Below are positions 1 through 38,698 of a DNA stretch of 38,698 nt, piece after piece. Location: the IMG/VR virus record IMGVR_UViG_3300043450_000149, positions 1-38,698 of that record, one strand, 5' to 3'. The stretch's first letter is position 1, and every line of letters begins with the position of its first letter. Made by a program: the position numbers and the translations under genes. The notes under the pieces were generated by a model. That model worked only from the letters and a program-made list of their open reading frames with translations. It had not been told where the DNA came from and searched no databases. This DNA comes from a virus.

Positions 1-1
1 G

Positions 2-76
2 TTCGTGCCGTGCCGCCAGTGCAGCTATCCCGCTGACTGCGAACGCCGCGCGAAGTGCCGCAAAGGGTTTAAGTAA
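2..76 (+). CDS. C-terminal end of a small cysteine-rich protein (partial)
   Basis: The reading frame enters from the left edge and stops with a TAA whose last base is the A of the next gene's ATG (TAATG). The 24 visible residues include four cysteines spaced C-x2-C-x6-C-x5-C and a basic end (KCRKGFK), which suggests a small zinc-binding knuckle. The start lies outside the window, so length and function cannot be judged. The overlap with the connector-like gene suggests translational coupling and membership of the virion operon. Confidence 0.5.
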   Translation, partial: FVPCRQCSYPADCERRAKCRKGFK

Positions 77-756
77 TGGCCGTTGTCGTACCCGATCTGC
101 CGGAACTGTTTGAGGAGGCCTTTGAACGGGCTGGCCTCGAAATGCGGTCGGGTTACGACCTGAAGACTGCACGGCGCAGCTTGAACCTGCTGACCCTCGA
201 GTGGGCGAACCGGGGCTTGAACCTGTTCACTATCGAGTCTGGGACGCAGGTGCTGACGGCCAATCAGGCGACGTATACGCTGCCGACCGGGACGATTGAC
301 ATCATCGAGCACCAGCTCCGCACCGGCACGGGCACCTCACAGGTGGACACCGCGCTCGAGCGCATCTCCGTCTCGACCTATGCTCAGCAGACCAACAAGC
401 TGATCACGGGCCGCCCGACGCAGATTTTCGTGCAGCGCCTCGCCACGAGCACGACGGTGACGTTGTGGCCGACCCCGGACGCCTCGCAGACATACACCCT
501 GTTCTACTACCGCCTGAAGGGCATCGACGGTCTTGCATCGGGCATCGGTGCAGACATGACGTCTGTTCCGCCGCGCTTCGTCCCGGCTTTGGTGGCCGGG
601 CTGGCTTACTACATCGCCATGAAGAAACCTGAAGTCATGGGCCGCGTGCTCCCGCTCAAGGCCCTGTACGACGAGCAGTTTGAACTCGCGGCCTCTGAGG
701 ATCGCGACCGGTCGTCTGTCATGTTCGTTCCGTTCAACACCATGATGTTGGGGTGA
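76..756 (+). CDS. Connector/tail-tubular-like structural protein
   Basis: This 226-residue protein probably belongs to the head-tail junction. The N-terminal part (about residues 10-45) is helical, with a leucine-rich segment ending in LTLEWANRGLNLF. A beta-rich middle follows (about 60-150, with QATYTLPTG and VTLWPTPD), and the C-terminal part is helical again (about 170-215). This order, with a WPTPD-type strand, is what I associate with adaptor or tail-tubular proteins of podoviruses, and a second protein of similar build lies at 1298-1948. It starts at the ATG overlapping the previous stop. The structural class is inferred from layout and neighbours; a specific role such as adaptor versus tail completion cannot be assigned. 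Confidence 0.55.
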   Translation: MAVVVPDLPELFEEAFERAGLEMRSGYDLKTARRSLNLLTLEWANRGLNLFTIESGTQVLTANQATYTLPTGTIDIIEHQLRTGTGTSQVDTALERISVSTYAQQTNKLITGRPTQIFVQRLATSTTVTLWPTPDASQTYTLFYYRLKGIDGLASGIGADMTSVPPRFVPALVAGLAYYIAMKKPEVMGRVLPLKALYDEQFELAASEDRDRSSVMFVPFNTMMLG

Positions 757-759
757 CCC

Positions 760-1080
760 ATGCCTGCCTATGCTCGCGGGAAACATGCGCTTGGAATCTG
801 CGACCGCAGCGGTCTGACTTACAAGCTGTCTGACCTCGTCTGGGAGTACCAGAACGGGGTGAAGACGGGATTTCGCGTTGGCCGAGACCTTGTGGACCCG
901 GATCAGCCGCAGAACTTCCTTGGTCGGGTGAAGATCAACGACCCGCAAGCCCTTATGAACCCGCGTCCTGACTACGCTCCCGGTAACTCCCTATGGGGTT
1001 GGAATCCAGTTTGGAACGGCGCACAGTATATGGTAGCTTCTGTCGGAACAGTTACTGTCACTACAACCAACGGAGTCTGA
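760..1080 (+). CDS. Small conserved virion-region protein, function unknown
   Basis: This 106-residue protein starts at an ATG preceded by TTGGGG, four bases after the previous stop. It opens with a basic stretch followed by CDRSGL and later has repeated proline-rich turns (DPDQPQNF, NPRPDYAPG) and a tryptophan cluster (LWGWNPVW). The C-terminus turns into a threonine/valine strand (GTVTVTT) that resembles the repeat unit of the 551-residue protein at 4264-5919. The position between two connector-like genes suggests a minor virion or assembly protein. I do not recognise a named domain. Confidence 0.55.
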   Translation: MPAYARGKHALGICDRSGLTYKLSDLVWEYQNGVKTGFRVGRDLVDPDQPQNFLGRVKINDPQALMNPRPDYAPGNSLWGWNPVWNGAQYMVASVGTVTVTTTNGV

Positions 1081-1081
1081 G

Positions 1082-1294
1082 ATGAAAACCTCCCCTCGTC
1101 CGAAGGCCAAGCCGCTCTCGATGAAGCGTCCGAAGGCCAACCCGATGAACGACCGCATGAGCCCGCAGTCCATCGCCGCCCGAACCACTCGCGAAATGAA
1201 AAGCGGTGGCAAGGTCTGCAAGATGGCTGGCGGCGGCTCCTGCCGTGGCATGGGTGCTGCGTCCAAGGGCGGCAAATACACCAAGGCGGGCTAA
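1082..1294 (+). CDS. Small basic glycine/lysine-rich protein, unknown
   Basis: This 70-residue, strongly basic protein has no hydrophobic core. The N-terminal half holds two related stretches, PRPKAKPLSMK and RPKANPMNDR. The C-terminal half is a glycine/lysine tract with the motif SGGKVCKMAGGGSCRGMG and two cysteines. GGAG just upstream of the ATG supports the start. Similar Gly-Lys-Met tracts occur in structural regions of other marine-type phages to my recollection, and a related motif (AGGPVKKMAKGG) occurs in the 541-residue protein at 19555-21180. It could be an unfolded, DNA- or membrane-binding virion component, but no function can be assigned. Confidence 0.6.
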   Translation: MKTSPRPKAKPLSMKRPKANPMNDRMSPQSIAARTTREMKSGGKVCKMAGGGSCRGMGAASKGGKYTKAG

Positions 1295-1297
1295 TAG

Positions 1298-1948
1298 ATG
1301 AACTACTCCGAGCTCTCGCAGGCTCTGCAGGATTATCTCGAGACGGCGGAGACATCCTTCGTCTCGAACATTCCCACGTTTGTGAGGCAGGCCGAAGAGC
1401 GCATCTACCGCACGGTGCAGATTCCTGAACTCCGAAAGAACGTTCTCGGGAACACGACCGCAGGTAACCGCTACCTCGCTCGCCCGGCAGACTTTCTCTC
1501 GGTGTTTTCTCTTGCGGTGATCTCCGCAGGGGGCGATTACAGCTACCTGATTGACAAGGACATGAACTTCATTCGTGAGGCGTATCCGTCCCCATCGACT
1601 TTGGCGACTCCGAGATACTACGCCCAGTACGACGGCGACGTGCCGACCGCGACAGGCAACTTCATTCTGGGCCCGACCCCGGATGCGACCTATCAGGTCG
1701 AGCTGCAGTATTACTACGACCCACCGTCCATCGTCGACAGCAGCACATCGTGGCTTGGCGAGAACGCGGAAACCGCGCTACTCTACGGCGCGCTGATCGA
1801 AGGCTACACGTATCTCAAGGGCGATGCGGACATGCTGCAGCTTTATACCACCCGGTATAACGAGGCGATGCTCCAGCTCTTTGGTATTGATCTCCGGTCC
1901 AAGCGCGACGACTACCGTGAGGGCGTATTGAAAGGGCCGGTGGCATGA
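1298..1948 (+). CDS. Phage adaptor protein (SU10-adaptor-like, head-tail connector)
   Basis: This 216-residue protein is probably the adaptor that docks on the portal and receives the tail nozzle. The N-terminus is characteristic: a short helix (YSELSQALQDYLE), then FVSNIPTFVRQAEERIYR and a strand leading to LRKNVLG. A PADFLSVFSLAV strand and a YYAQYDG / ILGPTPDATY / VELQYYYDP beta sheet follow. The C-terminus is a helical bundle (about residues 155-200) ending in a basic KRDDYREG tail. I recognise this pattern from proteins annotated as phage adaptor proteins. It lies downstream of a second connector-like gene, and the next gene overlaps its stop by ATGA. Confidence 0.7.
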   Translation: MNYSELSQALQDYLETAETSFVSNIPTFVRQAEERIYRTVQIPELRKNVLGNTTAGNRYLARPADFLSVFSLAVISAGGDYSYLIDKDMNFIREAYPSPSTLATPRYYAQYDGDVPTATGNFILGPTPDATYQVELQYYYDPPSIVDSSTSWLGENAETALLYGALIEGYTYLKGDADMLQLYTTRYNEAMLQLFGIDLRSKRDDYREGVLKGPVA

Positions 1949-2244
1949 CAGCAGCAATGGGAATGACGCTTCCGAGGGACAAGCCAGTCGTGGCTGTCCA
2001 CACAACGAATGGTCGCGGTGCGACCCCGGAAGAAGTGGCCGCGCGCTGCGCGGACAAACTGATCTTTGTCGCGGACAGCGCTCCCCCCGAAATCAGAGAG
2101 CAGGCGATAGCATTCAAGAGCCACATCGAGAAGGTGGTGGCGTCTTATATGCGACAGGCTATCGCCTCAGACCGCACAACCGTGTACAATGCGATCAAGG
2201 ATGCCGGGCATCCTGACCTCGCCGAACTGATCAGGAGACTCTAA
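1945..2244 (+). CDS. Small helical protein, unknown
   Basis: This 99-residue protein begins at an ATGA overlap with the adaptor gene and is therefore probably co-translated with it. The first 30 residues are polar and unstructured. The remainder is predicted helical, with a long central helix (PPEIREQAIAFKSHIEKVV) and a C-terminal helix ending in LIRRL. There is no signal peptide or membrane segment. The coupling to the adaptor suggests an assembly or minor virion role. I do not recognise the family. Confidence 0.6.
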   Translation: MTAAMGMTLPRDKPVVAVHTTNGRGATPEEVAARCADKLIFVADSAPPEIREQAIAFKSHIEKVVASYMRQAIASDRTTVYNAIKDAGHPDLAELIRRL

Positions 2245-2245
2245 C

Positions 2246-2692
2246 ATGGCATTCACGGGCAACTTCGTCTGCACCAGCTTCAAGGATGAACTCCTCGAGG
2301 GTGTGCATGACTTCCGCCTCAGCGGTGGCGATGCGTTCAAAATCGCACTCTACACCAACTCGGCCAGCTTCACCGCTGCCACCACCGCCTATACCGCGAC
2401 CAACGAGGTCCCGAACTCCGGCACCTACGCCGCCGGTGGTGCCACGCTGACCAATGTCAGCCCTGTGACCTCTGGCACCACGGCTTTTACGGACTTCGGC
2501 GACTTCACTTGGACGACGGCAACGATCACCGCCCGTGGCGCGCTGATCTACAACTCAACCCCGGCCCACACCTACACCAACCCGACTTGCGTGGTGTTGG
2601 ACTTTGGCTCGGATCGCTCGTCGACCGCCGGTGACTTCACCATCGTCTTCCCCGCCGCGAACGCCACTGACGCCATCATCCGCATCGCCTAA
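2246..2692 (+). CDS. Beta-rich tail/virion structural protein
   Basis: This 148-residue protein is rich in Thr, Ala and aromatic residues and is predicted almost entirely as beta strand. It begins MAFTGNFVCTSFKDELLEGVHDF and includes FKIALYTNSASF and GALIYNS. I recall this N-terminal pattern from small phage structural proteins in which a short anchoring helix precedes a beta sandwich. A good ribosome site (AGGAGACTCTAAC-ATG) sets the start. It lies at the head of the fibre block, so it may be a tail decoration or fibre-base protein. The structural class is reasonably supported; the exact role is not. Confidence 0.55.
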   Translation: MAFTGNFVCTSFKDELLEGVHDFRLSGGDAFKIALYTNSASFTAATTAYTATNEVPNSGTYAAGGATLTNVSPVTSGTTAFTDFGDFTWTTATITARGALIYNSTPAHTYTNPTCVVLDFGSDRSSTAGDFTIVFPAANATDAIIRIA

Positions 2693-2701
2693 GGCCACAT
2701 A

Positions 2702-3850
2702 ATGGCAAAGCTTGCCAACCGAGCGAAGATGACCACGGCAACGACCGGGACCGGGACGATTACTCTCGGTTCCGCGTCTTCTGGTTTTCAGACTTTCGCG
2801 GCGGCGGGTGTCCTGAACGGTGACGTGGTTCGCTATGTCATCGAGGACGGTGCGACTGCGTGGGAGATTGGCACCGGGACATACACGACCTCGGGGACGA
2901 CCCTATCGCGAACCCTGATCGAGAGCAGCACGGGTTCCCTGTTGAGCCTTTCTGGTTCCGCGACGGTCTATATCACGGCCACGGCAGAAGACTTCGAGGT
3001 CATCGACTTCCCGGCGCAGGCGGCTGAGCCAGCTGTTCCGCAGGCCGACCACGGTCTGATGTACGCCAGAAACATCGCTGGCAGAACCATGCCAAAGTGG
3101 ATGGGCCCGTCCGGCGTGGACTATCCTATCCAGTCGCATATGGGATTTAATGGCATCGCCATCTGGCGGGGCGGGGCCACAACCACCGCCACCACCTTCG
3201 CGTCAGTCGTTGGGTCGATGCCGTACACGTCGGCTTCCCCTAGCGCGCCGCAAATCCCCACGCTGGCATCCACGTCGCTCCGTAACCAGACTTATCGTGG
3301 CACGATCCGCAGTGGGACTACGGCTGGTGGTATTGCCTATATTCGGGCTAACACTCTGCGTATCTGGCGCGGCAACGCTGCCGGGCTGGGCGGCTTCTTC
3401 GTCGCCACGCGCTTTGCTCTGTCAGGAACCATCCAGACCGGGCAACGTAGTTTTATCGGAATTTGGGATACCCTGAGCAACCCTACAAACATCGACCCTC
3501 TGACTTCTGTGCAGGGTAAGATCGGCCTAGGGCAGAACGCGGCGACCGGAAACTGGACTTTTGTGCATAATGTTACGGGAACTGCGCCCACTACTATTGC
3601 TTTGGGAGCAAGTTTTCCAATCAACAACACCGATCTCTATGAGATTGCGCTATTCGCGGCTCCAAACGCCGCTTCCATCGGCTACCGCGTCGTCAACTGG
3701 TCCACGAACCAGCAGACAAGCGGCACCATCAGCACCAACCTGCCGACCAGTACCACCTTCATGACCCCTGTGGTTTTTATCACCAACAACGCCACCGGCG
3801 CGCAGAGCGAACTCGACTTCATCAGCACCTATGTGGAGACTGATTACTGA
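2702..3850 (+). CDS. Fibre-like structural protein with conserved phage N-terminal domain
   Basis: This 382-residue protein is probably a tail fibre or appendage subunit. Residues 1-100 form a recognisable module: [10 protein letters not shown], a [17 protein letters not shown] strand pair, [21 protein letters not shown] and a [10 protein letters not shown] end. This module commonly precedes variable fibre domains in phages. Residues 150-380 form a beta-sandwich-like domain ([39 protein letters not shown]) that could bind a carbohydrate, although no catalytic motif is visible. The stop overlaps the start of the helper-like gene (TGATG), an arrangement seen between fibres and their chaperones. 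Confidence 0.6.
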
Positions 3851-4254
3851 TGAGGAAAGCGCTGCTGGATCAGGACAACCGCGTCATCGACCTGCAAGAG
3901 CCGTCGGCTGAGAACGCCGCATGGCCCGACGCTGGCCCGACTGTGTCTATCGGGTGCTTTTATGTGCCCGCCGACGGGTCATACCTGCCTCCGCCCGATC
4001 CGCCCGCAATGCCTGAACCTGTGCCGCAGACGATCTCCCGATTTCAGGCCCGGCAGCGACTGTATCAGATGGCCCTGCTGGACGACGCCGAAGCGCTGGT
4101 CATCGCACAAGGCACCGAGGCCGCCATGGCGTGGGAAGACGTCTATGAGTTCCGGCGCGACAGCCAGCTGGTAAACGATATTGCCCCGCAGCTGGGGATG
4201 GACCAAGATGATCTCGACGATTTCTTCCGAATTGCGGCCACAATAACGGCCTAA
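3850..4254 (+). CDS. Fibre-associated helper (assembly-chaperone-like) protein
   Basis: This 134-residue protein is translationally coupled (TGATG) to the preceding fibre-like gene. It has a short N-terminal beta region containing GCFYVPADGSYL, a proline-rich linker (about residues 47-60), and a helical C-terminal part (SRFQARQRLYQMALL, LVNDIAPQLGM, DDLDDFFRIAATI). The same layout, including a final D-x-FFR-x-A element, recurs in the protein at 11138-11602. Small proteins with a beta/Pro-linker/helix build directly after fibre genes are often fibre assembly proteins. I infer that role here; no specific family is identified. Confidence 0.5.
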   Translation: MRKALLDQDNRVIDLQEPSAENAAWPDAGPTVSIGCFYVPADGSYLPPPDPPAMPEPVPQTISRFQARQRLYQMALLDDAEALVIAQGTEAAMAWEDVYEFRRDSQLVNDIAPQLGMDQDDLDDFFRIAATITA

Positions 4255-4263
4255 GGGGGACGC

Positions 4264-5919
4264 ATGCTCGGCTTTTACCCCCTCGGCAAAGCGCCGCTGG
4301 CCGACGACGGGGTGGTGCCGTTCAGCCCCAACGTTTCGGTAAACGTAACCGGACAGACCACCACCGCCGCTGTCGGAAGCGTCTCCGTCGTCACCGATCA
4401 GGTCATCTCGGTCACGGGCCAAGCCGTCACCGCCGCTGTCGGGACGGTCACAGTCACAACTTCCGTCAACGTGTCCACGACGGTCACCGGGCAGGCCGTC
4501 ACGGCGGCTGTGGGCTCTGTCTCCGTCGTCACCGATCAGGTCATCTCCGTCACTGGGCAGGCTGCTACAGCTGCGGTCGGGTCGATCACAGCGGTCACCG
4601 ATCAGGTCATCTCGGTTGCAGGTCAAGCCGTTACCGCTGCGGTTGGCACGGCCACGGCGGCCACCGATCAAGTTATCGCCGTCACCGGTCAGGCGGTTAC
4701 CACCTCGGTTGGCACCGTCACCGTCGTTCCTGAGACCTCGGTTGACGTCACCGGGCAGGCCGTTGCGGCTTCTGTCGGATCGATCACTGCTGTCACCGAT
4801 CAGGTTCTGAGCGTCACTGGACAGGCCGTCACTGCCTCGGTTGGCACCGTCACGGTAAATACCGGCGCGAGCGTATCGGTCAACGCCACTGGGCAAAGCG
4901 TCACAGCCTCGGTTGGGACTGCAACTGCGACGACAGATCAAGTTCTGGATGTCTCCGGTCAAAGCGTCACGGCCTCGGTCGGAACCGTCACCGTCTTTGT
5001 CGGTGGGAATGTTACGGTCAATGTCACTGGGCAAGAACTCACGGCCTCTGTCGGTACGGCCACTGTTCGCACAGACACGTCAGTCACTTTGGCGGGCCAA
5101 GCCGTCACTGCCTCTGTTGGGGCCGTCACTGCGACGGGTGACGCCGATGTCAATGTCACCGGTCAGGAGCTCACCTCTGCGGTGGGTGATGTAACCGTCT
5201 CGGTTGTTACGAACGCCTATGTGAACGTCACGGGGCAAGAACTCACGGCGTCCGTAGGGTCCGTCACGGTTCTGAACTCGATTGTTGTGCCTGTGACTGC
5301 CCCGCAGATGACCGGCGGGGTCGGGCAGCTCTCTGTCGTTGGCGATGCAAACACAACTCTCACTGGGCAGGAAGTCACCGCGCAAGTCGGCGCGGTCACG
5401 GTGCAAATCCCCGTTTCCGTCGCTGTCACCGGGCAAGGCGTCACGGCGGCTGTCGGCACGGCTGCGGCATCGGGCAGCGCGATCTCCACCGTCACAGGTC
5501 TTCAGGTCGCCGCTTCTGTGGGGCAGGTCGCTACAACTGGCGATGCGAACGTAAGCCCGGCTGGCCAGTCTGTTTTCGCTTTGGTCGGGGCGGTCACCGC
5601 GCGCACGGTGCTCTATGTTCCTGTGACGGGCCAGCAAGTGGCCGTTTCTGTTGGGTCGGTAACAGTGCGCGGTGGCGCGAGAGTGACCCTCGTGGGCCAG
5701 TCCTTGTTTATGGGGCCGAGCGGTGTGCTCGTCTGGGGCGGTGTTGTTCCCTCGCAGACCCCGGCGTTTGGCCAGATTTCCCCGTCGCAGGTGCCGGTCT
5801 GGGCACAGCTTTCACCGGCGCAATCTCCTAACTACACAGGGGTTGTTCCAACGCAGTCTCCGGGGTATGATTCCGCCATCCCAGCACAGTCCCCCGACTG
5901 GGGCCCCACTATCCCGTGA
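4264..5919 (+). CDS. Repetitive beta-strand fibre-like protein with 11-residue C-terminal repeats
   Basis: This 551-residue protein is built almost wholly from repeats. After a 25-residue start it has about 20 copies of a unit of roughly 22 residues with consensus V-x-V-T-G-Q-x-V-T-A-x-V-G-x-V-T-V, the last ones degenerate (about residues 28-480). Such alternating Val/Thr repeats with a turn at T-G-Q suggest an elongated beta stack or beta helix. The end switches to five exact-length 11-residue repeats (residues 496-551; P-x-Q-x-P-x-aromatic). It lies between a helper-like gene and the giant fibre, so it is probably a shaft or virion surface protein. A strong GGGGGACGC-ATG start is present. 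Confidence 0.6.
   Translation: MLGFYPLGKAPLADDGVVPFSPNVSVNVTGQTTTAAVGSVSVVTDQVISVTGQAVTAAVGTVTVTTSVNVSTTVTGQAVTAAVGSVSVVTDQVISVTGQAATAAVGSITAVTDQVISVAGQAVTAAVGTATAATDQVIAVTGQAVTTSVGTVTVVPETSVDVTGQAVAASVGSITAVTDQVLSVTGQAVTASVGTVTVNTGASVSVNATGQSVTASVGTATATTDQVLDVSGQSVTASVGTVTVFVGGNVTVNVTGQELTASVGTATVRTDTSVTLAGQAVTASVGAVTATGDADVNVTGQELTSAVGDVTVSVVTNAYVNVTGQELTASVGSVTVLNSIVVPVTAPQMTGGVGQLSVVGDANTTLTGQEVTAQVGAVTVQIPVSVAVTGQGVTAAVGTAAASGSAISTVTGLQVAASVGQVATTGDANVSPAGQSVFALVGAVTARTVLYVPVTGQQVAVSVGSVTVRGGARVTLVGQSLFMGPSGVLVWGGVVPSQTPAFGQISPSQVPVWAQLSPAQSPNYTGVVPTQSPGYDSAIPAQSPDWGPTIP
4327..5700 (+). repeat. About 20 tandem coding repeats of about 22 residues
   Basis: Diverged tandem repeats of about 66-72 bp encode V-T-G-Q-x-V-T-A-x-V-G-x-V-T-V units. 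Neighbouring copies share long runs at the DNA level, for example the coding for VTDQVIS recurs at about 4396, 4525 and 4597. The units probably spread by unequal recombination or slippage. Confidence 0.85.
5749..5916 (+). repeat. Five 11-residue coding repeats (P-x-Q-x-P-x-aromatic)
   Basis: Five consecutive 33-bp units encode PSQTPAFGQIS, PSQVPVWAQLS, PAQSPNYTGVV, PTQSPGYDSAI and PAQSPDWGPTI, then a final proline. The period is exact, with invariant Pro1, Gln3, Pro5 and an aromatic at position 7. Confidence 0.9.
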
Positions 5920-5928
5920 GGATGACCG

Positions 5929-8900
5929 ATGCCTAGCACATACACGAATAACCTTGGGATCGAACTTCCGGGTGATGGTGAACTCGATGGCGTCTGGGGC
6001 GACGTCGTAAACACGAACATGTCGATTCTCGACAGGGCCATCAACGGCTCTGTTTCCATATCTTTGACTGGAACTTCGTCCACTCTGACGACGACCGATG
6101 GGACGTTGTCGAACGGGCAGTATAAACTGCTGGTTCTTACGGGCAGCCCGAGCGGCACCCATACCATCACCATCGCGCCGAACGACGCGGCAAAGATTTA
6201 TTTTGTCTACAACACGACTGCTCAAAGCGTGGTGTTTACCCAAGGCTCCGGCGGCAACGTGACCATCGCGGCTGGCGACAGCGGCGTGATCTATTCGAAC
6301 GGTGGCGGTGCATCTGCCGCTGTGGTCAACCTGACCGACCACTTCGCGATGTCGAGCGTCAATATCACCGGCGGCACGATTTCTGGTGTCACCAGCATCG
6401 CCACCACCACGGGCTCGTTTGGCCTCGGTGCAGTTGCCACTCCGTCAATCACCTTCACGGGCGATCTGAACACGGGCATGTGGTCCCCGGCGGCTGACAC
6501 CGTCGCCGTCTCCACGGCTGGCACCGAACGACTGAGGATCGACAGTTCCGGGAACGTGGGGATTGGGACCAGCAGTCCTGATAGCTCGCTTGATATTCGA
6601 TCCAGTGTAAACACAAATCTTTCTGTCGGGCGAGGGTCAGGCCAAGGCAAGTTTTCTGTCTATGGGCCAAGCGGCACGAACAGTTTAGAGGTGATACACA
6701 ACGGCTCTGCGGCATACGTTAGTCAGGTCGGAGGAAGCTCTGGGTTAAACTTCCGCAACACGACGGGGGATTACAGTTTCTCCACTGGGGTGAGCAACAC
6801 CGAACGCATGCGGATCGATGCCGCTGGGAACGTTGGGATTGGTACGGCAAGCCCTGTTTCTATTGGCGGGCATTCCGGCGTCCTTAACCTATATGGTTCA
6901 AACGCTACCGCTTTGGTCTTGCAGGACGCCGCCTCGCGTCGGGATATTCGTTTTAATGATGGGGTCATTTCCGTTACGAACGATGCGGGTACATCTTTTG
7001 CCACCCTTGACCCCGCTGGCAACCTCGGTCTCGGGGTGACGCCGAGTGCTTGGGGCAGCACTGAACGTGCCTTGCAGATCGGGAACACTTTGTCTCTGAA
7101 CCGAGGCGGAAGCTCGGAAGTATGGCTTGGTCACAACACGTACGTGAACAGCTCAGGGCAGTTCATTTACAACATCACTTCAACCGCCTCCCGCTACGAA
7201 CAGCTTTTGGGGCAACACCGTTGGTTCAACGCCCCTTCCGGCACCGCTGGCAACACAATCTCCTTCACTCAGGCTATGACGCTGGATGCGAGTGGCAACC
7301 TCGGCCTTGGTGGTACACCCAACATTGGCGGCTATGGTCGGGCCTTTGAAATTACTCATGGGAACTGGGGCGGAGCTCTTACTGCGCAGGCGCTAGACGT
7401 TGACAACTATCCTGTCAACTTGACTTCCAACGCCGTCTCTTCAGGGGCGTTTGCTTGGAAGTATATGAATAGCGCTTCCGCCACGCGCTACGAGCAAGCG
7501 ACCGGATCGCACCGTTGGTTCACCGCTCCCTTGGGCACCGCAGGCTCTGTGATTACCTTCGCCGAACGCATGCGGATCGACGCCTCGGGCAATGTCGGGA
7601 TTGGGACGAGCGTCACTACTGGCGCGCTGCTTAACTTAGGTGGGACCACTGTTAGTTCCACTCAGGCCATTCTTGCCAATGGCGTGTCTGACATCAATTT
7701 CCAGCTTTACGCCGGTAACGGTCTTGCTGGCGTTACTTCAGGCACCCTGCAAGCTTCTTTTGGCCTTAGGTACTCCACCAGCGGCGATACTGCTGCGTTC
7801 AAGTTCTATCGTGGCTCGGGCGCACGTGATGGCGCTATTGGTTTTAATACCGACAACCTCGAACGCATGCGCCTCGACAGCAACGGCAACCTCGGCCTCG
7901 GGGTCACGCCGAGTGCTTGGAGTGCTGGAAACACGGCGCTTCAAATTGGTAACTCTTCACATATTGCTGGGGTTTCTGCGCTGACGGCTGCCACTAATTA
8001 CTACTACGACTCTGCCGATAAATATTACGGTTCTGGTTCTGCAACAAAATATATTCAAGTCGCTGGGGCACACTCTTGGTACACAGCCCCCTCCGGCACC
8101 GCCGGGGCCGCGATCACCTTCACGCAGGCGATGACGCTGGATGCCAGTGGGAACCTTGGGCTGGGCATCACAAATCCCGCCTACAAGCTGGTCGTGTCGG
8201 CTGGCGGCGCAAGCGGCATTGAATTTGGCCCTGCTTATTCTGGCACTGCAAACCTTGTCCAGCATTACAGCCGCTCCGGGGGTGTCTATGTGGACGCAGT
8301 TAATGACGCAGCGCAGCATAGGTTTAGTACGGCTGGCACCGAACGCATGCGGATCGACGCCTCGGGCAATGTCGGGATTGGGACCGCTTCCGGCACGGGC
8401 AAGCTGGAAATCGGCGTCATCAATTTCGGGGCCAGTCAAGCAGCCAACGGCATCACGATCAAGGACACGTCGGATCAGTTTCCAACAATGTGGACAATTG
8501 AGACCGACGGTCTCGGCGTCCCGACAATCCGCCACTCGTTCATTACCGAACACTACTTGGTCTACCGAACCAACAACGGTCCGTATCTCGGCTTTGGCGT
8601 CACTGGCACCGAACGCATGCGCCTCGACAGCAACGGCAACCTCGGTCTCGGGGTGACGCCGAGTGCTTGGCAGTGGCCCGCGTTTCAGACCCAGCGGGCG
8701 TCCTTGTCCGGTGGCGCGAATGACCGAGCCGAACTGTCATACAACTACTTCCGCACGAGTGGTGTAAACACCTACATCGCCACCGACTTTGCGTCGAGTT
8801 ACAATCAACTCTCGGGCCAACACCGCTGGTTCACCGCCCCCTCCGGCACCGCAGGCAATCCCATCACCTTCACGCAGGCGATGACGTTGGACGCCTCGGG

Positions 8901-10494
8901 CAACCTCGGCCTCGGGGTGACGCCGAACGCGTATTGGAATGCGCTCAAAGTAATAGAGGTGGGCGGAGCGGGTGCAGTTGTTGCTTCCGCTAGTGCTGGG
9001 GGCGCAATAACTATCGCTCAAAATGCGTATTTTGACCCATCCCTAAACTGGCGATACAGATACAGTTCACTGCCAGTCGGCGGGTATGACATTGATCAGG
9101 GTGTGCACAAATGGCGCATCGCCCCCTCCGGCACCGCTGGGGCCGCGATCACCTTCACTCAGGCTATGACGCTGGATGCGTCTGGTTCCCTTCTCATTGG
9201 GACGACGAGTAAGGTCAACACTGAAAAGTTGTCGGTGTACGGTGACTATACTGCCTTCTGGAATGCCTCTTATACTGGCTTTATCGGCGCTGGATCTTCT
9301 CTTGCTTTCACCGGTGCTGCTTCGGACTTTGCTATCCGCAGTGACTCCAATCTTCTGTTTACGAGCGGTGGCGGCACCGAACGCATGCGGATCGACAGCT
9401 CGGGCGACGTCCTTATCGGAACCACGTCAAATGATGGCCGTCTGACCGTTAAGTCGGCGTCCGAGCAGCATTACGGAAGCCTTGACACAACCAGCGCGGA
9501 CTCGGGTTACTTGGCCTTGAAGGCGCAGGGGTCGATATACGGCTATCTGGGTCAGGCCTCAACGCTTGCCTTTGGCGGCGCGGGCACCGATACGGCGCTG
9601 AGCTCCTTGGCCAACTTGGTGTTTGTGACGGACGGTCTAGAGCGCGCCCGCATCAGCACTGCTGGCAACCTTTCGGTGACGGGCAGTTTCTCCTTGCCTC
9701 TTGGGGCGGTCGGGACTCCTTCCCTGACCTTCACGGGCGACACCGACACGGGCTTTTGGTCGCCCGGCGCGGGTATCATCGCCGCATCGCTCAACGGCGT
9801 CGAAGAGATGCGCCTGATCAGCACGGGCATGACGGTTGGCGGCAACGTCACCGGCGGATCGCAGACCGTCGCGGGCACCTATGTGCTGCGTCTTCACTCG
9901 GGTACAGCCGACAGCGTCTCCCTGCAGCGCTACTCTTCAGGTCTCTCGGAAGTTAGAAACAGCGCGGGCGCGCTCGCCATGGTGACCACTGGCGCGGACC
10001 CGGTCATCATCAGCACCACGAACGCAGAGCGCATGCGTATCTTCAGCACGGGCGGCGTCTCCATCGGCAACACCACCGACCCCGGCGCGACCAACCTCTC
10101 GGTCACCGGGGCTATAACGACCGGCGGCAATAGCGTTATCTCGGCGCGTGGAGCGACCAACACGGCTGTGCAGTCTCTCGATTACGCTGGCATCACCGCG
10201 ACCGCAGACGATGACGGGACATTCTCGACCGGGACGTACACCCCAACCCCTGTGGGCGGGAACTTCAAGAGGATTGTCAACGGCGGGGCGTTCACTCTGG
10301 CCGAGCCGTCGGCGGCGGGAGACTACACTCTGGTCATTCAGATCACGAACACCACGGGGGCTGGCGCGATCACTATGTCCGGCTTTGACAAAGTGACAGG
10401 CGATGCGTTCACTACGACAGACGGAAACGACTTCTTCGTGTTCGTAACCAAGTGCAACGGCTTCACATCCGCGAACGTACAGGCCCTGCAATGA
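5929..10494 (+). CDS. Giant modular tail fibre
   Basis: This 1521-residue protein is probably the main receptor-binding fibre. Residues 1-150 are an attachment-type domain (LPGDGELDGVWGDVVNTNM, ITIAPNDAAKIYFVYN) common at the start of phage fibres. From about residue 200 to 1390 it contains some 13-15 copies of the collar motif [ET]-R-[MI]-R-[IL]-D-x-x-G-N-[VL]-G-[IL]-G-x-T, separated by variable beta-rich inserts. Two module types alternate: ERMRIDASGNVGIGT and AMTLDASGNLGLGVTP, the latter often preceded by an RWFTAPSGTAG segment. The C-terminus (about 1410-1521) is a beta domain. I see no intramolecular chaperone/endosialidase-type protease at the end, unlike many proteins with GIGT-type repeats. 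The next gene overlaps the stop. Confidence 0.75.
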   Translation: MPSTYTNNLGIELPGDGELDGVWGDVVNTNMSILDRAINGSVSISLTGTSSTLTTTDGTLSNGQYKLLVLTGSPSGTHTITIAPNDAAKIYFVYNTTAQSVVFTQGSGGNVTIAAGDSGVIYSNGGGASAAVVNLTDHFAMSSVNITGGTISGVTSIATTTGSFGLGAVATPSITFTGDLNTGMWSPAADTVAVSTAGTERLRIDSSGNVGIGTSSPDSSLDIRSSVNTNLSVGRGSGQGKFSVYGPSGTNSLEVIHNGSAAYVSQVGGSSGLNFRNTTGDYSFSTGVSNTERMRIDAAGNVGIGTASPVSIGGHSGVLNLYGSNATALVLQDAASRRDIRFNDGVISVTNDAGTSFATLDPAGNLGLGVTPSAWGSTERALQIGNTLSLNRGGSSEVWLGHNTYVNSSGQFIYNITSTASRYEQLLGQHRWFNAPSGTAGNTISFTQAMTLDASGNLGLGGTPNIGGYGRAFEITHGNWGGALTAQALDVDNYPVNLTSNAVSSGAFAWKYMNSASATRYEQATGSHRWFTAPLGTAGSVITFAERMRIDASGNVGIGTSVTTGALLNLGGTTVSSTQAILANGVSDINFQLYAGNGLAGVTSGTLQASFGLRYSTSGDTAAFKFYRGSGARDGAIGFNTDNLERMRLDSNGNLGLGVTPSAWSAGNTALQIGNSSHIAGVSALTAATNYYYDSADKYYGSGSATKYIQVAGAHSWYTAPSGTAGAAITFTQAMTLDASGNLGLGITNPAYKLVVSAGGASGIEFGPAYSGTANLVQHYSRSGGVYVDAVNDAAQHRFSTAGTERMRIDASGNVGIGTASGTGKLEIGVINFGASQAANGITIKDTSDQFPTMWTIETDGLGVPTIRHSFITEHYLVYRTNNGPYLGFGVTGTERMRLDSNGNLGLGVTPSAWQWPAFQTQRASLSGGANDRAELSYNYFRTSGVNTYIATDFASSYNQLSGQHRWFTAPSGTAGNPITFTQAMTLDASGNLGLGVTPNAYWNALKVIEVGGAGAVVASASAGGAITIAQNAYFDPSLNWRYRYSSLPVGGYDIDQGVHKWRIAPSGTAGAAITFTQAMTLDASGSLLIGTTSKVNTEKLSVYGDYTAFWNASYTGFIGAGSSLAFTGAASDFAIRSDSNLLFTSGGGTERMRIDSSGDVLIGTTSNDGRLTVKSASEQHYGSLDTTSADSGYLALKAQGSIYGYLGQASTLAFGGAGTDTALSSLANLVFVTDGLERARISTAGNLSVTGSFSLPLGAVGTPSLTFTGDTDTGFWSPGAGIIAASLNGVEEMRLISTGMTVGGNVTGGSQTVAGTYVLRLHSGTADSVSLQRYSSGLSEVRNSAGALAMVTTGADPVIISTTNAERMRIFSTGGVSIGNTTDPGATNLSVTGAITTGGNSVISARGATNTAVQSLDYAGITATADDDGTFSTGTYTPTPVGGNFKRIVNGGAFTLAEPSAAGDYTLVIQITNTTGAGAITMSGFDKVTGDAFTTTDGNDFFVFVTKCNGFTSANVQALQ
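6517..10080 (+). repeat. Dispersed near-identical module repeats in the fibre gene
   Basis: Long stretches recur almost exactly. The stretch beginning GAACGCATGCGGATCGACGC at about 7563 reappears at about 8341, continuing through GGGATTGGGAC. The stretch beginning GAACGCATGCGCCTCGACAG occurs at about 7861 and 8611. The segment coding for TAPSGTAG recurs at about 8092, 8835 and 9120. These give the gene a mosaic that could recombine internally. Confidence 0.8.
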
Positions 10495-11135
10495 CCTTCC
10501 CCCTGATGCCAGTCGTTCCAGCGTACATTAGGACCGCGCCAACTGTGTCATATATCGGCAGGAACACGACGCTAGCTGACGGCTTTCCTGTCGGCGCTCA
10601 GACGTTCACGGCTGGCCTGAAGCTTATTGTCGTCTGCTGTGAACCCGCTGGGACACCGCAAGCATCTGGCGTTACGGTTGGAGGCGTGGCGATGACCCAA
10701 GCTGCGCAGACTGGGGTTCAGGGCGGAAGGTCGGCATCGGTTTGGTATCTTGAGACAACCCTGTCTGGGTCGCAAACCATTTCAGGCTCCGGCGGATCGG
10801 GTCGCTCAGCCCTCGATGTTTACGAGGTGCGCGGATACCACAGCGCCACCCCATACTTCACCGGGACAGCCATTACGGGCGCTGCAACATCTGTGGACAT
10901 CACGGTGCCGACATCGACAAACACGATCCTGCTCGGAGCTGGAACTGGCGGGAATACAGCCATGTCGGTTTCTGCAAGCATCGGCCCCGCACCCGCTGTA
11001 GTTACAGCGCAATACGAAGGTGCCACTTCTCACTTTTCGTGGTATCAGCGGCCAACGTCGCAGGGGCCGACGACGTACACTGCGTCTGGTGGCGTCACCA
11101 CTAGCATTGACCTTGCTGTTGCCGCTTGGAGGTAA
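10491..11135 (+). CDS. Fibre-like/virion surface protein, beta-rich
   Basis: This protein of 214 residues starts at the ATG overlapping the giant fibre stop (ATGA); a GTG 13 codons upstream is possible but less likely. It is predicted to be a single beta sandwich: KLIVVCCEPAG, VTVGGVAM, ASVWYLETTLSG, DVYEVRGY, SVDITVPT, ILLGAGTGG and SIDLAVAAWR at the end. The fold pattern resembles carbohydrate-binding-type jelly rolls in phage appendages, but no named family is certain. It is followed, with a Shine-Dalgarno inside its last codons, by the second helper-like gene, echoing the 2702-4254 pair. Confidence 0.55.
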   Translation: MTFPLMPVVPAYIRTAPTVSYIGRNTTLADGFPVGAQTFTAGLKLIVVCCEPAGTPQASGVTVGGVAMTQAAQTGVQGGRSASVWYLETTLSGSQTISGSGGSGRSALDVYEVRGYHSATPYFTGTAITGAATSVDITVPTSTNTILLGAGTGGNTAMSVSASIGPAPAVVTAQYEGATSHFSWYQRPTSQGPTTYTASGGVTTSIDLAVAAWR

Positions 11136-11137
11136 TG

Positions 11138-11602
11138 ATGCTGAACCTGAAACAGAACGGAACCATCCTGTTTGCCGTGCCTGAGGGCGGCTGGGTCACC
11201 CTTCCTGATGGCCGGAACGTCTCCCCGGCAGCAGACGGCTGGACGGATGGCGAATACAGCCTCGAACTGATCCCACCGCCGCCAGCGCCGACGCCGGAGG
11301 AAATCTTGGCCGCCGAACGCGCCGCCATGCGCCTGTCCTTCGCTCAGTTGATGATCGGACTTGTCACAGAGGCATGGATCACCGAAGCTGAAGGTGAAGC
11401 GTGGTTGGCCGGAACTTTGCCAATGGCCGTGCTGCTGGTAATCGACGGCCTGCCTGTAGAGCAGCGCTTCGCAGCCAAAGCACGCGCCTTGCGCCCGTCC
11501 GAGGTGCTTCGCAACGACCCTCTGGTAGCTGCCATGGGCACTGCCGCAGGTAAGACCTCTGCCGAGGTCGATACTTTCTTCCGAGACTACGCAACCGTTT
11601 AA
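11138..11602 (+). CDS. Second fibre-associated helper-like protein
   Basis: The protein is 154 residues from the second of two adjacent ATGs, which sits five bases after GGAGG; an in-frame TTG at 11126 would lie over that ribosome site and is rejected. The layout matches the 3850-4254 protein: an N-terminal beta part (ILFAVPEGGWVTL), a Pro-rich linker (LIPPPPAPTPEE), helices (RLSFAQLMIGLV) and a closing SAEVDTFFRDYATV helix. It follows a fibre-like gene, as its paralogue does. I infer a fibre assembly or capping role. Sequence similarity between the two is mainly in the C-terminal helices. Confidence 0.5.
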   Translation: MLNLKQNGTILFAVPEGGWVTLPDGRNVSPAADGWTDGEYSLELIPPPPAPTPEEILAAERAAMRLSFAQLMIGLVTEAWITEAEGEAWLAGTLPMAVLLVIDGLPVEQRFAAKARALRPSEVLRNDPLVAAMGTAAGKTSAEVDTFFRDYATV

Positions 11603-11621
11603 CCACAGAAAGGAGATCACG

Positions 11622-11837
11622 ATGGCCGAGAAAAAACCAGTCACCATCACGATCAACGACATCGACTACACTGAGGACCAGCTGACCGATCAGCAGAAAG
11701 CCCTGATCAGTCATGTGGCCGATTTGGACCGCAAGATTGGGTCCACGCAGTTCAACCTCGATCAGCTGAACGTGGGTCGCAATGCCTTCATGGTCATGCT
11801 GACCCAATCTCTGTCTGAGAAGGAGTCCGACGAATGA
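11622..11837 (+). CDS. Small conserved phage protein (DUF6447-like)
   Basis: This 71-residue protein starts after an AAAGGAGATCACG ribosome site. It has a short beta hairpin (VTITINDIDYT) followed by a long helix (TDQQKALISHVADLDRKI, FNLDQLNVGRNAFMVML). This TI-x-G/N-x-x-Y plus helix pattern matches what I recall of DUF6447-type proteins, found next to fibre or lysis genes in several phages. The function is unknown; the helix could form a coiled coil. The next gene overlaps its stop by four bases. Confidence 0.55.
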   Translation: MAEKKPVTITINDIDYTEDQLTDQQKALISHVADLDRKIGSTQFNLDQLNVGRNAFMVMLTQSLSEKESDE

Positions 11838-12136
11838 CCATTGCCTATAACTGGACCATCTCCACGTGCGAGCGTGAAGTTAGCACCGGCGGCATCACGG
11901 TGGCGCACTGGCGCGTGGCCGCTGAGGACGGAGATTACGCAGCATCCGCTTATGGCACTGCGAGCTTCTCGCCCGACCCGTCGGCCCCCGGCTTCAAGCC
12001 TTACGCCGATGTAACGGAGGCGGACGTTCTGTCGTGGGTCTGGGAGCAGGTTGATAAAAACGCTGCGGAGGCCTCGCTTGCCTCGCAGATCGCAGCGCAA
12101 CAGAACCCTACCACTGCTACGGGGACTCCGTGGTGA
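11834..12136 (+). CDS. Small conserved phage protein, tail/lysis boundary
   Basis: This 100-residue protein begins at an ATGA overlap. Distinct motifs are NWTISTCEREVSTGGITVAHWR, DGDYAASAYGTASF and a helix TEADVLSWVWEQVDKNAAEASL. I recall close relatives in cyanophages and other marine phages, where they are hypothetical proteins near the tail genes. The fold is probably a small beta sheet plus C-terminal helix. No function is known to me. The stop overlaps the GTG start of the membrane protein that opens the lysis cassette. Confidence 0.55.
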   Translation: MTIAYNWTISTCEREVSTGGITVAHWRVAAEDGDYAASAYGTASFSPDPSAPGFKPYADVTEADVLSWVWEQVDKNAAEASLASQIAAQQNPTTATGTPW

Positions 12137-12363
12137 AACTGCCTCCGCTGGATAAGCAGGCACACTTCTGGGCGGGGGCAGCGATAGCTGCCTCCGTGAC
12201 CCTCTATGTGGGGAATCCAATCTATGGTATGATGGCTGGCGTTTTCGCCGGACTCGCAAAGGAGCTGCGTGACCTGTCCGGGCACGGGACTCCTGACTAC
12301 AAAGACTTCTTGGCAACCGCCGCTGGTGCGATCATTGCCGTTACTCCGAAGCTTGTTATGTGA
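12133..12363 (+). CDS. Small membrane protein of the lysis cassette (YfiM/holin-like)
   Basis: A 76-residue protein from GTG at 12133, which overlaps the previous stop (GTGA) and sits six bases after GGGGAC; GTG at 12130 is the alternative. An N-terminal DKQAHFWAGAAIAASVTLYV segment, a second hydrophobic stretch (IYGMMAGVFAGLAKEL) and a third at the C-terminus (FLATAAGAIIAVTPKLV) suggest two or three membrane segments. The DK-x-x-HF-x-AG start and a polar AKELRDLSGHGTPDYKD loop resemble YfiM-type small membrane proteins common in phage lysis regions. It may be a holin or a holin partner; the holin role is inferred from context. Confidence 0.5.
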   Translation: MKLPPLDKQAHFWAGAAIAASVTLYVGNPIYGMMAGVFAGLAKELRDLSGHGTPDYKDFLATAAGAIIAVTPKLVM

Positions 12364-12375
12364 CAAGGACTGACC

Positions 12376-12669
12376 ATGGCCGACGACCAGCGTTTCGACC
12401 GCATAGAAAAGAACCTCGACAAACTCGGTGACAAGATCGACGAGCTGACCAAGGTGGTGACCGCCATGGCAAGGATCGAAGAGAGAATGGTAACGCTGTT
12501 CAAGCGCATGGATAGGTATGACGAGGCGCACGCCGATTTGGACGAGCGTCTTGCCGAAGTCGAGAAGACTTCCACGAAGAGAGGCGTCGTCTACCAGCTG
12601 ATTGACAAGGGCTTCTGGCTCATCATCGGTGCGGGCCTGACATATATCGCCAAGACTACAGGGGGCTGA
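12376..12669 (+). CDS. Coiled-coil tail-anchored protein (XhlA-like), lysis cassette
   Basis: This 97-residue protein has a long heptad-patterned coiled coil (FDRIEKNLDKLGDKIDEL through DLDERLAEVEKTS, about residues 6-70) followed by one C-terminal membrane segment (FWLIIGAGLTYIA). This layout is like the haemolysin XhlA family, which accompanies holins and endolysins. It probably sits in the inner membrane with the coil in the cytoplasm and helps membrane permeabilisation. It lies two bases before the endolysin gene. The assignment rests on architecture and neighbours. Confidence 0.5.
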   Translation: MADDQRFDRIEKNLDKLGDKIDELTKVVTAMARIEERMVTLFKRMDRYDEAHADLDERLAEVEKTSTKRGVVYQLIDKGFWLIIGAGLTYIAKTTGG

Positions 12670-12670
12670 C

Positions 12671-13075
12671 ATGCGGCAGTGGGACAAAGTCAGCACAGAT
12701 CGTCGGGCCGGGGTTCACCCCGACCTCCTTCGGCTGGCTGACGCAGTCCTGCAAGCGGCCCCGTGGCCTCTCCGCATCACTGAAGGCATGCGAACTCTGG
12801 AGCGCCAAAGGCAGCTCCTTGCGGCCAAAGCGACTAAGACCCTGAACTCGCGCCACCTGACCGGCCATGCCATCGACGTGGTGCCCTATATCGACCTTGA
12901 CCGCGACGGGAAGATTGAAACCGAGGAGCTTTACAACAAGCGGCTCTTCGACATCCTCATCCCCATTGCGAAGCAGGAAGCCGAACGGCTCAAGATCAAG
13001 ATGACCTTCGGCTACGACTGGGGCTGGGATAGCCCGCATTGGGAACTGGACCGCCGGGTCTATCCGGCAAAATAG
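12671..13075 (+). CDS. M15-family peptidoglycan endopeptidase (endolysin)
   Basis: This 134-residue zinc peptidase probably cleaves peptide cross-links of peptidoglycan, as L-alanyl-D-glutamate or D-Ala-D-Ala type enzymes of family M15 do. Visible motifs: an ITEGMRTLERQ segment (residues 36-46), the zinc motif S60-x-H62-x2-G65-x3-D69 (SRHLTGHAID) and the C-terminal S-x-H123-W-E125. H62, D69 and H123 would bind zinc, with E125 nearby. The length matches single-domain M15 endolysins. There is no signal peptide, so it needs a holin for release; candidates flank it. The ATG directly follows the previous stop (TGACATG). Confidence 0.88.
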   Translation: MRQWDKVSTDRRAGVHPDLLRLADAVLQAAPWPLRITEGMRTLERQRQLLAAKATKTLNSRHLTGHAIDVVPYIDLDRDGKIETEELYNKRLFDILIPIAKQEAERLKIKMTFGYDWGWDSPHWELDRRVYPAK

Positions 13076-13084
13076 GAGACTGCC

Positions 13085-13255
13085 ATGACTGGTGAACAGA
13101 TCGCAGGCGTTGTGCGCGCCGTTGTTGCCGCCCTCGGCGGGTACTTTGTTGGTCAGGGTGTCACTGACGCCGAGACCGTTGCGACCGTCGGTGGCGCTGC
13201 GGCCACTCTGGCTGCCGCCATCTGGTCGATCTACGCGAAGCGCGCCAAAGAATGA
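13085..13255 (+). CDS. Holin-like small membrane protein (56 aa)
   Basis: This short gene starts at ATG after a GGAG site (AATAGGAGACTGCC). Its product has two hydrophobic stretches, GVVRAVVAALGGYFVGQGV and TVATVGGAAATLAAAIWSIY, separated by a short acidic turn (TDAE), and a basic tail AKRAKE. Two close membrane segments, small size and a charged end are typical of class II-type phage holins, and I recall the Pam3-gp28 type of putative holin with this pattern. It lies between the endolysin and the spanins, so pore formation in the inner membrane is the likely job. The i-spanin gene overlaps its stop by ATGA. Confidence 0.65.
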   Translation: MTGEQIAGVVRAVVAALGGYFVGQGVTDAETVATVGGAAATLAAAIWSIYAKRAKE

Positions 13256-13476
13256 TTTGGCAGGCATTTTTCTCGGCACTCCTGCGCCCGGTTCTCCATA
13301 TCCTCTCTCTGGCGGCAAGCTGGTTCGGGGGCAGGAAATCGGCGCAGGCTGATAGCAACGTCATCAAGCTGAAATCCATACGGGACGCCAAGGAGGTCGA
13401 GAATGAGATTGAAGCTCTTGATCGTGAGTCTCTCAAGTCTCGCGCTCGTAAGTGGGTGCGTGACACCAAGCGGTGA
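13252..13476 (+). CDS. Rz: i-spanin (Rz-like)
   Basis: This 74-residue protein begins at an ATGA overlap with the holin-like gene. An N-terminal hydrophobic segment (about residues 2-24, AFFSALLRPVLHILSLAA) would anchor it in the inner membrane, and the rest is a charged helical region (AKEVENEIEALDRESLKSRARK) suited to a periplasmic coiled coil. The o-spanin gene starts inside it in another frame. In Gram-negative hosts an i-spanin/o-spanin complex fuses the inner and outer membranes as the last lysis step. It is short for an i-spanin, but the architecture and nested partner make the call likely. Confidence 0.65.
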   Translation: MIWQAFFSALLRPVLHILSLAASWFGGRKSAQADSNVIKLKSIRDAKEVENEIEALDRESLKSRARKWVRDTKR

Positions 13477-13603
13477 TTTCTGCGACATCGCCCGTCCGAT
13501 ATACATCGGCGACGATTATGTGGTAGATTGGCTGTCAGAGAATGACGAGGGCCTCCTTCGCTCCGTCGTTAGCCATAACGAGATGACCGAAAAATGCCTC
13601 TGA
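13403..13603 (+). CDS. Rz1: o-spanin (Rz1-like lipoprotein)
   Basis: This 66-residue protein is encoded partly inside the i-spanin gene in a different frame, the classic Rz/Rz1 arrangement. The N-terminus is a lipoprotein signal: basic MRLK, hydrophobic core and the lipobox LVSG-C with Cys19. The mature part has a CDIARPIYIGDD segment and a final EKCL; cysteines near both ends occur in related o-spanins. It would be attached to the outer membrane and bind the i-spanin across the periplasm. Its end overlaps the start of the nozzle-like gene by 10 bases. Confidence 0.75.
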   Translation: MRLKLLIVSLSSLALVSGCVTPSGDFCDIARPIYIGDDYVVDWLSENDEGLLRSVVSHNEMTEKCL

Positions 13604-15456
13604 CAAAGCTCGTCTTCCGTCCCGGCATCAACCGAGAGACAACCGCCTACGCTAACGAAGGCGGGTGGTGGGACTGCAACCTTGTCCGTTTTCGTGCAAA
13701 CAAGCCGGAGACTATCGGAGGCTGGACGAAGTTCACGCGCACGGCGATGCTCGGCACGTGCCGCCATCTGTTCCCTTGGGTGACGCTAACAGGATCGACT
13801 TATGTCGGCGCAGGAACAAACCTTAAGCTTTACGTGATTCGCGGGGGCGGCCTCAATGACATCACTCCGATCCGGGTGACAACCGCACCGGGAGCTGTGA
13901 CCTTTGCGGCCACTAACGGCTCCACGACTCTGACGGTTACCAATACAGCTCACGGCGCATCGACGAACGACTTCGTTACGTTCTCTGGAGCGGTCAGCCT
14001 TGGCGGGACGGTCACGGCGACGGTCTTGAACGCAGAGTACCAGATCACATCCATCATCGACGCGAACAGCTATCAGATCACTCTTGCTGCAGCCGCGAAT
14101 ACCTCTGATGTCGGGAACGGCGGGGCCGCAGTTGTTGGTGCCTACCAGATCACCACAGGTCTCGACAGCTCCGTCTATGGGGCTGGTTGGGGCGCAGGCG
14201 TTTGGTCTCGCGGAACATGGGGCTCTGGCGCTGACATCTCTCTGTCTGGTGCGCAGCTACGACTTTGGTCGCAAGACAACTTCGGTGAAGACTTGCTCGC
14301 CTGTGTCCATGATGGCGGGATTTACTACTGGGACTCCAGCATCGGTGTGTCCCAACGCGCTATCGCGCTGTCCGACCTTCCGGGCGCGAACATGGCACCT
14401 GTGATTGCCAAACAAGTTATGGTGTCGGAACGTGACCGGCACGTCATTGCCTTTGGCTGCGACCCCGAGGCGACCCCCGGCGTGCAGGACCCTCTGGTCA
14501 TTCGTTTTTCTGATCAGGAAAACCCGGCTGAGTGGCAAACTCTCCCAACAACGACGGCTGGCGAACTACGGATCGGCACGGGCTCCGAGATCATCGGCGC
14601 GGTGCAGACCAAGCAACAGATCATCGTCCTTACGGACACCTCGGCCCACGCCATGCAGTACATCGGCGATCCGTTTACCTTCGGTATTCAGGAAGTATCC
14701 TCCAACATCTCGGTGATCTCCCAGAACTCTATAGTCGCCGTCGGTGACGCAGTTTACTGGATGGGGAAAGGCGAGTTCTATGTTTACGACGGGGCCGTGA
14801 CGCAGCTCCCCTGCGATGTCAAAGAATATGTATTCAGTGATATCAACGTGACGCAGGGATTGAAGGTTTTCTGCGGGCACAGCGCTGCTTTCTCGGAAGT
14901 CTGGTGGTTCTACCCGTCAGCCTCCAGCACCGAAAACAACCGCTATGTGGTCTACAACTACGAGCAGCGTATCTGGTACTACGGGGTCATGGCTAGAACG
15001 GCGTGGCAAGACCGTGGCGTCATGTCCTATCCGATTGCCGCCTCGACAGACAACTTGGTCTACTACCACGAGAATGGCTTGAACGACGGTAGCCAGAACC
15101 CGGCGACCGCGCTCTCTTGCTATATCGAGTCTAGCGTCGTGGACATGGGCGACGGGGATCAGTTCATGTTTGCAAACCGGGTCATACCTGACCTGACGTT
15201 CCGCAACTCGACGAACCTGAGCCCGACTGCGACCTTCACCCTCAAGGCCCGGAACTTCCCCGGAGGTTCCTACTTCGCTTCCGACGCCGATCCAGTCGTG
15301 AAGACGGCAAGCCTGCCGGTCGAGCAGTTTACAACGCAGCTCTTCACGCGCCTGCGGGGGCGGTCGATCTCGCTTCGCATCGAGTCCAATCAGACAAATA
15401 CGGCTTGGCGGTTGGGTGATCCCCGGATCGATATCCGAAGCGACGGGAGGAAGTAA
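13594..15456 (+). CDS. Tail nozzle-like / stabilisation protein
   Basis: This 620-residue protein opens with a motif shared by large podovirus tail proteins: LVFRPGINRETTAYANEGGWWDC, VRFR, IGGWTKF. It is beta-rich throughout, with repeated blade-like strands (LLACVHDGGIYYWDS, IIVLTDTSAHAMQYIGDP, AVYWMGKGEFYVYDG, WWFYPSASS), as expected for the propeller-type nozzle or DNA-stabilising proteins of the P22 gp10 / T7 gp12 class. That class closes the tail tube and retains packaged DNA. A coding stretch at about residues 90-180 looks like an Ig-like insert. The class is inferred by length, N-terminal motif and strand pattern; the alternative is a generic tail structural protein. Confidence 0.55.
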   Translation: MPLTKLVFRPGINRETTAYANEGGWWDCNLVRFRANKPETIGGWTKFTRTAMLGTCRHLFPWVTLTGSTYVGAGTNLKLYVIRGGGLNDITPIRVTTAPGAVTFAATNGSTTLTVTNTAHGASTNDFVTFSGAVSLGGTVTATVLNAEYQITSIIDANSYQITLAAAANTSDVGNGGAAVVGAYQITTGLDSSVYGAGWGAGVWSRGTWGSGADISLSGAQLRLWSQDNFGEDLLACVHDGGIYYWDSSIGVSQRAIALSDLPGANMAPVIAKQVMVSERDRHVIAFGCDPEATPGVQDPLVIRFSDQENPAEWQTLPTTTAGELRIGTGSEIIGAVQTKQQIIVLTDTSAHAMQYIGDPFTFGIQEVSSNISVISQNSIVAVGDAVYWMGKGEFYVYDGAVTQLPCDVKEYVFSDINVTQGLKVFCGHSAAFSEVWWFYPSASSTENNRYVVYNYEQRIWYYGVMARTAWQDRGVMSYPIAASTDNLVYYHENGLNDGSQNPATALSCYIESSVVDMGDGDQFMFANRVIPDLTFRNSTNLSPTATFTLKARNFPGGSYFASDADPVVKTASLPVEQFTTQLFTRLRGRSISLRIESNQTNTAWRLGDPRIDIRSDGRK

Positions 15457-15707
15457 TGGCGTCTCAGAACCCCGTCCCGTATTTCCCGACTCCACCGAAC
15501 GAGTACAACAAATCGTACATGGCACAGGTCATCCGGGCCTTCGCGGTATTCGCGCAGCAGGTTAACAATCCCGGCCCCCTGCAGGCCACAACTGTGACGC
15601 TGACAAATCTGCCGACATACGCAAACAATGCCGCCGCGATCACCGGTGGTCTTTCCGTAAATGACGTCTACAAGACGGCGACGGGGGAGCTGCGGATTGT
15701 GATATGA
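15456..15707 (+). CDS. Small conserved virion-region protein, unknown
   Basis: This 83-residue protein starts at a TAATG overlap with the nozzle-like gene. It begins with a proline-rich, probably extended part (NPVPYFPTPPNEY), then a helix (YMAQVIRAFAVFAQQV) and a C-terminal beta segment (LSVNDVYKTATGELRIVI). The final GL-x-V-NDVYKT-x-TGELRIV element is familiar from phage structural regions, where it ends many small tail proteins. The coupling suggests a role in tail or fibre attachment. No function is known to me. Confidence 0.55.
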   Translation: MASQNPVPYFPTPPNEYNKSYMAQVIRAFAVFAQQVNNPGPLQATTVTLTNLPTYANNAAAITGGLSVNDVYKTATGELRIVI

Positions 15708-15750
15708 ACACACATCTGCTACCTTTGCCGCACCAATGTGAGGTTATGCC

Positions 15751-16857
15751 ATGCTGCCGATGATCTTGGGCTTTCTTGGGTCCGCCTTCGCCCCCGCTCT
15801 GGCCGGTGCAACAGGCATTGCGGCTCTTGCCAGCCCTCTTCTCGCGGGCTCTATCGGCACGGGGCTCGGCACGGCGATTGAGCAGAAAGACATCGGCGCG
15901 GGGCTGAAAGCAGGGCTCGGATCGTTCGTTGGCGGCAAGCTTGTCGGAGGTCTTATGGGCAGCACAGCTGGCGGTGCGATGGGCGCGTCTGCTGAAAATC
16001 TTGCTCAAGCTCAGGCGGCTGGACTTCCTGCCACGGCGGCCATGGCACCTCCGGTTCGACCGTCAACGGGCGGCGGCTTGTTTGGTTCAGGCATGCTCGG
16101 CCAAGGCATCCAGAGCGGTATGCAGTTCTCGCAGTCGCCGACAGGTATTGGCGCTTTGATGGGCGCGTCTTTAGCCACCCCACAGAAGACCATGGAGCTC
16201 CCAGAGACCCAGCCGACCAGCGCGGGCACCTCTGAGATGAAACCTATTCCACGCCAAGCTCAGTTCCCCGGTGCCGAATACATGCCCGGTGTGTCCCCTG
16301 AGTTCGACTACGGTGTGTCGACGCCCTATTCCTACGACGCGCTCACCGCCTATCGTGATCGCGGAGTTCTGCCCTACGCTGAGGGAGGTAAAGCTGAGAT
16401 CGAGATGGACGACGAAACGGGAGCCATGGAAGTCGAAACCAAGCGTCCTGTTGCGGGTAACGAGAAAACCGAAATTGTCGATGCAATCTCCGCCATTAAG
16501 GGTACGCACCCCCAGCCTGAGATTGCCCTTGGTAAGTTCCTTGCCAAGTACGGAGAAGATGCTCTTCGTGATCTGGTGGATTCTGTACAGTCTGGCGAGT
16601 TCGACGAAACGCTAGGCCGCTTCGCCAACGGCGAAAAAGGCGCGGTGCGTGGACCGGGCGACGGTTCTGGCGTCGACGACAAAGTCCCCGCCACCATCGA
16701 TGGTCAGCAGGACGTGCTGCTGGCAGACGGAGAGTTTGTTCTTCGCAAGGACGCCACCGACGCCCTCGAGAAGAAATTTGGCGGAGGGTTCCTCTCCTCG
16801 GTCAATGATGCTGGGTCCAAGGCACCCGATGCCCTTAAGAAGCGAGTTGCCGCATGA
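15751..16857 (+). CDS. Internal virion/structural protein with glycine-rich N-terminus
   Basis: This 368-residue protein has an N-terminal glycine-zipper-like hydrophobic region (about residues 1-85: LAGATGIAALASP, GTGLGTAIEQ, VGGKLVGGLMG) that could enter membranes. A Pro/Gln-rich middle follows. The C-terminal domain includes AISAIKGTHPQPEIALG, FLAKYGEDAL and the element RGPGDGSGVDDKVPATIDG leading to ADGEFVL (about residues 300-330). I recall that last GDG-x-DD-x-VPA-x-IDG-x-DGEFV element from internal or structural proteins of marine phages. Its position at the start of the internal-protein block fits. The mechanism is unknown. Confidence 0.55.
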   Translation: MLPMILGFLGSAFAPALAGATGIAALASPLLAGSIGTGLGTAIEQKDIGAGLKAGLGSFVGGKLVGGLMGSTAGGAMGASAENLAQAQAAGLPATAAMAPPVRPSTGGGLFGSGMLGQGIQSGMQFSQSPTGIGALMGASLATPQKTMELPETQPTSAGTSEMKPIPRQAQFPGAEYMPGVSPEFDYGVSTPYSYDALTAYRDRGVLPYAEGGKAEIEMDDETGAMEVETKRPVAGNEKTEIVDAISAIKGTHPQPEIALGKFLAKYGEDALRDLVDSVQSGEFDETLGRFANGEKGAVRGPGDGSGVDDKVPATIDGQQDVLLADGEFVLRKDATDALEKKFGGGFLSSVNDAGSKAPDALKKRVAA

Positions 16858-17327
16858 CACCTGACTTTGACACCGAAGAGTGGCGCGCGATGCGCGACCG
16901 GAAGCTCTTTGAGTGGACTCAGGACCGCAACGCTGTTTGGTTCATTCAGCAGTTTGGCGATATCTGCGAGGTGTTCGACGACCTCGTCGACAAGGACAAG
17001 CCCGTGACCGATGCCGATTTGGCTCGCACGCTGTTTGTCTGTCTGACCGAGCTGCCGGTGAATCCCTTCTTTGACCGCCACAAGGGCCAGCTCATCCCGA
17101 TCATCGTGACCGGCATCAACGCATGGCTGGATGCAAATACTTTGGAGAAGGGGTCAGACAACGACCGCGTGTTCTCCTATGTGCTTCGCGACTGGTATGC
17201 AGAACTGATCGCCTATGTTATCTATATATGCCGAGGGCGTGACTTCATGCGCTCTGTCAGCATGGAAGTGCGTCACCTATTCACGCACCACGAAACGCTT
17301 GAGCAATATCGGGAGGGCTTGGTATGA
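16854..17327 (+). CDS. Helical protein in the internal-virion block, unknown
   Basis: This 157-residue protein overlaps the preceding stop by ATGA, and its own stop overlaps the next start. It is predicted all-helical, with acidic and aromatic residues (WTQDRNAVWFIQQFGDICEVF, ARTLFVCLTELPVNPFF, YVLRDWYAELIAYVIYICRG). One hydrophobic helix near residue 120 could be membrane-associated. It sits between two internal-virion-type genes and is probably a scaffold or minor core protein. I do not recognise the family. Confidence 0.55.
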   Translation: MTPDFDTEEWRAMRDRKLFEWTQDRNAVWFIQQFGDICEVFDDLVDKDKPVTDADLARTLFVCLTELPVNPFFDRHKGQLIPIIVTGINAWLDANTLEKGSDNDRVFSYVLRDWYAELIAYVIYICRGRDFMRSVSMEVRHLFTHHETLEQYREGLV

Positions 17328-19555
17328 GCACCGGCGGAAGCAGCCAGCAGGCACCGACCCAACAGACCGTAACGCAGACGAACATCCCCAAGGAGTTCAT
17401 GCCTTACTTCGAGCGCCTCATTGGGCGCGGCGAAGAGCAGTCTCTGCAGCCATATCAGCCTTACGGTGCCCAGCGCATCGCTCAGTCTGGTGACGTCGCC
17501 GATATCAACGCATCGCGCGCTCTGACCCGCAACATTGCGGGCTCCGGCATTACGGGTCTGGCAACAGCCCAAGGCACCGCGATAGACAACATCGGCCTTG
17601 CGCGCCAGCTCGGTCAGTACGCGCCGGGCAACTTCACCGAGTTCGGTGGGTTCCAAGCAGGTCAGGCCTCTCCGTTCAGCGGCTTCTCCGCCACTCCGGG
17701 GCAGGGGTTCACGGGCTTTCAGGCTACGCAGGCATCCCCGTTCGCCGGGTTCGGTGCGACCCAAGGTCAAGAGTTCGGCGGGTTCCAAGCCGCACAGGCT
17801 TCTCCGTTCGCCGGGTTCGGTGAAACCCAAGGACGAGAGTTTGCTGGCTTCCAAGCTGGTCAAGCGTCCCCGTTCGCCGGGTTCGGTGAAACCCAAGGAC
17901 GAGAGTTTGCTGGCTTCCAAGCTGGTCAAGCGTCCCCGTTCGCTGATTTCCAAGCAGGGCAAGCCGCTCCGTTTGCTGATTTCCAAGCCGGTCAGGTGTC
18001 ACCGTTTGCCGACTTTTCGGAAGCGGGCTATCGGCAATATGAGTTCGGCCCGGCGGGGCAATTCACTGGCAGTGCAGTGGGTCAGTATATGGACCCATAC
18101 ATGCAGCAGGTCGTGGACGTAGAAAAGGCCAAGGCCATCGAGGACTACGGCATTCAGCGCGGTGCTCGCAACGCACGCGCGGTGCAAGCTGGGGCCTTTG
18201 GCGGCAGCCGTCAGGCTGTTCAGGAAGGTTTGGCCGAGCGCGATCTTATGGATCGTCAGCGCGACATTCAGTCTCGCGGGTTGTCGACCGCCTATGGCGA
18301 TGCCCAGCGCATGTTTGAAGCCGACCGTGCCGCCCGTATGTCCACGGAGCAAGCGCAGGCTGGCGAAGCAAGCCGCGTTCAAAGTGGTATCGCTGGAGAA
18401 GCCGCTCGTGTCCAACAGGCTCGCGCAGCAGAGCTTGCCCGCACGCAGGGTATCGGTATCGAAGAAGCGGCACGTGTCCAGCAGGCTCGCGCAGCCGAGC
18501 TGGCGCGCACTCAGGGTATCGGCATCGAAGAGAGCGCACGCGTACAGCAGGCCCGTGCGGCGGAGTTGGCGCGCACCCAAGGCATCAGCATCGAAGAGGC
18601 CGCCCGCATTCAGCAGGCACAAGCCGGAGAAGCCGCCCGCGTACAAGGCATGTCGCAGGAAGAAGCCGCTCGGGTTCAGGCCGCCCGCGCAGCGGAACTT
18701 GCACGCACTCAGGGCATTGGCATCGACGAGGTAGCTCGTATTCAGCAGGCGAGCGCCGCAGAAGCCGCTCGGGTTCAGGGCATGGCTCAGGAAGAAGCCG
18801 CCCGCGTGCAACAAGCCCGCGCCGCTGAGCTTGCTCGCACGCAAGGCATCAGTGTCGACGAAGCCGCCCGCATCCAAGCCGCGCAGGCTGGAGAAGCGGC
18901 GCGCGTACAAGGAATGTCGCAGCAAGAAGCTGCTCGCGTGCAGGCGGCAACCGCAGCAGAGCTCGCCCGAACTCAGGGCATTAGCGTCGAAGAGGCTGCC
19001 CGCGTCCAAGGCGGTCTGGCGGGGGAAAGCGCTCGCTTGCAGGCACTAGCTCAGGAAGAAAACGCTCGGGTGCAGGCTGCACAGGCCGCTGAAATGGCCC
19101 GCGTTCAGGGCATCAGCATCGAGGAAGCATCGCGCATTCAGGCTGCACAAGCCGCCGAAGCCGCACGGGTTCAGACTGGCACGGAAGCCTCTCGTCAGTT
19201 TGGCGCAGGTCAAGGTCTGGCAGCACTCGGTGCGGCTGGGTCAGAAGCCGGTCGTCTGGCAGCTCTTGGTGAGCAGGGTCGCGCTGCAGAAATCCAGAAC
19301 GCCCAGATGCTCGAAGCCATCGGCAAAGCTCAGCAGAGCGAGACCCAAGCGGGGCTTGATGTTGGCTATCAGGACTACTTGCGCCAGCAGGGATACTCTC
19401 AAGAGCAGATCGGCTTTATGGCGGACATGCTGCAGGGGCTCCCCGTGGCCCCCTCGTCGTCGCAAACGACACAGGGGTATCAATCTTACAACCCGCTCCA
19501 GCAGACGCTCGGTGCGGGGCTCTCGGCGCTGTCCCTCTATAAGGCGTTCCAATAA
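17324..19555 (+). CDS. Repeat-rich internal virion (ejection-type) protein
   Basis: This 743-residue protein has three zones. Residues 1-105 are a conserved head containing FMPYFERLIGRGEEQSL and YQPYGAQRIA. Residues about 108-232 hold repeats of mostly 22 residues rich in Gly, Phe and Gln (GFQAGQASPFAGFGETQG). Residues about 347-617 hold some 12 alternating 22-residue amphipathic helical units (EAARVQQARAAELARTQGI). Between them lies a helical segment (MDPYMQQVVDVEKAKAIEDY) typical of virion proteins in this gene position. The 22-residue helices equal two 11-residue hendecads, as in membrane-binding apolipoprotein repeats. I infer a DNA-ejection or core protein, but no profile match is verified. 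Confidence 0.55.
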   Translation: MSTGGSSQQAPTQQTVTQTNIPKEFMPYFERLIGRGEEQSLQPYQPYGAQRIAQSGDVADINASRALTRNIAGSGITGLATAQGTAIDNIGLARQLGQYAPGNFTEFGGFQAGQASPFSGFSATPGQGFTGFQATQASPFAGFGATQGQEFGGFQAAQASPFAGFGETQGREFAGFQAGQASPFAGFGETQGREFAGFQAGQASPFADFQAGQAAPFADFQAGQVSPFADFSEAGYRQYEFGPAGQFTGSAVGQYMDPYMQQVVDVEKAKAIEDYGIQRGARNARAVQAGAFGGSRQAVQEGLAERDLMDRQRDIQSRGLSTAYGDAQRMFEADRAARMSTEQAQAGEASRVQSGIAGEAARVQQARAAELARTQGIGIEEAARVQQARAAELARTQGIGIEESARVQQARAAELARTQGISIEEAARIQQAQAGEAARVQGMSQEEAARVQAARAAELARTQGIGIDEVARIQQASAAEAARVQGMAQEEAARVQQARAAELARTQGISVDEAARIQAAQAGEAARVQGMSQQEAARVQAATAAELARTQGISVEEAARVQGGLAGESARLQALAQEENARVQAAQAAEMARVQGISIEEASRIQAAQAAEAARVQTGTEASRQFGAGQGLAALGAAGSEAGRLAALGEQGRAAEIQNAQMLEAIGKAQQSETQAGLDVGYQDYLRQQGYSQEQIGFMADMLQGLPVAPSSSQTTQGYQSYNPLQQTLGAGLSALSLYKAFQ
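17804..17943 (+). repeat. Perfect 66-bp tandem duplication (74 bp matched)
   Basis: Bases 17804-17877 are identical to 17870-17943, giving a perfect period of 66 bp inside the Gly/Phe/Gln repeat region. No silent differences separate the two copies, so the duplication is recent compared with the diverged neighbouring units. Confidence 0.9.
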
Positions 19556-21180
19556 TGAACATCGTCCAAGTGCAAGACCAGCTGAAGAACTTCTCGCAGG
19601 ACCAGCTCGTGCGAGAGATGCAGTCGCCTACGGGCAACGCGCCGCAGTATCTTGTGCTGAGCGAGATCATGCGCCGCCAGCGCATGCAGCAGGACTTTGC
19701 TGCGCAGCAGGGCAAAAACGATCAGGGGACGGTGGCCCAAGAGGCTATCGCTGCCGCAGGCGTCCCTCAGGGCGGCCTTGCCAGCATGGCGAGCGCAATG
19801 GCACCTCAGACCGACATGGCCGAAAGCACCGGGGTGCAGGCTATGGCCGCAGGCGGCCCCGTCAAGAAGATGGCGAAGGGCGGCGCAGCAATGACCGATC
19901 CGGCCATCCGTGCGATGGCCAACCGTCTCGGGATGTCGGTGGAAGAATACCTGCGCTCCGTCGGAGATGAGCAGGCGGCGCAACTTGAACAGAGTGCCGG
20001 TGGCCGCGCACTGCGCGAACGTATGGTCGGCATGGAGCCGCAGCAGGCCTCTGGGATTGGCGGGGTGAATCCCTCTTACGTGGAAGACCTGACTGGACGT
20101 TTCCCGGTGAGCGGGTTCTCTGAGCCCGCCCCTCAAGTCCAGCCGATGACCTATGGCCGCCCTCTATCAGAAACTCTGGCTGCCAAAACGGGCACTCTGC
20201 TCCCCCCGACCCAAGACGTATATAGCCAGAAACTGTCCCAAACAGCAGACACCATGGACCAGCTGCGCGCAGAGCGTGCCCCTCGGCCCGCGCCTTCCGG
20301 GCGGCAATTGGCATACGAGCAGGCCCGAGCATCTGGCACCGCTGATCCTCTGGCCGCCATGGTTGATCCGGTCATGACAGGTCTCAGCGACTTTGGCGGT
20401 GCCGTCACAGGCCGAACCGTTGAAGAGCAGAAAGCCATTGACGCACAACGTGCAGCCGCTGCTGTCGGCGAAGGCCCGGCGTTTGAGCGCAAGGGGCGCG
20501 GTGCGCCAACTCTCGACGAGCTCCTTGCCGACAGCGCAGCAGAGGAAGCCGCAGCGCAGGAAACAGAGGCGGCGGCAGCCGGTGGAGTCGGCGGAGCCGG
20601 TGGAGCTGGGTCGGGAGGTGGCGGCGGGGGCATCGCCGGTGCAGGCGGCATGTCGTCTTATGAGCAAGAGCTTATGAACGCCCTTGGTCGCCGCGAAAAG
20701 GCCGCTCAGCAGGACAAGTGGCTGGCTCTGGCGCAGGTCGGCCTGAACATGATGTCTTCCACCAATCCCACGCTTCTCGGTGCGGTTGGCGAGGCTGGCC
20801 TTAAGGGTGTCGAGGCTGCACGTGCGGCGCGGGATCAGTATGACAAAGATCGTCTGGACCTCATGGGGGCCATTGAGCAGTCTCGTCTGTCCCGCGCAGC
20901 GGCAGCGGCCAAAGGCTCTGGCGGGGGCGGCAGCGCAGGGATCGCGGGGCTCAAGCTGAAGGACTATCTGTCCGCAGTTAACTCTGACATTGAGCGACTG
21001 GATACTCTGATTTCGGACGCATCCTCGGGCCTTGCAGCAACCACGCCGGAAGGCGAGATGCAGCTCGCCGAGATGCAAAATGAGCGGGGCCAGCTTGTCG
21101 CTCTTCGCCAGTCCCTGCTGTATGGCGCTCCGATTTCCGCAGATGGCGGCGACAACAACGTGGATGCGGCAGACGAATAA
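19555..21180 (+). CDS. Internal virion/structural protein, helical with Gly linker
   Basis: This 541-residue protein starts at a TAATG overlap. The N-terminal region (about residues 1-60) includes PQYLVLSEIMRRQRMQQDF, which I recall from large marine-phage virion proteins. It then has AAGGPVKKMAKGG (about residues 97-109), a low-complexity Ala/Glu-rich region, a glycine linker (about 342-364) and a helical C-terminal domain (YEQELMNALGRREKAAQQDKWL, then LAEMQNERGQLVALRQSLLYG). It lies between two ejection-type genes and probably forms part of the inner core or is injected with DNA. No catalytic motif is visible. Confidence 0.55.
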   Translation: MNIVQVQDQLKNFSQDQLVREMQSPTGNAPQYLVLSEIMRRQRMQQDFAAQQGKNDQGTVAQEAIAAAGVPQGGLASMASAMAPQTDMAESTGVQAMAAGGPVKKMAKGGAAMTDPAIRAMANRLGMSVEEYLRSVGDEQAAQLEQSAGGRALRERMVGMEPQQASGIGGVNPSYVEDLTGRFPVSGFSEPAPQVQPMTYGRPLSETLAAKTGTLLPPTQDVYSQKLSQTADTMDQLRAERAPRPAPSGRQLAYEQARASGTADPLAAMVDPVMTGLSDFGGAVTGRTVEEQKAIDAQRAAAAVGEGPAFERKGRGAPTLDELLADSAAEEAAAQETEAAAAGGVGGAGGAGSGGGGGGIAGAGGMSSYEQELMNALGRREKAAQQDKWLALAQVGLNMMSSTNPTLLGAVGEAGLKGVEAARAARDQYDKDRLDLMGAIEQSRLSRAAAAAKGSGGGGSAGIAGLKLKDYLSAVNSDIERLDTLISDASSGLAATTPEGEMQLAEMQNERGQLVALRQSLLYGAPISADGGDNNVDAADE

Positions 21181-21237
21181 GGCCCTAGTCTCGATGGGGC
21201 CCTTTACGTATACTCCCTACAACTAAGGAGTTAGGGT
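21179..21237 (+). promoter_or_regulatory. Leader with hairpin, possible -10 and strong ribosome site
   Basis: This 57-base gap before the 2085-residue gene holds a GC-rich hairpin (GGCCC 21181-21185 with GGGCC 21197-21201), a TATACT hexamer at 21209-21214 and AAGGAG at 21225-21230, seven bases before the ATG. The hairpin has only a short T run after it, so any terminator is weak. No convincing -35 is present 16-18 bases upstream of TATACT. A weak internal promoter or an attenuating hairpin is possible. Confidence 0.3.
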
Positions 21238-24200
21238 ATGGGCACCATCCAGATTCCCGGTCGTGTTAGCGGTCGAACCTACAACGTCAAAATCAAGGGC
21301 GACAGCCCTTCCGAAACCGAAAAAGCTCGCATCAGTGCGATGGTTGAGGAACGCGAAGCGACGTTCGCTCAGCGGTATTCTGACCTTGTTGGCAAACCTC
21401 TTGCCGAGCCGGATGACGGCACTGCTCTTGGTCGCGGCATTGCGCGCGGCATGCCGCAGGCGAAGTCGGCCCTTGGCACCACGGTTGAAACCATCGGTCA
21501 GCAGCTGGGGCTTCCCAGCATTGCCAACTTCGGTCGCGGCATGGAGCAATCCGCCGAGGATCGTCTGTTCCAGCTGCAGTTCGAGCAGCCCGCCCCCACT
21601 CAGCGTCAAGACGTTACAGGCATAGGGTCGGCCCTAACCTATCTCGGGGAACTTGCGGGCGAACAGGCCCCACAGTTAGGGATTGGTCTGGCGGGCGGCG
21701 CAGCCGGTGCTGTTGCTGGCGGTCTTACGGCGGGCCCAGTCGGCGCTGTGGCAGGTTTTGGTGTCGGCTCCGGTCTCACCGAAGCTCCGATGCTGTTCGG
21801 CTCAAACGTGCAGCGTCAGGAAGAAGAAGTCGCAGCTGGCCGCAAGGCGTCTGTCGATCTCACCGATGCCCTCGAGGCCACCGTCGGTCAAGCCGCTCTG
21901 ACTTCCATCACGAACGCCCTTGGCGGTGCAGGCATCTTCCTGCGCCCCGGCGCAAAACTGTTCACCCGCGTAGCCGCAGGTGCCGCTACAGGTGCCGCTA
22001 CCGAAGGTCTTAACGAGATCGGGCAGCAGGTCCTAGAGCGCCATCAGGCTGGACTCCCTGTTGATACTCCCGACGCGATCCAAGAGTATATCGACAGTGG
22101 TATTGCAGGGGGCGTTCTCGGTGGCGGTGCTGGGGGCGTTGGCGGTATCGCTGGCCCTCGTCCTAAAGTCGCGGCTCCCCCCGCACCCACAGAGCCGACA
22201 GAAGCGATAGAAGAAAAGCCGAAAGCTCTGCCCGCGCCGCCAGTGGCAGCGTTGCCCGCTCCGGGCACTTTGGAACCCATGCCTGCGGCAAACGCGCCGA
22301 CAGTCGCTATTACTCCGCCCCCGCCCGAATCGGTTAGCGGCGGGCCGACGTCCAACGTGCCACGTGCGATGATGGAGAGCTTGGCAAGCGAGCCGCAGCT
22401 CATGGCCGCCGCTCAAGCCGTAGAGACGGCGGGCGAGGCGTCGACGCCTGTTGTGCAAAAAGCTCTTGGTGTCAGCTACCCTACAGCGCAGGGGATTTTG
22501 AAAAAGCTCGAGGGTGTTGGCGTCGTCTCACCGGCGGGAAAGAACAAGAAGCGGAAGGTCACGCTACCTGCCACCGTCGCGGAAATCCAAGCGGCCATCC
22601 CTGCGCCCAAAACGGCGGAGCAGGTGAGCCCTGCTACCGTAACCCTTCCTGAGGAGGTCAAAGATGTCCAGCCGCCTTCGGAAGCTGAACCAGCAGCAGT
22701 GGGAGTTAGCGCTCCAAGTGGTGCACCAGACGTGGCAGTCGAAGGAATCGACAGCAACGCTGCAGCCGCCGCCGGAGCTGTGCCACCTGAAGCCGAAGGA
22801 CTGGGAGGAAATCTGCCAAGCCCTGTGGATACTGGAGTGCCAGAAGGAGGCAAGCCGGATACACTGACGGCTCCGCCGACAGAGGTGCCAGCCGTCGCGC
22901 CCGGAGCTACTGCTCCAGTGCCGCCGAAGGCTCCGTCCACAACGCCTCGCCTCACTGCGACCGCAAACGAGCTGACTCTGCGCGATGCGGAGAAGGCCCT
23001 TGAACCGATGCGGCAGGTGCGCGAGATCGCTGACAACTCGGCTCTGCAGTCAGAGCTGAACTCCGCATGGGATGCTCGGTTCGCCGACAAGCCCGATCTC
23101 GCTGCCCTTGTGCAGGACTACGCCACGCCGGATGCGCTGGTGGCAGAAGACCCGACCACAGCCGACGACAAGCGCGCTGTTCTGAGCCTCTTCAAGCCCG
23201 GCGCAGTGAAGAAGGCCAAAAAGGGCCAAGCTCCCGCCGAGAACGCACAGAACTACTTCTCGCGGTTCAAGCGGCCCATCGACGCCCTCGAGTTCATGGT
23301 GGCCGATGCCACCTTGGAGAACCAGCGGTTCAAAAACCAGAAGGCCCTTGAAGCCGAGGCCGGAACTCTCCCGGCTGGCGACGAAGCGGTATCTCCGGTG
23401 GAACGCGAGTTCTTTGAAGGCATGAGCGCCGAGCGCGCCAAGGAAGCCCTTGCTTGGGTCGAAGCCAACATGTCTCCGCAGACTCAGGTCAAGGTGCGGG
23501 AGCTGCAGCGCAAATATCGGAAGGCGCAGGAAGCTAAGGTCCCGATGCGGGCCACGTCCTCTCTGCCCAGCTCTACCGCCATCGGCGGGCGCAGCGCCAC
23601 GCTTGACGAAAAGATGGAGTTCGAGCGGGAGCTCGACGTTCAGGCCAAGACCAAGGCCGCGCAGAAGGCTGAGACAAAGTCGCTCGTCTCCCTCGGCGGG
23701 AAGGGGCTCGACGCCCTGCTTGGCGCGGTCCAAGAGACCAAGGCCCCAGTGCAGAAACGCGCCGTCGGCATGCGCAAAATGACTCCGCAGGATCAGGAGC
23801 AATACGCTGTCGAGCGGATCATGGAGCTCAAGTTCAACCAGCCGGAAGACGTGCAGGTGCTCGATACACCGCTGCACCCGGCTGTTGTGAACCAGCTGCG
23901 GAAAGGCAACCTCGAGCTGGCCATCATGGCCGCCCGTTGGTATGCGCCGAGCGCGCGTGTCGCGCAGATCGCGAAGGCACTGCAGCCTTACGTCAAGGGC
24001 ACCCAAGTTCGGATCGAGACTGATCTTCGCGACAGCGACGGTGCGAAGCTGCACGGGCAGTACGTTTTCAACGGCACAGCGGGTACAAGTGAGGTTCTGC
24101 TGGACTCGGACTCCGGTCTCACTTTCGATACGCTTCTGCACGAGCTGATGCACGCGGCTACTGTGAACGAGGTCTTTTTCAAGAAGACCCCAACCCCGAT

Positions 24201-27200
24201 GCGGTCACGGCTGGAGAAGCTGTTCAACGAAACCCGCCCGCTCCTCGGCAGCGTGCTGGGAACAGAGAACCTTATGGAGTTCGTTGCTGAGGCGTTCAGC
24301 AACCCCACGTTCCAAGCGGAGCTCGCCGCCCTTCACCCGAAGGGTCGTCGGTTCTCTGCGTTCGACCGCTTCCTTCATGAAGTCACCAACTTCATCCGTC
24401 GCATTGTCGGGCTGCCGACCAAGGCTCCGACGAACGCGCTCGATGCTGTCGATCAGATGGTTTTCCAAATGATGACCTCCCCTATCGACAGCGACGGCGT
24501 CGGGTCCATGCGGAAGATCGCAACCCCAGAGGGCGCAACGGTGACCCTCAATCGCATCGCCGACATGGCAGGCTCGTTCCCTCCCCGCACCGCTGAGTTC
24601 GCGCAAGAGTTCGGCGATGAGGCTTCTCGCGTTATGTCCGGCCTCAGCGACACGGCCAAGCGCGGCGTTCTGGGTTTTATGGGCATGCAGGCTGTGGCCG
24701 ACGTAGCCAAGAACCTTGAGATCGAAGGTGCCTACGACCTTCAGATGGCAATGCAACAGCTCGATGCGGCCTCCATTAAGTCGGACAGCGAGGTCGATAG
24801 CGTCCTCAAGGTCATGACCGATTGGCTCAAGACGCACGGGGCGCGCAAGCCCATGTTTGACAAGGTGGTTACTCAGTCAACGCGCTACCAAGTCGATCCG
24901 GCTCTGTCGCCAGAAGCGGCCAAGAAGAAGTACGAGTCCAGCCCGGATAAGATGCGTGTCTACGCCGATCTTCAAAAGGACTGGAACGCTATCGGGCCAG
25001 AGGGGCGCAGCCTCTACAACCTCATGCGTGCCCTGTATCGCAAGCAGTATCTCCAGCTCCGCAAGGCGTTGGAAGGCAAGATCGATATCGCACTGGGGTC
25101 CAACCCGGAACTGGCATCCGAGGTCAAAAAGAGCATCTACGCCAAGTTCTTTGACATGAACAAGATCGAGCCCTACTTCCCCCTCGCTCGTAAGGGCGAC
25201 TTCTGGCTCGAATACAGCGCGTTCGACCCGGAGACCAACACCACGGAACCGGTCAAGGAAGTCTTTGAAAGCCCCCGCGCCCGCGACCGTGCGATGGCTG
25301 AGCTGCAGAGTTTCCCCGGCATCGTGAAGGATCAGACCGGCAAGCCCGTCTTCAACCTCTACACGTCTCTGGACATTGTGGAGCGCGGGCGCACGCCTGA
25401 CTCCTTGTTCGTCAAGGACACGATCTCCATCATCCGTGCCAACCTCGCGAACCAAGGCGTCTCGAAAGAAATCTCTGACGAGATTCAGCAAGAGATCACT
25501 CGCATGTTCGTCGAGGCTCTGCCGGAAACGTCGTTTGCCCGGTCGCTGCAGCGCCGTAAAGGCACCAAGGGTTACATCGAGGACAGCTTCGAGGCGTTCC
25601 GCCTCAAGGCGTACAGCCTCGGTCGGCAGGGCGTGCGTCACACCTATAGCAACCGCATCCGTGCGGTGACTGAGGGCATCCGCAATCAGGGCAAAAACAT
25701 CGACGATCCCAACAAGATCGCCATGATCCGCGAGCTGATTGCCCGTGCCGATTTCGCCACCAACCCGCCGCACAGTGCGTTTGAGCAGGCCATCCAGACT
25801 GTGAACCGTGCGGCCTTCACGTTCACCATCGGCTTCAACGTATCGTCGGCTTTGGTCAACCTCGCGTCGATCCCCACTGTCGTGGCACCGTATCTGGCTG
25901 GCCGCTACGGCATCGGCGGCACGGCGCTGCAGATCAGCAACGCATACAAGCTGTTCTTGAACAGCGGCATGTCTCGAAACCTTGAGCTGCCCGCGCAATA
26001 CATGGGCCAGTCCCAAGTTGAGGTGGCGGCAACCCCGTCCATCGACAACTACTTTGTGCTGAAGGAAGCCGAGGGTGGCACTGCCGAGTATGTCCTGCGC
26101 GACGACGTGCCTGAGAAGCTGCGTGCGGAGCTGGCTGATCTCGGCCCTCTGGTGGACGTTGCTGCCAAGAACGGGCAGCTGAACCGGTCCATCTTCTACG
26201 ACAGCATCGGTGCGGAAGAGGTCGGTCGCTCGCGCGGCCTTGCCGACAAGTTCTCGGCCTACAGTGGCTTCCTGTTCCACAACGTCGAACGCGCCAACCG
26301 TCAGGTGGCTCTGGTTGCAGCCTACAAGCTGGAGCTGGCTCGCATGCGCTCTCGCCCGACCAAGGCCGAGCGTGGCCTGACCGACGCACAGATGATGCAG
26401 CGGGCAGCCGAGAGCGCCGTGTACCAGACAACAGAGACGAGTGGCGGTGCGACCCTCGCCACGGCTTCGCGCTTCTCCCAGAAGGGCATCGGGCGCGCGG
26501 CTCTGATGTTTAAGAACTACGGCCTCACCCTCTTCTATCTTCAGATGAAGTTGGCCAAGCAGGTCGTGTTCGGCAGCAAAGACCCGGAGTTCACGCTGGA
26601 GATGCGTCAGGCCGCGTTCAAACAGCTTTTGGGCATCCAGCTCTCGTCCTTCGCACTGGCTGGCGTGTCCGGCGTCCCTGTGTTCGGCGGAGCGGCAATG
26701 ATCGCAAACGCCTTCCTCGGAGACGACGAAGAGGACGCCGAGATGATCACGCGGCGCTACCTCGGGGAAGGTCTCTACAAGGGCTTCCTGTCCGAGGCGC
26801 TGGGCGTCGACATTTCGTCCCGCATCGGTCTGACTGGGCTTCTGATCAGAGAGAACCGCTACAACACCAACCCGTCGGCGGAAGAGACCCTTGTCGCCAC
26901 TCTCGGCGGCCCTGCGTGGTCAACGACGACCAAGGTGGCCCGAGGCATCAATGAGTTCGCCGCAGCGATGACGGGCGGGGAAGGTGACATGGTTCGCGGC
27001 ATTGAGAACATGCTGCCCGCCTCGATTGGGAACTTTGTCAAATCGGCCCGCATCGGTGCAGAAGGCGGGGACATCGAAACCCGGCGCGGAGACCTCGTCA
27101 CAGGCGATCTGGGGGCACTTGACCTCATCGGCCAAGCCATCGGCTTCAAGCCTAACGAGGCGAGCCTGCAGCAAGACCTGAACCAGCTCAAGGTGAAGAT

Positions 27201-27495
27201 CAGCAAGGCTGTTGTCGAGAAGCGCTCCAAACTGTCTCGTCGGTACTACATCGCTGCCCGCGTCGGCGACATCGAAGGGATGAAAGAGGCCATGGACGAT
27301 ATCCGTGCGTTCAACGAAGACGTGGGCCAGCGCTACCCGGAAGCCCGCATCGACCGTGAGTTTTTGAAGAGCTCCCTCGAGAGTCACCAGAGAACCACTG
27401 ACACCATGGATAGCGGGGTGTCGATCAACCCCGTGGTGCGGGACGCACTGCGTGAGCTGTCGAGCCAATACAACAAAGGGCTGCAGCTTTTCTAA
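21238..27495 (+). CDS. Giant internal virion protein with winged helix and zinc-peptidase motif
   Basis: This 2085-residue protein is the largest in the window. Segments in order: a small N-terminal domain; a glycine-rich hydrophobic stretch (about residues 140-185); a Pro/Ala linker; an FtsK-gamma-like winged helix (about 380-445; VVQKALGVSYPTAQGILKKL, GVVSPAG); another linker; helical parts; a zincin motif H968-E-L-M-H972 with a downstream NLMEFVAEAFSNP element (about 1012-1024) that could supply the third zinc ligand; then about 1000 residues of helical domains with a hydrophobic patch near 1800-1830. Large podovirus internal proteins are ejected and may cross the cell wall, so a peptidase is plausible. 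An AAGGAG site fixes the start. Confidence 0.65.
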   Translation: MGTIQIPGRVSGRTYNVKIKGDSPSETEKARISAMVEEREATFAQRYSDLVGKPLAEPDDGTALGRGIARGMPQAKSALGTTVETIGQQLGLPSIANFGRGMEQSAEDRLFQLQFEQPAPTQRQDVTGIGSALTYLGELAGEQAPQLGIGLAGGAAGAVAGGLTAGPVGAVAGFGVGSGLTEAPMLFGSNVQRQEEEVAAGRKASVDLTDALEATVGQAALTSITNALGGAGIFLRPGAKLFTRVAAGAATGAATEGLNEIGQQVLERHQAGLPVDTPDAIQEYIDSGIAGGVLGGGAGGVGGIAGPRPKVAAPPAPTEPTEAIEEKPKALPAPPVAALPAPGTLEPMPAANAPTVAITPPPPESVSGGPTSNVPRAMMESLASEPQLMAAAQAVETAGEASTPVVQKALGVSYPTAQGILKKLEGVGVVSPAGKNKKRKVTLPATVAEIQAAIPAPKTAEQVSPATVTLPEEVKDVQPPSEAEPAAVGVSAPSGAPDVAVEGIDSNAAAAAGAVPPEAEGLGGNLPSPVDTGVPEGGKPDTLTAPPTEVPAVAPGATAPVPPKAPSTTPRLTATANELTLRDAEKALEPMRQVREIADNSALQSELNSAWDARFADKPDLAALVQDYATPDALVAEDPTTADDKRAVLSLFKPGAVKKAKKGQAPAENAQNYFSRFKRPIDALEFMVADATLENQRFKNQKALEAEAGTLPAGDEAVSPVEREFFEGMSAERAKEALAWVEANMSPQTQVKVRELQRKYRKAQEAKVPMRATSSLPSSTAIGGRSATLDEKMEFERELDVQAKTKAAQKAETKSLVSLGGKGLDALLGAVQETKAPVQKRAVGMRKMTPQDQEQYAVERIMELKFNQPEDVQVLDTPLHPAVVNQLRKGNLELAIMAARWYAPSARVAQIAKALQPYVKGTQVRIETDLRDSDGAKLHGQYVFNGTAGTSEVLLDSDSGLTFDTLLHELMHAATVNEVFFKKTPTPMRSRLEKLFNETRPLLGSVLGTENLMEFVAEAFSNPTFQAELAALHPKGRRFSAFDRFLHEVTNFIRRIVGLPTKAPTNALDAVDQMVFQMMTSPIDSDGVGSMRKIATPEGATVTLNRIADMAGSFPPRTAEFAQEFGDEASRVMSGLSDTAKRGVLGFMGMQAVADVAKNLEIEGAYDLQMAMQQLDAASIKSDSEVDSVLKVMTDWLKTHGARKPMFDKVVTQSTRYQVDPALSPEAAKKKYESSPDKMRVYADLQKDWNAIGPEGRSLYNLMRALYRKQYLQLRKALEGKIDIALGSNPELASEVKKSIYAKFFDMNKIEPYFPLARKGDFWLEYSAFDPETNTTEPVKEVFESPRARDRAMAELQSFPGIVKDQTGKPVFNLYTSLDIVERGRTPDSLFVKDTISIIRANLANQGVSKEISDEIQQEITRMFVEALPETSFARSLQRRKGTKGYIEDSFEAFRLKAYSLGRQGVRHTYSNRIRAVTEGIRNQGKNIDDPNKIAMIRELIARADFATNPPHSAFEQAIQTVNRAAFTFTIGFNVSSALVNLASIPTVVAPYLAGRYGIGGTALQISNAYKLFLNSGMSRNLELPAQYMGQSQVEVAATPSIDNYFVLKEAEGGTAEYVLRDDVPEKLRAELADLGPLVDVAAKNGQLNRSIFYDSIGAEEVGRSRGLADKFSAYSGFLFHNVERANRQVALVAAYKLELARMRSRPTKAERGLTDAQMMQRAAESAVYQTTETSGGATLATASRFSQKGIGRAALMFKNYGLTLFYLQMKLAKQVVFGSKDPEFTLEMRQAAFKQLLGIQLSSFALAGVSGVPVFGGAAMIANAFLGDDEEDAEMITRRYLGEGLYKGFLSEALGVDISSRIGLTGLLIRENRYNTNPSAEETLVATLGGPAWSTTTKVARGINEFAAAMTGGEGDMVRGIENMLPASIGNFVKSARIGAEGGDIETRRGDLVTGDLGALDLIGQAIGFKPNEASLQQDLNQLKVKISKAVVEKRSKLSRRYYIAARVGDIEGMKEAMDDIRAFNEDVGQRYPEARIDREFLKSSLESHQRTTDTMDSGVSINPVVRDALRELSSQYNKGLQLF
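21622..21637. promoter_or_regulatory. Palindrome copy with one mismatch (aTAGGG-TCGG-CCCTAA)
   Basis: Eleven of twelve arm bases match, with a 4-base spacer. It lies near the start of the 2085-residue gene and is the only copy found in the plus-strand arm. Confidence 0.35.
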
Positions 27496-27496
27496 G

Positions 27497-27524
27497 AAAA
27501 AAGCCCCGGCGCGAAGCCGGGGCT
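27497..27524 (-). terminator. Intrinsic terminator of the minus-strand operon
   Basis: A 9-bp GC-rich stem AGCCCCGGC / GCCGGGGCT (27502-27510 and 27516-27524) has a 5-base loop. Read on the minus strand it is followed by a run of T, the canonical rho-independent form. On the plus strand no T run follows, so it would only partly stop read-through from the 2085-residue gene. It lies at the point where the two transcription units converge. Confidence 0.85.
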
Positions 27525-27529
27525 AGTAC

Positions 27530-27596
27530 GGAGAACGACAGTCGGCGAGCTGGCGGCAGGCTTTTCTGTCAAGCGCACAATATCATGCGGTTCTCC
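27530..27596 (-). other. Candidate three-way-junction RNA structure in the operon 3' end
   Basis: On the minus strand GGAGAAC (27596-27590) pairs perfectly with GTTCTCC (27536-27530), and the stem extends three more pairs outward including one G-U. Inside are a CGCAT/GTGCG hairpin with a 6-base loop and a GACAG/CTGTC stem stacked on the outer helix. The 5' strand lies within the last codons of the 72-residue gene. It is not a tRNA: there is no T-arm motif or anticodon arm. The role is unknown. Confidence 0.35.
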
Positions 27597-27801
27597 ATAT
27601 CCGCAACCCCAAGCACTGGGCCTCTATTCTCTGCTTGCATCTTAGGGAAATCCCTAACCGGTTCGCGATCTCGACGGCCTGCTTCCAGCAGAGCTCGACG
27701 TTGATGCAGGGGACAAAGAACGAGCTGTCCACCTGCATATCTTCCCACGGCACGATGATGCGCAACCCGTCGGGGTCTAAGTCATTTATTTTCTTCGCCA
27801 T
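27583..27801 (-). CDS. Small protein at the end of the replication operon, unknown
   Basis: This 72-residue protein overlaps the end of the primase-helicase gene by 20 bases. It has an N-terminal beta part (GLRIIVPWEDMQVDSSFFVPC) followed by a helix (WKQAVEIANRLGISLRCKQRIE) and a closing strand GLRIWRTA. The SFFVPC start and the R-x-x-I/V-E-x-x-GLR-x-WR end are familiar from small phage proteins of unknown function that may be compact DNA-binding or regulatory domains. It encodes one copy of the TTAGGG-N4-CCCTAA palindrome, using the leucine codons TTA and CTA. It is the last gene before the terminator. Confidence 0.65.
   Translation of the reverse strand: MAKKINDLDPDGLRIIVPWEDMQVDSSFFVPCINVELCWKQAVEIANRLGISLRCKQRIEAQCLGLRIWRTA
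27642..27657. promoter_or_regulatory. Palindrome TTAGGG-AAAT-CCCTAA (exact)
   Basis: Exact copy of the recurrent 16-bp palindrome, lying within the 72-residue minus-strand gene. In that frame it is read through leucine codons TTA and CTA, which look uncommon in this GC-rich genome, suggesting selection on the DNA itself. Probable protein-binding site; function unknown. Confidence 0.55.
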
Positions 27802-30643
27802 TTTTGTCGTTCAGAACGATTGGTATCTCGATCACGTCGGCGACCGGCATTTGCAGCTTGGTGCCTTTGGTCAGGCGGACCTTCACCTTCCGCGCGTGAT
27901 ACTTGTCTTTCAGATCGGCGATCACAGAGCTGTAGTTGATCTGCTGATCCCCGAGCCAGACTTTGAACGGCGTCGGCAGCAGGTAGAGAATGTGCAGGTC
28001 CGTCTCGTAGCGTCCGACGATATCCGCTGTTTTCGGCTGCTGATCTGGCACCACCAGATCGTCGATGCCGTTGAGCGTCTCCTTGGAGCGGCGGTCCATC
28101 GTGGATTTGATCTGCAGGATGCGGCCCAAGTTTTGGTAAGTGTAGGCGGTCACGAGGTCCATCGGGTCCATGGACATTTCAGAGCTGACGTTCTTGTTCC
28201 CCTTCAGCACGCTCTTGATGATGTAGTTCTTTAGGGTGGGGATGTCGTAGTCCACCAGACCGAGGTGCTTGCAGATGACAGCCGCCGCGAGGGAGCTTGC
28301 CGCTGCCGCCGACCAGAACCGATTTTCAGGCCCAAGCTCAGCCGCCTTGTCGATCTGCCGCTGCAGCGTCTCCACAAGGATGCGGGTCTCTGCGAGGTTG
28401 CTCATGACGTATTGAACGAACGGGATGCCTGCATGGCCATAGTTGTTCTGAATGTCGAAGCTGAATTTGTCCGTCAGCGACTTGTCGGCCTTCTCAGTGA
28501 AGAGCCTGCTCGTCTCAATCTCCAGAACCCGCTGAGCCTCTGCCTTCGGCATCGCCTTGGCCATAGCCACCATGTCGATCAGGCTGGTGTTGGCCGATGA
28601 GATGAACAGCAGGTTCCAAGGATCGCCGCGATAGCGCTCGGTGTTGCCGTTCGACGACATGCGGTTGCGCTGCTGGCCCCCGGTGATCTGATAGATCAGC
28701 GACGACGCCTCTCTGGGGTGGATGTTCGTAACTTCGTCCATGCAAACTGGCAGAGAGTGCAGAACGTCCGCACGGTTCATGAACGAGTTTTTAGTGTCGT
28801 CTTCCTTCAGCAGCAGCTTGCGGGGATCGCCCCAAGGCGACAGCGCGGCGTATTGCGCGTGGGTCTTGCCGAAGCCTGAATCCTTGGACCACAGGTGCAG
28901 CAGGGCAGCGTTGATCGGCAGAAACTTCATCAGGGCGGAGCCGAAACCGGCGCAGACGATGAACTGATGCAGCTCGAAGCCCGGCCTGTTGTAGAACCCA
29001 ACGGCACTCTTCCACCCATCCAGCGTGCCTTTCGGCTGGAAGAACTCGAACATCGCGCGTGTGGATGCCGAGGGTGCGTTGAACTCGACGCGGTCTGCGA
29101 AGACCACCTTGTCTCCAAGAACGAAGCCCTTGAAGTCGGGCAGCCAGCCATACTGGCGGTGGGCGTTGTCGGCCTGCGTGCTGTATTGCAGCTCTTTGAC
29201 CATGCTCTGTGTGAAAGTCATAATCGCGTCCACTTCTTTGTTGATTGCCATGACGCCGTTAGTGGCGAGCACCTTGCGAAACTCTTCTTTTGAGGTGACC
29301 ACGTAGAGTGGGACCACAAAGTTCTTCACCCCGTCTCTCGGCAAGTGGTGCCGCATCTCGATGATCTCGCCCTGCTCGGGGTCGGACAGGCGTCTCACGA
29401 CGTAAAGATCATTGTGCCATATCATCCGCTCCGAGACTTCACCTTCGTCATCCACCACCCGCATAAATATACCACCGGTTGCGCCACGGAAGTAGGGCTT
29501 AGGATAAGCTGGGATTTCATAGGTTTTCGGAGCAGCTTCTGGTTCGGACGGATCGGCCACCTCAACGACGTTGTCTTCCGGCGCGGCCTCTTTGAACTGC
29601 ATGCCGAGGACGATGGGCGACTTGATCTTGTTCAGGTGCGGGCAGCCTTCGCACCCGCCGGGGTTATATTCCTCGAACCGACCACAGAGGTATGGACCCT
29701 TGATGCGGTCCATCTTGTCATACATGTCGTCTTGGTCGTAATCGGGATGGCCCTCTGAGACGAGCTTGGCGGCCTTGTCAGCGTCGGTGCAGAACTTGGC
29801 TACCGAGAGAGCCGCGCGCCACATAGGCTCGTCCAGCGAAGCGCGATTGCGGATGGCGTAGCCGATCTGAGCGCAGCCTTTGCCCGCCGCCGTTTTCAAG
29901 ACAATGGTCTTGAACTTCGACTCCTTCTTGCCGATCAGGGCGTCCATCAGAGCGCTGTTGCCATCGGCGGGCACATACTTGGTCCGGGGCGGCGGAGTGA
30001 ACACCTGAACCGCCGACAGCAGGGCGGCGAAGTCTTTGAAGTCCACCGGGGTCGGTGCAGACACGCCGAGCGCCGTCACTGCCGCAGGCACATCGCCCTT
30101 GTGATTGCGCGTGCCGGGAACCCGCAGGACGCGGGCAGCGTCGGAGGTCACAGCGGAGTCAGCCTTGAACCCCTGCTCGGCAGCCAGCGCCTTCAGCCGT
30201 TCAGCGACAGGGAACCACGTGGCATAGTCCACGGGGGCCCGCAGCGGCCAGTAGACGTGCACTCCGTAGCCGGAGTTGACCAGAGTGGGCTTGGGCAGCT
30301 TGTTGGCCTTGCAGAACACCTGCAGGGCCTTGATGGCCGTGCCTTGGTCGGGAAATTCTTTGGGCTTACCTGTCTTCAGGTTAACGCCACAGTCGAGGTC
30401 CATATAGAACGCCCGCATCTGCATGACGTTCTCAGCCTCGCGGCTATCGTCCGTGGCGAAGGTCGCCAGAGCAAAATACGCATCATACTCGTTGTCATCG
30501 AAGTTGGAGGCAGCATGTTCGAGCGCGTCGATGGTGCTGTAGAATTTCTGAATACGCTTACCTTCGCGCAATGCGAGAACACAGTAATAGCCTGCAGAGC
30601 CGAGAACGCTCCGCAAAAACGTGGATGTATCCATTGCCGCCAC
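27782..30643 (-). CDS. Primase-helicase (AEP-type primase fused to helicase)
   Basis: This 953-residue protein probably makes primers and unwinds DNA at the phage fork. The N-terminal half looks like an archaeo-eukaryotic primase: FYMDLD with D82/D84, NSGYGVHVYW with H129, and RVLRVPGTRNHKG (about 171-183). A central region has a possible zinc knuckle (YLCGRFEEYNPGGCEGCPH, about 340). The C-terminal half has a P-loop, DSGFGKT (588-594, K593), and a Walker B-like VCMDEV (D636, E637), then GGQQRNRM, as in D5/DUF927-type phage helicases. The start is uncertain: GTG at 30643 or ATG at 30634. It lies downstream of the SSB-like gene, separated by a 69-base leader with a strong stem-loop. Confidence 0.8.
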   Translation of the reverse strand: MAAMDTSTFLRSVLGSAGYYCVLALREGKRIQKFYSTIDALEHAASNFDDNEYDAYFALATFATDDSREAENVMQMRAFYMDLDCGVNLKTGKPKEFPDQGTAIKALQVFCKANKLPKPTLVNSGYGVHVYWPLRAPVDYATWFPVAERLKALAAEQGFKADSAVTSDAARVLRVPGTRNHKGDVPAAVTALGVSAPTPVDFKDFAALLSAVQVFTPPPRTKYVPADGNSALMDALIGKKESKFKTIVLKTAAGKGCAQIGYAIRNRASLDEPMWRAALSVAKFCTDADKAAKLVSEGHPDYDQDDMYDKMDRIKGPYLCGRFEEYNPGGCEGCPHLNKIKSPIVLGMQFKEAAPEDNVVEVADPSEPEAAPKTYEIPAYPKPYFRGATGGIFMRVVDDEGEVSERMIWHNDLYVVRRLSDPEQGEIIEMRHHLPRDGVKNFVVPLYVVTSKEEFRKVLATNGVMAINKEVDAIMTFTQSMVKELQYSTQADNAHRQYGWLPDFKGFVLGDKVVFADRVEFNAPSASTRAMFEFFQPKGTLDGWKSAVGFYNRPGFELHQFIVCAGFGSALMKFLPINAALLHLWSKDSGFGKTHAQYAALSPWGDPRKLLLKEDDTKNSFMNRADVLHSLPVCMDEVTNIHPREASSLIYQITGGQQRNRMSSNGNTERYRGDPWNLLFISSANTSLIDMVAMAKAMPKAEAQRVLEIETSRLFTEKADKSLTDKFSFDIQNNYGHAGIPFVQYVMSNLAETRILVETLQRQIDKAAELGPENRFWSAAAASSLAAAVICKHLGLVDYDIPTLKNYIIKSVLKGNKNVSSEMSMDPMDLVTAYTYQNLGRILQIKSTMDRRSKETLNGIDDLVVPDQQPKTADIVGRYETDLHILYLLPTPFKVWLGDQQINYSSVIADLKDKYHARKVKVRLTKGTKLQMPVADVIEIPIVLNDKNGEENK

Positions 30644-30658
30644 TCTGCCTGTTGGGGT

Positions 30659-30698
30659 GCCGCGACGAGGTGAGGTTTTTCTTTTACCCCGTCGCGGC
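30659..30698 (-). promoter_or_regulatory. Strong stem-loop in the leader of the primase gene
   Basis: GCCGCGACG (30659-30667) pairs perfectly with CGTCGCGGC (30690-30698). After one mismatch three further pairs (GGT/ACC) close a loop of about 14 bases. No T run follows on either strand, so it is not a standard terminator. In the minus-strand mRNA it sits 15 bases before the possible GTG start and could modulate translation, mRNA processing or stability. Confidence 0.45.
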
Positions 30699-30712
30699 GA
30701 ACCTAGATAGGA

Positions 30713-31642
30713 TTACTCGTCGTCCCACTCTCCGACAAGAGACGACAGGTCCTGATCTTCAGCCGGGGGTGCCGCTTTCTTAGACGCCACCTTCTTCGGC
30801 TCTTCGACCTCTTCATCATCCTCGACCTTGGCTTTGGCTTTTGCCTTCGGCTTCGGATCGTCTTCTTCGTCGACCACGAACTTCTTCTTGGCCGAAGGCT
30901 TCTCGGACAGCGTCTTCACACCGTCGGTCTGCGCCACGGTCAGCGTGATCGCCTTGATGGCGTCTTCGCTGTCCCGCACCGCCACGGCGGCTTCCAGCTC
31001 TTCCTCGCTCAGCGGACGCACCGGCTTGAAGAACAGCTTCGGCGTCTCCGAGTTTTCGTCCAGCTGCATCTCAGTCATGACTGCGATGATCGGGGTGTTG
31101 TGAGCATCCAGAAACTTCGCATACGCCTGCATCGGCATCTTGCCGCCCTTGGCGTCACCAAAGAGCGAGGTGGCCGGGAGCTGCAGCTGATAGACCTCGT
31201 CGGGCTTGCCTTCGAGCGTGATGGCCAGACGCTGATTGTAGCGGCAGGCGCGGCTGTCGCCCTGACCAGAGCCCTTCACGTTCATCGGGCAGTCACCGCA
31301 GCGCGATGCCTTGCGGTTCTCGGCGGGCACGTCGGCAGAGGGTGCCTTGGTGTCGGTCGACCAGCAGGCGGGTGCGGTCGGGTTGTTGGGGTCGTAGGTG
31401 CCTTCGTAGTAGGTCCGAGACACCGGAGCCGCGTTCACCACGACAACGTTCATGGTGTCTTCCTTGGACACCGAGACCTGCTCACCGTCGACGAACAGGC
31501 GGAACTTGTTGCCCTTGATCGAGATACGCTTGCCTGCGCCGCCGGGGCCGCCTGCAAGGGTCTTGTTCATGTCCCGCAGCGACTTGAAAAGCTCGCTGTT
31601 GACCAGAGGATTGTTGCCGCCAAAGAGGGTCATTTCACCCAT
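30713..31642 (-). CDS. Single-stranded-DNA-binding-like replication protein
   Basis: This 309-residue protein has the layout of a phage SSB. Residues about 38-80 are beta-rich (RISIKGNKFRLFVDG, MNVVVVNAAPVSRTYY). Four cysteines, C93, C115, C118 and C133 (CGDC, then ACRYN), could bind one zinc, as in T4 gp32. After residue 230 there is a charged low-complexity region of alternating acidic and Lys/Ala blocks. The end is an acidic tip, LSSLVGEWDDE, the type of tail SSBs use to contact replication partners. It lies between the anti-defence-like gene and the primase-helicase. An AAGGAGAAC site sets the ATG. Confidence 0.65.
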   Translation of the reverse strand: MGEMTLFGGNNPLVNSELFKSLRDMNKTLAGGPGGAGKRISIKGNKFRLFVDGEQVSVSKEDTMNVVVVNAAPVSRTYYEGTYDPNNPTAPACWSTDTKAPSADVPAENRKASRCGDCPMNVKGSGQGDSRACRYNQRLAITLEGKPDEVYQLQLPATSLFGDAKGGKMPMQAYAKFLDAHNTPIIAVMTEMQLDENSETPKLFFKPVRPLSEEELEAAVAVRDSEDAIKAITLTVAQTDGVKTLSEKPSAKKKFVVDEEDDPKPKAKAKAKVEDDEEVEEPKKVASKKAAPPAEDQDLSSLVGEWDDE

Positions 31643-31653
31643 TGTAGTTCTCC

Positions 31654-31893
31654 TTAGTTTCCGATTTCAGGTTTCGTTGCGGCTTTCACCGCCCACATTG
31701 CGCCCTCTTCGATGGCGGTCTGAGCCAGCGCCTTGAGGCGTCCCACCTCGCTGCCACGCATGGAGCGGACTTCTGCGCCGGGGATCGTCTCGATGTAGTC
31801 GATCAGGTCCGCAGCCGCGCGCTTGATCAGGCCGACGTTGTCGTCGGCGCTGGGGTTGAAGTTGATGCCGACGCGGTATTCACCCTTCGTCAC
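31654..31893 (-). CDS. Probable Acb2/Tad1-type cyclic-nucleotide sponge (anti-CBASS/anti-Thoeris)
   Basis: This 79-residue protein carries the hallmarks I associate with the Acb2/Tad1 helical-hairpin family: YRVGINFNPSADDNVGLIK at residues 6-24, a helix RAAADLIDYIE, a variable middle, and a closing helix LAQTAIEEGAMWAVKAATK with the characteristic MWAVKA. Family members form multimers that bind cyclic nucleotides made by CBASS or ADP-ribose-type signals made by Thoeris, blocking effector activation. It starts at GTG (GTGA overlap with the HTH gene) after GGAAGGAG, so it is translationally coupled to that gene. Ligand specificity cannot be told from sequence. The assignment is by motif memory, not a search. 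Confidence 0.7.
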   Translation of the reverse strand: MTKGEYRVGINFNPSADDNVGLIKRAAADLIDYIETIPGAEVRSMRGSEVGRLKALAQTAIEEGAMWAVKAATKPEIGN

Positions 31894-32111
31894 TCTTCGT
31901 CTCCTTCCAAATCGAGTTCCATCTGCTTCGGCGCGTTGGTCAGCGCCTCCACGACTTTCAAAAGATCGAACCGGTAGACATGGCCGACCTTGAGATACGT
32001 GTCCTTCGGGATTTCCCCTTGACGCACCCAGTTGCGGACGGTCGAAACCGAAACCGCAAAGTGCTTGGCCACATCTTCGATAGACACAAAGGGGTTGGTC
32101 CCTGCCTGCAT
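31890..32111 (-). CDS. MerR/excisionase-like helix-turn-helix protein
   Basis: A 73-residue protein from the ATG overlapping the previous stop (TGATG); GTG one codon upstream is possible. Residues about 8-55 are a compact HTH of the HTH_17/excisionase type: SIEDVAKHFAVSVSTVRNWVRQGEIP, then a wing with YLKVGHVYRFDLLKVVEAL. The end is acidic (MELDLEGDEE). It probably binds DNA and could be a phage regulator or, less likely without an integrase, an excisionase. It sits directly before the Acb2/Tad1-like gene with a four-base overlap. Whether it binds the recurrent palindrome is an open question. Confidence 0.75.
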   Translation of the reverse strand: MQAGTNPFVSIEDVAKHFAVSVSTVRNWVRQGEIPKDTYLKVGHVYRFDLLKVVEALTNAPKQMELDLEGDEE

Positions 32112-32527
32112 CACTTTTTCCTCACGGTGATGACGTACTCGCTGTCCACATTCAGACCGGGCGGGAGCACGTCGGGGTTTTGTTCAAGGAACTCTTTGAC
32201 CGTCGTCTGGTTCAGGCGCTTTTCGTAGAACTCTGGAACCTCGTTGGACATGATGAACTTGTTCATCGACTCCCAGTCGTTGGTCCAGTAGCGCGTCTTC
32301 GTCGAACGGTAGAAAATTCCCTCTGCGGTGCGGACACTGTCGACACCCTGCGTCTTGCAGTAGTCGAGCAGAGCCCGCTTCAGTTTGTCCTGCTTCTCGA
32401 CCAGCGCCTTGTCTTCGGCATCGAAAGCAGCTTTGAGCTCAGCCCGCTTGTCGCGGATTTTTATGTAGACCTTGGTGAGCTTTTCAACGGGAATGCCAGC
32501 CGCGTCAGCGGCAGTGTCTGCACTCAT
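32111..32527 (-). CDS. Coiled-coil conserved phage protein, unknown
   Basis: This 138-residue protein starts after an AAGGAGAACC site. Residues about 14-60 form a long charged helix (VYIKIRDKRAELKAAF, KALVEKQDKLKRALLDYC) typical of a coiled coil. The C-terminal half is a mixed domain (SVRTAEGIFYRSTKTRYWTNDW, FIMSNEVPEFYEKRL, LPPGLNVDSEYVITVRKK). I recall similar proteins in replication regions of many phages, where they have no assigned function. The helix-plus-small-domain layout loosely recalls Gam-type or host-nuclease-inhibitor proteins, but that is not supported enough to assert. It heads the group of five genes after the candidate promoter. Confidence 0.6.
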   Translation of the reverse strand: MSADTAADAAGIPVEKLTKVYIKIRDKRAELKAAFDAEDKALVEKQDKLKRALLDYCKTQGVDSVRTAEGIFYRSTKTRYWTNDWESMNKFIMSNEVPEFYEKRLNQTTVKEFLEQNPDVLPPGLNVDSEYVITVRKK

Positions 32528-32556
32528 AGTGGTTCTCCTTCACTATCAGGATTTGA

Positions 32557-32585
32557 TTTTTAGTGGTATATGCTGCTTTAGTCAA
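32557..32585 (-). promoter_or_regulatory. Candidate sigma70-type promoter
   Basis: On the minus strand TTGACT (32585-32580) is separated by 17 bases from TAAAAA (32562-32557), in an AT-rich 50-base gap unusual for this compact operon. The -35 matches 5 of 6 and the -10 matches 4 of 6 of the consensus. It would drive the coiled-coil, HTH, Acb2/Tad1-like, SSB-like and primase genes. Confidence 0.4.
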
Positions 32586-34113
32586 GCAGTTCTTTGTAAA
32601 GGTCGACGATCTTCGTATGGACGTCGATCTTCTCGTCAAGGAGTTTGTAGAGCCTGCGCTCAACTCCAGACCCCTGCAACTGCACCACGGTGCACTTGTT
32701 CTTCTGCCCCTTGCGGTGGACCCTAGCATTGGCCTGCGCGTAGGTTTCGAGCGAGGACGTCGGGCCCCACCAGACAACCGTGTCCGCTGCCGTCAGCGTC
32801 ACGCCATGGGCCGCAGCTTGCGGCTGGATCACAAGCACCCGAGGGTGCGCTTGCTCTTGGAACCGCTTGAAGATGTCGGTGCGAGCGCCCGCCGAAACGT
32901 CCCCGCTGATAACTTCGTTGGTGATCCCGTCCTTGGTGAGATGCTCGGCCAGCAGGTTGATGACGTGCTTGAACGGGGCGAAGACCAGCACCTTGTTCGG
33001 CGTCTCGTCGATGACTTCCTTCAGCACCTTGTAGCGGGTCTTGATATCGAACTGGACCGTCTCGCCTTCGTCGGTGTAGGCCGCGCCGCAGACCACCTGC
33101 AGCAGCTTGTTCATCTGCACGGCTGCGTTGACCGCCGTGATCTGATCGCCCGCCACCTGCATGACCATCTGGTTCTTGAGCTTCTTGTAGTAGACTTCCT
33201 GCTGCTTCGTCAGCTCCACGTCGCGCTTTACGTAAAGCATGTCTGGGAGGTCGAGGCACTCTTCCTTGGTGAAGCGGATGGCAGGCTGCAGAGCGTTGTA
33301 TACCGCCTCGGTCGCCGACTTCTTCGGCTTCCACTTATACTGCGTCTCCTTATACATGACCTGATCGCGCCACGAGGTGAAGTATCTCGGCACCCCCTGC
33401 GGGTTCACCAGTTTGGCCAGCCCATAGGCGTCTTCGGGGCCTTGGGCCGCCGGTGTGCCCGTCATCATCCATAGCCACGTGTCTGGGTTGACCAGCGAGT
33501 TCAGCACCTTCCACCGCACGCTCTGGGAGTTCTTGTAGTGGCTCGCCTCGTCCACGATAATCAGATCGTATCCCGCCGCAGCGATATCGTCCTTTACGAT
33601 CTCGAGGCCGTCGTAGTTGATGATAAGGAAGTCGGGCTTCAGCGAGATGATCTCTTTGCGCTTCTTCGCCGTGCCGTAGGCGATGGCCACCGAGCGGTGC
33701 ATCGCGAAGGAGAAGAGGTCCGCGCGCCACGCGCTGTCCATGATCGAAATCGGGCAGATCACCAAGGCGCGCTTGATGATGCCTTGCTTCATCAGGAAGT
33801 CCGCCGCCCAGATCGCGCTGGCTGTCTTGCCTGTGCCGGGTTCGGAGAAGCAGAACGCCCGCTGATACATAGTCAGGAAGGACGCCGTGGTCTTCTGGTG
33901 CGCCATCGGTGCGAAGCGCCCTGCCCAGTCGTAGCGGCCCTCAATGGGGGACGGCACCTTGATGTTGAGGGCTCGCAAGGTCTGCGCCTCTCGGACGCCC
34001 CAGCTCACCAACACCTCGTGCTGGTTCACGGCCTTGCTCTTGGGGATGATTGTAGTGACCTGCGCTGGATTGCGCAGCTTCAACAGCAGCGCCTTATTGT
34101 CGATGATCTGCAT
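32578..34113 (-). CDS. SNF2/superfamily 2 helicase
   Basis: This 511-residue ATPase is probably a replication or recombination helicase or translocase. Motifs in order: Q-like region PMAHQKTTASF (69-79), Walker A EPGTGKT (91-97), Ia VICPISIMDSAW, motif II DEAS (188-191), motif III TGTP (218-221), then a C-terminal RecA-like domain with KVLVFAPFKHVINLL, VLVIQPQAAAHGVTLT and motif VI QANARVHRKGQ. The RxHRxGQ element places it in the SNF2-like group rather than replicative DnaB types. The length is that of a minimal two-domain core with no extra targeting domain. CGGAGAACAGA-ATG sets the start; a perfect palindrome lies just upstream. Confidence 0.85.
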   Translation of the reverse strand: MQIIDNKALLLKLRNPAQVTTIIPKSKAVNQHEVLVSWGVREAQTLRALNIKVPSPIEGRYDWAGRFAPMAHQKTTASFLTMYQRAFCFSEPGTGKTASAIWAADFLMKQGIIKRALVICPISIMDSAWRADLFSFAMHRSVAIAYGTAKKRKEIISLKPDFLIINYDGLEIVKDDIAAAGYDLIIVDEASHYKNSQSVRWKVLNSLVNPDTWLWMMTGTPAAQGPEDAYGLAKLVNPQGVPRYFTSWRDQVMYKETQYKWKPKKSATEAVYNALQPAIRFTKEECLDLPDMLYVKRDVELTKQQEVYYKKLKNQMVMQVAGDQITAVNAAVQMNKLLQVVCGAAYTDEGETVQFDIKTRYKVLKEVIDETPNKVLVFAPFKHVINLLAEHLTKDGITNEVISGDVSAGARTDIFKRFQEQAHPRVLVIQPQAAAHGVTLTAADTVVWWGPTSSLETYAQANARVHRKGQKNKCTVVQLQGSGVERRLYKLLDEKIDVHTKIVDLYKELLD

Positions 34114-34126
34114 TCTGTTCTCCGAA

Positions 34127-34144
34127 GTTAGGGTTGTCCCTAAC
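34127..34144. promoter_or_regulatory. Palindrome GTTAGGG-TTGT-CCCTAAC (exact, extended)
   Basis: The longest copy, with 7-bp arms, lies across the stop codon of the HNH-like gene and 14-31 bases upstream of the helicase ATG. As DNA it is a plausible operator; as RNA it is a hairpin directly before the helicase ribosome site. Three other copies lie inside coding sequence, which favours a DNA-binding role. Confidence 0.6.
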
Positions 34145-34403
34145 GTTTTTTATTGCCGGGCTTTTGGCCGTTCCGGCTGCGGTTCTTCGACGGGCTCTCG
34201 AGCTTATATCCGTCTGCGTTACTGCCGCCCTCAGACAGCATCTTGTTGTGGCTGATGTCTTTGCCCTTGCGTGCCGCCTTGCCGTTCTTGGCATCGAAAG
34301 CCCGTCGCGCCCGCTGGCGCTCCATGCGGTCGGGGTGCTCCCCGCGCTCTTTCTGCTTCTGATACTCGTGTTTGTAGGGGCGAGGCGACTTCGTGTAGGG
34401 CAT
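34140..34403 (-). CDS. Small HNH-like basic protein
   Basis: This 87-residue, very basic protein starts MPYTKSPRPYKHEYQKQ. The C-terminal half resembles a minimal HNH nuclease: KGKDISHNKMLSEGGSN, then SPSKNRSRNG. H52, N62 and N74 stand where the H-N-N residues would be, but the usual Asp before the first His is Ser. Family relatives, as I recall, have D-H-x-x-P-L-S-x-GG-S-N. It may be an active nicking nuclease, a degenerate one or a nucleic-acid-binding protein. It lies between an unknown gene and the helicase, and its stop falls in the palindrome. Confidence 0.6.
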   Translation of the reverse strand: MPYTKSPRPYKHEYQKQKERGEHPDRMERQRARRAFDAKNGKAARKGKDISHNKMLSEGGSNADGYKLESPSKNRSRNGQKPGNKKR

Positions 34404-34405
34404 AG

Positions 34406-34747
34406 CTAACGCACCGTTGTGGTTGAGGAGCTCATGGTAACATATTTTTGCTGTGCCGCCAAACGCTCCCGCTCCATCGCACTGCGCACTTCGTCTCTGA
34501 CGGCGGTTACGAGCATCTGCCGCATGTTCTGCTGGAAGGTGTAATCGTTCACAATCGACAGCACCAAGGTGCGTCGGAACTCTGCGGTGGCGTAGCTAAT
34601 GTGCCCCTGCTCCATGGCGCGCAGAACGGAGATTTTCTGCGGGTCATCGAAGACGACGTCAACGAGAGCCGTCATGATCTTACCCTGAATGTGCTGCTCC
34701 AGCAGCAGGGCGGTGTTCGCCGCTTCGTCGAGGGTCGCCTCGGCCAT
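34406..34747 (-). CDS. Helical protein, unknown
   Basis: This 113-residue protein follows the nuclease gene after one base (TGATATG), with CGGAG as ribosome site. It is predicted nearly all helix: EAANTALLLEQHIQGKIMTALVDVV, KISVLRAMEQGHISYATAEFRRTL, VRDEVRSAMERERLAAQQK. The end is a polar SSSTTT tail. There is no signal peptide and no cysteine motif. Helical bundle proteins of this size in replication operons are often small nucleic-acid-binding or partner proteins, but I do not recognise this one. Confidence 0.6.
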   Translation of the reverse strand: MAEATLDEAANTALLLEQHIQGKIMTALVDVVFDDPQKISVLRAMEQGHISYATAEFRRTLVLSIVNDYTFQQNMRQMLVTAVRDEVRSAMERERLAAQQKYVTMSSSTTTVR

Positions 34748-34748
34748 A

Positions 34749-35411
34749 TCAAACTCCGTTATGTGCGCACTGCGTCACGGGGCAGTGCCGTTTGCAAAGA
34801 CCTGACGGGCGGGGGTTCCACACGCCGGTTTCATGGGCCTTCTCCAAGGATGCGTATTTCTGCAACCACGGCTTCCACAGCACGCCCTCATCCGACACGC
34901 TATACTTCTGCTTGATGAAGGCGTTGGCGATGACGAAGAGCAGGCCAGCCTTTACCTTGCGCACCTGCGGGAAGTGCTTGAACACCGTCAGAGCCATCAG
35001 CTGCAGCTGACCCGTATCGGCATACTTGGCACTCTTCCCGGTCTTGTAGTCCACGACCCGTGCCTCGTCCCCGTCGATGATCAGCAGGTCCACGATGCCG
35101 CGATACCACACGTTCTTGTCGAAGAAGCCGCAGGGCTCGAGGTCAGCAGTCAGACCCATCTTGAGTTCGCAGTGGCGCTCGCCCGGCAGGGCGGCCAGCT
35201 TGTCCATCGTCGGAACGATAAACGAGAAGCGCGGCGGGATCGGCGTACCGTCCCGCATGAAGTCCTCGCACGCCTTGTGGAACTCGGTGCCATACCGCAT
35301 GGCATCGGTCTCTTGGTAGGGATATTCCTTCAGCACGCTCGTATGGTAGAACTGTTTAGGACAGGTCTCGAACGCCTTGATCCTGCTGTATGACCACGCC
35401 CCTGCACCCAT
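34749..35411 (-). CDS. Cas4/RecB-like PD-(D/E)XK exonuclease
   Basis: A 220-residue nuclease from the ATG overlapping the polymerase stop (TGATG); in-frame ATGs up to five codons upstream are possible. The N-terminus has the family start WSYSRIKAFETCPKQF and GTEFHKACEDF (H45). The catalytic core is RGIVDLL (D108) and VVDYKTG (D121, K123), followed by the QLQLMAL helix. C17 together with C206, C210 and C215 near the end could hold an iron-sulfur cluster as in Cas4/AddB-type enzymes. It likely trims or recombines DNA ends during phage replication. Coupling to the polymerase supports that. Confidence 0.82.
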   Translation of the reverse strand: MGAGAWSYSRIKAFETCPKQFYHTSVLKEYPYQETDAMRYGTEFHKACEDFMRDGTPIPPRFSFIVPTMDKLAALPGERHCELKMGLTADLEPCGFFDKNVWYRGIVDLLIIDGDEARVVDYKTGKSAKYADTGQLQLMALTVFKHFPQVRKVKAGLLFVIANAFIKQKYSVSDEGVLWKPWLQKYASLEKAHETGVWNPRPSGLCKRHCPVTQCAHNGV

Positions 35412-37297
35412 CACGCCCATCCCCATTTGCCATTGCTGATCTCTCTGATCTTACCAGCTTCTAGCAGCTCCTTCCACGCTTTGCTATTCCTTCGTGGAAG
35501 TTTTTCCACGAAGGGGCGCGGCTTGGCCCCGACGGACATGAGGATTTCTTCGCACTCGCGGATATACCAATCGTAGTCAATGTCGTCCGGCAGGCTGTCA
35601 TCGAGCAGCATGAGAGGCTTGGCCCCCTCGGTGCGTGGCACCATGTTACCGTTTGAAACGTAGTGAACAGCCCCCGTCTCACCCTTGGCGTAATACCAGC
35701 GGACCACGCGACCGAGCGGCTCACCGTTCTTTTCGGCACCGCCATTGACCGTGCGAAGGGTCAGAAACTTCGTCACGTTAGGGCAGTCCCTAATGGTCAC
35801 CTCGACCGGAACCTGCTCGGTCAGATACTTCATGACCGCTTCGGCACAGATCGGCGTCTGAGGGTTCTTGCTCAGAGAGACAGGCGCGTAGACGCCCTTG
35901 GCCTTCGCCTTGCCGTCTTCCTTGACCGCGATGTAGTTGTTGACGTCCCGCGAGTAGAGGGCCTTGTAAACGGTCTCTTCTGTCTTCAGACCCGTGCGCT
36001 TCTCCCAACGGGAGATGATGAAGTTGACGTCGTCCCGCTTATCCCTCGGACATTTGATCACGATGCCGTCGGTGTTGGCCGACACGACAGGCACCCCATA
36101 GCGCTCCAAAGCCTCGATCAGCATCAACAAGGTCAGCTGGCCCGACAGAGTTGTGCGAATCATAAACTCTGGGGCATATAGGGCGCTGTATTTGTTAGAG
36201 GTTTTCCCGAAGGTGCCGTTCAAAACGATCTTCAGGGAGTTGGCTTTGACCGTGTTGCCGCTGTGTTTGGCAGCGAGGCGCTCTTCTAGGATTTTCCCAT
36301 AGACCGTGTTGAAGTGCTTGCCGAAGCCGCCCGGCTGCATGTTCATGTTCAACATCAAGCGCGGGTAGTAGCTCTCCACGTCCCTGTCGATCAACACGCA
36401 GTCCTTGTCGCTCCGGTGCGAAATCTCGGACTCCTGACTGTGCAGCCCCCCGATGCCGACCTTGTAGGTGGTGCCACCAATCTTGATCTTCAGGTTCTCG
36501 ATCTCTTTCGGCATCTTCACATGGCCGGTGTCGGGATCGATCAGCATGTCTACGTTGCAGATGACATTCAGCGCCTCACGTAGAGGCTCCGTGGAGAACT
36601 TGATATAGGGCGGCGGGCTGTAGACGATCCTGTCGTAGCCAATCTCTACCTTCGACGGCGTGTCTCCGGTCAGACGCTCGAACTCGGCTTTCAGCACGGC
36701 CTCTGCGATCTGCGCGTCCGACTTGGACCGCAGGTCTACGCCATACTCTTCGCTCATGGCCCGGCGCAGATCGACCTGACCCTGCAGGCTGTTGAACAGC
36801 ATCTGCGTCACGAGGGTGTCGTTCCGGCAGTATTTGCGGATCAGCTGCACGTCGTCTTCAGACAGAATGGCGTCATGGGCAATCGGCAGCTCTTTGAGCC
36901 ACTTGCTACCAAGGCGACCGCCGTAGATTTTCAGACCGACCTGTCCCGGTGCCACTTCGATAAGGTCGATGTGGTTCATCTTCGGGGGCTGCAAGCCCTC
37001 GTCTCGGTAAAAGTTCCACGGGCGGATGCCGAGGTTGATGATGCGATCACTGGCCCGCTTGATGTATTTCGGCTCCGGCGTCACCAAGGCGAACGTCAGG
37101 ATCGGCACGTCATAGCTGTTGCCGTTGAAGGTCACGATTTCAACATCAGGGTCACGCAAAATCCTGAGAATTTCGTCTCGGTCAAAGCCGCTGTCGTCGT
37201 CGTTGAATATCTCGAAGCGGCGAACCTTCCCCTGCTCTGTCATGAACAGAGCAAGGAAATAGTTCTTATAGACCTCAAGGTCCATGAACAGACGCAT
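35411..37297 (-). CDS. Family B DNA polymerase with 3'-5' exonuclease
   Basis: This 628-residue replicative polymerase has the full motif order. Exonuclease: Exo I MDLE (D6, E8), Exo II NSYD (N60, D63), Exo III Y156-CRN-D160. Polymerase: motif A DVESYYP (306-312), motif B K356-IVL-N360-GTFG, and motif C SANTDGI (406-412). In motif C the usual D-T-D is N408-T-D410, so one metal-binding Asp is replaced by Asn; the other and motif A's Asp remain. It is short for a family B enzyme, like other small phage polymerases. It is coupled on both sides, to a DnaQ-like exonuclease and a RecB-like nuclease. Confidence 0.85.
   Translation of the reverse strand: MRLFMDLEVYKNYFLALFMTEQGKVRRFEIFNDDDSGFDRDEILRILRDPDVEIVTFNGNSYDVPILTFALVTPEPKYIKRASDRIINLGIRPWNFYRDEGLQPPKMNHIDLIEVAPGQVGLKIYGGRLGSKWLKELPIAHDAILSEDDVQLIRKYCRNDTLVTQMLFNSLQGQVDLRRAMSEEYGVDLRSKSDAQIAEAVLKAEFERLTGDTPSKVEIGYDRIVYSPPPYIKFSTEPLREALNVICNVDMLIDPDTGHVKMPKEIENLKIKIGGTTYKVGIGGLHSQESEISHRSDKDCVLIDRDVESYYPRLMLNMNMQPGGFGKHFNTVYGKILEERLAAKHSGNTVKANSLKIVLNGTFGKTSNKYSALYAPEFMIRTTLSGQLTLLMLIEALERYGVPVVSANTDGIVIKCPRDKRDDVNFIISRWEKRTGLKTEETVYKALYSRDVNNYIAVKEDGKAKAKGVYAPVSLSKNPQTPICAEAVMKYLTEQVPVEVTIRDCPNVTKFLTLRTVNGGAEKNGEPLGRVVRWYYAKGETGAVHYVSNGNMVPRTEGAKPLMLLDDSLPDDIDYDWYIRECEEILMSVGAKPRPFVEKLPRRNSKAWKELLEAGKIREISNGKWGWA
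35778..35793. promoter_or_regulatory. Palindrome TTAGGG-CAGT-CCCTAA (exact)
   Basis: Third exact copy of the palindrome, inside the coding sequence of the DNA polymerase (about residues 503-508). Its presence in a conserved gene with the same spacer length as the other copies argues for a DNA-level signal. Confidence 0.5.
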
Positions 37298-37839
37298 CAG
37301 AGGAAGTTCCCGTTGGCCCTGTTGATGTCAATGAGGTGCTGCGCCTGCGTGCGGGCGTCGTCGAGGGCATTGTGATGCGTGCCGGACCGCACCATGGGCA
37401 CAGTGGGGAACATGCTCTTGACGGTGCGGTAGCAGCGATCCTTCCAGAAGGGCCACGGGAGACTGCGCTGGAGGCGCTTGTAGGTTTCGGCAACAATGAC
37501 GTTGTCGAAGCTGGCCCCGTTCCCCCAAACACCGCTGAGCGTTTCTGGTTTGCTGCCTGTGACGTTTACGATCCAGCCGTCCAAGGCATCCAGCGCGGAC
37601 ACGATATCCACGGTATCCGCTGTGAGCAGGGCGGCACGCGCCTCGTCGCTCTGCTGCATCCACCACATGACAGTGTTGGGGTCGATAACGGCTCCAGCGG
37701 CCACTGCGCTTTGCAGGTCAACGCTCTTGTAGAAGCCGCGAATGTCGACGCCCTTCCCGTCAAAAGCCACCGCCCCAATCGAAATGATGGGGGCATCGCT
37801 TCCGGTGCCCATGGTCTCAAGGTCAATCATGATGTGCAT
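37297..37839 (-). CDS. DnaQ/RNase T-like 3'-5' exonuclease
   Basis: This 180-residue DEDDh nuclease has D6 and E8 in MIDLETMG, D112 in GNGASFDN, and H156 with D161 in HHNALDDAR, the complete metal-binding set. The MWW segment (about 58-60) and the short CYRTVKSMF region resemble the Rv2179c-like group of small exonucleases. It may act as RNase or as single-strand DNase in proofreading or maturation. It ends in TGATG overlap with the polymerase gene, so the two are probably made together, although the polymerase has its own exonuclease domain. AAGGAGAACGACG-ATG sets the start. Confidence 0.82.
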   Translation of the reverse strand: MHIMIDLETMGTGSDAPIISIGAVAFDGKGVDIRGFYKSVDLQSAVAAGAVIDPNTVMWWMQQSDEARAALLTADTVDIVSALDALDGWIVNVTGSKPETLSGVWGNGASFDNVIVAETYKRLQRSLPWPFWKDRCYRTVKSMFPTVPMVRSGTHHNALDDARTQAQHLIDINRANGNFL

Positions 37840-37850
37840 CGTCGTTCTCC

Positions 37851-38441
37851 TTATTCTTCATCATCCAGCGGGGTGTCGAGGTGGTCGTAGAACACATCGA
37901 CGTTCTTGGCGAAGTAGACAGCCGAGGCCCGGTCATTGTCGCTCCGCGAGTAGACCTTCACGCAGGCCGCCTCTCCGTTGCGGTGCATGGCCGATAGGCG
38001 GGTGCCCACTTTCTGCAGCAGGTCCGGCACGGCACCCAGCGTCGGGTTGGCCTTAGCGATAGCATGCGTGATCCCGTTGACAGTCCATGGGCGGCGCTCT
38101 TCGAGGAACGCCTTCAGCGCGACTTCATAATCGGCCTGCGGGGCGGAGCTCAGCGTCACTGGGGCAGGAGCGGGGGCCGCTGCCTCGCGCATGCGATGGA
38201 CCAACTCGACGCGCACAGCACGCCAGCGAGACGGGTAGTGCGACGTGTCCTCTGACGCGTGGTTGTCCACAGCCCAGATGCGAAGTCCGTCACCGACCTG
38301 CAGATTGAGTTGATCGATATCCCTCGCCGAGATGAACGCCTGATCGTTCTCAGGTGTTAGGGCGAACCCTACCCCTGCCTTGGCGATGTAGTTCAACGTG
38401 ACTTCGTGGATCACGACGTCTTTCGGATTGAAGTAGTTCAT
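37851..38441 (-). CDS. Unknown protein with OB-like and winged-helix-like parts
   Basis: This 196-residue protein starts at an ATGA overlap with the DUF6378-like gene. Residues about 15-82 read like an OB or cold-shock type barrel: AGVGFALTPENDQAFISARDI, LNLQVGDGLRIWAVDN, RWRAVRVELV. After an Ala/Pro linker (about 87-97), residues 104-165 look like a winged helix (DYEVALKAFLEERRPWTVNGI, LLQKVGTRLSAMHRNGEAACV). Both would bind nucleic acid. The end is acidic (LDTPLDDEE). It lies directly before the exonuclease-polymerase pair. The two-domain reading is my inference from pattern; no family is recognised. Confidence 0.55.
   Translation of the reverse strand: MNYFNPKDVVIHEVTLNYIAKAGVGFALTPENDQAFISARDIDQLNLQVGDGLRIWAVDNHASEDTSHYPSRWRAVRVELVHRMREAAAPAPAPVTLSSAPQADYEVALKAFLEERRPWTVNGITHAIAKANPTLGAVPDLLQKVGTRLSAMHRNGEAACVKVYSRSDNDRASAVYFAKNVDVFYDHLDTPLDDEE
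38357..38371. promoter_or_regulatory. Palindrome copy with one mismatch (TTAGGG-CGAA-CCCTAc)
   Basis: Eleven of twelve arm bases match the palindrome, with the same 4-base spacer. It lies about 70 bases inside the 196-residue gene. It is the most upstream copy in the replication arm. Confidence 0.4.
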
Positions 38442-38698
38442 TGGTTTCCCCCATTTTCTTCAATTTGAATTTCTCGGCACTCACCAGCAATCGCACTATA
38501 CGCGGCAGCGTCTGTGTAGTTGTCAGGGTGGTATCCCGACTGGAACGAGCGGGCCATCTTCACCAGCACCATGATCCACGAGATGTCTTCGGCAGTGAGG
38601 ACCACTTCGTAACTTTCGCGGGTTCGGGCGATGCACCTCTGCTTGCTGTTGATGTAGGCGTTGATCAGGGTCGCGCAGTCGGACAGGTTGTCGAAGGG
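38438..38698 (-). CDS. DUF6378-like protein (N-terminally cut by window edge)
   Basis: The last 86 residues of a minus-strand gene that enters from the right edge; its stop overlaps the next start (CAATGA). The segment EDISWIMVLVKMARS followed by HPDNYTDAAAYSAIAGE matches the helical core I associate with DUF6378 phage proteins (pattern D-[IV]-x-x-[MI]-M-[VI]-L-x-K-x-A-R, then DN-x-x-DAA-x-Y-x-A-[IL]-A-x-E). That family is a single helical domain of unknown function, often in replication or nucleotide-metabolism neighbourhoods. The start is outside the window. Confidence 0.65.
   Translation of the reverse strand, partial: PFDNLSDCATLINAYINSKQRCIARTRESYEVVLTAEDISWIMVLVKMARSFQSGYHPDNYTDAAAYSAIAGECREIQIEENGGNQ

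Follow-up and report, generated by a model that had tools for sequence, protein, structure and literature searches.

Gene Organization of the Locus

The analyzed window is the whole stretch of viral DNA, 38,698 nucleotides in length. The gene of the polyvalent-type, putative ejection protein occupies positions 21238–27495 of the plus strand and was confirmed to be one open frame encoding a single protein of 2085 aa, in agreement with the preliminary description of this DNA. The sequence AAGGAG is located just 5' of the ATG codon, and the stop codon is adjoined by a hairpin plus an A-run. The product is a giant modular phage protein of the polyvalent type, since several unrelated domains (FtsK_gamma, zincin, LPD39, and PLxRFG) are joined in one polypeptide. 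The modules follow one another in the order of a variable header, a Pro/Ala linker, an exchangeable slot, another linker, a zincin domain, and an LPD39/PLxRFG C-terminal region.

The giant gene comes after the structural genes, and the replication genes are located next to it on the opposite strand; such a location among late/virion genes is characteristic of polyvalent proteins. Three upstream genes of the plus strand, syntenic in relatives, are candidate partners in an ejection operon. They encode a Gly-rich protein of 368 aa (positions 15751–16857) with no family match in the PHROGs scan, a protein of 743 aa with internal repeats (17324–19555), and, directly upstream of the giant gene, a protein of 541 aa (19555–21180). 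The repeats of the 743-aa protein are degenerate (FAGFGETQGREFAGFQA), and a DUF3853 match was found at its residues 570–620. The ejection operon of podoviruses ends in a gp16-like gene (PMC8954989), and the gene order at the end of the structural operon of the window is similar. The best explanation of this arrangement is that the giant gene is the last and largest one of the structural operon and stands in the position of T7 gp16. Gene order and homologues thus suggest that the 2085-aa protein is present in the virion and, by analogy, is probably ejected with the phage DNA into the host.

The Zincin Domain

The zincin domain was located at residues 870–1060 (positions 23845–24417, plus strand) using AlphaFold2 modeling, VIA-align, hmmsearch, and hhalign. 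The HELMH motif at residues 968–972 (24139–24153, plus strand) and the downstream NLMEFVAEAFSNP at residues 1011–1023 (24268–24306, plus strand), which holds E1014 and F1015, were found where they had been reported previously. At such a composition, 0.005 HExxH motifs are expected by chance, and the motif was present in 12 of 2000 shuffled sequences. No variation was found at H968, E969, H972, E1014, and F1015 among 62 distinct sequences including that of the window, some of them near-identical and all counted on a match to the zincin profile; thus, the HExxH residues of the motif are indeed conserved among homologues. The mean frequency of the top residue per column of the same alignment is 52%. 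Most of the 62 sequences were retrieved via the C-terminal region, others via the header, and none by the motif; therefore, HExxH was not a selection criterion. Frames that contain the C-terminal region and show no zincin match have their 5' end cut off, with the exception of L123, which is a frame-split record with the zincin on its other piece.

The AlphaFold2 model of residues 870–1130 has a mean pLDDT of 65.9, which is moderate, and its first 200 residues are modeled better. In this moderate-confidence model, a helix (37–50 in model numbering) is followed by three strands (53–58, 71–76, and 81–87), the helix with HELMH (94–111), and the helix bearing E1014 (143–152); an extra helix (118–134) sits between the two motif helices. 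Zincin-like metallopeptidases have HExxH together with a Glu farther downstream, on another conserved helix, as is the case here, and E1014 is likely the third zinc ligand.

The Pfam scan of the 2085-aa chain matched no known zincin family, and homology was therefore established via profiles and structure. An early search for relatives with the zincin alone as the query found none, and Foldseek with the zincin model gave nothing under E 0.001. According to the analysis in VIA-align, the most similar structure is the PhiM1 ejectosome chain 8vb2_A (Z 9.4), followed by residues 2124–2366 of the N4 vRNAP (Z 9.2), and the score falls to about 6 for the remaining zincins. In addition, hmmsearch showed a match of the zincin with 9sfn_G, annotated as “Internal virion protein” (E 1.9e-7), and phiKMV gp37 matches 9sfn_G across its full length. 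Analysis in hhalign gave 98.9% probability for N4-like vRNAPs and 97.5% for two Autographiviridae proteins. Judging from these profile and model comparisons, the zincin belongs to one group with its counterparts in the phiKMV and PhiM1 ejection proteins and in the N4 vRNAP. Together with the gene order, the homologues phiKMV gp37, PhiM1 gp48, and N4 vRNAP lend good support to the earlier designation of the 2085-aa product as an ejection-type protein.

Invariance of the motif is not a proof of peptidase activity, and proteolysis by this domain is presumed. A rather improbable alternative is that the zincin is a structural relic, that is, a metal-binding fold kept for the architecture of the ejectosome and devoid of peptidase function. 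It agrees with the place of the PhiM1 domain in an ejection protein whose tetramer was solved in the virion (8vb2), and with the main text of the PhiM1 paper, where no protease is mentioned. However, most of the fold varies, whereas E969, the presumed general base, shows the same invariance as the metal ligands.

A purely self-processing zincin, cutting the chain in virion assembly and freeing the header with the winged helix from the C-terminal region, appears about equally improbable. Iyer et al. proposed such a function for DdrB of phage P1, which is cut before packaging (PMC5512222), and the winged helix of the window protein is flanked by flexible linkers. On the other hand, the N4 vRNAP, one of the closest zincin structures, is packaged uncut (PMC5512222), and the zincin and the C-terminal region are joined in the relatives examined, apart from the frame-split L123.

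The C-Terminal Region

As for the C-terminal region, it begins with the LPD39 domain at residues 1133–1286 (positions 24634–25095, plus strand), matched by PF18858 with 43.8 bits against a Pfam cut-off of 27. The PLxRFG part at residues 1312–2066 (25171–27435, plus strand) is matched by NF032893 with 291.7 bits against a cut-off of 100. Hydropathy analysis indicated hydrophobic stretches at residues 1525–1555 and 1797–1828. The region is also matched by phrog_11358 and, at residues 1672–2073, by phrog_10089 (“DarB-like antirestriction”); it recurs across many phages in DarB-like or PLxRFG proteins. The pairing of the zincin with this C-terminal region was also found in Rhizobium phage RHph_TM29 and Serratia phage Parlo.

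These matches raise the question of whether the protein is an antirestriction protein of the DarB type that guards the entering genome, and this also seems improbable. The phrog_10089 match, the DarB-like annotation of the matching proteins, and the presence of a domain of DNA-binding type (the FtsK-gamma-like one) speak for it. However, only the C-terminal region is in common, so that the DarB label depends on the shared tail, and Pfam shows no methylase or SNF2 helicase domain, that is, no methylase–helicase core as in P1 DarB (the comparison covered phrog_10089). Identity with DarB was therefore rejected.

The description of the protein as simply an N4 vRNAP minus the polymerase is likewise not supported as far as the C-terminal region is concerned. 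Comparison of the C-terminal region with the C2 domain of the N4 vRNAP in hhalign gave a probability of 0.4% with shallow alignments.

The Header, the Slot, and Module Exchange

The header comprises residues 1–300 (positions 21238–22137, plus strand) and was characterized by phrog_6958, AlphaFold2, and hydropathy. The phrog_6958 family (virion structural protein) matches residues 52–241 (E 6e-13). An N-terminal beta-beta-alpha arrangement is followed by helices with a Gly-rich hydrophobic stretch at residues 147–177; AlphaFold2 confidence is limited to about residues 1–55. When genome contigs were scanned with the alignment of the header, no relative was detected. By composition, a Pro/Ala-rich linker was recognized at about residues 301–380 (22138–22377, plus strand; pLDDT < 50 for residues 299–372), and a second Ala/Pro-rich linker at residues 446–575 (22573–22962, plus strand). 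The pre-zincin region, residues 640–869 (23155–23844, plus strand), has no family match in the Pfam scan. Its identity to the window sequence is 48–76% in the close clade (L002, L009, L048, L050, L051, L053, and L055), 29% in L059, and 22% in L003.

Comparison of relatives showed that the header and the body are exchanged independently. The relatives L002 and L003 are 99% identical over the part corresponding to window residues 61–290 and only 17–35% identical from residue 641 on, whereas L009 and L048 are 24% identical over residues 61–290 and 79–94% identical from residue 641 on. The downstream primase gene of L003–L005 is about 77% identical to that of the window, although the bodies of their giant proteins are about 27% identical to the body of the window protein. 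This second body type is present in three contigs, and this speaks against a chimera produced in one assembly. The slot between the header and the zincin is occupied by the FtsK-gamma domain in the window clade and by another segment in L002–L005 and L013; several distant relatives contain slot segments that were judged by eye to be winged-helix-like.

Related headers were also observed on bodies of about 3000 aa (L006, L007, L017, and L019–L023), in which HExxH stands in another context (HEAVHAL, HEIIHAL) and the slot holds winged-helix-like segments. The proteins of L024–L027, of about 2470 aa, are related to part of the header and have no HExxH.

The FtsK-Gamma-Like Winged Helix

The winged helix is located at residues 386–443 (positions 22393–22566, plus strand), as defined by PF09397, phmmer, AlphaFold2, and structural matching. 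PF09397 (FtsK_gamma) matches residues 386–442 with 33.7 bits against the curated Pfam cut-off of 30.6, and phmmer finds FtsK-gamma structures (E = 2e-4). The AlphaFold2 model of residues 1–455 has a pLDDT of 91–96 across most of the winged helix. Its top fold match is 2ve8_H (Z 10.0, rmsd 1.6, 62 residues aligned), and the KOPS-bound 2ve9_B is next (Z 9.8, rmsd 1.4, 61 residues). Generic winged helices score Z 8–9, below the FtsK-gamma structures; therefore, the FtsK assignment leans on sequence and structure jointly. In comparison with FtsK gamma (2ve8, 2ve9, and 2j5p), the winged-helix fold is shared at about 30% identity and Z up to 10, so that the resemblance noted in the preliminary description holds.

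The FtsK-gamma domain was also found in five other distinct contigs (L009, L048, L049, L050, and L051), where FtsK_gamma is the best Pfam match, yet below the cut-off (E 1e-6 to 1.5e-4). It is confined to one small clade of relatives and is missing in L002, which is collinear with the window along its whole length, and in most other relatives; therefore, DNA binding by this domain is not essential to the family.

The domain had also been described as one that reads DNA polarity. In E. coli FtsK, the R1300A and E1303A substitutions impair the recognition of KOPS, to which E1306 contributes too (PMC2680272). These positions, located by alignment and counting back from residue 1329, are occupied in the window domain by G, K, and E, respectively. 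Each of the six distinct phage gamma domains has Gly or Lys in place of R1300 and Lys, Arg, or Gly in place of E1303, and E1306 is kept in each. The KOPS motif GGGNAGGG is not enriched in the window (6 found vs. 6.2 expected), and, unlike in FtsK, no motor domain was found in the 2085-aa protein. Therefore, FtsK-like polarity reading was rejected, and a role of the winged helix in recognizing a polar sequence of phage or host DNA, as FtsK gamma does with KOPS, so as to orient DNA entry or act on host XerCD, is very unlikely despite the fold close to the KOPS-bound FtsK gamma and the preserved E1306. The domain has the gamma fold without the KOPS-reading residues and, judging from the sequence and the model, is probably DNA-binding.

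In the record of Serratia phage Parlo (L039, 8034–8189; L044), a separate open frame of 112 aa gives the only FtsK_gamma match, which is above the cut-off. This frame lies elsewhere in the genome, away from the DarB-like gene.

Proposed Function and Comparison with Known Systems

The reading that we prefer, with a probability of roughly 60%, is a polyvalent-type ejection protein with a DNA-holding winged helix, an active zincin, and a DarB-like carrier tail. The header would send the chain into the virion and aid in crossing the envelope, and the flexible Pro/Ala linkers would allow the domains to thread the tail singly. The FtsK-gamma-like winged helix would grip double-stranded DNA without KOPS reading, most likely the phage's own DNA, packaged or entering. 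The zincin is assumed to be an active metallopeptidase working during or after delivery, with either its own chain or a host protein as the putative substrate. The LPD39/PLxRFG region may be a carrier common to DarB-like proteins.

Proteins of this kind are not new. Polyvalent proteins were described in 2017 by Iyer et al., with the zincin MPTase as their commonest domain and the FtsK wHTH as a rare one (PMC5512222). Accordingly, a DNA-reading module in such a protein, earlier regarded as unusual, can be called so only in part: the FtsK winged helix is rare, yet it is already listed for polyvalent proteins. The protein of the window shares with them the joining of unlike domains (zincin MPTase, LPD39, and FtsK wHTH) beside virion genes. 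Its clade-specific chain consists of an exchangeable header, an FtsK-gamma slot, a zincin of the N4/phiKMV type, and PLxRFG, a combination that may already stand in the 2017 set.

Among individual proteins, QIG67093.1 of RHph_TM29 has the same zincin motif (HEATHAAT...EEFVAEAFSNP) and the same C-terminal region; a search of the RHph_TM29 record for FtsK_gamma gave no match. The DarB-like protein of Parlo likewise has the same zincin motif (HELVHAAT...DELLAYGLTDP) and C-terminal region but differs in its length of 3764 aa and a second HExxH. The vRNAP of coliphage N4 is an ejected giant with loosely connected domains, including the HExxH-containing C1 and the helical C2 (PMC12633501). The succession of an N-terminal part, a linker, a central domain, HExxH C1, and helical C2 in this protein (gp50) is similar to that in the window protein (Z 9.2 for the zincin). 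Unlike gp50, the window protein has no central RNA polymerase (no single-subunit RNA polymerase domain in the Pfam, PHROGs, and NCBIfam scans of the 2085-aa protein), and C2 homology is not detectable. The same zincin is present in phiKMV gp37 and PhiM1 gp48, which are T7 gp16-like. Each of them is the largest ejection protein of its phage, with 1337 and 1263 aa, respectively, vs. 2085 aa in the window, and neither phage record has an FtsK_gamma match.

The zincin motif stays invariant throughout a large uncultured family and is found again in ejection proteins of three kinds; for two of these kinds, structures have been solved. It is tentatively suggested, as a possibility clearly less probable than the preferred reading, that an active zincin is a shared ejection module of podoviruses (of phiKMV/PhiM1, N4, and DarB/PLxRFG types) serving envelope passage, and that the DNA-contacting domain is an exchangeable cartridge, here FtsK gamma without the KOPS residues. 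If so, the zincin would be common to the ejection machinery, and the DNA-contacting domain at the front would be swappable.

The comparison also concerns the D268–D528 domain of PhiM1 gp48, which was published as endolysin/exotransglycosidase-like (PMC11440229). In this protein (L042, 2198–5989), the domain contains LLHEAAHAKT, with HEAAH at residue 385 and DTHEF downstream, and it aligns with the zincin of the window. The domain is likely a zincin, and its published description may need correction.
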